A stretch of DNA of 64,000 nucleotides from positions 372,001-436,000 of the forward strand of contig NZ_BLJF01000002.1 of NCBI RefSeq assembly GCF_009932335.1. The letters run 5' to 3'. The notes beneath the pieces are model-generated. The model was not told the origin of the DNA. It did not search any database and worked only from the letters and a program-made list of their open reading frames with translations. The stretch is from Pseudomonas asiatica (GTDB taxonomy: Bacteria; Pseudomonadota; Gammaproteobacteria; Pseudomonadales; Pseudomonadaceae). A program made the translations under genes and the position numbers. This document shows, one piece after another, positions 1 to 64,000 of the stretch (positions are counted from its first letter, which is position 1; every line of letters begins with the position of its first letter).

Positions 1-338
1 CCATGCGCGTTGTAGGTCAACTGGGTCAGGTTCTGGGTCCTCGCGGCCTGATGCCTAACCCGAAAGTTGGTACCGTGACCCCAGACGTAGCCGGCGCTGT
101 CAAGAACGCCAAGGCTGGTCAGGTTCGCTACCGTACCGACAAGAACGGTATCATCCACACCTCCGTTGGCAAGGTCGGCTTCGAAGCCGGCAAGCTGAAG
201 GAAAACGTTGAAGCCCTGATCGCTGATCTGAAGCGTATCAAGCCAGCTTCCTCGAAAGGTATCTACGTCAAGCGCGTTACCCTGAGCACCACCATGGGCC
301 CAGGTCTGGTCATCGATCAGAGCTCGCTGAACGTGTAA
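1..338 (+). CDS. rplA: 50S ribosomal protein L1, C-terminal part (start outside window)
   Basis: L1 sits in the L1 stalk of the large subunit near the E site and in many bacteria also represses its own operon. About 112 C-terminal residues are visible, including the family motif [10 protein letters not shown] near the window start and the typical ending of L1. The reading frame is open to the left edge, so the ATG at base 3 is an internal Met. The next gene downstream is rplJ, as in the usual rplKAJL-rpoBC order. A perfect hairpin follows the stop codon. Confidence 0.97.
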
Positions 339-343
339 GAACA

Positions 344-369
344 TGGTGGCGCGACCTGTCGCGCCACCA
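344..369 (+). other. 12-bp hairpin just after rplA
   Basis: TGGTGGCGCGAC (344-355) is the exact reverse complement of GTCGCGCCACCA (358-369). No T-run follows (the next bases are GCAAAAATTG), so it is not a standard intrinsic terminator. It lies between rplA and the L10 leader and may stabilise or help process the rplA 3' end. Confidence 0.6.
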
Positions 370-378
370 GCAAAAATT

Positions 379-461
379 GGGGTCCCTGCCTGGCGGGGGC
401 TATCCAAGACCGTAGGCGGCGCAAGCCTTAAAATACCAGCCCACGCAGATGGTGCTCCCGA
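379..461 (+). promoter_or_regulatory. L10 leader (autoregulatory mRNA structure before rplJ)
   Basis: The 197 bases between rplA and rplJ resemble the ribosomal protein L10 leader: a GGGGTCCCTGCC..GGCGGGGGC stem, then the conserved stretch CCAAGACCGTAGGCGGC and GCAAGCC, and later ACGCAGATGGTG. In the known family the L10(L12) complex binds this RNA and represses translation of rplJL. Position and sequence fit; the exact ends are estimated. Confidence 0.75.
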
Positions 462-535
462 TTCGTTACCGAATCAGACACCAAAACGACATCCGGCTTC
501 GGCCAGATGAAACGGTAAAAACCAGGAGTAAACCC

Positions 536-1036
536 GTGGCAATTAAACTCGAAGACAAGAAGGCCATCGTCGCTGAAGTCAACGAGGCTGCCAAAGTCGC
601 TCTGTCCGCTGTCGTGGCTGATGCCCGTGGTGTGACTGTAGGCGCAATGACCGGACTCCGTAAAGAGGCCCGCGAAGCTGGCGTATACGTACGTGTCGTA
701 CGTAACACCCTGCTGAAGCGCGCTGTTGAAGGCACCGAATTCTCGATCCTCAACGACGCGTTCAAAGGCCCGACCCTGATTGCTTTCTCCAACGAACACC
801 CGGGCGCTGCTGCTCGTCTGTTCAAAGAGTTCGCCAAGGGTCAGGACAAGTTCGAGATCAAGGCAGCTGCGTTCGACGGCAAGTTCCTTGCCGCTAACCA
901 GATCGACGTGCTGGCAACCCTGCCAACCCGCGACGAGGCTATCGCACAGCTGATGAGCGTAATCCAAGGTGCAACCAGCAAGCTGGCTCGTACCCTGGCA
1001 GCTCTGCGCGACCAGAAAGAAGCTGCTGCTGCCTAA
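536..1036 (+). CDS. rplJ: 50S ribosomal protein L10
   Basis: L10 anchors L7/L12 dimers to the large subunit stalk and, with them, represses its own mRNA through the upstream leader. The chosen start is GTG at 536, giving 166 aa and the normal L10 beginning [15 protein letters not shown]; an AGGAG lies 8-12 bases upstream. A longer open frame to 449 would run through the leader and is unlikely. The C-terminal helix carries the L7/L12-binding region. It is followed by rplL after 78 bases. Confidence 0.97.
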
Positions 1037-1114
1037 GGCACGCGCAACTCTTTCAAAATCATACGTTTAATTTGATGGCTGCGTAGGCTGTCACCCCAAT
1101 ACAGGATTTAAGTC

Positions 1115-1486
1115 ATGTCTCTGACTAACGAACAAATCATCGAAGCGATCGGCCAGAAAACTGTTCTGGAAATTGTTGAACTGATCAAAGCGATGGAAGA
1201 AACCTTCGGCGTTACCGCTGCTGCCGCTGTTGCTGCTGGCCCAGCTGCTGGCGCTGCTGCCGCTGTTGAAGAGCAGACCGAGTTCAACGTCGTTCTGACC
1301 GAAGCTGGCGACAAGAAAGTAAACGTGATCAAGGCCGTTCGTGAACTGACCGGTCTGGGCCTGAAAGAAGCCAAAGAGAAAGTCGACGGCGCTCCTCAGG
1401 TTATCGCTGAAGGCGTTTCGAAAGAAGCCGCTGAAGACGCGAAGAAGAAGCTGGAAGAAGCTGGCGCTAAAGTCGAGCTGAAGTAA
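1115..1486 (+). CDS. rplL: 50S ribosomal protein L7/L12
   Basis: This is the stalk protein that recruits and stimulates the translation GTPases EF-Tu, EF-G and IF2. The 123 aa show the usual layout: N-terminal dimerisation helices (about 1-30), an Ala-rich flexible hinge (about 35-52, runs of A, G and P) and a compact C-terminal domain with the motif [15 protein letters not shown]. Start ATG at 1115. An attenuator follows before rpoB, which fits the need for much more L7/L12 than RNA polymerase subunits. Confidence 0.98.
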
Positions 1487-1531
1487 TCTCGACCTTGCGA
1501 CTCCAGTCCGAGCGTTGAGCGAAGGGCTGAT

Positions 1532-1560
1532 GGCTGGTGGCTTATGCCACCGGCCTTTTT
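1532..1560 (+). terminator. rplL-rpoB attenuator (intrinsic terminator)
   Basis: GGCTGGTGGC (1532-1541) pairs with GCCACCGGCC (1546-1555) with one G-U pair, followed by five T (1556-1560). It sits in the 220-base rplL-rpoB gap, where partial termination is known in enterobacteria. Readthrough would set the ratio of ribosomal protein to polymerase mRNA. Confidence 0.8.
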
Positions 1561-1706
1561 CCGTTATTGGTGGCCGGTCAGGCCGGCCCCGATAACAAGC
1601 TGCAAGACACCCATGTGGGTGGCGCAAACCAAGAGGTTTGCACGATTTTCTGGCTGCTCCCGCCGGGAGAAGCCAAACAAGCAGGTGACCAAGCTGGGGA
1701 ACGCTG

Positions 1707-4700
1707 ATGGCTTACTCATACACTGAGAAAAAACGTATCCGCAAGGACTTTAGCAAGTTGCCGGACGTCATGGATGTGCCTTACCTCCTGGCCATCCAGC
1801 TGGATTCGTATCGCGAATTCCTGCAAGCGGGAGCATCCAAGGATCAGTTCCGCGACGTCGGCCTGCACGCGGCCTTCAAATCGGTATTCCCGATCATCAG
1901 CTACTCCGGCAATGCTGCCCTGGAGTACGTAGGCTATCGCCTGGGCGAACCCGCCTTCGATGTGAAGGAATGTGTCCTGCGTGGCGTGACCTTCGCGGTC
2001 CCACTGCGGGTCAAGGTGCGCCTGATCATCTTCGACAAGGAATCGTCGAACAAAGCGATCAAGGACATCAAAGAGCAAGAAGTCTACATGGGTGAAATCC
2101 CCCTGATGACTGAGAACGGTACCTTCGTTATCAACGGTACCGAGCGTGTGATCGTTTCCCAGCTGCACCGTTCGCCTGGTGTGTTCTTCGACCACGATCG
2201 TGGCAAGACTCACAGCTCCGGCAAGCTGCTGTACTCCGCTCGCATCATCCCTTACCGCGGCTCCTGGCTGGACTTCGAGTTCGACCCGAAGGACTGCGTG
2301 TTCGTGCGTATCGACCGTCGCCGCAAACTGCCGGCCTCGGTGCTGCTGCGTGCCCTGGGTTACAGCACTGAAGAAGTGCTGAACACCTTCTACACCACCA
2401 ACGTGTTCCACATTTCCGGCGAGAAACTCAGCCTGGAACTGGTACCGCAGCGTCTGCGTGGTGAGGTTGCAGTCATGGATATCCATGACGAAACCGGCAA
2501 AGTCATCGTCGAGCAGGGCCGCCGTATTACTGCGCGCCACATCAACCAGCTCGAGAAGGCCGGCGTCAAGCAGCTGGACGTTCCAATGGAATACGTCCTG
2601 GGCCGCACTACTGCCAAGGCTATTGTGCATCCGGCTACCGGCGAGATCCTGGCTGAATGCAACACCGAGATGACCACTGAACTGCTGATCAAGGTCGCCA
2701 AGGCTCAGGTCGTCCGTATCGAGACCCTGTACACCAACGACATCGATTGCGGTCCGTTCATCTCCGACACCCTGAAGATCGACACCACCAGCAACCAGCT
2801 GGAAGCCCTGGTCGAGATCTACCGCATGATGCGTCCTGGCGAGCCGCCAACCAAGGATGCTGCCGAGACCCTGTTCAACAACTTGTTCTTCAGCGCCGAG
2901 CGTTACGACCTGTCCGCCGTTGGCCGCATGAAGTTCAACCGTCGGATCGGTCGTACCGAGATCGAAGGTTCGGGCGTGCTGAGCAAGGAAGATATCGTCG
3001 AGGTTCTGAAGACCCTGGTCGACATCCGTAACGGCAAAGGCATCGTCGACGACATCGACCACCTGGGTAACCGTCGTGTACGTTGCGTCGGTGAGATGGC
3101 CGAGAACCAGTTCCGCGTTGGCCTGGTGCGTGTCGAGCGCGCGGTCAAGGAACGCCTGTCGATGGCGGAAAGCGAAGGCCTGATGCCGCAAGACCTGATC
3201 AACGCCAAGCCGGTTGCGGCAGCGGTGAAAGAGTTCTTCGGTTCCAGCCAGCTGTCCCAGTTCATGGACCAGAACAACCCGCTCTCCGAGATCACCCACA
3301 AGCGCCGCGTCTCCGCACTCGGCCCAGGCGGTCTGACCCGTGAGCGTGCCGGCTTCGAAGTCCGTGACGTACACCCGACCCACTACGGCCGTGTGTGCCC
3401 GATCGAGACCCCTGAAGGTCCGAACATCGGTCTGATCAACTCCCTGGCAGCCTATGCCCGCACCAACCAGTACGGCTTCCTGGAAAGCCCGTACCGCGTA
3501 GTGAAGGAAGGCGTGGTCAGTGACGACATCGTGTTCCTGTCGGCCATTGAAGAGGCGGATCACGTCATCGCCCAGGCTTCGGCCGCGATGAACGAGAAGA
3601 AGCAGCTGATCGATGAGCTGGTAGCTGTTCGTCACCTGAACGAATTCACCGTCAAGGCGCCGGAAGACGTCACCCTGATGGACGTTTCGCCGAAGCAGGT
3701 TGTTTCCGTCGCTGCGTCGCTGATTCCGTTCCTCGAGCACGACGACGCCAACCGTGCATTGATGGGTTCGAACATGCAGCGTCAGGCTGTACCGACCCTG
3801 CGCGCCGACAAGCCGCTGGTAGGTACCGGCATGGAGCGCAACGTTGCCCGTGACTCCGGTGTCTGCGTGGTTGCTCGTCGCGGTGGCGTGATCGACTCGG
3901 TCGACGCCAGCCGTATCGTTGTTCGCGTTGCCGACGACGAAGTGGAAACCGGCGAAGCAGGTGTGGATATCTACAACCTGACTAAGTACACCCGTTCGAA
4001 CCAGAACACCTGCATCAACCAGCGTCCGCTGGTGAGCAAGGGTGACAAGGTTCAGCGTGGCGACATCATGGCCGACGGCCCGTCCACCGACATGGGTGAA
4101 CTGGCACTGGGTCAGAACATGCGCATCGCGTTCATGGCGTGGAACGGCTTCAACTTCGAAGACTCCATCTGCCTGTCCGAGCGTGTGGTTCAGGAAGACC
4201 GCTTCACCACCATCCACATCCAGGAACTGACCTGTGTGGCGCGTGACACCAAGCTTGGCCCAGAGGAAATCACTGCGGACATCCCGAACGTGGGTGAAGC
4301 CGCACTGAACAAGCTGGACGAAGCCGGTATCGTCTACGTGGGTGCCGAAGTCGGCGCTGGCGACATCCTGGTCGGCAAGGTAACGCCAAAAGGCGAAACC
4401 CAGCTGACTCCGGAAGAAAAACTGCTGCGCGCAATCTTCGGTGAGAAGGCCAGCGACGTTAAGGACACCTCCCTGCGCGTGCCAACCGGCACCAAGGGTA
4501 CCGTCATCGACGTACAGGTCTTCACCCGTGATGGCGTCGAGCGCGACAGCCGCGCTCTGGCCATCGAGAAGATGCAGCTGGACGAGATCCGCAAGGACCT
4601 CAACGAAGAGTTCCGCATCGTCGAAGGTGCAACCTTCGAGCGTCTGCGTTCTGCTCTGAACGGCCAGGTGGTCGACGGTGGCGCGGGCCTGAAGAAAGGC

Positions 4701-5780
4701 ACCGTGATCACTGACGAAGTGCTGGATGGTCTGGAGCACGGGCAGTGGTTCAAACTGCGCATGGCCGAAGATGCACTGAACGAGCAGCTGGAAAAGGCTC
4801 AGCAGTACATCGTCGATCGTCGCCGTCTGCTGGACGACAAGTTCGAAGACAAGAAGCGCAAGCTGCAGCAGGGTGATGACCTGGCACCGGGCGTACTGAA
4901 GATCGTCAAGGTTTACCTGGCAATCCGCCGTCGCATCCAGCCGGGTGACAAGATGGCCGGTCGTCACGGTAACAAGGGTGTCGTCTCGGTAATCATGCCG
5001 GTCGAAGACATGCCGCACGACGCCAACGGTACTCCGGTCGATGTCGTACTGAACCCGCTGGGTGTACCTTCGCGTATGAACGTCGGTCAGATCCTCGAAA
5101 CCCACCTGGGCCTGGCGGCCAAAGGTCTGGGCGAGAAGATCGACCGCATGATCGAAGAGCAGCGCAAGGCCGCTGAACTGCGCGTGTTCCTGACCGAGGT
5201 CTACAACGAGATCGGCGGTCGTCAGGAAAACCTGGACGAGTTCACCGACGAAGAGATCCTGGCCCTGGCCCACAACCTGAAGAAGGGCGTGCCAATGGCT
5301 ACCCCGGTCTTCGACGGTGCCAAGGAGCGCGAGATCAAGGCCATGCTGAAGCTGGCCGACCTGCCAGAGAGCGGCCAGATGGTGCTGTTCGATGGCCGTA
5401 CCGGCAACAAGTTCGAGCGTCCTGTGACCGTTGGTTACATGTACATGCTCAAGCTGAACCACTTGGTGGACGACAAGATGCACGCGCGTTCCACTGGTTC
5501 CTACAGCCTGGTTACCCAGCAGCCGCTGGGTGGTAAGGCGCAGTTCGGTGGTCAGCGTTTCGGGGAGATGGAAGTGTGGGCGCTGGAAGCATACGGCGCG
5601 GCATACACCCTGCAAGAAATGCTCACAGTGAAGTCGGACGACGTGAACGGCCGTACCAAGATGTACAAGAACATCGTGGATGGCGATCACCGTATGGAGC
5701 CGGGCATGCCCGAGTCCTTCAACGTGTTGATCAAAGAGATCCGTTCGCTCGGTATCGATATCGATCTGGAAACCGAATAA
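1707..5780 (+). CDS. rpoB: RNA polymerase beta subunit
   Basis: This is the catalytic core subunit that, with beta', forms the active site and the DNA/RNA channel. Length 1357 aa is normal for Pseudomonas. The rifampicin region [21 protein letters not shown] spans residues 512-532; the positions equivalent to E. coli D516, H526 and S531 are D521, H531 and S536, all wild type. The flap and C-terminal clamp motifs ([33 protein letters not shown]) are intact. Start ATG at 1707. rpoC follows after 64 bases. Confidence 0.99.
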
Positions 5781-5844
5781 CACGTGACGCGAAGGGGAGT
5801 GGGGCAGGTAATGCCCGCTCCCTGCTCCGCCAGGAGGAAAGGCC

Positions 5845-8800
5845 TTGAAAGACCTACTGAATTTGCTGAAAAACCAGGGTCAAGTCGAAGAGTTCGACGC
5901 CATCCGCATCGGTCTGGCGTCGCCTGAAATGATCCGTTCGTGGTCGTTCGGTGAAGTTAAGAAGCCGGAAACCATCAACTACCGTACGTTCAAGCCTGAG
6001 CGTGACGGCCTGTTCTGCGCCAAGATCTTTGGCCCAGTCAAGGACTACGAGTGCCTGTGCGGCAAGTACAAGCGCCTCAAGCATCGCGGCGTGATCTGCG
6101 AGAAGTGCGGCGTTGAAGTTGCCCTGGCAAAAGTTCGTCGTGAGCGCATGGCGCACATCGAACTGGCCTCGCCGGTTGCCCACATCTGGTTCCTGAAGTC
6201 GCTGCCGTCCCGTATCGGCCTGCTGATGGACATGACCCTGCGTGACATCGAGCGCGTGCTCTACTTCGAGAGCTACGTCGTTATCGACCCGGGCATGACC
6301 ACCCTGGAAAAAGGCCAGCTGCTGAACGACGAGCAGTACTTCGAAGCGCTGGAAGAGTTCGGTGATGACTTCGACGCCCGCATGGGTGCCGAGGCTGTCC
6401 GCGAGCTGCTGCACGCTATCGACCTGGAGCACGAGATCGGTCGCCTGCGCGAAGAGATTCCGCAGACCAACTCGGAAACCAAGATCAAGAAGCTGTCCAA
6501 GCGCCTGAAGCTGATGGAAGCGTTCCAGGGTTCGGGCAACCTGCCTGAGTGGATGGTCCTGACCGTCCTGCCAGTGCTGCCGCCGGACCTGCGTCCGCTG
6601 GTACCGCTGGATGGCGGCCGCTTCGCGACCTCTGACCTGAACGACCTGTATCGTCGCGTGATCAACCGTAACAACCGTCTGAAGCGCCTGCTGGATCTGT
6701 CGGCGCCGGACATCATCGTGCGCAACGAAAAGCGCATGCTGCAGGAGGCGGTCGACGCCCTGCTGGACAACGGCCGTCGCGGTCGCGCCATCACTGGCTC
6801 GAACAAGCGTCCGCTGAAGTCCCTGGCCGACATGATCAAAGGTAAGCAAGGTCGCTTCCGTCAGAACCTGCTCGGTAAGCGTGTGGACTACTCCGGCCGT
6901 TCGGTAATTACCGTAGGCCCGACCCTGCGTCTGCACCAGTGCGGTCTGCCGAAAAAGATGGCTCTCGAGCTGTTCAAGCCGTTCATTTTCGGCAAGCTGG
7001 AAATGCGTGGTCTGGCGACCACCATCAAGGCTGCCAAGAAGATGGTCGAGCGTGAGCTGCCAGAGGTGTGGGACGTGCTCGCCGAGGTGATCCGCGAACA
7101 CCCCGTGCTGCTCAACCGCGCACCGACCCTGCACCGTCTGGGTATCCAGGCATTTGAACCGGTTCTGATCGAAGGCAAGGCTATTCAGCTGCACCCGCTG
7201 GTCTGTGCCGCGTACAACGCCGACTTCGACGGTGACCAGATGGCCGTTCACGTGCCGCTGACCCTGGAAGCCCAGCTCGAAGCGCGCGCGCTGATGATGT
7301 CGACCAACAACATCCTGTCGCCAGCCAACGGTGAGCCAATCATCGTTCCGTCGCAGGACGTGGTACTGGGTCTGTACTACATGACCCGTGAAGCCATCAA
7401 CGCCAAGGGCGAAGGTCGCGTGTTCGCCGACCTGCAGGAAGTCGACCGCGTATTCCGCGCCGGCGAGGCTGCCCTGCACGCGAAAATCAAGGTTCGTATC
7501 AACGAAACCGTGAAAGAGCGTGACGGCTCCGTGGTCAAGAACACCCGCATCGTCGACACCACCGTCGGCCGTGCGCTGCTGTTCCAGGTCGTACCGGCAG
7601 GCCTGCCTTACGACGTGGTCAACCAGCCGATGAAGAAAAAGGCGATCTCCAAGCTGATCAACCAGTGCTACCGCGTGGTTGGTCTGAAAGAGACCGTTAT
7701 CTTCGCTGACCAGCTGATGTACACCGGTTTCGCTTACTCGACCATTTCCGGCGTTTCGATCGGTGTTAACGACTTCGTTATCCCGGACGAGAAAGCACGC
7801 ATCATCGGTACCGCTACCGACGAAGTGAAGGAAATCGAGAGCCAGTACGCCTCCGGTCTGGTAACCCAGGGCGAGAAGTACAACAAGGTCATCGACTTGT
7901 GGTCGAAGGCGAACGACGAAGTGTCCAAGGCGATGATGGCCAACCTCTCGAAAGAGAAGGTCATCGATCGCGAAGGCAAGGAAGTCGAGCAAGAGTCCTT
8001 CAACTCGATGTACATGATGGCTGACTCCGGTGCGCGGGGTTCCGCAGCCCAGATCCGTCAGCTGGCCGGTATGCGTGGCCTGATGGCCAAGCCGGACGGC
8101 TCCATCATCGAGACGCCGATCACTGCGAACTTCCGTGAAGGTCTGAGCGTTCTGCAGTACTTCATTTCGACCCACGGTGCTCGTAAGGGTCTGGCGGATA
8201 CCGCACTGAAGACCGCCAACTCCGGTTACCTGACTCGTCGTCTGGTAGACGTTGCCCAGGATCTGGTTGTTACCGAGATCGACTGCGGCACCGACCAGGG
8301 CCTGCTGATGACCCCGCACATCGAAGGTGGTGACGTTGTAGAACCGCTGGGTGAGCGTGTGCTGGGTCGTGTCATCGCCCGTGACGTGTTCAAGCCAGGC
8401 ACCGAGGACGTCATCGTTCCGGCCGGTACCCTGGTCGACGAGAAGTGGGTCGAATTCATCGAGCTGAACAGCATCGACGAAGTGGTCGTGCGTTCGCCGA
8501 TCAACTGCGAAACCCGTTACGGCATCTGCGCCAAGTGCTACGGTCGTGACCTGGCTCGCGGTCACCAGGTGAACATCGGTGAAGCTGTCGGCGTTATCGC
8601 TGCGCAGTCGATCGGTGAGCCGGGTACCCAGCTGACCATGCGTACGTTCCACATCGGTGGTGCTGCAAGCCGTACCTCGGCTGCCGACAGCGTCCAGGTG
8701 AAGAACGGCGGTATGGTGCGTCTGCACAACCTGAAGCAGGTAGAACGTGCCGATGGCAACCTGGTTGCCGTATCGCGTTCGGGCGAGTTGGCCATTGCCG

Positions 8801-10044
8801 ACGAGTTCGGTCGTGAGCGTGAGCGCTACAAGCTGCCTTATGGTGCGGTAATTTCGGTCAAGGAAGGTGAAAAGGTCGAAGCTGGCGCTATCGTCGCCAA
8901 GTGGGACCCGCACACCCACCCGATCGTTACCGAACTGAAAGGTACCGTGACCTTCGTTGGCATGGAAGAAGGCATCACCATCAAGCGTCAGACTGACGAA
9001 TTGACGGGTTTGACCAACATTGAAGTACTGGACGTCAAGGATCGCCCTGCCGCTGGCAAGGAAATCCGTCCTGCTATCAAGATGGTCGACGCTTCTGGCA
9101 AGGATCTGTACCTGCCAGGTACCGACGTACCTGCCCAGTACTTCCTGCCGGCCAACGCCCTCGTCGGCGTGGCTGACGGTGCCCAGATCGGTGTTGGTGA
9201 CGTTATCGCGCGTATCCCGCAAGAAACGTCGAAGACCCGTGACATCACCGGTGGTCTGCCGCGCGTTGCCGACCTGTTCGAAGCGCGCCGTCCGAAAGAG
9301 GCCTCGATTCTGGCTGAAGTCAGCGGCACCATCGCGTTCGGCAAGGAGACCAAGGGCAAGCGTCGTCTGGTCATCACCCCGACCGACGGTAGCGATCCGT
9401 ACGAAGAGCTGATTCCGAAGTGGCGCCACCTGAACGTCTTCGAAGGCGAACAGGTAAACCGCGGCGAAGTTATCTCCGACGGCCCGAGCGATCCGCACGA
9501 CATTCTGCGTCTGCTGGGTGTGAGCGCGCTGGCGAAGTACATCGTCAACGAGATCCAGGACGTTTACCGTCTGCAAGGCGTTAAGATCAACGACAAGCAC
9601 ATCGAGACCATCCTGCGTCAGATGCTGCGCAAGGTCGAGATCACCGAGTCGGGTGACTCCAGCTTCATCAAGGGCGACCAGATGGAACTGACCCAGGTAC
9701 TGGTAGAGAACGAGCGTCTCGCCAGCGAGGACAAGTTCATCTCCAAGTTCTCCCGCGTGCTGCTGGGTATCACCAAGGCCTCGCTGTCGACCGAGTCGTT
9801 CATCTCCGCGGCTTCCTTCCAGGAAACCACCCGCGTACTGACCGAAGCGGCGGTAACCGGCAAGCGCGACTACCTGCGCGGCCTGAAAGAGAACGTGGTC
9901 GTGGGTCGTCTGATTCCGGCCGGTACTGGTCTGGCCTACCACAGCGAGCGTAAGCGTCGCCGTGATGCCGACAAGCCGCTGCGTGTGAGCGCCAGTGAGG
10001 TGGAAGCCGCACTGACCGAAGCGCTGAACTCCAGCGGTAACTAA
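5845..10044 (+). CDS. rpoC: RNA polymerase beta' subunit
   Basis: The large catalytic subunit, 1399 aa. An N-terminal zinc site is seen in [18 protein letters not shown], the Mg-binding motif NADFDGD lies at residues 458-464 (Asp 460, 462, 464), and the second zinc site appears in [17 protein letters not shown]. The start is TTG at 5845, supported by a strong AGGAGG at 5832-5837 and the usual N terminus [11 protein letters not shown]. It is co-transcribed with rpoB and ends 211 bases before rpsL. Confidence 0.99.
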
Positions 10045-10055
10045 GTACAGGGCAG

Positions 10056-10128
10056 GGCCCCGGCAAGCCCCGAGCGATCAGCGGCGACATGAAATGTTGC
10101 CGATGATCGGGCGGGGAGGGCCGGGGCC
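10056..10128 (+). other. Long 73-nt hairpin after rpoC
   Basis: Almost the whole segment folds on itself: GGCCCCGGC (10056-10064) with GCCGGGGCC (10120-10128), then CCCCG/CGGGG, CGATCA/TGATCG and GGCGACAT/ATGTTGCC around a GAA loop, separated by small symmetric internal loops. No T-run follows. It ends 5 bases before the -35 of the str promoter. It may be an RNase III-type processing site or a Rho-independent barrier of unusual type. Confidence 0.75.
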
Positions 10129-10133
10129 TCGTC

Positions 10134-10162
10134 TTGACTGGGTGCAAGATCCTCTTTAGACT
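10134..10162 (+). promoter_or_regulatory. str operon sigma-70 promoter
   Basis: TTGACT (10134-10139), a 17-base spacer and TAGACT (10157-10162) form a good sigma-70 promoter before rpsL. Predicted transcription start is near 10169, giving a leader of about 87 bases. Confidence 0.65.
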
Positions 10163-10173
10163 TTTGTACCCTT

Positions 10174-10205
10174 AAATTTGGTGAGGCTCCGTCTCGCCAA
10201 TTTTT
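10174..10205 (+). promoter_or_regulatory. Attenuator-like hairpin in the rpsL leader
   Basis: AAATTTGGTGAG (10174-10185) can pair with CTCGCCAATTT (10193-10203, one bulge and one G-T pair), and the 3' arm runs into TTTTT (10201-10205). The form resembles an intrinsic terminator placed a few bases after the predicted start of transcription. Function is inferred only. Confidence 0.4.
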
Positions 10206-10255
10206 GGCTTTCTTGCAAGACAATAGCGTCGCAAGACAATCAGTGGAGCTAGTAG

Positions 10256-10627
10256 ATGGCAACTATCAACCAGCTGGTACGTCAGCCGCGTAAGCGTACC
10301 GTCGAGAAATCCGACGTACCTGCGCTGCAGAACTGCCCGCAGCGTCGTGGCGTGTGCACCCGCGTGTACACCACCACGCCGAAAAAACCTAACTCGGCAC
10401 TGCGTAAAGTATGCCGTGTGCGTCTGACCAACGGTTTCGAGGTTTCCTCGTACATCGGTGGTGAAGGCCACAACCTGCAAGAGCACAGCGTCGTCCTGAT
10501 CCGTGGCGGCCGTGTAAAAGACTTGCCAGGTGTTCGTTACCACACCGTTCGCGGCTCTCTGGATACTTCGGGCGTTAAAGGCCGTAACCAGGGTCGTTCG
10601 AAGTACGGTACCAAGCGTCCGAAGTAA
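10256..10627 (+). CDS. rpsL: 30S ribosomal protein S12
   Basis: S12 lies at the decoding centre and controls accuracy. It has 123 aa and starts [14 protein letters not shown]43 (in TPKKPNS) and K88 (in GGRVKDLPG) are the streptomycin-sensitive residues, and D89 is the target of RimO methylthiolation in other bacteria. Start ATG at 10256. First gene of the str operon; rpsG follows after 106 bases. Confidence 0.99.
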
Positions 10628-10733
10628 TCGGCCGTTTGCAGACATCCATTTATTTGAGTCGATAAGAGTAAGGTCGGGCAGGGGTCGAAAGACCTGGTCC
10701 CGGGCTAACCTGAAGACCGTTTGAGGGCTTATC
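10628..10733 (+). promoter_or_regulatory. rpsL-rpsG intercistronic region, possible S7 repressor site
   Basis: The gap is 106 bases, long for this operon, and contains the hairpin GGTC-GAAA-GACC (10683-10694) within a structured stretch. In E. coli, S7 binds the S12-S7 intercistronic mRNA to repress its own translation. Position and structure agree, but the E. coli sequence itself is not recognised here. Confidence 0.35.
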
Positions 10734-11204
10734 ATGCCAAGACGTCGTGTAGCAGCAAAACGTGAGATCCTTGACGATCCGAAGTACGGATCCCAGATTC
10801 TCGCCAAGTTCATGAACCACGTGATGGAAAGCGGCAAGAAGGCCGTAGCCGAGCGCATCGTTTACGGTGCCCTGGATACCGTCAAAGCACGCAAGAACAG
10901 CGACCCCCTGGAAATCTTCGAGAAAGCTCTCGACGCCATCGCTCCGCTGGTCGAAGTTAAGTCCCGCCGTGTTGGCGGTGCCACTTACCAGGTTCCGGTT
11001 GAAGTTCGTCCGTCCCGTCGTAACGCTCTGGCAATGCGCTGGCTCGTAGACTACGCCCGCAAGCGCGGCGAGAAGTCGATGGCCCTGCGCCTGGCCGGCG
11101 AACTGCTGGATGCTGCTGAAGGCAAGGGTGCTGCAGTCAAGAAGCGTGAAGACGTGCACCGTATGGCCGAGGCCAACAAAGCGTTCTCGCACTACCGCTT
11201 CTAA
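10734..11204 (+). CDS. rpsG: 30S ribosomal protein S7
   Basis: S7 is a primary 16S rRNA-binding protein that nucleates assembly of the 30S head and contacts E-site tRNA. The 156 aa include [12 protein letters not shown] at the start and the conserved [14 protein letters not shown] and ALRWLVxYARKR-type motifs. The C-terminal tail NKAFSHYRF is intact. Start ATG at 10734. fusA follows after 30 bases. Confidence 0.98.
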
Positions 11205-11234
11205 TTCAAGCATCAATCATTTTGCGAGGGCTTT

Positions 11235-13382
<2,148 letters not shown>

Positions 13383-13409
13383 TCCCCTTTAGGCAAGAGG
13401 TTCACTGTC

Positions 13410-14603
13410 GTGGCTAAAGAAAAATTTGATCGTTCCCTTCCCCACGTTAACGTCGGCACCATCGGCCACGTTGACCACGGTAAGACCACTCTGACCGCAG
13501 CTCTGACTCGCGTCTGCTCCGAAGTTTTCGGTTCGGCAGTCGTTGAGTTCGACAAGATCGACTCGGCTCCGGAAGAAAAAGCGCGCGGTATCACCATCAA
13601 CACCGCTCACGTCGAGTACAACTCGAACATTCGTCACTACGCTCACGTTGACTGCCCAGGTCACGCTGACTACGTGAAGAACATGATCACCGGTGCTGCC
13701 CAGATGGACGGCGCGATCCTGGTTTGCTCGGCCGCCGATGGTCCGATGCCACAAACCCGTGAGCACATCCTGCTGTCCCGTCAGGTAGGCGTTCCTTACA
13801 TCGTGGTCTTCCTGAACAAGGCTGACCTGGTAGACGACGCCGAGCTGCTGGAGCTGGTCGAGATGGAAGTTCGCGACCTGCTGTCCACCTACGACTTCCC
13901 AGGCGACGATACCCCGATCATCATCGGTTCGGCTCGTATGGCCCTGGAAGGCAAAGACGACAACGAAATGGGTACTACCGCTGTCAAGAAGCTGGTAGAA
14001 ACTCTGGATGCCTACATCCCTGAGCCTGTTCGTGCCGTTGACCAGCCGTTCCTGATGCCGATCGAAGACGTATTCTCGATCTCGGGTCGTGGTACCGTTG
14101 TTACCGGTCGTATCGAGCGTGGTATCGTCCGCGTTCAGGATCCGCTGGAAATCGTTGGTCTGCGTGACACCACCACCACCACCTGCACCGGTGTTGAGAT
14201 GTTCCGCAAGCTGCTGGACGAAGGTCGTGCTGGCGAGAACTGCGGCGTTCTGCTGCGTGGTACCAAGCGTGACGACGTTGAGCGTGGCCAGGTTCTGGTC
14301 AAGCCAGGTTCGGTCAAGCCGCACACCAAGTTCACCGCAGAAGTCTACGTTCTGTCGAAGGAAGAAGGCGGTCGTCACACTCCGTTCTTCAAAGGCTACC
14401 GTCCTCAGTTCTACTTCCGTACCACTGACGTGACCGGTAACTGCGAACTGCCGGAAGGCGTTGAAATGGTAATGCCAGGTGACAACATTCAGATGACTGT
14501 CACCCTGATCAAGACCATCGCAATGGAAGACGGTCTGCGCTTCGCTATCCGTGAAGGCGGTCGTACCGTCGGCGCCGGCGTCGTAGCAAAAATCATCGAG
14601 TAA
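13410..14603 (+). CDS. tuf: Elongation factor Tu
   Basis: EF-Tu delivers aminoacyl-tRNA to the ribosome as a GTP complex. It has 397 aa with P-loop [14 protein letters not shown], the DCPGHADY switch II and NKxD (NKAD). The start is GTG at 13410, giving the expected [19 protein letters not shown]. Last gene of the str operon, followed directly by a strong terminator. Many pseudomonads carry a second tuf near secE-rplK; that region is outside the window. Confidence 0.98.
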
Positions 14604-14618
14604 TCACTCGACCGATTG

Positions 14619-14649
14619 AAAAAACCCCCGCTCAGCGGGGGTTTTTTTT
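14619..14649 (+). terminator. str operon terminator
   Basis: CCCCCGC (14625-14631) and GCGGGGG (14635-14641) pair around TCA, flanked by A6 and followed by T8. A textbook intrinsic terminator after tuf. Confidence 0.95.
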
Positions 14650-14655
14650 ATTGGG

Positions 14656-14684
14656 TTGACACTAAATGGGGGCGTCTATAGAAT
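14656..14684 (+). promoter_or_regulatory. S10 operon sigma-70 promoter
   Basis: TTGACA (14656-14661), a 17-base spacer and TAGAAT (14679-14684) form a near-consensus promoter immediately after the tuf terminator. The leader before rpsJ would be only about 54 bases, much shorter than the E. coli S10 leader on which L4 acts. Confidence 0.8.
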
Positions 14685-14744
14685 CACGCCTCCTTTTAGC
14701 GGGCGTAGTGCGTCCGTTGGGAACAGCCTGGAGTCTGAAATCCA

Positions 14745-15056
14745 ATGCAAAATCAGCAAATCCGTATCAGGTTGAAGGCTTTCGACCATCGCCTGATCGA
14801 CCAATCCACCCAGGAAATCGTGGAAACCGCGAAACGTACTGGTGCACAAGTGCGTGGTCCAATTCCACTGCCTACCCGCAAAGAGCGTTTCACCGTTCTG
14901 GTTTCCCCGCACGTCAACAAAGACGCGCGTGACCAGTACGAGATCCGCACTCATAAGCGTGTTCTGGACATCGTCCAGCCAACGGATAAAACCGTTGATG
15001 CGCTGATGAAGCTTGATCTGGCGGCAGGTGTGGAAGTACAGATCAGCCTCGGCTAA
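14745..15056 (+). CDS. rpsJ: 30S ribosomal protein S10 (NusE)
   Basis: S10 is part of the 30S head and also acts as NusE in antitermination. It has 103 aa, starting [19 protein letters not shown], with the loop motif [15 protein letters not shown]. Start ATG at 14745. First gene of the S10 operon. Confidence 0.98.
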
Positions 15057-15136
15057 GACTTCGGTCTGGTCGTGTAACGCTCTGAAATGGGCGGCCATAG
15101 CGGGTGAAAGCCCCGTACACTCATGAGGTTTACAAC

Positions 15137-15772
15137 ATGACTATTGGTGTAATCGGTCGCAAGTGCGGTATGACCCGCATTTTCACCGAAGAAGGTGTCT
15201 CCATTCCGGTCACGGTCATCGAGATCGAGCCGAATCGCGTCACCCAGTTCAAAACTGAAGAAACCGATGGCTACCGTGCAGTGCAAGTCACTGTCGGCGA
15301 GCGTCGTGCTTCGCGCGTGACTGCCGCTCAGGCAGGCCACTTCGCCAAGGCCAACGTTGCCGCTGGTCGCGGTGTCTGGGAGTTCCGTCTTGAAGAAGGC
15401 GATTTCCAGGCTGGCGATCTGATCAAAGCTGAACTCTTCACTGCAGGCCAGCTGGTAGACGTTACTGGTCAGTCCAAAGGTAAAGGCTTCGCCGGTACCA
15501 TCAAGCGCTGGAACTTCCGTGGCCAGGACAACACCCACGGTAACTCCGTGTCGCACCGTGTCCCAGGTTCCATCGGCCAGTGCCAGACTCCTGGTCGTGT
15601 GTTCAAGGGCAAGAAAATGTCCGGTCACATGGGCGCCGAGCGCGTGACTGTTCAGTCCCTGGAAGTAGTTCGCGTAGACGCTGAACGCAACCTGCTGCTG
15701 GTCAAGGGTGCCGTTCCAGGCGCTACTGGCGGCGACGTGGTTGTACGTCCAGCTGTCAAGGCTCGCGGTTAA
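15137..15772 (+). CDS. rplC: 50S ribosomal protein L3
   Basis: L3 is an early assembly protein whose long loop reaches towards the peptidyl transferase centre. The start chosen is ATG 15137, giving 211 aa beginning [16 protein letters not shown]; an upstream in-frame extension to 15104 lacks similarity. The loop motif [28 protein letters not shown] is present; its Gln is the PrmB methylation target in the family. rplD follows after 12 bases. Confidence 0.97.
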
Positions 15773-15784
15773 GGGGAAACTGAC

Positions 15785-16387
15785 ATGCAACTCAATGTAA
15801 ATGACGCTCAGGCGATCGAAGTTTCCGAACTGACTTTCGGTGGCGAATTCAACGAGACGCTGGTACACCAAGCAGTCGTGGCCTACATGGCCGGCGGCCG
15901 TCAGGGCACCAAGCAGCAGAAGACCCGTTCCGACGTGGCTGGTGGCGGTAAGCGCCCATGGCGTCAGAAGGGTACTGGCCGTGCTCGTGCTGGTACCACT
16001 CGTGGTCCGATCTGGCGTGGCGGTGGTGTAACCTTCGCAGCTCGCCCTCAAGATCACTCGCAGAAGCTCAACAAGAAGATGTACCGCGCAGCCCTGCGCT
16101 CCATCCTCGCTGAGCTGGTGCGTAGCGACCGTCTGGTCGTGGTTCAGGACTTCGCTGTTGAAGCACCGAAAACCAAAGATCTGCTGAACAAGCTGAACGG
16201 CATGGGTCTGAACGACGTACTGATCGTTTCCGACGCTGTTGATCAGAACCTGTACCTGGCTGCTCGCAACCTGCCGCACGTTGACGTACGTGACGTACAA
16301 GGTTCCGACCCGGTCAGTCTGATCGCATACGAGAAAGTGTTGATCACTGTCTCGGCCGTGAAGAAATTCGAGGAGCTGCTGGGATGA
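15785..16387 (+). CDS. rplD: 50S ribosomal protein L4
   Basis: L4 lines the exit tunnel and in E. coli regulates the S10 operon. The 200 aa contain the tunnel loop with [20 protein letters not shown] and the globular Rossmann-like body. Start ATG 15785. The stop overlaps the rplW start by four bases (ATGA), indicating translational coupling. Confidence 0.98.
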
Positions 16388-16683
16388 ACCAGGAACGCGT
16401 ATTCAAAGTCCTCCTTGGCCCGCACGTTTCCGAGAAGGCTACCGTTCTGGCTGAGAAAAAAGGCCAGTTCGTATTCAAGGTTGCTACCGATGCAACCAAG
16501 CTGGAAATCAAGAAAGCTGTCGAAGGCCTGTTCAATGTAAAAGTTGAAAACGTGTCGACTGTTAACGTTCTGGGTAAAACCAAGCGTACCGCACGTGGTC
16601 TGGGCAAGCGTAATGACTGGAAGAAGGCGATCGTCTCCCTTCAGCCAGGCCAAGATCTCGATTTCAGCAGCAGTGCTGAGTAA
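16384..16683 (+). CDS. rplW: 50S ribosomal protein L23
   Basis: L23 stands at the tunnel exit and is the docking site for trigger factor and SRP. It has 99 aa starting [20 protein letters not shown], with the conserved [22 protein letters not shown] loop. Start ATG overlaps the rplD stop (ATGA). Confidence 0.98.
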
Positions 16684-16697
16684 GGAAGGGGTGCATC

Positions 16698-17522
16698 ATG
16701 GCAATCGTTAAATGCAAACCGACTTCCCCTGGCCGCCGTTTCGTGGTCAAGGTGGTCAACCAGGAGCTGCACAAAGGCGCTCCTCACGCACCGCTGATCG
16801 AGAAAAAATCGAAGTCTGGTGGTCGTAACAACAATGGCCGCATCACCACTCGTCACGTTGGTGGTGGTCATAAGCAGCATTACCGTCTGGTCGACTTCCG
16901 TCGCAACGACAAAGATGGCATTCCAGCCACTGTCGAGCGTATCGAATACGACCCGAACCGTACTGCTCACATCGCCCTGCTGTGCTACGCAGACGGTGAG
17001 CGTCGCTACATCATCGCCCCTAAAGGCGTGAGCGCTGGTGACCAGCTGATCGCAGGTGCCCTGGCCCCAATCAAGGCCGGTAACTCCCTGCAGCTGCGCA
17101 ATATCCCAGTAGGTAGCACCATTCACGGCATCGAACTGAAGCCGGGTAAAGGTGCTCAGATCGCTCGTTCCGCTGGTGCTTCGGCTCAGCTGATCGCTCG
17201 TGAAGGCGTCTACGTGACTCTGCGTCTGCGTTCCGGTGAGATGCGTAAAGTACTGGCTGAGTGCCGTGCGACCCTGGGCGAAGTCTCGAACTCCGAGCAC
17301 AGCCTGCGTTCGCTGGGTAAAGCTGGTGCCAAACGCTGGCGCGGCGTTCGCCCAACCGTTCGTGGTGTTGCCATGAACCCGGTTGACCACCCACATGGTG
17401 GTGGTGAAGGTCGTACCTCCGGTGGTCGTCATCCGGTATCGCCATGGGGCTTCCCAACCAAGGGTGCGAAGACCCGTGGTAATAAGCGTACCGACAACAT
17501 GATCGTCCGTCGTCGCAAGTAA
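16698..17522 (+). CDS. rplB: 50S ribosomal protein L2
   Basis: L2 is needed for subunit joining and peptidyl transferase function. It has 274 aa. The C-terminal motif around [21 protein letters not shown] carries the conserved His of the L2 signature. Start ATG at 16698, 14 bases after rplW. Confidence 0.98.
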
Positions 17523-17538
17523 CTAGAGGGATACGACA

Positions 17539-17814
17539 GTGCCACGTTCTCTGAAAAAAGGTCCTTTTATCGATCTTCACCTGCTGAAGAAGGTCGAAGT
17601 GGCGGTGGAGAAGAACGATCGCAAGCCAGTTAAAACCTGGTCGCGCCGTTCGATGATCCTGCCACAAATGGTCGGTCTGACCATCGCGGTACACAACGGT
17701 CGTCAACATGTCCCAGTTCTGGTGAACGAAGACATGGTCGGCCACAAACTGGGCGAGTTCGCCGGTACCCGCACCTATCGCGGGCACGTGGCTGACAAGA
17801 AAGCCAAGCGTTAA
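17539..17814 (+). CDS. rpsS: 30S ribosomal protein S19
   Basis: S19 binds 16S rRNA in the head with S13. It has 91 aa, starting [18 protein letters not shown]. The start is GTG at 17539 preceded by AGAGGG. The ending [16 protein letters not shown] is typical. Confidence 0.97.
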
Positions 17815-17825
17815 GGGGTAAGGAA

Positions 17826-18158
17826 ATGGAAGTAGCCGCTAAGTTGTCGGGCGCTCGCATCTCCGCCCAGAAAGCCCGCTTGGTCGCCGACCAGATCCGC
17901 GGGAAGAAGGTGGGCGAAGCGCTCAACCTGTTGGCCTTCAGCAGCAAAAAAGCCGCTGAAATCATGAAGAAAGTCCTCGAGTCGGCCGTTGCCAACGCCG
18001 AACACAACGAAGGCGCAGACGTTGATGACCTGAAGGTCTCCACCGTCTTCGTCAACGAAGGGCGTTCGCTGAAGCGCATCATGCCACGTGCCAAAGGCCG
18101 TGCTGATCGCATCGTCAAGCGGTCTTGCCATATCACTGTCAAGGTTGCGGACAAGTAA
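17826..18158 (+). CDS. rplV: 50S ribosomal protein L22
   Basis: L22 forms part of the exit tunnel constriction through its extended beta hairpin. It has 110 aa with [23 protein letters not shown] and the hairpin tip [10 protein letters not shown] near the C terminus, without macrolide-resistance-type insertions. Start ATG at 17826. Confidence 0.98.
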
Positions 18159-18171
18159 CGGAGTCGATCAG

Positions 18172-18858
18172 ATGGGTCAGAAAGTACATCCCACTGGCAT
18201 TCGCCTGGGAATCGTCAAGGAGCACACCTCCGTCTGGTACGCAGACGGTGCTACTTACGCAGATTACCTGTTGAAGGATCTGAAAACGCGTGAGTACCTC
18301 CAAGACAAACTAAAAAGCGCGTCCGTAAGCCGTATCGATATTCATCGTCCGGCTCAAACTGCACGCATCACCATCCACACCGCTCGTCCCGGTATCGTTA
18401 TCGGTAAGAAAGGTGAAGATGTCGAGAAGCTGCGTCAGGACCTGACCAAGCAGATGGGTGTGCCTGTGCACATCAACATCGAAGAGATCCGCAAGCCGGA
18501 ACTCGACGCTATGCTGGTTGCGCAGAGCGTAGCTCAGCAGCTGGAGCGCCGCGTAATGTTCCGTCGCGCCATGAAGCGCGCCGTACAGAACGCCATGCGT
18601 ATTGGTGCCAAGGGCATCAAGATCCAGGTGAGCGGTCGTCTCGGCGGTGCTGAGATTGCTCGTACCGAGTGGTATCGCGAAGGTCGTGTGCCTCTGCACA
18701 CCCTGCGTGCCGATATCGACTACAACACCTACGAAGCTCACACCACTTACGGTGTGATCGGTGTGAAGGTTTGGATCTTCAAAGGCGAAGTTATTGGTGG
18801 TCGCCAAGAAGAACTGAAACCACAAGCACCAGCGCCTCGTAAAAAAGCTGCTAAGTAA
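18172..18858 (+). CDS. rpsC: 30S ribosomal protein S3
   Basis: S3 lies at the mRNA entry channel and has helicase-related contacts. Start ATG 18172 gives 228 aa beginning [18 protein letters not shown]; a longer open frame back to 18088 overlaps rplV and is not used. The KH domain [15 protein letters not shown] and the C-terminal [18 protein letters not shown] are intact. Confidence 0.97.
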
Positions 18859-18870
18859 GGGGTACGCCAA

Positions 18871-19284
18871 ATGTTGCAACCAAAGCGTACAAAATTCCGC
18901 AAGCAGATGACTGGCCACAACCGTGGTCTGGCACTGCGCGGTAGCAAAGTCAGCTTCGGCGAATTCGCCCTGAAAGCTGTTGCTCGCGGTCGCCTCACCG
19001 CTCGCCAGATCGAGTCCGCACGTCGTGCGCTGACCCGTCACGTAAAACGTGGCGGTAAGATCTGGATCCGTGTGTTCCCGGACAAGCCGATCTCCAAGAA
19101 GCCTCTCGAGGTTCGTATGGGTAAAGGTAAGGGTTCCGTGGAATACTGGGTTGCCCAGATTCAGCCAGGCAAAGTCCTGTATGAAATCGAGGGTGTTTCT
19201 GAAGAGCTGGCGCGCGAAGCTTTCGCCCTGGCTGCTGCAAAGCTGCCTCTCGCCACCTCCTTTGTTAAGCGGACGGTGATGTGA
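18871..19284 (+). CDS. rplP: 50S ribosomal protein L16
   Basis: L16 organises the A-site of the large subunit. It has 137 aa, [19 protein letters not shown] at the start, with the conserved [23 protein letters not shown]. The stop TGA shares its last base with the rpmC start. Confidence 0.98.
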
Positions 19285-19475
19285 TGAAAGCGAATGAACT
19301 TCGTGAAAAATCGGCACAGCAACTGAATGAGCAACTGCTCGGCTTGCTGCGCGACCAGTTCAATCTGCGTATGCAGAAAGCAACTGGCCAGTTGGGGCAG
19401 TCGCACCTGCTCTCGCAAGTTAAGCGTGACATCGCTCGCGTGAAAACTGTGCTCAACCAGCAGGCAGGTAAGTGA
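19284..19475 (+). CDS. rpmC: 50S ribosomal protein L29
   Basis: A small two-helix protein near the exit tunnel that helps trigger factor docking. The start ATG at 19284 overlaps the rplP stop (TGATG), giving 63 aa [17 protein letters not shown] and so on. An in-frame GTG three bases earlier is possible but less likely. Confidence 0.96.
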
Positions 19476-19477
19476 TC

Positions 19478-19744
19478 ATGGCTGAAGCTGAAAAAACCGT
19501 CCGTACGCTGACTGGCCGTGTCGTCAGCGACAAAATGGACAAGACCATCACCGTTCTGATCGAGCGTCGCGTAAAGCACCCGATCTACGGTAAATACGTT
19601 AAGCGTTCGACTAAGCTGCACGCGCACGACGAAGCCAACCAGTGCAAGATCGGCGACAAGGTTTCCATCCGTGAAACCCGTCCGCTGGCCAAGACCAAGT
19701 CCTGGGCACTGGTTGAAGTCCTCGAACGCGCTGTTGAAGTCTAA
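19478..19744 (+). CDS. rpsQ: 30S ribosomal protein S17
   Basis: A primary 16S rRNA-binding OB-fold protein. The start is ATG 19478 (88 aa, [23 protein letters not shown]). A GTG six bases earlier overlaps rpmC and is rejected. Contains the conserved [21 protein letters not shown]. Last gene of the S10 block; rplN follows after 23 bases. Confidence 0.97.
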
Positions 19745-19767
19745 GGGCTAGGGGTCGGAGAAATTTT

Positions 19768-20136
19768 ATGATTCAGACTCAATCCATGCTCGATGTGGCC
19801 GATAACAGCGGCGCTCGTCGCGTCATGTGCATCAAGGTGCTCGGTGGTTCGCACCGCCGTTACGCCGGCATCGGTGACATCATCAAGGTAACCGTCAAGG
19901 AAGCAATTCCGCGCGGTAAGGTCAAGAAAGGCCAAGTGATGACTGCTGTTGTCGTGCGCACCCGTCACGGTGTTCGTCGCGCTGACGGTTCCATCATTCG
20001 TTTCGACGGCAACGCTGCTGTTCTGCTGAACAACAAGCAAGAGCCGATCGGCACTCGCATCTTCGGGCCAGTGACCCGTGAACTTCGTACCGAGAAGTTC
20101 ATGAAGATCGTCTCGCTCGCCCCTGAAGTGCTGTAA
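19768..20136 (+). CDS. rplN: 50S ribosomal protein L14
   Basis: L14 forms an intersubunit bridge and is the site bound by the silencing factor RsfS in other bacteria. It has 122 aa, [27 protein letters not shown]. First gene of the spc group. Start ATG 19768 with GGAG 8-11 bases upstream. Confidence 0.98.
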
Positions 20137-20147
20137 GGAGATCCGAC

Positions 20148-20462
20148 ATGCAAAAGATTCGTCGTGACGACGAGATCATCGTGATCGCCGGCAAAGACAA
20201 AGGTAAGCGCGGTAAGGTGCTGAAGGTTCTGGCTGACAACCGTCTGGTTGTTGGTGGTGTGAACCTGGTCAAGCGTCATACCAAGCCTAACCCGATGGCG
20301 GGCGTACAGGGCGGTATCGTCGAAAAAGAAGCGCCTCTGCACGCTTCCAACGTTGCCATCTTCAACGGCGAAACCAACAAGGCTGACCGCGTTGGTTTCA
20401 AAGTAGAAGACGGTAAAAAAATTCGTGTCTTCAAGTCGACCCAAAAAGCGGTTGATGCTTGA
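20148..20462 (+). CDS. rplX: 50S ribosomal protein L24
   Basis: L24 is an assembly initiator with a KOW motif ([20 protein letters not shown]). It has 104 aa. Start ATG 20148 with AAGGAG upstream. Confidence 0.98.
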
Positions 20463-20482
20463 ACACTGCTAGGTAGAAGACC

Positions 20483-21022
20483 ATGGCACGACTGAAAGAG
20501 ATTTACCGGAACGAAATCGCTCCTAAGCTTAAGGAAGAACTTAAGCTGTCGAACGTGATGGAAGTTCCGCGCGTTACCAAGATCACCCTGAACATGGGTC
20601 TGGGCGAAGCGATCGGCGACAAGAAAGTCATCGAGCACGCTGTTGCCGACCTGGAAAAGATCACCGGTCAAAAGCCGGTCGTGACTTTCGCTCGTAAATC
20701 CATCGCGGGCTTCAAAGTCCGTGAAGGCTGGCCGATCGGTGTCAAGGTGACCCTGCGTCGCGACAAGATGTACGAATTCCTGGACCGCCTGCTGGCGATC
20801 TCCCTGCCTCGGGTTCGCGACTTCCGCGGCCTGAATGCCAAGTCCTTCGATGGCCGTGGCAACTACAGCATGGGCGTGAAAGAGCAGATCATCTTCCCGG
20901 AAATCGACTACGACAAGATCGATGCTCTGCGCGGTTTGGACATCACCCTGACCACCACTGCTCGTTCGGACGACGAAGGCCGCGCTCTGCTGCGTGCTTT
21001 CAAGTTCCCGTTCCGCAACTGA
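20483..21022 (+). CDS. rplE: 50S ribosomal protein L5
   Basis: L5 binds 5S rRNA and contacts P-site tRNA. It has 179 aa, [20 protein letters not shown], with the conserved [16 protein letters not shown] and IGVKVTLR. In E. coli the S8 repressor site covers the rplE start; a clear equivalent is not seen here. Confidence 0.98.
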
Positions 21023-21035
21023 TTGGAGTAGGAAA

Positions 21036-21341
21036 ATGGCCAAGAAGAGCATGAAAAACCGCGAGCTGAAGCGTCAGCTCACGGTAGCCAAGTACGCCAA
21101 AAAGCGTGCCGAGCTGAAAGCGACCATCGTCAACCTGAACGCCTCTCCTGAAGAGCGTTTCGCTGCCGTTGTCGCCCTGCAGAAGCAGCCACGTGATGCC
21201 AGCGCTTCGCGTCTGCGCAACCGTTGCCGCCTGACCGGTCGTCCTCACGGTGTATACCGTAAGTTCGGCCTGGGCCGTAACATGCTGCGTCAAGCTGCAA
21301 TGCGCGGTGACGTACCAGGTCTGGTCAAGGCCTCCTGGTAA
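21036..21341 (+). CDS. rpsN: 30S ribosomal protein S14, zinc-free type
   Basis: S14 is a head protein near the A site. The start ATG at 21036 gives 101 aa, [20 protein letters not shown]; upstream in-frame codons overlap rplE. It is the long C-minus form: the CxxC zinc ligands of the short form are missing, and [19 protein letters not shown] is present. A terminator-like hairpin follows instead of the next ribosomal gene. Confidence 0.97.
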
Positions 21342-21404
21342 TCGCAGCAGGCTGGATCCCGGCGGAAGGGGAGCAATCTTCCGACCGCCGGTGACCTCGC
21401 CAAC

Positions 21405-21431
21405 AAACAAGCCCCTATATGGGGCTTGTTT
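21405..21431 (+). terminator. Internal spc-operon terminator after rpsN
   Basis: AAACAAGCCCC (21405-21415) and GGGGCTTGTTT (21421-21431) form a perfect 11-bp stem with a TATAT loop; the 3' arm ends in TTT and continues CGTTTC. It lies in a 209-base gap inside the otherwise compact spc operon. Confidence 0.7.
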
Positions 21432-21454
21432 CGTTTCTACCTTGTGTCTAGAAT
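21426..21454 (+). promoter_or_regulatory. Possible internal promoter before rpsH
   Basis: TTGTTT (21426-21431), a 17-base spacer and TAGAAT (21449-21454). The -35 is weak and overlaps the arm of the preceding terminator; the -10 is good. It would restart transcription for rpsH and the genes after it. Confidence 0.45.
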
Positions 21455-21458
21455 GACC

Positions 21459-21482
21459 GGCTCACCTGAGCCTGGGTTTTTT
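21459..21482 (+). terminator. Second hairpin with T6 run before rpsH
   Basis: GGCTC (21459-21463) and GAGCC (21468-21472) pair around ACCT, followed by TGGG and six T (21477-21482). The short stem lies right at the predicted start of the internal promoter, so it could be a promoter-proximal attenuator or act on readthrough transcripts. Confidence 0.45.
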
Positions 21483-21550
21483 GCCCTGTCCGCTCGGGTG
21501 GTTGTGATAGCCGCAAGGCTAATAATTCTTGTATCAGGAGCATCTAGCCC

Positions 21551-21943
21551 ATGAGTATGCAGGACCCGTTAGCGGACATGCTAACTCGCATCCGTAATGC
21601 CCAGATGGCTGAAAAGTCCGTCGTAAGCATGCCTTCCTCCACCCTGAAGGTCGCGGTTGCCAAAGTTCTGAAAGACGAAGGTTACATCGCCGGCTACCAG
21701 GTAACTGGTGAGGCCAAGCCTTCCCTGTCGATCGAACTGAAGTACTTCGAAGGCCGTCCGGTCATCGAGGAACTGAAGCGCTCCAGCCGTCCAGGCCTGC
21801 GCCAGTACAAGTCCGTCGCAGAACTGCCGAAAGTACGTGGCGGTCTGGGCGTGTCTATCGTCTCCACCAACAAAGGTGTGATGACTGATCGCGCTGCGCG
21901 CGCTGCCGGTGTCGGCGGCGAAGTTCTGTGCACAGTGTTCTAA
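21551..21943 (+). CDS. rpsH: 30S ribosomal protein S8
   Basis: A primary 16S rRNA-binding protein and, in E. coli, the spc operon repressor. It has 130 aa, [22 protein letters not shown], ending in the conserved GGEVLCTVF. Start ATG 21551, after a 209-base regulatory gap. Confidence 0.98.
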
Positions 21944-21955
21944 GGGGAGATAGGC

Positions 21956-22489
21956 ATGTCTCGCGTCGCTAAGAACCCCGTTAAGCTGCCAGCAGGCGTC
22001 GAAGTCAAATTCGCCGGCCAGCAGCTTTCGGTGAAGGGTGCCAAAGGCACTCTCGAACTGAACGTTCACTCGTCTGTTGAAGTTACCGAAGAGTCTGGCG
22101 AGCTGCGTTTCGTCGCTCGTAACGGTGACCAGCAAGCTCGCGCCATGGCCGGTACCACCCGCGCTCTGGTGAACAACATGGTCCAGGGCGTAAGCCAAGG
22201 CTTCGAGCGCAAGCTCCAGCTGGTCGGTGTTGGTTACAAGGCACAGGCCAAGGGCACCGTCCTGAACCTGGCCCTGGGCTTCTCGCACCCAGTGGACTAC
22301 GAACTGCCAGCCGGTATCACCGCTGAAACCCCAAGCCAGACCGACATCCTGATCAAGGGTATCGACAAGCAGCTGGTGGGTCAGGTGGCCGCTGAAATCC
22401 GCGACTTCCGTCCGCCAGAGCCTTACAAAGGCAAGGGTGTGCGTTACGCGGACGAAGTAGTCCGTCGTAAAGAAGCCAAGAAGAAGTAG
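21956..22489 (+). CDS. rplF: 50S ribosomal protein L6
   Basis: L6 sits near the factor-binding site. It has 177 aa with two homologous halves and the C-terminal signature [13 protein letters not shown]. Start ATG 21956, preceded by AAGGGGAGA. Confidence 0.98.
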
Positions 22490-22499
22490 GGCCTAGCAA

Positions 22500-22850
22500 A
22501 TGACCGACAAAAAAGTTACTCGACTGCGTCGCGCTCGCAAAGCACGTCTCAAGATGCACGAACTCGAAGTCGTGCGCCTGTGCGTGTTCCGCTCCTCGCA
22601 GCACATCTACGCCCAGGTCATTTCGGCCGACGGCAGCAAGGTTCTGGCAAGCGCCTCGACCTTGGACAAAGAACTGCGTGATGGCGCCACTGGCAACATC
22701 GACGCGGCCACTAAGGTTGGCAAGCTGGTAGCTGAGCGTGCGAAAGCCGCCGGTGTATCTCAAGTTGCCTTTGACCGTTCCGGCTTCAAGTACCATGGCC
22801 GCGTCAAAGCGCTGGCCGATGCTGCTCGTGAAGGCGGGCTGGAGTTCTAA
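22500..22850 (+). CDS. rplR: 50S ribosomal protein L18
   Basis: A 5S rRNA-binding protein of the central protuberance, 116 aa, with [34 protein letters not shown] N terminus and [25 protein letters not shown] at the end. Start ATG 22500. Confidence 0.98.
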
Positions 22851-22853
22851 GTT

Positions 22854-23354
22854 ATGGCAAATAACGATCAAAAGCGCGACGAAGGCTACATCGAGAAGCT
22901 GGTTCAAGTTAACCGCGTTGCCAAAACCGTAAAAGGCGGCCGTATCTTCACCTTCACCGCGCTGACCGTGGTAGGTGATGGTAAGGGCCGTGTTGGCTTC
23001 GGCCGTGGCAAATCGCGCGAAGTACCTGCCGCGATCCAGAAAGCCATGGAAGCTGCTCGCCGCAACATGATCCAGGTTGACCTGAAGGGCACCACCCTGC
23101 AGTACGCCACCAAGGCTGCCCACGGCGCCTCGAAGGTTTACATGCAGCCTGCCTCGGAAGGTACCGGTATCATCGCCGGTGGCGCAATGCGTGCTGTCCT
23201 GGAAGTTGCTGGTGTTCAGAACGTTCTGGCCAAGTGCTACGGTTCGACCAACCCTGTGAACGTGGTTTACGCCACCTTCAAGGGTCTGAAAGCCATGCAA
23301 TCTCCTGAATCCATTGCTGCCAAGCGCGGCAAGAGCGTCGAGGAGATCTTCTGA
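22854..23354 (+). CDS. rpsE: 30S ribosomal protein S5
   Basis: S5 contributes to decoding fidelity and mRNA entry. It has 166 aa; the double-stranded RNA-binding part holds [17 protein letters not shown] and the S5 core [24 protein letters not shown]. Start ATG 22854, three bases after the rplR stop. Confidence 0.98.
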
Positions 23355-23356
23355 TC

Positions 23357-23533
23357 ATGGCAACCGTAAAAGTAACGCTGATCAAGAGCGTCTCGGGCCG
23401 TCTGCCTAACCACAAGCTGTGCGTTAAGGGCCTGGGTCTGCGTCGCATCGGTCACACTGTAGAAGTCCAGGATACTCCCGAAAACCGCGGGATGATCAAC
23501 AAGGCTTACTACATGCTGAAGGTCGAGGGTTAA
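23357..23533 (+). CDS. rpmD: 50S ribosomal protein L30
   Basis: A small gene of 58 aa between rpsE and rplO. It reads [20 protein letters not shown] at the N terminus and contains [12 protein letters not shown] and the ending YYMLKVEG, all typical of bacterial L30. ATG 23357 lies two bases after the rpsE stop and the TAA lies three bases before rplO. Confidence 0.97.
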
Positions 23534-23536
23534 TCG

Positions 23537-23971
23537 ATGAAACTCAATGATCTGAGTCCAGCGCCGGGTTCCCGTCGCGAGAAGCATCGTCCAGGTCGTG
23601 GTATCGGTAGCGGTCTGGGCAAGACCGGCGGCCGTGGCCACAAAGGTCAGACTTCCCGTTCGGGTGGTTCGATCGCTCCTGGCTTCGAAGGCGGTCAACA
23701 GCCGCTGCACCGTCGTCTGCCGAAGTTCGGCTTCGTTTCCCTGAAAGCCATGGACCGCGCCGAAGTGCGTCTGTCCGAGCTGGCCAAGGTGGAAGGCGAC
23801 GTGATCTCCGTGCAATCCCTGAAGGATGCCAACGTGATCGGCCAGAACGTACAGCGCGTGAAAATCATGCTGTCTGGCGAAGTCACTCGCGCAGTCACCA
23901 TCAAGGGTATCGCAGCCACCAAGGGTGCGCGTGCGGCTATCGAAGCAGCTGGCGGCAAGTTCGAGGAATAA
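23537..23971 (+). CDS. rplO: 50S ribosomal protein L15
   Basis: A late assembly protein, 144 aa. The Gly/Arg-rich N-terminal part contains [21 protein letters not shown] and the C-terminal half is a compact domain. The stop TAA is immediately followed by the secY ATG. Confidence 0.98.
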
Positions 23972-25303
23972 ATGGCTAAGCAAGGTGCTCTCTCTTCGCT
24001 CGGTAAGGGCGGGATGTCGGAACTCTGGGCTCGTCTGCGCTTTCTGTTTATGGCGATCATCGTCTATCGGATAGGTGCGCATATCCCGGTTCCTGGCATC
24101 AATCCAGACCGTCTGGCGGATCTGTTTCGGCAGAATGAGGGGACCATTCTTAGCTTGTTCAACATGTTTTCCGGTGGCGCGCTTGAGCGCATGAGCATCT
24201 TTGCACTGGGGATCATGCCGTACATCTCGGCATCGATCATCATGCAGCTGATGACGGCGGTCAGCCCGCAACTGGAACAGTTGAAGAAGGAAGGTGAAGC
24301 TGGCCGTCGTAAGATCAGCCAGTACACCCGCTACGGCACCGTTATCCTGGCACTGGTTCAAGCCATTGGCATGTCCATTGGCCTGGCCAACCAGGGCGTT
24401 GCGTTTTCTGTAGGCCTGGGCTTCCATGTCGTTGCTGTCTCCACCTTCGTGGCAGGCGCGATGTTCATGATGTGGCTGGGCGAGCAGATCACCGAGCGCG
24501 GTGTGGGCAACGGTATCTCGATGTTGATCTTCGCGGGTATCGTTGCCGGTCTTCCGAGAGCAATCGGGCAGTCTTTCGAGTCTGCGCGCACAGGCGATAT
24601 CAACATTTTCGCCCTGGTCGCTATCGGTTTGCTGGCAGTAGCGATTATCGGTTTTGTGGTGTTCATTGAGCGTGGTCAGCGTCGTATCGCCGTTCACTAC
24701 GCCAAGCGTCAGCAGGGCCGCAAGGTCTTCGCTGCGCAGACCAGCCACTTGCCGCTGAAGGTGAACATGGCGGGGGTTATCCCGGCCATTTTCGCGAGCA
24801 GCATTCTGCTGTTCCCGGCTTCGCTGGGTGCCTGGTTCGGTCAGTCCGAAGGTATGGGCTGGCTGCAGGACATCTCGCAGTCGATCGCTCCTGGTCAGCC
24901 GTTGAACATTCTGCTGTTTAGTGCAGGGATCATTTTCTTCTGCTTCTTCTACACAGCGCTGATGTTCAACCCGAAAGACGTAGCGGAAAACCTGAAGAAG
25001 TCCGGTGCCTTTATTCCGGGTATCCGTCCTGGTGAGCAGTCGGCACGCTACATTGATGGCGTTCTGACCCGTCTGACCATGTTCGGTGCTCTTTACATGA
25101 TGGCCGTCTGCCTTCTGCCCCAGTTCCTGGTGGTGGCAGCAAATGTGCCGTTCTACCTTGGCGGGACCTCGTTGCTGATTGTGGTAGTGGTTGTGATGGA
25201 CTTCATGTCCCAAGTACAATCGCACCTCGTTTCGCACCAGTACGAATCCCTGATGAAGAAAGCCAACCTGAAAGGCTACGGTGGCAGCGGTCTGCTGCGC
25301 TGA
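23972..25303 (+). CDS. secY: Protein translocase channel subunit SecY
   Basis: SecY is the main pore of the inner-membrane SecYEG translocon. It has 443 aa with ten hydrophobic segments. Motifs include [14 protein letters not shown] in TM2, and cytoplasmic loops with QARVxA-like basic stretches ([20 protein letters not shown]) that bind ribosome and SecA. The start ATG directly follows the rplO stop. Encoded in the spc operon as in most bacteria. Confidence 0.98.
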
Positions 25304-25331
25304 TACGCCCCTAAGGTTCGAGGAGTCGGTA

Positions 25332-25448
25332 ATGAAAGTTCGTGCATCGGTGAAAAAGCTGTGCCGTAACTGCAAGATCATCCGTCGCGAAGGCGTCGTA
25401 CGAGTGATCTGCAGCGCGGAACCGCGTCACAAACAGCGCCAAGGCTGA
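25332..25448 (+). CDS. rpmJ: 50S ribosomal protein L36, zinc-binding form
   Basis: The smallest ribosomal protein, 38 aa, [20 protein letters not shown] at the start. Cys11, Cys14, Cys27 and His33 form the zinc ribbon, so this is the zinc-containing paralogue; pseudomonads often keep a zinc-free copy under Zur control elsewhere. Start ATG 25332 with GAGGAG upstream. Last gene of the spc operon. Confidence 0.97.
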
Positions 25449-25465
25449 GTGTGATCTGCGCTTCA

Positions 25466-25500
25466 AACCCAGCAGCTAGTGTGCTGCTGGGTTGATTATT
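25466..25500 (+). terminator. Terminator after rpmJ
   Basis: AACCCAGCAGC (25466-25476) and GCTGCTGGGTT (25483-25493) form a perfect 11-bp stem; the tail GATTATT is only moderately T-rich. It separates spc from the alpha operon and may leak. Confidence 0.65.
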
Positions 25501-25520
25501 CGTTTCTACAGCGATATTAT
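25492..25520 (+). promoter_or_regulatory. alpha operon sigma-70 promoter
   Basis: TTGATT (25492-25497), a 17-base spacer and TATTAT (25515-25520) before rpsM. The -35 overlaps the end of the rpmJ terminator stem. It leaves a leader of about 53 bases. Confidence 0.65.
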
Positions 25521-25579
25521 CTCGCGCCCTATTTCTTGGCTTCCGGGGCGTAGGTAGCTGTCAATTGGAGTCCCACTGA

Positions 25580-25936
25580 ATGGCCCGTATTGCAGGCGTC
25601 AACATTCCAGATAACAAGCATGCTGTTATCTCGCTGACCTACATCTATGGTGTCGGTCGCACTACTGCACAGAAGATCTGTGCAGACGCTGGTGTAAACC
25701 CAGCCGCTAAGATCAAGGATCTGAGCGACGAGCAAATCGAAACCCTGCGTGGCGAAGTCGCGAAGTTCACCACCGAAGGTGACCTGCGTCGTGACATCAA
25801 CATGAAGATCAAGCGCTTGATGGACCTGGGTTGCTACCGCGGCCTGCGTCATCGTAAAGGTCTGCCGGTTCGCGGTCAGCGCACCAAGACCAACGCACGC
25901 ACCCGTAAGGGCCCGCGTAAGCCGATCCGCAAGTAA
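25580..25936 (+). CDS. rpsM: 30S ribosomal protein S13
   Basis: S13 contacts P-site tRNA and the large subunit. It has 118 aa: helix-two-turn-helix region [17 protein letters not shown], and the basic tail [18 protein letters not shown]. Start ATG 25580. First gene of the alpha operon. Confidence 0.98.
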
Positions 25937-25954
25937 TCGCCCAGGAATATAGAC

Positions 25955-26344
25955 ATGGCAAAACCTGCTGCTCGTCCTCGTAAGAAAGTCAAAAAGACAG
26001 TGGTTGATGGCATCGCCCACATCCATGCCTCTTTCAACAACACCATCGTGACCATCACCGACCGTCAGGGCAACGCTTTGTCCTGGGCGACCTCCGGTGG
26101 TTCGGGTTTCCGTGGTTCGCGCAAATCCACCCCGTTCGCAGCACAGATCGCTGCTGAGCGTGCTGGTCAAGCTGCGCTGGAATACGGTCTGAAGAACCTC
26201 GACGTAAACGTCAAGGGTCCAGGTCCAGGTCGTGAGTCCGCCGTTCGTGCACTGAACAGCTGCGGCTACAAGATCGCCAGCATCACCGACGTGACGCCAA
26301 TCCCGCACAACGGGTGCCGTCCGCCGAAGAAGCGTCGCGTGTAA
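25955..26344 (+). CDS. rpsK: 30S ribosomal protein S11
   Basis: A platform protein next to the E site. It has 129 aa with [19 protein letters not shown] and the C-terminal [18 protein letters not shown] signature. Start ATG 25955, 18 bases after rpsM. Confidence 0.98.
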
Positions 26345-26359
26345 TCAGGAGACAGATAA

Positions 26360-26980
26360 ATGGCACGTTACATTGGTCCAAAATGCAAACTGTCTCGTCG
26401 TGAAGGCACTGACCTGTTCCTGAAGAGCGGCGTTCGCGCTCTGGAATCGAAGTGCAACATCGAAGCAGCCCCAGGTATCCACGGCCAGCGCCGTGGCCGT
26501 CAGTCCGACTACGGTACCCAGCTGCGCGAGAAGCAAAAAGTTCGTCGTATCTACGGTGTTCTGGAGCGTCAGTTCCGCGGTTACTACCAGGCTGCAGCCT
26601 CGAAAAAAGGCGCAACCGGTGAGAACCTGCTGCAACTGCTCGAGTGCCGTCTGGATAACGTCGTCTACCGTATGGGCTTCGGCTCGACTCGTTCCGAGTC
26701 CCGTCAGCTGGTTTCGCACAAAGCGATCAGCGTCAACGGTAAGACTGTAAACATTCCATCCTACCAAGTTCGTCCGGGTGACGTGGTCGCGGTTCGCGAG
26801 AAGTCGCTGAACCAGCTGCGCATTGTTCAAGCCCTTGAACTGTGCGCCCAGCGTGGCCGCGTTGAGTGGGTTGACGTGGATGCTGCTAAAAAGTCGGGCG
26901 TTTTCAAGAACGTTCCTGCTCGCAGCGACCTGTCTGCCGACATCAACGAGAACCTGATTGTCGAGCTCTACTCCAAGTAA
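26360..26980 (+). CDS. rpsD: 30S ribosomal protein S4
   Basis: S4 initiates 16S folding and in E. coli represses the alpha operon. It has 206 aa with the N-terminal RRxGxDL-type stretch and an S4 RNA-binding domain (about 95-155, [20 protein letters not shown]). Cys10 is kept but a CxxC..C zinc knuckle is not seen, as in other gammaproteobacteria. Confidence 0.98.
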
Positions 26981-27002
26981 GGGCTAGAAAATAGGTGCAT
27001 CC

Positions 27003-28004
27003 ATGCAGATTTCGGTAAATGAGTTCCTGACTCCCCGCCACATTGATGTGCAGGTAGTCAGTCCGACCCGCGCCAAGATTACGCTCGAGCCTCTCGAGCG
27101 TGGTTTCGGCCATACCCTGGGCAACGCGCTGCGCCGCATCCTGTTGTCCTCCATGCCTGGCTGTGCAGTAGTCGAGGCCGAGATCGACGGCGTACTCCAC
27201 GAGTACTCCGCGATCGAAGGTGTTCAGGAAGACGTCATTGAAATCCTGTTGAACCTGAAAGGCCTGGCTATCAAACTGCACGGTCGTGACGAAGTTACGC
27301 TGACCTTGTCGAAAAAGGGTTCGGGGGTGGTTACCGCTGCCGATATTCAGCTGGATCACGATGTCGAGATCGTCAACCCCGATCACGTAATCGCGAACCT
27401 GGCGTCGAACGGCGCCCTGAACATGAAGCTCACTGTAGCTCGTGGTCGTGGTTACGAGCCGGCCGACTCCCGTCAAACCGACGAAGACGAAAGCCGTAGC
27501 ATTGGCCGTCTGCAGTTGGACGCTTCGTTCAGCCCGGTGCGTCGTATCGCCTATGTGGTCGAGAACGCCCGTGTTGAACAGCGTACCAACCTGGACAAGC
27601 TGGTCATTGATCTGGAAACCAACGGCACCCTGGATCCTGAAGAGGCTATCCGCCGCGCTGCGACCATCCTGCAACAGCAGCTGGCCGCGTTCGTCGACCT
27701 CAAAGGTGACAGCGAGCCTGTCGTAGTCGAGCAGGAAGACGAGATCGATCCGATCCTGCTGCGTCCGGTTGACGACCTGGAACTGACTGTACGTTCGGCC
27801 AACTGCCTCAAGGCGGAGAACATCTACTACATCGGCGACCTGATTCAGCGTACCGAAGTAGAGCTGTTGAAGACTCCTAACCTGGGCAAGAAGTCCCTGA
27901 CTGAAATCAAGGACGTCCTGGCCTCTCGTGGTCTGTCTCTCGGCATGCGCCTCGACAACTGGCCGCCTGCAAGTCTTAAGAAAGACGACAAGGCGACCGC
28001 CTGA
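27003..28004 (+). CDS. rpoA: RNA polymerase alpha subunit
   Basis: Alpha dimerises to start core assembly and contacts UP elements and activators. It has 333 aa: N-terminal dimerisation domain (about 1-230, with [20 protein letters not shown]), an acidic linker, and the C-terminal domain (about 245-320, with [14 protein letters not shown] and [17 protein letters not shown]). Start ATG 27003. Confidence 0.99.
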
Positions 28005-28046
28005 TCGTCGTAATCACCGAACGTAGTGTTTGGTAAGGAATGAATC

Positions 28047-28433
28047 ATGCGTCATCGTAAAAGTGGACGTCACCTGAGCCGTACCAGCTCTCACCGCAAG
28101 GCTATGTTCCAGAACATGGCAGTGTCGCTGATCGAGCACGAGCTGATCAAAACCACCCTGCCGAAAGCCAAGGAACTGCGCCGCGTTGCCGAGCCGCTGA
28201 TCACCCTGGCCAAGGAAGACAGCGTAGCTAACCGCCGTCTGGCCTTCGATCGTACCCGTTCGAAGTCCGCTGTTGGCAAGCTGTTCAACGACCTGGGCAA
28301 GCGTTACGCCACCCGTCAGGGCGGCTACCTGCGCATCCTGAAGTGCGGTTTCCGCGCTGGCGACAACGCTCCTATGGCGTACGTCGAGCTGGTTGATCGT
28401 CCGGTCGGCGGTGCTGTAGAAGCTGCTGAGTAA
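28047..28433 (+). CDS. rplQ: 50S ribosomal protein L17
   Basis: A large-subunit protein near the tunnel exit. It has 128 aa, [20 protein letters not shown], with the usual [23 protein letters not shown] near the end. Start ATG 28047. Last gene of the alpha operon, followed by a strong terminator. Confidence 0.98.
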
Positions 28434-28450
28434 GACGTTCTGTCTGCTAC

Positions 28451-28479
28451 AAAAAACCGGGCCTAGTGCCCGGTTTTTT
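28451..28479 (+). terminator. alpha operon terminator
   Basis: AAAAAACCGGGC (28451-28462) pairs with GCCCGGTTTTTT (28468-28479) around CTAGT. Strong and probably bidirectional. Confidence 0.95.
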
Positions 28480-28605
28480 GTTTCAAGATGTATTGTTTAT
28501 TTCTATTGATTCAAGTAACGTAATGCATTTGTTCTTGTAACCTTGCTCGTCAATACTCTCTCCAGAGCCGATTAGCCGGCGCTTGAAGACCGATAAGGAG
28601 AGCCC

Positions 28606-30045
28606 ATGAGCAAGATTCTCACCACCGCCAGCGGTGCACCTGTAGCAGACAACCAGAATTCCCGTTCCGCCGGCCCGCGCGGCCCGCTGCTGCTCGACGA
28701 CTTCCACCTGATCGAGAAGCTCGCCCACTTCAATCGCGAGAACATTCCTGAGCGCCGCGTACACGCAAAAGGCTCGGGCGCCTACGGCACCTTTACCGTC
28801 ACCCGCGATATCACCGATTACACCAGTGCCAAGTTGTTTGAACAGGTTGGCAAGCAGACCGAAACCTTCCTGCGCTTCTCCACCGTTGGTGGTGAGCGTG
28901 GCTCCTCTGATACCGAGCGCGATCCCCGTGGTTTTGCCGTCAAGTTCTACACCGAGGAAGGTAACTGGGACATCGTCGGCAACAACACGCCGGTGTTCTT
29001 CATCCGCGACCCACTGAAGTTTCCGGACTTTATCCACACCCAGAAGCGTCACCCACAATCCAACCTGAAGAACGCCCAGATGATGTGGGACTTCTGGTCG
29101 CACTCTCCCGAGGCGCTGCATCAGGTCACCATTCTGTTCTCCGATCGCGGCATTCCGGACGGCTACCGCCACATGCACGGTTTCGGTAGCCATACCTACA
29201 GCCTGATCAATGCCAAGGGTGAACGCACCTGGGTCAAATGGCACTTCAAGACCCAGCAAGGCATCAAGAACCTCGCACCGGCAGATGCCGCGCGCCTGGC
29301 AGGTACTGACCCGGACTACGCCCAGCGCGACCTGTTCGAAGCCATCGAGCGGGGCGATTACCCACGCTGGACCGTATGCATCCAGGTGATGAGCGAAGCC
29401 GAGGCTGCCAGCCGCGACGAAAACCCCTTCGACGTGACCAAAACCTGGTCGCAGAAGGTCTACCCGCTGATTGAAGTGGGCGTGCTGGAGCTCAACCGTA
29501 ACCCGCTCAACTACTTTGCCGAGGTCGAGCAGGCTGCGTTTGGCCCGAGCAACATGGTGCCGGGTGTTGGCCTGTCGCCGGACCGCATGCTGCAAGGGCG
29601 GGTATTCGCCTACGCCGACGCGCACCGCTACCGGGTGGGCACCAACCATCAGCAACTGCCGGTGAACGCACCACGCTGCCCGGTCAACAGCTACCAGCGT
29701 GATGGTTCCATGGCCACTGCCACTTACGGCAGCGCGCCGAACTATGAGCCCAACAGCTACAGCGATGCGCCGAAGCAGTCGCCAAGCCACGCCGAGCCTG
29801 CACTGGCCCTGAATGGTTCGGCAGACCGCTACGACCACCGCGAGGACACCGACTACTATAGCCACGCCGGCGCGCTGTTCCGCCTGATGAACGATGAGCA
29901 GAAAGCCCTGCTGATAAACAACATTGCCGGCACCATGGCAGGCGTCAGCGAAGACGTGATCCGGCGTCAGCTGCAATACTTCTTCAAGGCCGATCCGGCC
30001 TATGGCGAAGGGGTTGCCAAGGCCTTGGGCATCAATCTCGCCTAA
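28606..30045 (+). CDS. katA: Monofunctional heme catalase
   Basis: It splits hydrogen peroxide into water and oxygen. The 479 aa fit the small-subunit clade 3 catalases. The distal heme His is H53 in RRVHAKGSG and the proximal Tyr is Y336 in the signature [12 protein letters not shown]. No signal peptide is obvious. Start ATG 28606 with AAGGAGA upstream. It lies after rplQ and before a ferritin gene, the same arrangement as the main P. aeruginosa vegetative catalase. The 126-base upstream gap is AT-rich; no certain OxyR site was recognised. Confidence 0.96.
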
Positions 30046-30062
30046 GTCGAAGTGATAAGAAG

Positions 30063-30087
30063 AACCGCCCTCATTTGGGCGGTTTTT
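30063..30087 (+). terminator. katA terminator
   Basis: AACCGCCC (30063-30070) and GGGCGGTT (30077-30084) around TCATTT, with a T5 run (30083-30087). Confidence 0.9.
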
Positions 30088-30209
30088 CAATGAATATCAC
30101 TACTGTTTAACCGATTTTTTGCTTCTAATTGCGCGGTTTTTCAGTGACCGCAGGCAAAAGCTGGTTCACACTATATGGCATAGACGTTTTCACATGGAGA
30201 AGCAGGGCG

Positions 30210-30674
30210 ATGCAAGGTCACCCGGACGTAATCAACTACCTCGTTACGCTGCTGAAGGGCGAACTGGCGGCTCGCGACCAGTACTTCATTCACTCGCGTA
30301 TGTACGAAGACTGGGGCCTGTCCAAGCTCTACGAGCGCATCAACCACGAAATGGAAGAAGAGACGCAGCACGCCGATGCCCTGATGCGTCGCATCCTCAT
30401 GCTCGAAGGCACCCCTGACATGCGCGCGGATGACCTGGAAGTGGGCAGCACCGTGCCGGAAATGATCGAGGCCGACCTCAAGCTCGAGTACAAGGTACGC
30501 GGCGCGCTGTGCAAAGGCATCGAACTGTGCGAACTGCACAAGGACTACATCAGCCGCGATATCCTGCGCGCACAGTTGGCTGATACCGAAGAAGATCACA
30601 CCTACTGGCTGGAGAAGCAGCAGGGGCTGATCAAGGCCATTGGCCTGGAGAATTACCTGCAGTCGCAGATGTAA
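30210..30674 (+). CDS. ftnA: Bacterial ferritin (FtnA type, often annotated BfrA)
   Basis: A 24-mer iron store that oxidises Fe(II) and keeps it mineralised in the cytoplasm. Start ATG 30210 gives 154 aa, [19 protein letters not shown]. Ferroxidase ligands E18, Y25, E51 and H54 are visible, with E126/H129 for the second metal pair. Residue 52, the heme-binding Met of true bacterioferritins, is Thr (E-T-Q-H), so heme bridging between subunits is not expected. This matches the katA-linked P. aeruginosa protein, which was shown to be a heme-free ferritin. An open frame to 30129 is not used because the usual start is MQGH. Confidence 0.92.
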
Positions 30675-30680
30675 AAGCCT

Positions 30681-30802
30681 GGGGCTGCTTTGCAGCCCTA
30701 TCGCGACACAAGGCCGCTCCTACATTTGATCGCGTCAATCCAGAGATTACGCGATCGCCTGTAGGAGCGGCCTTGTGTCGCGAAAGGGGCGCAAAGCGCC
30801 CC
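30681..30802. repeat. Composite REP pair between ftnA and uvrA
   Basis: A perfect 24-bp inverted repeat (30701-30724 and 30760-30783, TCGCGACACAAGGCCGCTCC..) with a smaller inner palindrome (GATCGCGT/ACGCGATC). Each outer side carries a short hairpin: GGGGCTGC-TTT-GCAGCCC on the left and GGGGCGC-AAA-GCGCCCC on the right. It separates two convergent genes and probably ends transcription from both. Confidence 0.85.
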
Positions 30803-30810
30803 CCGAGGCC

Positions 30811-33645
<2,835 letters not shown>

Positions 33646-33676
33646 TGCGGCCTCGCTCGGCGGGCATAAACAAGGA

Positions 33677-33706
33677 AGTATACGGCGCCCTGCCATTACG
33701 CGGCAA
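33677..33706 (-). promoter_or_regulatory. Possible uvrA promoter
   Basis: On the minus strand: TTGCCG (33706-33701), an 18-base spacer and TATACT (33682-33677), about 30 bases before the uvrA start. No LexA-type CTGT-N8-ACAG palindrome was recognised between uvrA and yajR. Confidence 0.4.
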
Positions 33707-33774
33707 AGCGTCGCGTAGATGCCGTCAAGCTGTCGGACTGATAGAATCGCCGCCGGTTCACACGAGGTTAATCC

Positions 33775-35169
33775 ATGCACGACACCCACAACGAGCGTAT
33801 GAGTGGCGGCGAAACCCGCGCCGCTGGCGGCCTGGCCCTGGTCTTTGCCTTTCGTATGCTGGGCATGTTCATGGTCTTGCCGGTGCTGGCCACCTACGGC
33901 ATGGACCTGGCCGGTGCCACGCCTGCGCTGATCGGCCTGGCCATTGGTGCCTATGGCCTGACCCAGGCCGTATTGCAGATCCCGTTCGGGATGATTTCCG
34001 ATCGCATCGGCCGCCGGCCTGTGATTTACCTGGGGCTGGTCATCTTTGCCCTGGGCAGTGTATTGGCGGCCCAGGCCGACTCCATCTGGGGTGTGATTGC
34101 CGGGCGTATCCTGCAGGGTGCCGGGGCGATTTCCGCTGCGGTCATGGCGCTGCTGTCCGACCTCACCCGCGAGCAGCACCGGACCAAGGCCATGGCCATG
34201 ATCGGCATGAGCATCGGCCTTTCGTTTGCCGTCGCCATGGTCGTCGGCCCATTGCTGACTCGTGCCTTTGGCTTGTCAGGATTGTTCCTCGCCACGGCAG
34301 GACTTGCCCTGGTCGGCATCCTGCTGATCGCCTTTGTGGTGCCCAATACCCACAGCATCCTGCAGCACCGTGAGTCGGGTGTGGCGCGCCAGGCCATCGG
34401 CCCGACCCTGCGCCATCCGGACCTTCTGCGCCTGGATGTGGGCATCTTCATCCTCCACGCCATCCTCATGGCCAGCTTCGTCGCATTGCCACTGGCCTTT
34501 GTCGAGCGCGGCGGTCTTCCGAAGGAACAGCACTGGTGGGTGTACCTGACCGCGTTGTTCATCTCATTTTTTGCAATGGTCCCGTTCATCATCTATGGCG
34601 AAAAAAAGCGCAAGATGAAACGCGTGCTGGCCGGGGCGGTCAGTGTGTTGCTGCTGGTGGAGGTGTTCTTCTGGCAGTGGGCTGACGGTTTGCGCGGACT
34701 GGTGATCGGCACCGTGGTATTCTTTACTGCATTCAACCTGCTGGAGGCATCGCTGCCTTCGCTGGTGAGCAAGGTGTCGCCTGCAGGTGGCAAGGGGACG
34801 GCAATGGGGGTCTACTCCACCAGCCAGTTCCTCGGCGCTGCCCTGGGAGGAATCCTCGGTGGCTGGTTGTTCCAGCACGGCGGGCTGAACATGGTGTTCC
34901 TCGGTTGTGCGGTACTGTGTGCCATCTGGTTGGTCGTCGCCTTGCGCATGAACGAGCCGCCCTATGTGACCAGCCTGCGCATGCCGCTGACGCCAGAGGC
35001 AGTCCGGGAAGCCGGCCTGACCGAGCGCCTGATGGCTGTGCCAGGTGTGACCGACGCCGTCGTGGTGGCGGAAGAAGCCGCCATCTATATCAAACTGGAT
35101 ACGAAAATTTTGGACCGTACGACCCTCGAGCGCCTGGTAAACCCGGCCTCTTCGGCGTGCGAAGCCTAG
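33775..35169 (+). CDS. yajR: YajR-type MFS transporter with C-terminal YAM domain
   Basis: A 464-aa inner-membrane transporter with 12 predicted helices. The MFS motif A is seen in [11 protein letters not shown] (loop 2-3), and the sequence follows E. coli YajR closely ([59 protein letters not shown]). After the last helix about 70 residues form the ferredoxin-like YAM domain ([27 protein letters not shown]). The substrate is not known. Start ATG 33775. ssb follows after 9 bases, so both are probably co-transcribed. Confidence 0.9.
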
Positions 35170-35178
35170 GAGAACGTT

Positions 35179-35721
35179 ATGGCCCGTGGGGTTAACAAAG
35201 TCATTCTGGTCGGCACCTGTGGCCAGGATCCCGAAGTCCGCTACCTGCCCAACGGTAACGCCGTGACCAACCTGAGCCTGGCTACCAGCGAGCAGTGGAC
35301 CGACAAGCAGTCGGGCCAGAAGGTCGAGCGTACCGAGTGGCACCGTGTGTCGCTGTTCGGCAAGGTTGCCGAAATCGCCGGCGAATATCTGCGCAAAGGT
35401 TCGCAGTGCTACATCGAAGGCAAGCTGCAGACCCGCGAGTGGGAAAAAGACGGCATCAAGCGCTACACCACCGAGATCATCGTCGACATCAACGGCACCA
35501 TGCAGCTGCTCGGCGGCCGCCCGCAGAACCAGCAGCAGGGCGGTGACCCGTACAACCAGGGTGGCGGCAACTACGGTGGCGGCCAGCCGCAGCAGTACAA
35601 CCAGGCCCCACGCCAGCAGGCCCCGCGCCCGCAACAGGCTCCTCAGCGCCCGGCCCCGCAGCAGCCAGCCCCGCAGCCGGCGGCTGACTTCGACAGCTTC
35701 GATGACGATATTCCGTTCTGA
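35179..35721 (+). CDS. ssb: Single-stranded DNA-binding protein
   Basis: It protects ssDNA in replication, recombination and repair. It has 180 aa: OB fold (about 1-110, with [20 protein letters not shown] and [19 protein letters not shown]), a Gln/Pro/Gly-rich flexible linker (about 115-165), and the acidic tip DSFDDDIPF that binds partner proteins. Start ATG 35179 with AGGAG upstream. It sits near uvrA, but with yajR between them. Confidence 0.98.
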
Positions 35722-35751
35722 TCAGAACGGTTAGGCGTCTGGCAAGACCAG

Positions 35752-35781
35752 AAACCCAGGGCAGTTGCCCTGGGTTTTTTT
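35752..35781 (+). terminator. ssb terminator
   Basis: AAACCCAGGGC (35752-35762) pairs with GCCCTGGGTTT (35767-35777), ending in a T7 run up to 35781. Confidence 0.92.
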
Positions 35782-35801
35782 ATGGGCGGTGCCGCGTACC
35801 T

Positions 35802-35829
35802 TTTTGTGGGCGGGCTTGCCCGAGAATGA
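35802..35829. repeat. Single REP-like element
   Basis: TTTTGTGGGCGGGCTTGCCCGAGAATGA-type sequence with the stem CGGGC-TT-GCCCG. It resembles one half of the paired REP elements seen elsewhere in the window. Confidence 0.5.
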
Positions 35830-35864
35830 ATTGGTACCGACTGCCACTCCAATAGCGAGCCTGA

Positions 35865-37247
35865 TCAATAGAACAACCGTGGCTCTGGCGAGTCCAGCAG
35901 GCTGACCAGCTTGGTCAGGGCAAAGCCCAACTCCTGACGACTGGGGGCCATCAAGGCGATGCGCACGCCGCAGCTGGCGTGGCTGCGCTCTGGCAGGAAC
36001 TGGCTGCCACTGACTACAGTGACGCCGTTGTTACGCGCCAGGTTGGCGAATTCGTCGCTGGTCCACGGCTCGGGCAACTCCAGCCAGATGTGGAAGCTGT
36101 TGGGCTGGCTGCGGATCTTGTACTTGCCAAGGATCTCCTGGGCCATTTGCTGGCGCGCGGCAGCCTCTTCCTGTTGTTCTCGCACCAACTGGTCGGCCAT
36201 GCCGCTGTTGATCAGGTTGCGGGCCAGTTGTGCCATCAACGGCGATGGCATCCAGACGCTGCTGCGTACCATCGACGATAGCCGCGAGAGGGTTTGCGGT
36301 GGAGCGTACAGGTAACCGATACGCAGCGCCGGCAGCACACTTTTGGACAGGCTGGTGAGATACACCGAACGTTCTGGCGCATACGCTGCCAGTGGCTGGT
36401 AATCCGGAGCGGGTTCAAGGAAGCCGTAGATATCGTCATCGACGATGAACAGGTCGAACTCGCGGGCGATCTCTGCGATGGCCTGGCGCCGTGCGTGGGG
36501 CATGATCGAGTTGGTGGGGTTCTGGTGGGTGGTGACACACACCAACAGGGAAGGGCGATGCTCCAGGCAGGCCGCGCGCAATGCCTCGGGAATAAGGCCA
36601 TGCTCGTCCATGGCCACGCCACGCAGGCGGCGGCCCATGCTGTGGGCCAGGGAGATGATGCCGGGATAGCAGAACGATTCACACAGCACCACATCGTCGC
36701 TGTTCGACAGGCTGCTGATGGCCACCAATAGTCCATGCTGTGCGCCAGAGGTCAGTACAACCTGTTGCCAGCGCGCATCAGGCAGCCAGCGCTGAATCCA
36801 GGCTGCACCTGCTTGTTTGTGGGAGGTGTGACCACCTTCTGTCACATAGTCGAGTACCTGTCCCAGGTCCGCAGAGGTGGCCAGCTCGCTGATGGCCGCA
36901 CCCAGCCACTCACTCATGTGGGCGTCGTTGGGTTTGATGATCGAGAGATCGATCTGGCTGCTTTCGCCAGTAGCTGGTGTGTGCACCGACGGGGCGGATA
37001 ACCGCTGTCGCAACTGCCTGACAAATGTGCCACGGCCTACCTCTCCAACCACCAGGCCGCGCTTGGCGGCTTCGTCGTAGGCTCTTCCAACTGTGCCGGG
37101 GGTTACATTCAGTGCCTCGGCAAGGTCTTTGAGGGTGGGCAAACGATCGCCTGCTGCAAGCCGACCACTTTCGATGTCCTGTTCAAGGGCATTAGCGATC
37201 ATCAGGTAAACCGGCTGGGTTTGATCGCCGTATTGAGGGACCCACAT
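35865..37247 (-). CDS. MocR-type transcriptional regulator (GntR HTH plus aminotransferase fold)
   Basis: A 460-aa regulator with an N-terminal GntR winged helix (about 10-75: IESGRLAAGDRLPTLKDLAE, PGTVGRAYDEAAKRGLV) and a C-terminal class I aminotransferase-like domain that binds PLP through the Lys in SLSKSVLPALRIGYL. The start ATG 37247 (MWVPQYGDQTQP) was chosen because a longer frame to 37361 would run through a palindromic operator and has no similarity; the RBS is weak. It is divergent from a TSUP permease gene, which is its likely target, perhaps with itself. The effector is unknown. Confidence 0.88.
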   Translation of the reverse strand: MWVPQYGDQTQPVYLMIANALEQDIESGRLAAGDRLPTLKDLAEALNVTPGTVGRAYDEAAKRGLVVGEVGRGTFVRQLRQRLSAPSVHTPATGESSQIDLSIIKPNDAHMSEWLGAAISELATSADLGQVLDYVTEGGHTSHKQAGAAWIQRWLPDARWQQVVLTSGAQHGLLVAISSLSNSDDVVLCESFCYPGIISLAHSMGRRLRGVAMDEHGLIPEALRAACLEHRPSLLVCVTTHQNPTNSIMPHARRQAIAEIAREFDLFIVDDDIYGFLEPAPDYQPLAAYAPERSVYLTSLSKSVLPALRIGYLYAPPQTLSRLSSMVRSSVWMPSPLMAQLARNLINSGMADQLVREQQEEAAARQQMAQEILGKYKIRSQPNSFHIWLELPEPWTSDEFANLARNNGVTVVSGSQFLPERSHASCGVRIALMAPSRQELGFALTKLVSLLDSPEPRLFY

Positions 37248-37331
37248 GGAAATGGCACCAGATTCTGCAATTGCGCGCAGCCTAACATGAAAGCCAAGAT
37301 GCGGGTAATGATGGCAATCTTCGCCATTGAG

Positions 37332-37362
37332 TCGATTTAATTCGATATTGAATCGATTCAAT
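37332..37362. promoter_or_regulatory. Operator-like repeats between mocR and TSUP gene
   Basis: TCGAT occurs at 37332, 37342 and 37353, spaced 10 and 11 bases, so on one face of the helix. The third lies within a perfect 16-bp palindrome ATTGAATCGATTCAAT (37347-37362). MocR proteins commonly bind direct repeats; this is a natural candidate site for the adjacent regulator. Confidence 0.6.
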
Positions 37363-37446
37363 TGTTGTAATTACAATCATCGCGCTGATTGGGACATGCA
37401 CATTTGCGTTGTGCTTGGCAGGACACTCCACTGGATGGACTTCGCT

Positions 37447-38232
37447 ATGGAAATTCTGGGCGCTTTCTGGGCGGAACACTGGTTGCTGGCGGTGCTCATG
37501 CTTGGGGCTATCGCTTTCGTTGCCGGCTTCGTAGACAGCATTGCCGGTGGCGGCGGGTTGTTCCTGGTGCCGGGCTTTCTGCTGGTCGGCATGCCACCGC
37601 AGGTTGCCCTCGGCCAGGAAAAACTGGTCAGTACCGTTGGCACACTGGCAGCCATTCGCAACTTCCTGGCCAACAGCAAGATGGTCTGGCAGGTGGCGCT
37701 GGTCGGCGTGCCATTCTCGTTGCTCGGTGCCTACCTGGGAGCGCACCTGATCGTCTCGATCTCCCAGGAAGCCGTGGGCAAGATCATCCTGGCGCTGATC
37801 CCCTTCGGCATCCTCATCTTCCTCACCCCCAAGGACCGCCCGGTCGAGGAGCGTGAACTGTCATCGCGCATGCTCTTCACCGTGGTACCGCTGACCTGTC
37901 TGGCCATCGGCTTCTACGACGGCTTCTTCGGCCCGGGTACCGGCAGCATGTTCATCATCGCGTTCCACTACCTGCTGCGCATGGACCTGGTCTCCAGCTC
38001 GGCCAATTCAAAAACCTTCAACTTCGCATCCAACATCGGCGCTTTGGTGGCCTTCGTCATTGCCGGCAAGGTCGTCTACCTGTTGGCGGTGCCGCTGGTG
38101 GCCTGCAACATCCTCGGTAACCACCTTGGCAGTGCACTGGCCCTGCGCAAGGGCAACGAAGTGGTGCGCAAGGCGCTGGTGTTCTCGATGCTCTGCCTGT
38201 TCACCAGCCTGGGCGTTAAGTACCTGGCCTGA
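37447..38232 (+). CDS. TSUP (TauE/SafE) family membrane permease
   Basis: A 261-aa inner-membrane protein with about eight hydrophobic helices and the two family motifs GFVDSIAGGGG (N-terminal half) and FYDGFFGPGTGS (C-terminal half). TSUP proteins move sulfite, sulfonates or other organic anions; the substrate here is not shown. The start is uncertain: ATG 37447 (MEILGAFW) is used, while ATG 37435 and 37396 are in frame. The gene is divergent from a MocR regulator and 21 bases before a YdfG-like gene, with which it may form an operon. Confidence 0.82.
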   Translation: MEILGAFWAEHWLLAVLMLGAIAFVAGFVDSIAGGGGLFLVPGFLLVGMPPQVALGQEKLVSTVGTLAAIRNFLANSKMVWQVALVGVPFSLLGAYLGAHLIVSISQEAVGKIILALIPFGILIFLTPKDRPVEERELSSRMLFTVVPLTCLAIGFYDGFFGPGTGSMFIIAFHYLLRMDLVSSSANSKTFNFASNIGALVAFVIAGKVVYLLAVPLVACNILGNHLGSALALRKGNEVVRKALVFSMLCLFTSLGVKYLA

Positions 38233-38253
38233 CCCTTCCATAGGAGACAACTG

Positions 38254-39015
38254 ATGAAAACTGCATTCGTAACCGGCGCCTCCTCGGGCTTTGGCCGCGC
38301 CATCTGCCGTACCTTGATCGGCAAAGGCTACCGCGTGATCGGTGGCGCCCGGCGCATGGACAAGCTGCAAGCGCTGGCCGCCGAGCTAGGCGTCAATTTC
38401 ATTCCGCTGGCGCTGGATGTCACCGACCCGGTGTCGCTCGAGAAGGCGGTCGAGCAGATTAGTGATGCGTCACTGCAGGTCGACCTGCTGGTCAATAATG
38501 CCGGGCTGGCGCTGGGCGTGGACCGTGCCCAGGCCAGTAGTGCGGAAAACTGGCAGCGGATGATCGACACCAACATCACTGGCCTGGCCATGGTCACCCA
38601 CAAGATCCTGCCGCAGATGGTGGAAGCTGACAGCGGCATGATCATCAATATCGGCTCGATCGCCGGCACCTATCCCTACCCGGGCGGTAACGTGTATGGC
38701 GCCAGCAAGGCCTTCGTTCGCCAGTTCAGCCTCAACCTGCGCGCCGACCTGGCGGGCACCCGCGTTCGAGTGAGCAACATCGAGCCTGGGCTGTGCTCGG
38801 GGACCGATTTCTCGGTGGTGCGCCTGAACGGTGATCTGGATGCCGTGCAGGCGCTGTATCGGGACGTGGAGGCCATCCTGCCCGAGGACATCGCGGCCAC
38901 GGTGGCCTGGATTGCCGAGCAGCCGGCGCATGTGAACATCAATACCATCGAGATCATGCCGGTGGCCCAGAGCAGTGCGGCGCTGAACGTGGTGCGCAAC
39001 CTGCCGCTTTGCTGA
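38254..39015 (+). CDS. ydfG: YdfG-like short-chain dehydrogenase
   Basis: An NADP-dependent SDR that in E. coli reduces malonic semialdehyde and oxidises serine and 3-hydroxy acids. It has 253 aa with the cofactor motif TGASSGFG (8-15), NNAG, and catalytic S..YGASK. Similarity to E. coli YdfG runs throughout (LALGVDRA, PYPGGNVYGASKAFVRQFSLNLR, PAHVNINTIEIMPV). Start ATG 38254 with AGGAG upstream. It follows the TSUP gene closely. Confidence 0.85.
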   Translation: MKTAFVTGASSGFGRAICRTLIGKGYRVIGGARRMDKLQALAAELGVNFIPLALDVTDPVSLEKAVEQISDASLQVDLLVNNAGLALGVDRAQASSAENWQRMIDTNITGLAMVTHKILPQMVEADSGMIINIGSIAGTYPYPGGNVYGASKAFVRQFSLNLRADLAGTRVRVSNIEPGLCSGTDFSVVRLNGDLDAVQALYRDVEAILPEDIAATVAWIAEQPAHVNINTIEIMPVAQSSAALNVVRNLPLC

Positions 39016-39049
39016 TCGGCCGGTGGTGGATGGCCGGGCGTTGCCGGTG

Positions 39050-39135
39050 TTTGCGGGCACGCCCGCTCCAACAGGAATAGCGCCCTGCTTCGGGCATGTG
39101 CAGTAACTGTGGGAGCGGGTTCACCCGCGAATCAG
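39050..39135. repeat. REP pair after ydfG
   Basis: TTTGCGGGCACGCCCGCTCC (from 39051) and, inverted, GGGAGCGGGTTCACCCGCGA (39112-39131). The two REP halves are divergent copies, separated by a short GC-rich spacer. They fill most of the 271-base gap before fdnG. Confidence 0.75.
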
Positions 39136-39202
39136 GCAACACAGCGCCTTCAGCTGACCCATGTCATCGCACCTTCTCGATTCTTGGCTAGTCTTAACTG
39201 TT

Positions 39203-39223
39203 GGCGGCCATCAATTGGCCGCC
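39203..39223. promoter_or_regulatory. 8-bp perfect inverted repeat upstream of fdnG
   Basis: GGCGGCCA (39203-39210) and TGGCCGCC (39216-39223) around TCAAT, 64 bases before the fdnG start. No T-run follows. It may be an operator or a hairpin in the fdn leader; the regulator is unknown. Confidence 0.4.
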
Positions 39224-39286
39224 ACCGTGACTACCAAGAGGCGCCGGCCATGTTCCGTGCGTCCACCACCTGATCAGGAGTGCACG

Positions 39287-42200
39287 ATGGACCTGAACCG
39301 TCGGCAGTTCTTCAAGGTCGCCGCCGTCGGCCTTGGAGGCTCGAGCCTTGCGGCGTTGGGCATGGCCCCGACACCCGCATTCGCCGAGCAGGTGCGTCAC
39401 TTCAAGCTGGCGCATACCAAGGAAACCCGTAACACCTGCCCTTACTGCTCGGTCGGCTGCGGCCTGATCATGTACAGCCAGGGCGATGCGGGCAAGAACG
39501 TCAAACAAAACATCATCCATATCGAAGGTGACGCCGACCACCCGGTCAACCGCGGCACCCTCTGCCCGAAAGGCGCTGGCCTGCTGGACTTCATCCACAG
39601 CCCGAGCCGCCTGCAGTACCCCGAGGTACGCAAGCCGGGCAGCAAGGAGTGGGTGCGGGTCAGCTGGGACGAGGCGCTCGATCGCGTTGCCGACCTGATG
39701 AAGCAGGACCGCGACGCCAACTTCATCGAAAAGAACGCCCAGGGGCAAACGGTCAATCGCTGGCTCACCACCGGCTTTCTTGCTGCTTCCGCCGCCTCCA
39801 GCGAGGCCGGCTACCTGACCCACAAGGTCATCCGCGCAACAGGCATGCTGGGGTTCGATAACCAGGCTCGTGTCTGACATGGCCCGACGGTGGCAAGTCT
39901 TGCCCCGACGTACGGCCGTGGCGCCATGACCAACCACTGGTCCGATATCGCCAATGCGAATCTGGTCCTGGTGATGGGTGGCAACGCAGCAGAAGCGCAT
40001 CCGTGCGGCTTCAAGTGGGTGACCGAGGCCAAGGCGCACAACAAGGCGCGGCTGATCGTGGTCGACCCGCGGTTTACCCGTACCGCTTCGGTGGCCGACT
40101 ACTACGCACCGATTCGTACCGGTACCGACATCGCCTTCATGGGCGGGTTGATCAATTACTTGCTGAGCAATGACAAGATCCAGCACGAGTACGTGCGCAA
40201 CTACACCGATGTGTCGTTCATCGTCAAAGAGAACTATGGCTTCGAGGATGGCCTGTTCAGCGGGTACGACGAGGCCAAGCGCGTGTATTCCGACAAGTCC
40301 GGCTGGGGTTACGAGCTGGGTGAAGACGGCTTTGCCAAGGTCGACCCGACGCTGCAGCACCCGCGCTGCGTGTTCCAGCTGATGAAGCAGCACTACAGCC
40401 GCTATACACCGGAACTGGCAAGCATGACCTGTGGCATGCCGCAGGACGCCATGTTGAAGATCTGGGAAGAGATCGCCACCTGCTCGGTACCGGGCAAGAC
40501 CATGACGATCCTCTATGCGCTTGGCTGGACGCAGCACTCGATCGGCGCACAGATCATCCGCAGTGCGGCCATGGTGCAGTTGCTGCTGGGCAACGTCGGC
40601 ATGCCGGGTGGCGGGGTCAACGCCTTGCGCGGGCACTCCAACATCCAGGGCCTGACCGACCTCGGCCTGCTGTCCAACTCGTTGCCGGGTTACTTGACCC
40701 TTGCCGGCGATGCCGAGCAGGACTATGCCGCCTATATCGACAAGCGCGCCTCCAAGCCACTGCGTCCTGGCCAACTGTCGTACTGGCAGAACTACGGCAA
40801 GTTCCATGTCAGCCTGATGAAGGCGTGGTACGGCGCCAATGCCACGGCGGAGAACAACTGGGGCTACGACTGGCTGCCCAAGCTCGATGTGCCGGCCTAC
40901 GACGTGCTGCGCATGTTCGAGATGATGGGCCAGGGCAAGGTAAACGGCTACATGTGCCAAGGTTTCAACCCGATTGCCGCGCTGCCGGACAAGAACCGTG
41001 TCACTGCCGCCCTGAGCAAACTCAAGTGGCTGGTGATCATGGACCCGCTGGCCACCGAGACCTCGGAGTTCTGGCGCAACGCCGGGCCGTTCAACGATGT
41101 CGATACGGCCAACATCCAGACCGAAGTGATCCGCCTGCCCACTACCTGCTTTGCCGAGGAAGACGGCTCGCTGGTCAACAGCAGCCGCTGGCTGCAGTGG
41201 CACTGGAAGGGCGCCGACGGCCCGGGCGAGACCCGCACCGACGTTCACATCATGAGCGAGCTGTTCCTGCGCCTGCGCCGACGCTACCAGGCCGAAGGCG
41301 GCGCCTATCCTGACGCGCTGATGAACATCAACTGGCCATACAAGGTCCCTGAAGAGCCATCCCCGGAGGAGCTGGCCAAGGAAATGAACGGCTGGGCGGT
41401 GACGGACGTCACCGATCCGACTGGCGCAGTGCTCAAGGCCGGCCAGCAACTGGCGGGCTTTGGCCAGCTCAAGGACGACGGCAGCACTGCGTCCGGTTGC
41501 TGGATCTTCTCCGGCAGCTGGACCGAGCAGGGTAACCAGATGGCTCGCCGTGACAACAGCGACCCGTACGGCATGCACCAAGTGCAGAACTGGGCCTGGG
41601 CCTGGCCGGCCAACCGCCGCATCCTCTACAACCGTGCCTCCAGCGACCCGCAAGGCAAGCCGTGGGACCCGGAGAAGAAGCGCCTGGTGTGGTGGAACGG
41701 CAAGGCCTGGACCGGGACCGATGTGCCCGACTTCAAGGTCGACTCGCCGCCCGAGGCGGGGATGAACCCGTTCATCATGAACCCCGAAGGCGTGGCGCGG
41801 TTCTTCGCCATCGACAAGATGGCCGAAGGCCCGTTCCCCGAGCACTACGAGCCGTTCGAGACGCCGATTGGCATCAACCCGCTGCACCCGCAGAACAAGA
41901 AGGCCACCAGTAACCCGGCCGGGCGGGTATTCGACTCGGTGTGGGACACCCTCGGCAAGCACGACGAGTTCCCGTACGCGGCGACCACGTACAGGCTGAC
42001 CGAGCACTTCCACTTCTGGAGCAAGCATTGCCGGCTCAACGCCATTGCCCAGCCCGAGCAGTTCGTCGAAATCGGCGAGGTGCTGGCCAACGAGAAAGGT
42101 ATCAAGGCCGGCGACCGGGTGCGGGTATCGAGCAAGCGCGGACACATCGATGCGGTGGCGGTAGTGACCAAGCGGATTCGCCCGCTCCAGGTCAATAACC

Positions 42201-42355
42201 AGACCGTGCACCAGATCGGCATCCCGCTGCACTGGGGCTTCACCGGGGCTACGCGGCATGGCTACCTGACCAACACCCTGGTGCCTTTCCTGGGTGACGG
42301 CAATACCCAGACGCCAGAGTCCAAGTCGTTCCTCGTCAAAGTGGAGAAACTCTGA
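39287..42355 (+). CDS. fdnG: Formate dehydrogenase-N alpha subunit, selenoprotein
   Basis: The Mo-bis-MGD catalytic subunit that oxidises formate in the periplasm. Reading through the TGA at 39875-39877 as selenocysteine (residue 197, context [18 protein letters not shown]) gives 1022 aa, matching E. coli FdnG (1015 aa) before and after the codon. A Tat signal ([21 protein letters not shown]) and a [4Fe-4S] motif [14 protein letters not shown] are present. Start ATG 39287 with AGGAG upstream. It overlaps fdnH by one base and lies in a cluster with all Sec-insertion genes, so the TGA is not a truncation. Confidence 0.97.
39875..39906 (+). promoter_or_regulatory. Sec UGA codon and bacterial SECIS-like hairpin in fdnG
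   Basis: The TGA at 39875-39877 is followed by a hairpin whose apex is GGCA-AGTCT-TGCC (39892-39904). The loop starts about 18 bases after TGA and has the exposed G-T pair recognised by SelB in E. coli fdhF/fdnG. The apex sequence GCAAGTCTTGC is the same as in E. coli fdnG as I recall it. Confidence 0.88.
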
Positions 42356-43305
42356 TGGCCAGCCAAGACATCATCGCCCGCTCGGCCACCACCACCTTAC
42401 CGCCTTCGGTACGCCAGCAGCAGGAAGTCGCCAAGCTGATCGACACCACCAAATGCATCGGCTGCAAGGCTTGCCAGGTGGCGTGTTCGGAGTGGAACGA
42501 ACTGCGTGACGAGGTCGGCCACAACCACGGCACCTACGACAACCCCCAGGACCTCACTGCCGAGACCTGGACCCTGATGCGCTTTACCGAGCACGAGCGC
42601 GACGACGGCAACCTGGAGTGGCTGATTCGCAAGGATGGCTGCATGCACTGCGCCGAGCCAGGTTGCCTGAAGGCGTGCCCGAGCCCGGGAGCGATCATCA
42701 AGCACGCCAACGGCATCGTCGACTTCAACCAGGACCACTGCATCGGTTGTGGGTACTGCATCACCGGTTGCCCGTTCAATATCCCGCGTATTTCGCAGAA
42801 GGACCACAAGGCGTACAAGTGCACCCTGTGTTCCGACCGCGTGACCGTGGGCCTGGAGCCGGCCTGCGTGAAAACCTGCCCGACCGGGGCGATCGTGTTC
42901 GGCACGAAGGATGAGATGAAGGTGCATGCCGCCGAGCGCGTCGTCGACCTCAAGTCGCGGGGCTACGACAAGGCCGGGCTGTACGACCCGGACGGCGTCG
43001 GTGGCACCCACGTGATGTATGTGCTGCACCATGCCGACACACCGAAGCTGTACGCCGGCCTGCCGGACCAGCCGGTGATCAGCCCGCTGGTGGGGCTGTG
43101 GAAGGGCTTTACCAAGCCGCTGGCGCTGCTGGCCATGGGGGCTGCGGTGCTGGCCGGGTTCTTCCACTATGTGCGGGTAGGGCCACAGCGGGTGGAGGAG
43201 GACGAACACCCGGCACCTGCGGATGAAAGCGTGCACCAGGTGGACCCGTCGGTCCATGTCTATGATCCGACCAAGCCCGGTGGGCAAGGGGAGCAGCGAC
43301 CATGA
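42355..43305 (+). CDS. fdnH: Formate dehydrogenase-N beta subunit (iron-sulfur)
   Basis: The electron-transfer subunit that carries electrons from FdnG to the membrane heme subunit. It has 316 aa with four ferredoxin-type Cys groups ([60 protein letters not shown]) and one C-terminal membrane anchor (about 250-272, [18 protein letters not shown]). ATG 42355 overlaps the fdnG stop (TGATG). Confidence 0.96.
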
Positions 43306-43958
43306 ACGACAACAAACCCATCCTGCGCTACAACGCCAACGAGCGCAGCAATCACTGGGTCGTCGCGATCCTGTTCATCCTGGCTGGCCTGTCGGGGCTG
43401 GCGCTGTTCCATCCGGCGCTGTTCTGGCTCAGCAACCTGTTCGGCGGTGGGCCCTGGACACGCATCCTGCACCCCTTCCTCGGGGTGGCGATGTTCGTGT
43501 TCTTCCTCGGCCTGGTGCTGCGTTTCTGGCGCGCCAATTTCATCACTGCCAATGACCGACTGTGGCTGCGCCGGGTGGACCGGGTGATGCTCAACAAGGA
43601 GGAGGGTGTGCCACCGATCGGCAAGTACAACGCCGGGCAGAAGCTGTTGTTCTGGACCCTGCTGGTGTGCATGCTGGTTCTGCTGGTCAGCGGCGTGGTG
43701 ATCTGGCGCGCATACTTCAGCCATTTGTTCGGCATCGAGGTCATTCGCCTGTCTGCGCTGCTCCACGCCCTGGCGGCGTTCGTGCTGATCCTCAGCATCA
43801 TCGTGCACATCTACGCCGGTATCTGGATCAAGGGCTCGATCGGCGCCATGCTGCATGGCTGGGTCAGCCGCGCCTGGGCGCGCAAGCACCATGAGTTGTG
43901 GTACCGCGAAGTGACTGGTGACAAGACGCCGGGCAATCACGGACGAAAAGAAGGATGA
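43302..43958 (+). CDS. fdnI: Formate dehydrogenase-N gamma subunit, cytochrome b556
   Basis: The membrane subunit that passes electrons to quinone. It has 218 aa with four hydrophobic helices; His residues in the helices (for example in [16 protein letters not shown] and [11 protein letters not shown]) are candidate heme ligands. ATG 43302 overlaps the fdnH stop by four bases (ATGA). Confidence 0.95.
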
Positions 43959-43962
43959 GCGC

Positions 43963-44883
43963 TTGAGCACGATACTCGAACCCGGGCAGATCGAAGCGTC
44001 GGCAGTGATGCCGCCGTTTCTGCACCTGCCCCCCGCCAACCTGTTCGAACTGCGCGCCGCGCGTCTGGAGCAGCTGGCTGAGGGCAATGCCCTTGGCGAA
44101 TACCTGAAGCTGGTGGCTCGTTTGTGCCGTATCCAGCAGCAGCTTGTGGATAACCCGCCCGCTGGCATGCCGGTGGCAGAGGAGCGTCAGCGCCTGTGCA
44201 TAAGTCATGGTTTGCCGCCACTGGCGGCGGACAGCCTGGTGCGTGAAGGGCCATGGCTGGTCTGGTTGCTGGCCTTGCTCGAGCATCTCGACGCGGACAC
44301 CAGCGGTCCGTTGGGGGAGGCGCTGCAAACCCTGCGCAGCAGTGACGACCATCAACGCAAGGGTTGGGGCATCGCCTTGCTCGCCGGCCAGTACGACGCA
44401 GTGCCCGCAGCACTGGTGCCGTTCATTGGGGCGGCCTTGCAGGCGGCCTGGTCCAGCTGGTTGCTGGCGCTGCCCGCGCCAGAGCTCAAGCCCGCCGACA
44501 GCCTGGCCCAGTGCCCGGCCTGCGGTTCGCCGGCGATGGCCGGGGTGGTGCGCAACCGCGGCAAGCACAATGGCCTGCGCTACCTGGCTTGTTCGCTGTG
44601 TGCCTGCGAATGGCACGTGGTGCGGGTCAAATGCGTGTACTGCGAGTCGAGCAAGGACCTGCGCTATACCAGCCTTGACGATGACCGCCATGCGCCGGGC
44701 AAGGCGCCGCTACGGGCGGAGTGCTGCCCGGAGTGCGAGAGCTACCTGAAGCAGAACTACCTGGAAAACGACGCGGCGGCCGAGCCGCTGGCCGATGACC
44801 TGGCCAGCCTGGCACTGGACATTCGCCTGGACGAGGAGGGCTTCCATCGGTTGGCACCGAACCTGATGCTCGCACCCGGGTAA
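43963..44883 (+). CDS. fdhE: Formate dehydrogenase maturation protein FdhE
   Basis: A cytoplasmic rubredoxin-like factor required to mature respiratory formate dehydrogenases, proposed to bind the Tat-dependent catalytic subunit. The start TTG 43963 with AAGGA upstream gives 306 aa (E. coli 309). Paired Cys motifs CPACG, CSLCACEW, CVYC and CCPEC lie in the second half (about 175-270) and bind iron in the family. It begins five bases after fdnI. Confidence 0.9.
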   Translation: MSTILEPGQIEASAVMPPFLHLPPANLFELRAARLEQLAEGNALGEYLKLVARLCRIQQQLVDNPPAGMPVAEERQRLCISHGLPPLAADSLVREGPWLVWLLALLEHLDADTSGPLGEALQTLRSSDDHQRKGWGIALLAGQYDAVPAALVPFIGAALQAAWSSWLLALPAPELKPADSLAQCPACGSPAMAGVVRNRGKHNGLRYLACSLCACEWHVVRVKCVYCESSKDLRYTSLDDDRHAPGKAPLRAECCPECESYLKQNYLENDAAAEPLADDLASLALDIRLDEEGFHRLAPNLMLAPG

Positions 44884-44920
44884 TGGAGAGTGTCTACACT
44901 GTAAGACCGAGTCGCCTTCT

Positions 44921-45000
44921 TCGCGGGTAAACCCGCTCCCACAGGGCCCGCGCAGCTTTTGAGGCTTGCGCGGCCCTTGTAGGAGCGGGTTTACCCGCGA
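44921..45000. repeat. REP pair between fdhE and selA
   Basis: TCGCGGGTAAACCCGCTCC (from 44921) and the inverted GGAGCGGGTTTACCCGCGA (to 45000), separated by a GC-rich spacer with its own small stem. A classic P. putida REP pair inside the Sec cluster. Confidence 0.88.
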
Positions 45001-45035
45001 GAGGCCAGTACAGACAACGGATCAGTCCAAGGTAG

Positions 45036-48388
<3,353 letters not shown>

Positions 48389-48394
48389 GTTCAA

Positions 48395-48490
48395 GGAAGG
48401 CAATCGCGCCCGGTGGCGCGGCCGGGCTTCAAACCCGGTTGGGGACGGCAGCCGTTCCCGGGCAGGTTCGACTCCCGCTGCCTTCCGCCA
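48395..48490 (+). tRNA. selC: tRNA-Sec (anticodon TCA)
   Basis: 96 nt including an encoded CCA. The 8-bp acceptor stem GGAAGGCA/TGCCTTCC, a long 6-bp D stem, the anticodon loop CTTCAAA with TCA at 48429-48431, a long variable arm and the TTCGACT T-loop identify it. The 5-bp T stem has an A-C mismatch (48464/48476), unlike the fully paired form known in E. coli. It lies directly after selB. Confidence 0.97.
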
Positions 48491-48508
48491 TTTTCCTTTG
48501 CCTGTCAG

Positions 48509-48602
48509 GGCCCTATCGCCGGCAAGCCAGCTCCCACAGGTACTCCACAGGCCTCAGGCCTTGTGTTATCCCTGTGGGAGCTGGCTTGCCGGCGATAGGG
48601 CC
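48509..48602. repeat. Perfect 32-bp inverted REP pair after selC
   Basis: Bases 48509-48540 are the exact reverse complement of 48571-48602 (core CGCCGGCAAGCCAGCTCCC). It separates selC from the opposite-strand asparaginase gene and can end transcription from both sides. Confidence 0.9.
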
Positions 48603-48616
48603 AGACCAGGCAACAC

Positions 48617-49606
48617 TCAGGCCCGTTCCCCACACAGATCCAGGGCAAACCACCGCTCCGCCGTGTCGACATCCAGCCCGGCCCCCAGCAACGCAACCAT
48701 CTTGGCCAGCGCCGCCTCCCGGGTCATGCCCCCGCCACTGACCAGCCCGGCCCCGCGCAAGCGGTTACCCGCCGCATAGGTATCGAACACCACCGACCCC
48801 TCAGGGCACTGGCTGATAGCTGCCAGCATCACACCCCGCTGGCGTGCCGCGCTCAGCGCATCCAGCAACGCCTGGTCATCCGACGGCCCGGTACCGCTGC
48901 CGTAGCACTCCAGCAGCAAACCCTGCACGCCGCTGCCCAGCAGTGCCTGCAAGTGCCCGGCCTGCAGGCCCGGGAACACCGGCACTATCGCCAGGTTGAC
49001 CGGCTGGCGCGGGTGCTTGTAGCCAAGCTCGGCAGGGATCGCCGTTGCGCGCTCACTGTCACGATGGCGCGGCAGCGCGGCAAAGGCATCGAACGCCTCG
49101 CTGCGCAGCTTCGACGCCCGGCAGCCATGCAGCAGCTGCCCATGGAAGTACAGTTGCACGCCATCTTCCAGCCCTTGTTCGAACTGGCGCAGTGCGCCGC
49201 ACAAGTTGCCCCAGGCGTCGCTGTCCGCGCTACCTGCAGGCAGCATCGAGCCGGTCAGCAGCACTGGCACCGGCAGGCCCAGCAGCAGGAACGACAACGC
49301 CGCGGCGCTGTAGGCCAGGCTGTCGGTACCATGCAGTACGAGCACGCCATCATGGCCAGCCACCTCTACCGCTGCGACGATTGCATCGCGCATCGCCAGC
49401 CAGTTGTGCTGTTGCATGTTGGCGCTGTCGAGCAGCGGGTTCAGTTCCTGCAAGGTCCATTGCACCTGGGGTGCATCGGCCAACTGGGCAAAGTGTTCGC
49501 GCATGCGTGCTTCGAAGCCACCGGCCGGCGCCAGGCCTTCGGGGGTTTCGAGCATGCCGATGGTGCCCCCGGTATAGAGCACGAGGAGATTCTTTACTGC
49601 TCGCAT
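48617..49606 (-). CDS. ansA: Type I L-asparaginase
   Basis: It hydrolyses asparagine to aspartate and ammonia in the cytoplasm. It has 329 aa, no signal peptide. The catalytic motifs are TGGTIG (Thr12) and VLHGTDSLAYSA (the Thr/Asp pair). Start ATG 49606. It lies 71 bases downstream of an amino-acid symporter gene on the same strand, so uptake and degradation may be linked. Confidence 0.9.
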   Translation of the reverse strand: MRAVKNLLVLYTGGTIGMLETPEGLAPAGGFEARMREHFAQLADAPQVQWTLQELNPLLDSANMQQHNWLAMRDAIVAAVEVAGHDGVLVLHGTDSLAYSAAALSFLLLGLPVPVLLTGSMLPAGSADSDAWGNLCGALRQFEQGLEDGVQLYFHGQLLHGCRASKLRSEAFDAFAALPRHRDSERATAIPAELGYKHPRQPVNLAIVPVFPGLQAGHLQALLGSGVQGLLLECYGSGTGPSDDQALLDALSAARQRGVMLAAISQCPEGSVVFDTYAAGNRLRGAGLVSGGGMTREAALAKMVALLGAGLDVDTAERWFALDLCGERA

Positions 49607-49677
49607 GGGAAGTATCCGTAGCGGTGAGCGGAAGAAGGTAAGCCGCCCACGGACGGGGCGGCTGGCAGGGGAGAATA

Positions 49678-51120
49678 TCAGCGCTGCGTCTGGACTTCGC
49701 CGACTGCTTTGTCAGTGGCTGTTTCCGCCTGCGGATTGGCAGGCCAGGCATTGCGATCCAGGTCCAGGTCGGCAAACTTGGCCGAGTCGAACACCGGTTG
49801 GTCGACGCCCGCCTTGCGCTGGTCGTCGTAGTCGCGCATCACCCGCAGGCCGACCTTGAACAGCAGGGCCAGGGCCACCAGGTTGACGAAGGCCAGGCAG
49901 GTCATGGTGATATCGGCAAAGGCGAACACAGTCGACAGGTCCTGCAACGAGCCCCATACAACCAGCGCCAGTACCAGGCCACGGAATACCATCAGTACCA
50001 CACGATTGCGGCTGAGGAACTGCAGGCTGTTCTCGCCCAGGTAGTAGTTGTAGAGGATGCAGGTGAACACGAACAGCGACAGTGCCACGCTGACGAACAC
50101 GCGGCCCCAGTCACCAACCACGGCGGCCAGCGAGTTCTGGGTCAGGACGATGCCGTCACCTTCGAAGCCCGGGGTGTAGAAGCCCGACAACAGGATCAGC
50201 AACGCGGTGCAGGTGCAGATCACGAAGGTGTCGAGGAACACGCTGAATGCCTGGACAACGCCCTGCGCACCCGGGTGTTTCACGGCGGCCACGGCTGCGA
50301 CGTTTGGCGCACTGCCCAGGCCCGCTTCGTTGGCGAACACACCACGCTTCACGCCCATGACGATGGCACTGCCGAGCAGGCCGCCGAACGCCGGGTCGAG
50401 GCCGAAGGCACTCTTGAAGATGGTTTCCAGCATGGCTGGCACGTGCTCGATCTGGGTGCCGATCACGTACAGGGTCACGCCGATGTACGCCAGGGTCTTG
50501 ACCGGTACCAGCAGGTCCGACACCGCGGCGATGCGCTTGATGCCGCCGATGAAGGTGATGGCCAGCAGCACGGCGAGGACGATGCCGGTGTGCTTGGGGT
50601 CGAAGGCGAAGGCGTTCTGCAGCGAGTGAGTCACGGTGTACGACTGCAGGCCGATGAAGGCGAAGCCGTAGGTGACCAGCAGCAGGACCGAGAACACGAT
50701 GGCCATGCTTTTCAGCTTCAGGCCGTGCTGGATGTAGTACGCCGGGCCACCACGGTACAGGCCGTCGCCATCGGCGCGCTTGTAGACCTGGGCCAGGGTG
50801 CATTCGAAGAAGCTGCTGGACATACCCACCAGTGCGGTGACCCACATCCAGAACACGGCGCCTGGGCCACCCAGGGTCACGGCAATGCCGACACCGGCGA
50901 TGTTACCGGCACCAACGCGGCCAGCCAGGCTCAGCATCAGGGCCTGGAAGGAGCTCAGCTGGCCTGCCTGGCCACGCAGCGATTCCTTGAACACACCGAA
51001 CATGTGGCCGAAGTGGCGGAACTGGACGAACCGGGAGCGGATAGTGAAGTAGCTACCCAGCCCTACGATCAGCACAATGAGAAGTTTCCCCGAGAGGAAA
51101 TCGTTGAGTACTTCGAGCAT
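49678..51120 (-). CDS. Alanine/glycine:cation symporter (AGCS family)
   Basis: A 480-aa inner-membrane transporter with about ten to eleven helices. Family motifs include SLAGRVGAGNIAGVGIAVTLGGPGA near residues 65-88 and NEAGLGSAPNVAA in the middle. AGCS proteins take up alanine or glycine with sodium. Start ATG 51120 (MLEVLNDFLSGK). It is divergent from an HTH regulator gene with a 178-base gap between them. Confidence 0.92.
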   Translation of the reverse strand: MLEVLNDFLSGKLLIVLIVGLGSYFTIRSRFVQFRHFGHMFGVFKESLRGQAGQLSSFQALMLSLAGRVGAGNIAGVGIAVTLGGPGAVFWMWVTALVGMSSSFFECTLAQVYKRADGDGLYRGGPAYYIQHGLKLKSMAIVFSVLLLVTYGFAFIGLQSYTVTHSLQNAFAFDPKHTGIVLAVLLAITFIGGIKRIAAVSDLLVPVKTLAYIGVTLYVIGTQIEHVPAMLETIFKSAFGLDPAFGGLLGSAIVMGVKRGVFANEAGLGSAPNVAAVAAVKHPGAQGVVQAFSVFLDTFVICTCTALLILLSGFYTPGFEGDGIVLTQNSLAAVVGDWGRVFVSVALSLFVFTCILYNYYLGENSLQFLSRNRVVLMVFRGLVLALVVWGSLQDLSTVFAFADITMTCLAFVNLVALALLFKVGLRVMRDYDDQRKAGVDQPVFDSAKFADLDLDRNAWPANPQAETATDKAVGEVQTQR

Positions 51121-51298
51121 TGGAAAATGACCTCGATTCTTATTGTTCGTGTGGAAAGATCAGCGGACGGCAGGCGCACCGCTATTCGTGGGGCGCATGG
51201 TTGGCTATGACAAGAGCGGTTACAATTTCGCGGGTTGCTCTGATTTGGTGCAACTTGATGCTACAATTGCGCCATTCGCGTCACCTGAGTCCCGAGTC

Positions 51299-52108
51299 AT
51301 GAGCGATCATTTCGCTACCAACCTCAAACTGGCCTGCAGCCACTACCGCTCTATCTCCGAAGTTTGCCGCCAGCTGTCGATCAACCGCGCACAGTTCAAC
51401 AAGTACCTGAGTGGGCAAAGCCGCCCGACGGCCTACAACCTCAAGCGCATCGGCGATTTCTTCGGGGTCGAAGATTACGAATTGAATTTGCCACCCGAGC
51501 AGTTCAGCCGCCTGATCGGTGCTCGCGTGTCGACCCCGGCCGAGCAGCCTGGCGACCCGATCAGTGATCTGTTCCGTCCGTTGCACGCCCATGCGGGGAA
51601 CCTGTCGCGCTATTGCGGTTACTACCTGGAATATTCCAACTGCATGTCGGTTCCGGGCACGGTCCTGGTGTCATTGGTGCACCTGTGGGAGGAGCGCGGG
51701 CAGTTCCTTTTCGAACGCCAGGAACGCCAGGAGCGTTCCAGCGCCACCAACCCCCATGCCGAGGTGCGTTGCCGCTATCTGGGAGCGGCGTTCCAACTGC
51801 AGGACCGGATGTTCCTGGTCGATTACGAGTCGCTGACGTTCAACGAGATGAGCCAGACTATCCTCATCCCCAGTTTCAAGAGCCGCATTACCCGCCTCAA
51901 CGGCCTGAAGGCCGGCGTATCCAGCGGAGACCGGCGCAACCCGGCCTGCACTCGGGTTGTGTGGGACTACCTGGGAGAGGAGATCAATCGCATCAATGTC
52001 TACCGGCAGGTAAAACTGTACCAGCCGGATGACCCACGCATAGATGACGATGTGCGTGAGCGCCTTAGCGTGGGGCCGTTGCGTAACAGTCTGTTCGAAA
52101 TCGAGTGA
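51299..52108 (+). CDS. XRE/HTH-type transcriptional regulator
   Basis: A 269-aa protein starting MSDHFATNLKLACSHYRSIS. Residues about 10-60 form a helix-turn-helix (VCRQLSINRAQFNKYLSGQSRPTAYNLKRIGDFFGV). The remaining 200 residues are a conserved but unrecognised domain, possibly for ligand or partner binding. ATG 51299 was chosen because the HTH begins there; the frame is open further up. It is divergent from the AGCS gene and convergent with the TSUP gene (8-base gap). Targets are not known. Confidence 0.8.
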   Translation: MSDHFATNLKLACSHYRSISEVCRQLSINRAQFNKYLSGQSRPTAYNLKRIGDFFGVEDYELNLPPEQFSRLIGARVSTPAEQPGDPISDLFRPLHAHAGNLSRYCGYYLEYSNCMSVPGTVLVSLVHLWEERGQFLFERQERQERSSATNPHAEVRCRYLGAAFQLQDRMFLVDYESLTFNEMSQTILIPSFKSRITRLNGLKAGVSSGDRRNPACTRVVWDYLGEEINRINVYRQVKLYQPDDPRIDDDVRERLSVGPLRNSLFEIE

Positions 52109-52116
52109 TGCTTTTT

Positions 52117-52911
52117 TCAGAGAACAAGTTGATGTAACCACTCGCCAACAGGGTTGCCTGGGTCGAGCAGCAACTTGATTGCCATGATGCAGCAAACACA
52201 GACCAGCAATGGCTTGATCAGACGGGGGCCAAAGTGTACTGCGCAGCGTGCGCCCAGTTGAGCCCCCACAAAAGCAGCGAATGCCATCGCCAGTGCCAGC
52301 GGCCAGATGATCGCCCCGCTCAGTGAAAAGACTGACAACGCGCCCAGATTACAGGCTGCGTTCAATAGCTTGCTGGTGCACACGGCTTGTATCAAGTGCT
52401 GGCCCAAGAGGATCACGCAGGCCAGCATGAAGAACGAGCCTACGCCAGGGCCGAAGATCCCGTCATAAAAGCCAATGATTGGTGCAACCGTAATGCAGAA
52501 CAGGCTGGTCGATATCTTTGCCTTGCGCGCTTGTTCATTCGGCTTTGGACTGAAGGCAAAGTAGGCGGCTATCAGGATCAGCAGAGGTGGAACGCACGCC
52601 TGCAGAACGCTTTTGGGCACGTAAGTTATCGACAAGGCACCCAACGCCCCTCCGATAAACGACATGACAGCCATTGGACTGCCTTGTCTCCAGTCGATCA
52701 TGCCTTTGCGGGCGAAGGCGCACGTAGCCGAAACCGTAGCCGAAGCCGCCTGGAACTTGTTGGTGGCAATTGCCGCCAAGGGTTCGATACCGGCAATGAA
52801 CAACACCGGGAGCGTGATCAGGCCCCCGCCACCGGCGATAGCATCGAAAAAGCCGGCCATCAGTGCCACCAGTGCGAGGGTCAGAACAAGCGTTAAATCT
52901 AATTCGATCAT
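52117..52911 (-). CDS. TSUP (TauE/SafE) family membrane permease, second copy
   Basis: A 264-aa protein with about eight helices and the paired motifs GFFDAIAGGGGLI and FYDGIFGPGVGSFF. The family transports sulfite, sulfonates or related anions; which one here is unknown. It starts at ATG 52911, 17 bases after the Fe(II)/2OG oxygenase gene, so both are surely one operon. The region is less GC-rich than its surroundings. Confidence 0.88.
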   Translation of the reverse strand: MIELDLTLVLTLALVALMAGFFDAIAGGGGLITLPVLFIAGIEPLAAIATNKFQAASATVSATCAFARKGMIDWRQGSPMAVMSFIGGALGALSITYVPKSVLQACVPPLLILIAAYFAFSPKPNEQARKAKISTSLFCITVAPIIGFYDGIFGPGVGSFFMLACVILLGQHLIQAVCTSKLLNAACNLGALSVFSLSGAIIWPLALAMAFAAFVGAQLGARCAVHFGPRLIKPLLVCVCCIMAIKLLLDPGNPVGEWLHQLVL

Positions 52912-52928
52912 TGAGTGTTTTCCTATGA

Positions 52929-53969
52929 TCAGCCACGCACCAGCAGCGGGTCTTCAGCGAGCACCAGCGGTTCGGCAAAGGGGGAATATCCGAATTGACG
53001 GATAAGCAGGCGCCGGTTGTCCTGAACCATGTCGCGGCCGTGCAAGGCTCGGCTGTTGTTGATCAGCAGTGCGGTGTCAGGCTGCAGGACAAACGCCAAC
53101 GGTTGTGTGGTATCCAGTATTTTTTGAAAGGAGTCGAAAGCGCGCGCAGCAGCGCTGCAGGCGCGGTCATTCAGACTGAAGCGATAGCTATTGTAACGAA
53201 CAGAGAAACCACCATTTGGCTCGAATTGCAGTATTGAAACTGCTTTGCCTGCATTGCCTTGCCCGTGACCGAAGCAGTCACTGCGGGTGAAGTCGAAAGA
53301 CGCTGAAGTCAGTGCAAGTGTGCCCATGCTACCCAAGCGTTCAATGATTCCCTGGAGCGGGAAGACATGCGTAGGTTCATTGGCGGGGTTCCAGCGCGCA
53401 GTCAGAATCAGTGCAGAGGGAGCAGGGGAGTGAGCGTTGCTGGAAATTGTCGAGCAGTTGTAAGGCGCTTCAGTGTGTGGCCCCAAGCGCAAGCCCGCAT
53501 GCGAGCTGGTTTCAACTTTCAGGCAGGGATCTTCGTCGAGTCGCGGAATGCGGCCACCGCCCTTGAAGTTGCCCACCAGGCGAACCTGCTTACCCTCGTT
53601 ATCTATATCGAAGGCGAAACTGCGGTGGCGCACGAGCTCCAGCAGCAGTTGATTGCGTGAGGCAAGGTATTGGCAGCGTGGGTTTTGCGCCAGGGTGGAA
53701 ATGTGGGGCAGATATTCTGGTATTGGCTCGTCGGCACAAGGCATATGTCTGTACATCAAGGCAGATAGATGGCCTTCACTGAAGCGTTGTAGCAGCCCAC
53801 GCTGTTCCACACTCAAGGCTTGCTCGAGTTGATCGGCGAATATACGAGCCTGAAGTGCTACTCCTTTGGCCTCTGGGCCACCCAGGTCAGCAATGGTCTG
53901 GCTTGCAAAGGCTATGGCTTTGCTTTGCTCCGGGCTGAAATCCAGGTATGCAGCTTCTGAATGAGGCAT
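52929..53969 (-). CDS. Fe(II)/2-oxoglutarate oxygenase, clavaminate-synthase-like
   Basis: A 346-aa protein of the TauD/clavaminate synthase superfamily. Metal ligands are H165-x-E167 (GPHTEAPYN) and H310 (ALHGRD), and R324 (14 residues later) is placed to bind 2-oxoglutarate, the same spacing as in clavaminate synthase. The family hydroxylates amino acids such as arginine or asparagine, or peptides. Start ATG 53969 has AGGGAA nine bases upstream; an in-frame ATG at 54014 is less likely. The substrate is unknown. One sampled 60-base line (53161-53220) has 48% G+C compared with 65% at 55741-55800, suggesting transfer. Confidence 0.78.
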   Translation of the reverse strand: MPHSEAAYLDFSPEQSKAIAFASQTIADLGGPEAKGVALQARIFADQLEQALSVEQRGLLQRFSEGHLSALMYRHMPCADEPIPEYLPHISTLAQNPRCQYLASRNQLLLELVRHRSFAFDIDNEGKQVRLVGNFKGGGRIPRLDEDPCLKVETSSHAGLRLGPHTEAPYNCSTISSNAHSPAPSALILTARWNPANEPTHVFPLQGIIERLGSMGTLALTSASFDFTRSDCFGHGQGNAGKAVSILQFEPNGGFSVRYNSYRFSLNDRACSAAARAFDSFQKILDTTQPLAFVLQPDTALLINNSRALHGRDMVQDNRRLLIRQFGYSPFAEPLVLAEDPLLVRG

Positions 53970-54233
53970 TGAACGTTCCCTGTACTTGTTTTTGTGAAGC
54001 TCCCCGGCTGGCAAGTGGGGGAGTCAACTATTCAATGCGGTTGTGCTGTTGCGCGGAAGTCAGCTCGTTCCTGGTATGTCGTAGGAGATTTCTGCGTGTT
54101 GCGGTATTGAACGGTGAAACTTTGAAATCACTACCGCCTGTGGCATCGAACGGGTCCGGTGTTGGACTTCCCCGCCCGGAAACCGCAAAATGACCCCTTT
54201 CCTTCAATCAACCTCTCCGGATCTGCTGACTCT

Positions 54234-55118
54234 ATGCGTATGCGCCTAATGCTGTTGGGTGGTGGCAATGCCCTCGGGCAAGCGCTGATTCGTCTTGGGG
54301 CCGAGGAGGACATCGCATTCCTGGCTCCGCGTCCACCCGAGAACGGCTGGACGCCGGCCAGCCTCACCCAGCTGCTCGACGATCATCGTCCCGATGCACT
54401 GGTCAACCTGGCCTATTACTTCGACTGGTTCCAGGCCGAGTCGGTCAGTGAGCAGCGCCTGGCCCAGCAGGAGCGGGCTGTGGAGCGGTTGGCAGAGCTG
54501 TGCCAGCACCACCAGATCACCCTGGTTCAGCCATCCAGCTACCGGGTGTTCGATGGTTCTCGGGCCACGGCCTACAGCGAAAAGGACGAGCCGGTACCGC
54601 TGGGCCTGCGTGGCCAGGCCCTGTGGCGTTTCGAGCAGAGCGTTCGCGCGGCTTGCCCGCAACACGTGCTGTTGCGCTTTGGTTGGCTGCTCGACGAAAG
54701 CATCGACGGGGCGTTGGGCCGCTTCCTTACCCGCGCCGAGCAACCCCAGGAGCTGCTGCTGGCCGATGACCGGCGTGGCAACCCTACGCCGGTCGACGAC
54801 GCCGCCCGGGTGATCCTGTCGGTGCTCAAACAACTCGATTGCAGTGCGCCGCTGTGGGGCACCTACCATTACGCCGGCAACGAGGCGACCACGCCGCTGG
54901 CGCTGGGCCAGGCGATCCTCGCCGAGGCAGGCCAGTACCGGCAGCTGGCCGTGCAGGCGCCGACGCCGCAGGCACATGCCGCACGGCCGGATGCCAGCGA
55001 AGAGCCGCAGCACGCGGTACTGGCCTGCAAGAAAATCCTTCATACCTTCGGCATCAAGCCGCGCGCCTGGCGCGCCGGCTTGCCGCCTCTACTGGACCGG
55101 TTCTACCGCCATGGCTGA
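54234..55118 (+). CDS. RmlD-like protein without catalytic Tyr/Lys
   Basis: A 294-aa Rossmann protein like dTDP-4-dehydrorhamnose reductases (MLLGGGNALGQALI; PSSYRVFDG; the PL..G.....E segment). The SDR YxxxK is missing: the usual Y-G-R-S-K aligns with R126-G127-Q128-A129-L130. It therefore probably binds nucleotide or partner without reduction, as MAT2B-type proteins do. Start ATG 54234; no good RBS is visible and ATG 54240 is also possible. Its last 8 bases overlap the epimerase gene, which suggests coupled synthesis. Confidence 0.75.
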   Translation: MRMRLMLLGGGNALGQALIRLGAEEDIAFLAPRPPENGWTPASLTQLLDDHRPDALVNLAYYFDWFQAESVSEQRLAQQERAVERLAELCQHHQITLVQPSSYRVFDGSRATAYSEKDEPVPLGLRGQALWRFEQSVRAACPQHVLLRFGWLLDESIDGALGRFLTRAEQPQELLLADDRRGNPTPVDDAARVILSVLKQLDCSAPLWGTYHYAGNEATTPLALGQAILAEAGQYRQLAVQAPTPQAHAARPDASEEPQHAVLACKKILHTFGIKPRAWRAGLPPLLDRFYRHG

Positions 55119-56043
55119 CGCCCCCATCCTGATCACCGGCGGTGCCGGCTTTATTGGCTCCCACCTGTGCGATGCGTTGTTGGAGAAAGGCTACGCCGTA
55201 CGCATTCTCGACGATTTCTCCACTGGCCAGCGGGGCAACCTGCAGGTTGGCCACCCTCGGCTGGAACTGGTTGAAGGCGATGTCGCCGATGCCGAGCTGG
55301 TTACGCAGGTTACGGCTGGCTGCAGTGCCGTGGTGCACCTGGCTGCGGTGGCCTCGGTGCAGGCCTCGGTCGAGGACCCGGTGCGGACCCACCAGAGCAA
55401 TTTCATCGGTACCCTCAACGTGTGCGAAGCCATGCGCGTGCATGGGCTGCGCCGGGTGCTGTTCGCCTCCAGTGCGGCGGTGTATGGCAACAATGGTGAA
55501 GGCGAGTCGATTGCCGAAGACACTCCCAAGGCGCCGCTGACCCCCTATGCCGTGGACAAGCTGGCCAGTGAGCAGTACCTGGACTTCTACCGTCGTCAGC
55601 ATGGCCTGGAGCCGGTGGTGTTCCGCTTCTTCAATATCTTCGGGCCGCGCCAGGACCCGTCCTCGCCGTATTCCGGGGTGATCAGCATCTTCTCCCAACG
55701 TGCTGTGCAGGGTTTGCCGATTACCGTATTCGGTGATGGTGAGCAGACCCGGGACTTCCTTTACGTGGGCGACCTGGTGCAGGTGATGGTGCAGGCGCTG
55801 GAGCAGCCGCAGGTCGAGGAGGGCGCGGTGAATATCGGCCTCAACCAGGCCACATCGCTTAACCAGCTGCTGGCAGCGCTTGAGAAGGTGGTGGGTAGCT
55901 TGCCGGCGGTCAGCTATGTGGCGGCACGTTCGGGTGACATTCGCCATTCGCGGGCGGATAACCAGCGCTTGTTGGCGCGGTTCGAGTTTCCGCAGGCGAC
56001 GCCGATGGTCGAGGGCTTGTCGCGGCTTCTGGGCAAGGGCTGA
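55111..56043 (+). CDS. NAD-dependent nucleotide-sugar epimerase/dehydratase
   Basis: A 310-aa extended SDR of the GalE/WbpP type. The NAD-binding motif TGGAGFIG lies at 9-16, the catalytic Ser at S121, and the Tyr/Lys pair is Y146 and K150 (TPYAVDK). FNIFGPRQDPSSPYSGVISIF is typical of UDP-sugar 4-epimerases. Start ATG 55111, overlapping the RmlD-like gene by 8 bases. Probably makes a surface-polysaccharide sugar precursor; the exact substrate cannot be told. Confidence 0.85.
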   Translation: MADAPILITGGAGFIGSHLCDALLEKGYAVRILDDFSTGQRGNLQVGHPRLELVEGDVADAELVTQVTAGCSAVVHLAAVASVQASVEDPVRTHQSNFIGTLNVCEAMRVHGLRRVLFASSAAVYGNNGEGESIAEDTPKAPLTPYAVDKLASEQYLDFYRRQHGLEPVVFRFFNIFGPRQDPSSPYSGVISIFSQRAVQGLPITVFGDGEQTRDFLYVGDLVQVMVQALEQPQVEEGAVNIGLNQATSLNQLLAALEKVVGSLPAVSYVAARSGDIRHSRADNQRLLARFEFPQATPMVEGLSRLLGKG

Positions 56044-56050
56044 ATTGCTT

Positions 56051-56153
56051 GGGGGCGCTTTGCGCCCCTATCGCCGGCAAGCCAGCTCCCCGAGAGCGAG
56101 TACGCGGTCCCGGTGGGAGCTGGCTTGCCGGCGATGGGCTGCGCAGCAGCCCC
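56051..56153. repeat. Composite REP pair between epimerase and hxlR
   Basis: TCGCCGGCAAGCCAGCTCCC (56071-56090) and its exact inverse (56115-56134), with outer hairpins GGGGCGC-TTT-GCGCCCC (left) and GGGCTGC-GCA-GCAGCCC (right). Same composite design as the element at 30681-30802 and the same REP core as 48509-48602. Confidence 0.88.
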
Positions 56154-56157
56154 AGAA

Positions 56158-56601
56158 TCACTCATGCCGCACCACTTTTCGCAGGCAATCCCCTGCCGCC
56201 AGCACCCGCCCATCCCGGGCCCGCACCTGCAGTGTTTCCAGCGCCTGCCCCGTATCACCATCCACCAACTCCGAACGCACCTCGCCCGCCTCGAACAGAA
56301 ACCGCTCCCCCCACTGCCTCAAGCCAACCACCACCGGGAACACCGATCGCCCTTTCTCGGTCAGCACATACTCCTTGTAGGCACTGCCATCCGACGCCGG
56401 CTGCATCGTCAGCAGCCCACTCTCCACCAGCCACTTCAGCCGTGAGGCGAGGATGTTCTTCGCCAGCCCCAGGTTCTTCTGGAATTCACTGAAGCGCCGC
56501 AGCCCATCGAATGCGTCGCGCAGGATCATCAGCGCCCAGCGGTCTCCCAGTACCTCCAGCGCCCGGGCTACGGGGCATTGCGCATTGTTTTCATCGAGCA
56601 T
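56158..56601 (-). CDS. HxlR-family transcriptional regulator
   Basis: A 147-aa winged-helix regulator (CPVARALEVLGDRWALMILRDAFDGLRRFSEFQ, then LASRLKWLVESGLL). A Cys near residue 9, as in many HxlR proteins, could sense oxidants or electrophiles. The C-terminal 45 residues form an extra domain. Divergent from an MFS gene with two palindromes between them, so it likely controls that exporter. Confidence 0.88.
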   Translation of the reverse strand: MLDENNAQCPVARALEVLGDRWALMILRDAFDGLRRFSEFQKNLGLAKNILASRLKWLVESGLLTMQPASDGSAYKEYVLTEKGRSVFPVVVGLRQWGERFLFEAGEVRSELVDGDTGQALETLQVRARDGRVLAAGDCLRKVVRHE

Positions 56602-56621
56602 GGACGGGGCCTTTCGTGATC

Positions 56622-56684
56622 ATCTGGTTGCAGATTAAAACTACATTTGCTAAATAGCCAGCATGTGGTTTCAATTCGAAACCA
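56622..56684. promoter_or_regulatory. Two palindromes in the hxlR-MFS intergenic region
   Basis: ATCTG-GTTG-CAGAT (56622-56635) and TGGTTTC-AATTC-GAAACCA (56666-56684) are perfect inverted repeats within the 102-base divergent promoter region. They are candidate HxlR operators. Confidence 0.55.
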
Positions 56685-56703
56685 GATTGACGAGACCAGC
56701 CCG

Positions 56704-57909
56704 ATGAACCCTGCACTTACACGCTGGATAACCCTGCTGCTGGCCATTACCAGCGCCATGGCTGTGGCGACAGTGTATTTCGCCCAGCCTCTGCTCGAGT
56801 CGATGGCCGCTGACCTTGGCGTGGCGCAGCAGCAGATCGGTTGGGTAGTTGGCGCGACCCAGGCGGGCTACGCCCTGGGGTTGTTGCTGATCGTGCCGCT
56901 GGGTGACCTGATCGACCGCAAGCGCCTGCTGCTCGGGCAGTTGCTGTTCTCGGCCCTGGCGCTGGTTGGGGTAGGCATGGCGCCCAACTGGGCGCTATTG
57001 CTGCTGGCCCTGGCTATCACCGGGCTGATGGCGGTCATGGTGCAGGTGATGGTGGCGCATGCAGCGAGCCTTGCCGACCCCGGCCAGCAGGGGCAGGCCG
57101 TGGGCACCGTCACCAGCGGCATAGTGCTGGGCATTTTGCTGGCGCGGCTGGTCTCGGGCGGGCTTGCCGACCTGGCTGGCTGGCGCAGCGTGTACCTGAT
57201 TACCGCAGGGTTGTTGATACTGCTGGCCCTGGTGCTGTGGCGCAGCCTGCCCGTGGGGCAACCGGTGTCGCTGCGGTCTGGCTACCGGGCGCTGATCGTT
57301 GCCCAGTTCAGGCTGTACCGGCACGACCGGCTGCTACGTCAGCGCGGGTTGTTCGGCGTGTTGATCTTCGCTGCGTTCAGCGTGCTCTGGAGTGCCATGG
57401 TCATGCCCCTGAGTGCCGAGCCACTGGCGCTGAGCCATACCGCGATCGGTCTATTCGGCCTGGCGGGTGTTGCCGGCACATTGGCGGCAGCGCGCGCCGG
57501 TCGCCTGGCCGACCAGGGGCTGGGGGAGCGCACCACCGGGGTAGCGCTGATTCTGCTTGTGCTGTCATGGCTGCCCACGGCCTTCGTCGGGCATTCACTG
57601 ATGGCCTTCGGGTTGGGTGTGCTGATGCTGGACTTTGCCGTGCAGGCGGTGCATGTCACCAACCAGAGCCTGCTGCTGGCCGGGCGTGGCGCAATGGCCA
57701 GCCGTTTGATCGGCGCCTACATGTGCTGCTATTCGCTTGGCAGTGGAGTGGGGGCAGTGCTGGCGAGTTGGGTGTATGCCCATTGGGGTTGGGCAGCGGT
57801 GTGTGGGCTCGGGATGGGCATCAGCGCGGTCGCGCTGGGGTACTGGTTATGGCTGCAACGCGCGAGGGCGGCCGAAGCCGCCCTGCAGTGTTCAGGTCAG
57901 AACTTGTAG
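56704..57909 (+). CDS. MFS transporter, drug/sugar exporter type
   Basis: A 401-aa inner-membrane protein with 12 predicted helices; motif A is seen in PLGDLIDRKRLL. N-terminal AVATVYFAQPLLESMAADLGV is characteristic of a group of proteobacterial efflux MFS proteins. ATG 56704 was chosen (MNPALTRW); the open frame extends upstream into the operator region. Divergent from hxlR, and its 3' end overlaps the convergent ompW gene by 13 bases. The substrate is unknown. Confidence 0.87.
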   Translation: MNPALTRWITLLLAITSAMAVATVYFAQPLLESMAADLGVAQQQIGWVVGATQAGYALGLLLIVPLGDLIDRKRLLLGQLLFSALALVGVGMAPNWALLLLALAITGLMAVMVQVMVAHAASLADPGQQGQAVGTVTSGIVLGILLARLVSGGLADLAGWRSVYLITAGLLILLALVLWRSLPVGQPVSLRSGYRALIVAQFRLYRHDRLLRQRGLFGVLIFAAFSVLWSAMVMPLSAEPLALSHTAIGLFGLAGVAGTLAAARAGRLADQGLGERTTGVALILLVLSWLPTAFVGHSLMAFGLGVLMLDFAVQAVHVTNQSLLLAGRGAMASRLIGAYMCCYSLGSGVGAVLASWVYAHWGWAAVCGLGMGISAVALGYWLWLQRARAAEAALQCSGQNL

Positions 57910-58580
57910 CCAAGGCCGACCATGTACACCCATGGGTCGACATCGACGTCGACTTTGGTCTTGCTGTAGCCCAGTGCGGACGGGCCGTCGACGCTGGCCT
58001 TGGTGTCGATGTCGATGTACCAGACCGAAGCGTTGACCAGCAGGTTGTCGGTGATCATGTAGTCCATGCCCAGCTGACCGGCGATGCCGACCGAGTCTTG
58101 CAGCTTCAGGTTGCTGAAGCCCTGCTGCTTGCGTGCACTACTGAGGTCCTCATCGAAGAACAGGGTGTAGTTGATGCCGACGCCGGCATACGGCTGGAAC
58201 TTGGAAGTTGGTTCCATCGGGTAGTACTGCAACGACAGGGTCGGTGGCAGTTGCTTGATATCGGCCAACTTGCCGTCCAGGCCGCCGCCCAGACCTTTGA
58301 CGCCGACGGTGTGCTTGAACGGGGTGGCCGCCAGCAACTCGAGGCCGACATGGTCGGTGAGCATGTAGGCGAAGGTCAGGCCCAGTTGGGTGTCGCTGTC
58401 CAAGGTCGCCTTGGTGCCCGATACCTTGCTGCCGTCGAATTTCAGGTCGCCGCTGCTTTCGTTGGGGGCAACGGTGATGGCACCGGCACGGACGATGACA
58501 TCACCCGCCTGGTGGGCGTGGGCGACAGGGGCAGCGAGCGCCAGGGCCGCGAGGGCGGCGCTGAGCAAGGACTTGTTCAT
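57897..58580 (-). CDS. ompW: Outer membrane protein OmpW (OprG-like)
   Basis: A 227-aa eight-stranded beta barrel with a Sec signal peptide (MNKSLLSAALAALALAAPVAHAH). The sequence contains LGLTFAYMLTDHVGLELLAATPF and ends GLGYKF with a terminal Phe needed for barrel insertion. OmpW/OprG proteins let small hydrophobic molecules pass and are linked to anaerobic growth and iron. Start ATG 58580; an Anr-type promoter lies upstream. Confidence 0.93.
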   Translation of the reverse strand: MNKSLLSAALAALALAAPVAHAHQAGDVIVRAGAITVAPNESSGDLKFDGSKVSGTKATLDSDTQLGLTFAYMLTDHVGLELLAATPFKHTVGVKGLGGGLDGKLADIKQLPPTLSLQYYPMEPTSKFQPYAGVGINYTLFFDEDLSSARKQQGFSNLKLQDSVGIAGQLGMDYMITDNLLVNASVWYIDIDTKASVDGPSALGYSKTKVDVDVDPWVYMVGLGYKF

Positions 58581-58617
58581 GGAAGCTCCCAGAGGACGTG
58601 AGTAATCGAGTAGTCCA

Positions 58618-58659
58618 ATGGTACGGATGCCGTTAAACAGAAAGTTTGACCCAGCTCAA
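58618..58659 (-). promoter_or_regulatory. Anr/FNR-type box and -10 of ompW
   Basis: TTGAGCTGGGTCAA on the minus strand (58659-58646) resembles TTGAT-N4-ATCAA. TACCAT (58623-58618) is a -10-like element. If transcription starts at 58611, the box is centred at -41.5 and the -10 at -12 to -7, exactly a class II FNR/Anr promoter. OprG of P. aeruginosa is known to depend on Anr. Confidence 0.65.
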
Positions 58660-58689
58660 AGAAGCGTCGTCACGAATTCGAAACAGTTC

Positions 58690-59262
58690 TCATCTCAGCT
58701 CATAAGCGTATATTTTCTCGGCTTCCATCTGGTAGCCGGCATCGGCCAGTTCGCTGCTGGAGGCTCTAACCTGCAGCTTCCCCTCGATCCAGTAGGGCTG
58801 GTAGAGGTCTTCTACGCGAACGCCCATTTCACTGAAGATGTGCACGATCTGGTTCGACGGTGGCGGTGGCACGTGGATGCACGCGCCGTAGTAGGGGACC
58901 AGCAGGAATTCGGTGGTGCGGCCTTCTTCGCTCACCTCCAGCGGCACGATGTAGCCGGGCAGTTTGATCTGCTGGCCGTCGAGGCTTTTTACCACTGGAG
59001 CATCGGGGGCCTGCTGGCGCGCCGGTGGGGCGGACTCGGCGGACAGGGCGTTGCTGAGCTGCGACATGTCGTGCAACGGCGCGAGTTGGGGCGGGATGAC
59101 CGGGGCGCCTTCGGGGATGAGGGCGGGCCAGTCAAGTTCGCGGGGTTCCGAGGCCCAGATGGGCGATGCCAGCGAAAGCAGCATGACCAGTAGTAGTTGT
59201 ACTGCCTGTACTGGCCTCTTCGCGGGTTCACCCGCGAAGAAGGCCGTGAGGTATTGGATCAT
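58690..59262 (-). CDS. DUF3299 periplasmic protein of the zinc-linked ABC operon
   Basis: A 190-aa exported protein. The C-terminal half shows the DUF3299 core LPGYIVPLE, TEFLLVPYYGACIHVPPPPSNQIVHI; the Cys/His residues there could bind metal. A signal peptide (LLLVMLLSLASPIWASE) lies at about 23-38. ATG 59262 has GAGGG 9-13 bases upstream and starts nine bases after the permease stop. The n-region codons (AFFAGEPAKRP) come from a REP hairpin. ATG 59184 would leave no positive n-region. Last gene of the operon. Confidence 0.82.
   Translation of the reverse strand: MIQYLTAFFAGEPAKRPVQAVQLLLVMLLSLASPIWASEPRELDWPALIPEGAPVIPPQLAPLHDMSQLSNALSAESAPPARQQAPDAPVVKSLDGQQIKLPGYIVPLEVSEEGRTTEFLLVPYYGACIHVPPPPSNQIVHIFSEMGVRVEDLYQPYWIEGKLQVRASSSELADAGYQMEAEKIYAYELR
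59213..59245. repeat. REP hairpin inside the DUF3299 gene
   Basis: CTTCGCGGG (59218-59226), TTCA, CCCGCGAAG (59231-59239), with an outer GGCCT/AGGCC extension. A single REP unit placed in frame at codons 6-17 of the DUF3299 gene. Confidence 0.85.
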
Positions 59263-59271
59263 TGCACGCCC

Positions 59272-60537
59272 TCAGAGGTGAATGGACAAGCCATCGGCCA
59301 ACGACTGCCGATAGGCCCGCCACGCCGGTACGCTGCCCATCAACAGCGCAGCTCCCAGGATGATAGCCAGCAACGTCCATTCATGAGCACTCGGCATGGC
59401 CAGCGGCAAGTACAAACCATAGTTGGCCTGCACATACCCTTGTGCCAAGGCGATTCCCGCATACAGCAAGCCAAGCCCTGCAGCGATCCCGACCGCCGCC
59501 AGCGACAGTGCCTCCAGCACCAGCAGCCCTGCGATATGCCACGGCCTGGCACCAACCGAGCGCAATATCGCCATCTCCCTACGGCGTTCATTGAGGCTGG
59601 TGAGAATCGCCGTAAGCATGCCGATCAGGCCGGTCAGCACCACGAACAGCGACACCACGAACAACGCCTGCTCCGCGGTGCCCATCAGGCTCCACAGCTC
59701 CTGCAGGGCTACCCCGGGCAGGATCGCCAGCAACGGCTCGCTGCGGTATTCATTGATCTCCCGCTGCAGGCTGAATGTCGCGATCTTGCTGTTCAGGCCG
59801 AGCATGAACGCAGTGATGGCGGCAGGCTGCAGGTCCATGGTCCGTGCCTGCTCGGCGCTGATACGCCCGGCGCCACGGGCCGGCACCCCGTTGTGCCAGT
59901 CGATGTGGATGGCTTCCATGCCGCCCAGGCTGATATGCAGCGTGCGGTCGACCGGTGTGCCGGTGCGCTTGAGCACTCCGACCACGGTGAACGGCTTGTC
60001 GTCGTGCTTGACCAGGCTGATCGCGGCCACGCCGTGGGCAAGCACCAGCTTGTCGCCCAGTTTGTAGTGCAACGCCTCGGCCACTTCGGCACCCAGCACC
60101 ACCTCGAACGGATCATCGGCAAACGCGCGGCCCTGGCTCAATTCCAGGTGCTGGCGGCGGCCGTACTGGTAATGGCTGAAGTAGTCGCCGGTAGTGCCCA
60201 TCACCCGATAACCACGGTGCGAGTCGCCCAGCGAGATGGGGATGGTCCATTTCACCCGCGGGTCCTTGGCGTAGTGCTCATAGCTGTCCCAACGGATATT
60301 GTTGGTGGCGTTGCCGATGCGGAACACCGAGTACAACAGCAGGTTCACCGAGCCGGAGCGGGCGCCGACGATCAGGTCGGTACCGCTTATGGTGCTGGCG
60401 AAGCTGGCCCGGGCCTCGGTACGGACCCGCTCAACGGCCAGCAGCAGGCACACCGACAGGGCGATGGCGAAGGCGGTGAGGAATGCGGTGAAGCGGCGGT
60501 TGGCCAGGCTGGCCAAGGCAAGGCGGAGCAGGTACAT
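59272..60537 (-). CDS. ABC transporter permease, MacB/FtsX type
   Basis: A 421-aa inner-membrane protein with one N-terminal helix, a large periplasmic domain (about 50-280) and three C-terminal helices carrying an FtsX domain (TGLIGMLTAILTSLNERRREMAILRSVGARP). Such permeases do mechanotransmission or lipoprotein/peptide export rather than simple channel import. ATG 60537 overlaps the ATPase stop (TGATG). Part of the Zur-box operon. Confidence 0.88.
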   Translation of the reverse strand: MYLLRLALASLANRRFTAFLTAFAIALSVCLLLAVERVRTEARASFASTISGTDLIVGARSGSVNLLLYSVFRIGNATNNIRWDSYEHYAKDPRVKWTIPISLGDSHRGYRVMGTTGDYFSHYQYGRRQHLELSQGRAFADDPFEVVLGAEVAEALHYKLGDKLVLAHGVAAISLVKHDDKPFTVVGVLKRTGTPVDRTLHISLGGMEAIHIDWHNGVPARGAGRISAEQARTMDLQPAAITAFMLGLNSKIATFSLQREINEYRSEPLLAILPGVALQELWSLMGTAEQALFVVSLFVVLTGLIGMLTAILTSLNERRREMAILRSVGARPWHIAGLLVLEALSLAAVGIAAGLGLLYAGIALAQGYVQANYGLYLPLAMPSAHEWTLLAIILGAALLMGSVPAWRAYRQSLADGLSIHL

Positions 60538-61247
60538 CAGGCCTCCCGGGGCTTGGCGGCGCGGTTGAGTTCGGCCAGCGACAGGTGGCGGTCGAACAGC
60601 GGCGCCAGGCTTTGGTCGTGGCTGACGAACAGCAGGCTGGCACCGGCGGCGCGGCATTCATCGAACAGCAGGCGGATGAACGCTTCGCGGGTGTCGGCAT
60701 CCAGCGCCGAGGTCGGTTCGTCGGCGATCACCAGTTCGGGTTGGCCGATCAGTGCGCGGGCGGCAGCAACCCGTTGCTGCTGGCCGATCGACAGGCTGTC
60801 GGCGCGGCGGGCGAGCAGGGCGGGGTCGTCCAGGCCCAGGTGGGCCAGCAAGGTGCTGGCTGCCTGGTCGACACTGCCATGGCGCTGCTCGGCGCGGGCC
60901 TTGCGGCTGCGCGAGAAGCGGCAGGGCAGCTCGACGTTTTCGCGCACCGAGAAGAACGGCAGCAGGTTGAACTGCTGGAAGATATAACCGGTGTGGTCGA
61001 CCCGGAAGCGGTCACGGGCGCCCTGGCCCAGACGGCAGAGGTCTTGGCCGAGCAACTGGATGCGGCCCTGGCCCGGTACGTTCACCCCGCCCAGCAGGCC
61101 CAGCAATGTGGTCTTGCCACTGCCGCTGGGGCCCTTGAGAAACAGGGCTTCGCCAGCTTCCAGGCGGAATGCCGGAATATCCAGCAGCGCCGGCTGTCCG
61201 GGCCAGGCGAAGACCAGGTCATGCAGTTCGATCAACGGCTGGCGCAT
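60537..61247 (-). CDS. ABC transporter ATP-binding protein, LolD/MacB type
   Basis: A 236-aa ATPase: Walker A GPSGSGKTT (about 40-48), Q-loop FQQFNLLPFF, signature LSIGQQQR (a variant of LSGGQ), Walker B LVIADEPTSALD, and the switch His in FVSHD. It powers the following MacB/FtsX-like permease. ATG 61247 directly follows the zrgA-like stop codon (TGAATG). Confidence 0.92.
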   Translation of the reverse strand: MRQPLIELHDLVFAWPGQPALLDIPAFRLEAGEALFLKGPSGSGKTTLLGLLGGVNVPGQGRIQLLGQDLCRLGQGARDRFRVDHTGYIFQQFNLLPFFSVRENVELPCRFSRSRKARAEQRHGSVDQAASTLLAHLGLDDPALLARRADSLSIGQQQRVAAARALIGQPELVIADEPTSALDADTREAFIRLLFDECRAAGASLLFVSHDQSLAPLFDRHLSLAELNRAAKPREA

Positions 61248-61826
61248 TCAGAACACGACCGCAGCCTTGGCTGGCGTGGCTTCCGCGCCTTTCTGGCCAT
61301 TGGGGCCGATCAGTTGAACGGTGATTTTCTGGGTAGCCGGGAACGCCTTGAACAGCGGAGCGAGGTCCACCTGCGCCAGTTTGTCGGGGTTGGCGCAGGT
61401 CAGCTGGTAATGGGCGCCGATGTCGCTGTGCTGGTGGCTGTGCTCGTGGTCGTCACCATCGTCGTCGGCTTTCGGGGCATCACCGAACAGCGGGCTTTCC
61501 AGTTCCTGCTGGTCTTCCTTGCAACCGGCAGCGGCGGGCAGGCCGAACAGCTTCAGTGGCTGCTCCAGCTGCTGGCGCACCGCCGCGACCTTGGCCTTGT
61601 CGGCGTCGCTGTTGGCAGCGTGTTCGAAGCCGACCAGATTCATTGCCGGGCTGTCCAACTCCAGCTCCAGAGTGTTGCCATCGAGCACGGCATTGAGCTT
61701 GGCCACGCCATGCTCGTGGGCGCCGAGGGTGCCGTGGGCGTGGTCGTGATTGTGGTCATCATCGTGGGCATGGGCCACGGCCAGTGGCAGCAAGGCGAAG
61801 GGCAGGGCAAGCAACAGGCGACGCAT
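61248..61826 (-). CDS. zrgA: ZrgA-like His-rich periplasmic zinc protein (DUF2796)
   Basis: A 192-aa exported protein with signal peptide MRRLLLALPFALLPLAVAHA. His/Asp clusters HDDDHNHDHAHG near the mature N terminus and DDDGDDHEHSHQHSD in the middle are likely zinc sites. The body (GAHEHGVAKLNAVLDGNTLELELDSPAMNLVGFEH) matches ZrgA, the zinc-regulated uptake protein known in Vibrio. ATG 61826 has GGAG nine bases upstream; ATG 61847 is less likely. First gene of a four-gene operon under a Zur-like box. Confidence 0.85.
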   Translation of the reverse strand: MRRLLLALPFALLPLAVAHAHDDDHNHDHAHGTLGAHEHGVAKLNAVLDGNTLELELDSPAMNLVGFEHAANSDADKAKVAAVRQQLEQPLKLFGLPAAAGCKEDQQELESPLFGDAPKADDDGDDHEHSHQHSDIGAHYQLTCANPDKLAQVDLAPLFKAFPATQKITVQLIGPNGQKGAEATPAKAAVVF

Positions 61827-61856
61827 GGATGACTCCGGAGCGGGCAAGAAGATTGG

Positions 61857-61869
61857 GTTATGTTATAAC
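61857..61869 (-). promoter_or_regulatory. Zur-box-like palindrome before zrgA
   Basis: GTTAT-GTT-ATAAC (61857-61869), 31 bases before the zrgA start. It has the form of gammaproteobacterial Zur operators (GTTATA..TATAAC) and would cover the -10 region (TATAAC on the minus strand). Confidence 0.7.
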
Positions 61870-61957
61870 AGCTTTTCCCCGTGCTGCCAGCCTGCGTGGC
61901 GCAGGTTTCATGTTGGGGTAGGATGGCGGCATTAGACTTGGGTTCAGGGAATGCAGC

Positions 61958-62302
61958 ATGAGAATTCGTGGACAGATTGGTGATTGGCCTGTGGACCTGA
62001 CCATCGAGCTGGCGCCTGAAGAGTGGGCACAACTGGGGCGGCAGATCGAATTGCCCGCAGTGGCGCAGACCGCAGCAACCGAAACCGTGGCGACAACGCG
62101 TCAGGATGACGGGCAATGGACTGCGGCGCGTGAGGTGTTGCGCCTGGCGGGGCAGATGAGCGGGCCGGAATTGCTGGATCGGCTCGAAGGGCTGGCGGGA
62201 AGTACGGCGGCGGGTAAGCGGCTGCTGGTGCGCTTGCGGCATAGCAGTGAAGTCAAGGTGGAAAGTGGCGTGGACGCGCCGGTGTATCACTGGGTTGGGT
62301 GA
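61958..62302 (+). CDS. Hypothetical protein
   Basis: A 114-aa protein of unknown function, MRIRGQIGDWPVDLTIELAP. It has no signal peptide or membrane segment, is acidic and Ala-rich in the middle, and ends in VRLRHSSEVKVESGVDAPVYHWVG. I recall a similar small gene between the zinc-linked operon and a thioredoxin gene in other pseudomonads. It is divergent from zrgA (131 bases apart). The start ATG 61958 is the first one; no strong RBS was identified. Confidence 0.65.
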   Translation: MRIRGQIGDWPVDLTIELAPEEWAQLGRQIELPAVAQTAATETVATTRQDDGQWTAAREVLRLAGQMSGPELLDRLEGLAGSTAAGKRLLVRLRHSSEVKVESGVDAPVYHWVG

Positions 62303-62319
62303 AGGCTTTCAGGATTTTG

Positions 62320-62426
62320 GGGGCTGCTTTGCAGCCCATTCGCAGCACAAGGCTGCTCCTACAGGGACTGCGCAACACGTGGTGTAGGAGCAGCCTTGTG
62401 CTGCGAATGGGCCGCAAAGCGGCCCC
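62320..62426. repeat. Composite REP pair with perfect 29-bp arms
   Basis: Bases 62335-62363 are the exact reverse complement of 62383-62411. Outer hairpins GGGGCTGC-TTT-GCAGCCC (62320-62337) and GGGCCGC-AAA-GCGGCCC (62409-62425) overlap the arms. Same design as 30681-30802; it lies between two convergent genes. Confidence 0.9.
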
Positions 62427-62433
62427 GGCATTG

Positions 62434-63306
62434 TCAGAACATCGCCGCCGACAACTTGCGACGATACACGCCGACCAGCGGGTGATCACCGCCCAGCAGC
62501 TCGAACACCTGCAGCAACGCCTTCTGCGGCAGCCCGTTCTCATAACCACGGTTACGCTGGAACAGCTTCAACAACCCTTCCAGCGCCGCTTCATACTGCT
62601 GGCGCGCCAACTGCTGCACGCTCAGCTGATAAGCCGCTTCATCATCCTGCGGGTTCTGCGCCAAGCGGCTTTTCAGGTCAGCCACTTCCGGCAGACTGGC
62701 GGCCTGGCGCAGGAAGGTCAGTTGTGCCTTGGCACCGGCCAGTGCAGCTTTGTGCTCGTCAGTCTTGACCGCATCCAGCACCACCTGGGCCTCACCCAGC
62801 TCCCCGCGCTCGGCCAGGCAACGGGCATACAGGATCAGTGCCTCGGCATTGCTGTTGTCCTCACCCAGCAGCGCCTGCAACAGCGCTTCGGCCTCGGCAA
62901 AACGGCTTTCGGCAAACAGTCCCTTGGCCTGCTCCAGCGGCGAGGCGGTGGGCGCGGCAGGCAGTTGCACGTGCGGCTCGAGCATGGCGCGGATCGCCGA
63001 TTCCGGCTGCGCACCGGCAAAACCGTCCACCGGCTGGCCGTCCTTGAACAGCACCACGGTCGGCAGGCTGCGGATGCCGAACTGGGCAACTACCTGTTGC
63101 TCCACGTCACAGTTGATCTTGGCCAGCAGCAACTCGCCCTGGTAACCCTCGGTGATCTTCGCCAGCAGCGGCATCAGTGCCTTGCACGGCGCACACCACT
63201 CGGCCCAGAAATCCACCAGCACCGGTTTGTGGAAGGAGTTCTCGATAACCAGTTGCTGGAAGGTGGCATCGGTAGCGTCGAAAATGTAAGGCGTGTCTTG
63301 GGTCAT
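62434..63306 (-). CDS. cnoX: Chaperedoxin CnoX (YbbN), thioredoxin-TPR protein
   Basis: A 290-aa cytoplasmic protein: thioredoxin domain (1-110) with active site WC38-A-P-C41, then tetratricopeptide-like helices (about 120-290, EAEALLQALLGEDNSNAEALILYARCLAERGEL). In E. coli CnoX protects proteins from hypochlorite damage and passes them to GroEL. E. coli has SQHC with no redox pair; here both Cys are kept, so it can also be a disulfide reductase. Start ATG 63306. Confidence 0.88.
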   Translation of the reverse strand: MTQDTPYIFDATDATFQQLVIENSFHKPVLVDFWAEWCAPCKALMPLLAKITEGYQGELLLAKINCDVEQQVVAQFGIRSLPTVVLFKDGQPVDGFAGAQPESAIRAMLEPHVQLPAAPTASPLEQAKGLFAESRFAEAEALLQALLGEDNSNAEALILYARCLAERGELGEAQVVLDAVKTDEHKAALAGAKAQLTFLRQAASLPEVADLKSRLAQNPQDDEAAYQLSVQQLARQQYEAALEGLLKLFQRNRGYENGLPQKALLQVFELLGGDHPLVGVYRRKLSAAMF

Positions 63307-63337
63307 CGCGACTCTCGCAAACTCGTGGATAACACCA

Positions 63338-64000
63338 CTATAAGGTGTCGCGGCTGGCGTGGTACAGGCTGACCCGGCGGAATTCGTGCGGCTCGGCCAG
63401 GTCCGGCAGGGTCAGCGCTTCCAGCACACCCAGCTGCTGGTACAGCGGGTGGCTGAAGTCGCGTACCCGCGAGTCGGCCACCAGCGCCTGGCGCCCGCGG
63501 CCGAGGAAGGCATCCAGCAGCGGCAGGTTGGCGCGGTCGTACAGCACGTCAGCAACCAGGATCAGGTCGAAGCGATCGTCTTCGGCGAAGAAATCGCTGC
63601 TGTAACCCAGTTCCACCCCGTTCAGCGCGGCATTCGCGCGGCAGGCATCGAGTGCCAACGGGTCGAGGTCGCAGGCCACCACTTCCAGCGCACCGGCGCG
63701 GGCGGCGGCAATACCGGCGATACCGGAGCCGGCGCCAAAATCCAGCACGCGCTTGCCGGCTACCCATTCCGGGTGCTCGGCCAGATAACGGGCCATGGCC
63801 AGGCCGCTGGCCCAACAGAAGCTCCAGTAGGGCGGATCTTCAAGAATGCGCCGAGTCTCCTCGCTACTGAAGGCGCGGTCCATGTTCTGGTCGTCGATCA
63901 GCCACAGCTTGAGGTCGCAGCCGGGTAGCTCGCTGACGACAAGACGCGCTTCGCCGATCAGGCCGCTGAGGGCTTGTTGCAGGGGCTGTTGTAGGGAGAC
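63338..64000 (-). CDS. Class I SAM-dependent methyltransferase (5' end outside window)
   Basis: The frame is open to the right edge; 220 codons are visible plus the stop, and the first visible residues read VSLQQPLQQALSGLIGEARLVV. SAM-binding motif I is VLDFGAGSGIAGIAAARAG, followed by CDLDPLALDACRANA. The motif YWSFCWASGLAMARYL before it resembles the EtfB-lysine methyltransferase (METTL20) group, related to PrmA. Substrate inferred only. It lies 31 bases upstream of cnoX on the same strand. Confidence 0.75.
   Translation of the reverse strand, partial: VSLQQPLQQALSGLIGEARLVVSELPGCDLKLWLIDDQNMDRAFSSEETRRILEDPPYWSFCWASGLAMARYLAEHPEWVAGKRVLDFGAGSGIAGIAAARAGALEVVACDLDPLALDACRANAALNGVELGYSSDFFAEDDRFDLILVADVLYDRANLPLLDAFLGRGRQALVADSRVRDFSHPLYQQLGVLEALTLPDLAEPHEFRRVSLYHASRDTL

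Follow-up and report, generated by a model that had tools for sequence, protein, structure and literature searches.

Pseudomonas and Vibrio respond strongly to zinc starvation through Zrg systems, and two incompatible jobs have been published for them, zinc import and the export of a pyochelin-cobalt complex. In P. aeruginosa, the operon PA4063-PA4066 is reported to be zinc- and Zur-responsive (PMC4542158, PMC11481552). Its ZrgA homologue, PA4063, is described as binding two zinc ions with micromolar affinity, two to three orders of magnitude weaker than ZnuA, ZinT and AztD (PMC8561739), and V. cholerae ZrgA as having four zinc sites with a Kd under 1 µM (PMC9820375). According to the Vibrio reports, zrgA is required for zinc-poor growth of znuA-deleted V. 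cholerae (PMC9820375) and of V. parahaemolyticus (PMC9817125). Knockout of zrgD or zrgE alone leaves growth of V. cholerae unaffected (PMC9820375). Most Vibrio have zrgD in the operon, but it does not define the system, as some Vibrionaceae have none (PMC9817125). For P. aeruginosa, a permease mutant is reported to show a higher zinc need and poorer growth in the znuA zrmB background only. In strain PA14, the PA4065 mutant in this background accumulates pyochelin and cobalt, and when pchE is deleted, cobalt no longer builds up and the zinc requirement is not raised. The promoter effect also disappears once pyochelin is not made, and cell zinc of the znuA zrmB strain is not lowered further by loss of PA4065 (PMC11481552). 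A sequence-only reading of the DNA studied here had described the transport mechanism as not established, a view borne out by this dispute in print.

The window, a 64,000-nucleotide stretch of the Pseudomonas asiatica genome, carries zrgA followed by genes for an ATPase, a MacB/FtsX-type permease and a DUF3299 protein, all on the minus strand, with a Zur-like box 30 nt ahead of zrgA (Table 1). The sequence-only reading had called the four genes tightly coupled. This holds for the ATPase/permease junction (TGATG, 1-base overlap) and for the 9-base gap between the permease and DUF3299 genes, but its TGAATG "overlap" at the zrgA/ATPase junction is none, as stop and start merely abut (TGA|ATG, 0 overlap). 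A zrgD (DUF2607) gene is absent, and no gene lies between the four. The operon represents in Pseudomonas what ZrgABCE is in Vibrio and PA4063-PA4066 in P. aeruginosa, an ordinary member of an already known zinc-regulated system; the earlier statement that it corresponds to the zinc-responsive PA4063-PA4066 was correct (PMC4542158, PMC11481552). Gene order, protein families and a Zur-type upstream box are shared with P. aeruginosa. With ZrgABCDE of V. cholerae and V. parahaemolyticus, the locus shares ZrgA, the ATPase, the MacB-like permease, DUF3299 (ZrgE) and, as predicted from the box, Zur control, but it differs in the missing zrgD.

Table 1 Features of the operon (positions in the window)
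Feature	Positions	Strand	Description
zrgA	61248..61826	-	192 aa; secreted His-rich zinc-binding protein; PF10986, E 1.1e-54, cut-off passed
ABC ATPase, LolD/FtsE/DevA-like	60537..61247	-	236 aa; ABC_tran PF00005, E 1.4e-28
Permease, type VII (MacB/LolCDE/FtsX-type)	59272..60537	-	421 aa; FtsX PF02687 and MacB_PCD PF12704
DUF3299 protein (ZrgE/PA4066 type)	58690..59262	-	190 aa; PF11736, E 5.3e-47
Zur-box-like palindrome GTTATGTTATAAC	61857..61869	.	131-nt divergent intergenic region, 30 nt upstream of zrgA ATG

The first product had been read as a His-rich zinc protein, and its PF10986 match together with the two zinc ions reported for its homologue (PMC8561739) supports this assignment. Significant matches in the structure search were to ZrgA-type structures only, among them PA4063 (7ahw, E 4.4e-66) and V. 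cholerae ZrgA (8ezw, E 1.8e-20). In a difference from the Vibrio systems, it falls below the cut-off of the NCBIfam equivalog NF047873 (110.6 against 185). In the alignment, zinc site b of PA4063 is kept (His16, His18 and Glu47, with His120), whereas site a is kept in part: Glu87 and His126 are present, and His124 is replaced by Gly, a difference from P. aeruginosa.

The ATPase scores 156.6 bits with DevA, 154.4 with LolD and 142.5 with FtsE, its nearest NCBIfam models, all under their cut-offs. The permease has four long helices and a large periplasmic domain, and adopts the LolCDE/MacB fold; with its FtsX and MacB_PCD matches, this bears out the earlier assignment of the ABC part to the MacB/FtsX type. 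A classical metal importer of the ZnuABC type would have a permease with many membrane helices and a cluster A-I binding protein, whereas the permease here has its four long helices and the significant structure matches of ZrgA are all to its own type. The system also differs from LolCDE, in having one permease gene instead of two, a lolCE score far below the cut-off (34.5 bits against 362.45) and a His-bearing periplasmic domain. The MacB fold is shared with MacAB-TolC, but the ATPase is a separate chain here instead of an N-terminal fusion to the permease, and a scan of seven proteins from the region revealed no MacA-like adaptor. Searched against its own genome, the permease profile gave six matches: the gene itself and five others, which cover the C-terminal FtsX part alone (residues 275-417), not the periplasmic domain. 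In this latter domain, D105, H107, H168, H178, D197 and H211 are kept in 121 of 121 database rows. The full set is present in 64 of 75 rows of a family sample (H107 alone is missing in 8, and 3 are pieces of split frames), and D105, H168, H178, D197 and H211 are invariant across a set of 17 diverse permeases that includes one with as little as 28% identity.

The DUF3299 protein consists of an OB fold behind a leader and, in the comparison with PA4063-PA4066, matches 4hsp (E 4.7e-56, about 60% identity). Its Cys-x-His motif, already singled out as conserved by the sequence-only reading, is invariant (C128 and H130, 18 of 18). From these conserved residues we infer metal binding by both the permease and the DUF3299 protein. 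A second DUF3299 gene has no adjoining ABC partner. In NosDFY-NosL and CcmABCDE, an ABC machine works with a small periplasmic carrier in the handling of a cofactor, metal or heme. The likeness is one of analogy only; CcmE likewise has an OB fold and is among the Foldseek matches (8ce8_E, 1lm0).

The proposed Zur-type box reads GTTATAACATAAC on the coding strand and GTTATGTTATAAC on the forward strand. In the window it is the sole match at ≤1 mismatch (0.31 expected). Two exact copies of the 13-mer are present in the 5.97-Mb genome, for which rough arithmetic from base composition predicts about one copy, so the box sequence alone is weak evidence. Its position is another matter. With ≤2 mismatches, the box is found in all 130 zrgA upstream regions, taken from 130 of the 199 Pseudomonas genomes searched (12 exact, 111 with one mismatch, 7 with two); among the reversed controls the figure is 2 of 130. 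In a set of 80 named loci, ZrgA was found in 79, and 78 of these have the box, against 6 of 79 controls. This positional conservation is strong evidence for a predicted Zur site. The published consensus GWWAYWNNNTWHCR recovers the box in 77 of the 130 promoters and, in a further difference from P. aeruginosa, fails on the box of the window. This probably explains the published "loss" of the Zur box in two groups. We offer a correction to the published view that the putida and syringae groups have lost Zur control of the operon.

Relatives were examined in 147 genomes of one other bacterial family, with the permease in 107 and ZrgA in 53. Gene neighbours in relatives include metal-related ones: a Zur-like regulator, a CobW GTPase, dihydroorotase, FolE2, DmeF with a metal repressor, and alkaline phosphatase. 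Among the genomes read, the permease loop after H211 holds at least five His in 35 of the 46 that lack ZrgA, against 1 of the 25 that have it (one-sided p 3e-6 on genus means). In the protein database, loops with at least eight His occur in 88 of 121 rows, which were selected by the query. The loop is His-poor in 11 of the 46 ZrgA-less genomes, and in one distant relative both ZrgA and the His loop are missing. The tree offers five supported independent contrasts in ZrgA presence (sign test, median p 0.5): the His loop goes with ZrgA in none, in the opposite direction in 2.4 on average, and shows no difference in 2.6. The comparison suggests that a His loop of the permease may replace ZrgA in relatives, with too few independent contrasts for proof. 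The relatives with a His-loop permease, Psychromonas among them, are a new variant of the Zrg system. A Zur-like box at ≤1 mismatch precedes 6 of the 46 ZrgA-less operons (control 0 of 46), and at ≤2 mismatches the count is no better than the control (12 against 10, n = 46), so that a zinc response may be lacking in many relatives.

Overall, the comparative data favour periplasmic metal handling, short of proof, possibly of metals other than zinc. They suggest that the task of the ABC machine is to handle metal ions at the external face of the membrane, and that it performs neither zinc import nor pyochelin export. We tentatively propose, at somewhat less than an even chance, that the operon encodes a LolCDE/MacB-like periplasmic metal-handover machine induced by zinc starvation. 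Zinc-loaded Zur would occupy the box and be released at low zinc, in line with the data of others in P. aeruginosa. ZrgA, like its zinc-binding homologues, would collect periplasmic Zn2+ with its flexible His-rich stretches and site b, then dock on the periplasmic domain of the permease with its conserved His/Asp set. ATP hydrolysis by the LolD-like ATPase would be transmitted mechanically through the four-helix membrane part and would open or close the periplasmic domain, as the fold suggests from MacB and LolCDE. The metal could then pass to the OB-fold DUF3299 protein through its Cys-x-His pair, which would hand it on to a client in the periplasm or outer membrane, perhaps a metalloenzyme or a further zinc carrier. 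No ion would need to cross the inner membrane through the permease. Several observations speak against this model: the His-poor loops of some ZrgA-less genomes, the scarcity of Zur-like boxes before ZrgA-less operons, the second DUF3299 gene with no ABC partner next to it, the unaffected growth of V. cholerae zrgD or zrgE knockouts, the Vibrio growth data that an importer explains directly, and the link of the P. aeruginosa permease phenotype to pyochelin synthesis. The sequence-only reading had suggested that zinc may be released from, or delivered to, a partner in the periplasm or outer membrane, which would fit this model; it was silent on the published rival, pyochelin-cobalt export (PMC11481552).

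Could Zrg be a true zinc importer, in which ZrgA acts as a novel type of solute-binding protein while ZrgBC moves Zn2+ across the inner membrane? This would directly explain the aid of zrg to zinc-poor growth in both Vibrio species, and Pfam and NCBIfam label the ZrgA family "zinc uptake protein". ZrgA does bind zinc, and the four sites under 1 µM in V. cholerae (PMC9820375) suit the binding protein of an importer better than those of PA4063 do. The need for zrgA in zinc-poor growth of znuA-deleted V. cholerae (PMC9820375) and of V. parahaemolyticus (PMC9817125) also favours import. Against import stand the LolCDE/MacB fold of the permease, a fold whose characterised members are not known to import ions, the low affinity reported for PA4063 (PMC8561739) and the zinc content unchanged by PA4065 deletion in the znuA zrmB background (PMC11481552). 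We regard zinc import as unlikely. Still less probable is an HrtBA-like role tied to no single chelator, in which the system would export or clear metal chelates, or metal in excess, from the periplasm or inner membrane: metal export in zinc starvation is hard to square with Zur control, and none of the four genes encodes an adaptor or a partner in the outer membrane.

Export of pyochelin, free or complexed with cobalt, by a MacB-type machine has been published for P. aeruginosa from the PA14 genetics of PA4065 and pchE (PMC11481552), but is a very improbable account of the system. ZrgA and DUF3299 are present in all 199 Pseudomonas genomes. The pyochelin-type marker TIGR01761, which presumably covers P. 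aeruginosa PchG, matches 15 of 199 and exceeds its cut-off in 11; it also matches control genomes, E. coli among them, and is thus a marker, not proof of pyochelin. Pyochelin export is therefore hardly the general job of Zrg. In the host, unlike P. aeruginosa, a profile search with this one marker gave no match at E 0.001. In addition, the operon has no MacA-like adaptor, conserved His residues and His-rich loops would be expected for metal ions rather than for pyochelin, and the same report itself notes pyochelin export without a PA4065-type transporter (PMC11481552). Pyochelin export could still hold for P. aeruginosa alone.

Type VII ABC proteins such as FtsEX switch periplasmic enzymes. 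Just as improbable is a sensor in which ZrgA reads periplasmic zinc and switches another system, such as ZnuABC or an envelope enzyme, through the ABC machine, an alternative role already proposed for PA4063 (PMC8561739), against which count the lack of a known partner and the retention of the ABC part in ZrgA-less relatives.

If metal handover is the function, Zrg might be, although we hold this even more tentatively than the handover itself, the first LolCDE/MacB-type ABC system to have a metal ion as its cargo and to handle it entirely within the periplasm. A His-rich "sponge" (ZrgA or the permease loop) would feed a His/Asp site of the permease, and ATP would drive handover to a DUF3299 Cys-x-His carrier and on to periplasmic or outer-membrane clients. 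New here are the genus-wide comparison of ZrgA and DUF3299 with a pyochelin marker, the conservation of the box, the permease residues, the possible His-loop exchange and the DUF3299 Cys-x-His motif. Across the genus Pseudomonas, the distribution of Zrg does not track pyochelin. The comparison makes the job of Zrg testable, through the six permease residues, the Cys/His pair of DUF3299 and the His-loop relatives. If true, the exchange of ZrgA for a His loop of the permease would be a natural proof of the place where ZrgA docks.

Present almost throughout Pseudomonas, the operon is an ordinary gene set of an already known kind, and the sequence-only reading described it well. The window spans G000:C2:372001-436000 of a 5.97-Mb genome; the named relatives closest to it by the DUF3299 scan include P. 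pudica, P. capeferrum and P. parafulva, which we take to be members of the putida group. The four products fall into the Pfam families ZrgA, ABC_tran, MacB_PCD plus FtsX, and DUF3299. The four genes and their box stand as first read, except that the TGA of zrgA abuts the ATG of the ATPase gene, without the overlap claimed. ZrgA, a His-rich secreted zinc-binding protein, and DUF3299 were each found in all 199 Pseudomonas genomes sampled; across 398 genomes of the phylum, ZrgA was detected in 75 (66 over the cut-off) and DUF3299 in 93.

The Zur-like box upstream of zrgA is convincing because it is kept in place across zrgA promoters, and not by its genome-wide match count: places with at most one mismatch number 22 in the whole genome and 23 in the reversed control, that is, no excess. 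With up to two mismatches, the box was present in 130/130 zrgA upstream regions (one from each of 130 genomes out of the 199 searched, taken as the 30 top-scoring loci plus the 100 ranking after them) versus 2/130 reversed sequences. ZrgA was detected in 79 of 80 named loci, at which the box shows zero or one mismatch in 73, two in 5 and three in 1; the reversed control gave 2 with zero or one mismatch and 4 with two. Loci L019 and L015 of the same genome carry one-mismatch boxes as well, the former before zigA, the latter where an ORF for a ZnuD-like receptor has its 5' end; both are probable further Zur targets.

A published review (PMC10393844) that relies on the consensus GWWAYWNNNTWHCR states that in the putida and syringae groups PA4063 is a gene whose Zur control "seems to be lacking". 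This pattern misses the window's own box, and detects 77/130 and 45/79 of the zrgA promoters. It detects none of the ten loci that head the scan (L203-L212), and all ten have the box with at most one mismatch, six of them exactly. It also fails on the promoters of P. congelans and P. floridensis, presumably of the syringae group, which carry GTTATAAGATCAC; three loci titled P. putida (L218, L235, L266) pass it. Since the consensus misses promoters in which the predicted box differs by no more than one base, the pattern itself is the likeliest cause of the reported loss.

Features at the operon, elsewhere in the genome and at relatives' loci
Feature	Location	Remark
Zur-like box GTTATGTTATAAC	window 61857-61869	sole near match within the window
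OmpW-family outer-membrane gene	window 57897-58580	same strand as operon, 109 nt downstream
Divergent 114-aa ORF	window 61958-62302	shares 131-nt promoter region with the box
REP-like palindrome TTCGCGGGTGAACCCGCGAA	window 59219-59238	inside the reading frame, DUF3299 leader region
GTTATNNNATAAC	L002 1501-1513 (G000:C1:1352395)	sole other exact box copy in the genome; adjoins a 388-aa membrane-protein-like ORF
Second DUF3299 gene	L155, G000:C3:225265-225702	motif GACIHVPPPPPNQ
Zur-like regulator, dihydroorotase	L287	regulator below curated cut-off
CobW GTPase	L352	
FolE2	L283	
DmeF, metal-sensitive repressor	L344	
Alkaline phosphatase and ABC pair	L335 520-3850	phosphatase 17 nt in front of mechanical ATPase start
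M1 peptidases	L289, L302	
Distant operon	L302 3434-6738	ATPase, permease, three tandem DUF3299-like genes

An OmpW match lies at most 400 nt behind DUF3299 in 58/80 named loci, and this gene may be transcribed together with the operon or serve the same function. The divergent 114-aa ORF has a homologue in 74/80 named loci (distance to zrgA measured in part), and the box could regulate it along with zrgA. Neighbours at relatives' loci were checked by family search and are picked single cases, not counts; other loci looked at had neighbours without evident metal link. At L335, where ZrgA is missing and the permease loop is rich in His, the alkaline phosphatase gene directly precedes the ABC pair; the phosphatase is a possible periplasmic metalloenzyme client.

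Eighteen DUF3299 members share the motif GAC[IL]HxPPPPxNQ (one with GGC), in which the residues corresponding to C128 and H130 are invariant. The tandem copies of L302 carry CPFCPP or CFFCPP in place of the Cys-x-His motif, as if a cysteine stood in for the histidine. Among the Pseudomonas genomes listed, two DUF3299 matches per genome are the rule, with few exceptions (G035 one, G168 six). The second gene of this genome lies behind an ORF that reads like purK; no ABC gene was found beside it in the 3.4 kb read. In the leader region of the operon's DUF3299 gene, near relatives have inserts of different lengths, or none, at the palindrome site, and because of this variation repeats appear to insert there in frame.

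This operon is the system known as ZrgABCDE in Vibrio and PA4063-4066 in P. aeruginosa. For homologues, others have shown that zinc lack induces the system (PMC4542158, PMC11481552) and that ZrgA binds zinc: two ions with micromolar affinity in PA4063 (PMC8561739), up to ten in V. cholerae, with four sites under 1 uM (PMC9820375). PA4066 is represented by structure 4hsp, which shows an OB-like fold and has no assigned role. The first reading rightly called the mechanism not established.

Our preferred, if tentative, model, which starts from the fold type, conservation and distribution shown here, is a metal handover machine. Metal would be collected by His-rich segments, which would dock on a metal-bearing periplasmic domain of the permease; ATP-driven mechanotransmission through the ABC machine would then transfer it to the OB-fold Cys-x-His protein DUF3299, and on to a client. 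That the permease and DUF3299 bind metal is our inference, as are the docking, the direction and the client. A Zur-like box with at most one mismatch was found in 11/25 operons with ZrgA (control 0/25) and in 6/46 without (control 0/46); L300, a divergent locus not counted here, carries an exact box. That most ZrgA-less relatives lack the box counts against the handover model. So does the dependence of zinc-poor growth on zrgA in Vibrio, reported in PMC9820375 and PMC9817125, which an importer would explain equally well. In the P. aeruginosa znuA zrmB strain, deleting the permease worsened growth, raised zinc demand, did not lower zinc further, and led to more cobalt and pyochelin; without pchE cobalt no longer built up, and a pyochelin-cobalt exporter was therefore proposed (PMC11481552). 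Pyochelin is unlikely as general cargo of the system, given ZrgA and DUF3299 in 199/199 Pseudomonas genomes versus 15/199 for the marker used, thiazolinyl imide reductase model TIGR01761 (11 over cut-off; control genomes, E. coli included, also match), and no match in this genome. We take TIGR01761 to mark pyochelin/yersiniabactin-type pathways.

Returning to metal handover, the permeases of three divergent loci (L290, L299, L300) from genomes without a ZrgA match carry a His-rich insertion directly behind the conserved periplasmic H211; the distant L302 has neither ZrgA nor loop. The permease of L300 has the same sequence as a Psychromonas protein. Comparable loops, with as many as 68 His, are present in proteins whose source names are Psychromonas, Thalassotalea, Pseudoalteromonas, Aliivibrio and Vibrio vulnificus. 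In the family of genome G429 (147 genomes sampled), the permease was found in 107 and ZrgA in 53. Among 71 genomes read, a loop with at least five His is present in 35/46 without ZrgA versus 1/25 with it (one-sided Mann-Whitney, p 2e-10; by genus means, 26 versus 13 genera, p 3e-6). Kinship among the genomes weakens this association: a 69-row tree has 7 changes in ZrgA and 11 in the loop, and of the 5 supported independent contrasts none goes the same way, while on average 2.4 go the opposite way and 2.6 show no difference (median p of a sign test 0.5). The pattern is suggestive of one function exchanged between a separate protein, ZrgA, and the permease loop; in the part of the literature searched, neither the loop nor such an exchange is mentioned. 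If true, the exchange would put the docking place of ZrgA near the permease loop behind H211. The value of the operon is that comparison converts a stalled dispute on its job into tests on named residues.
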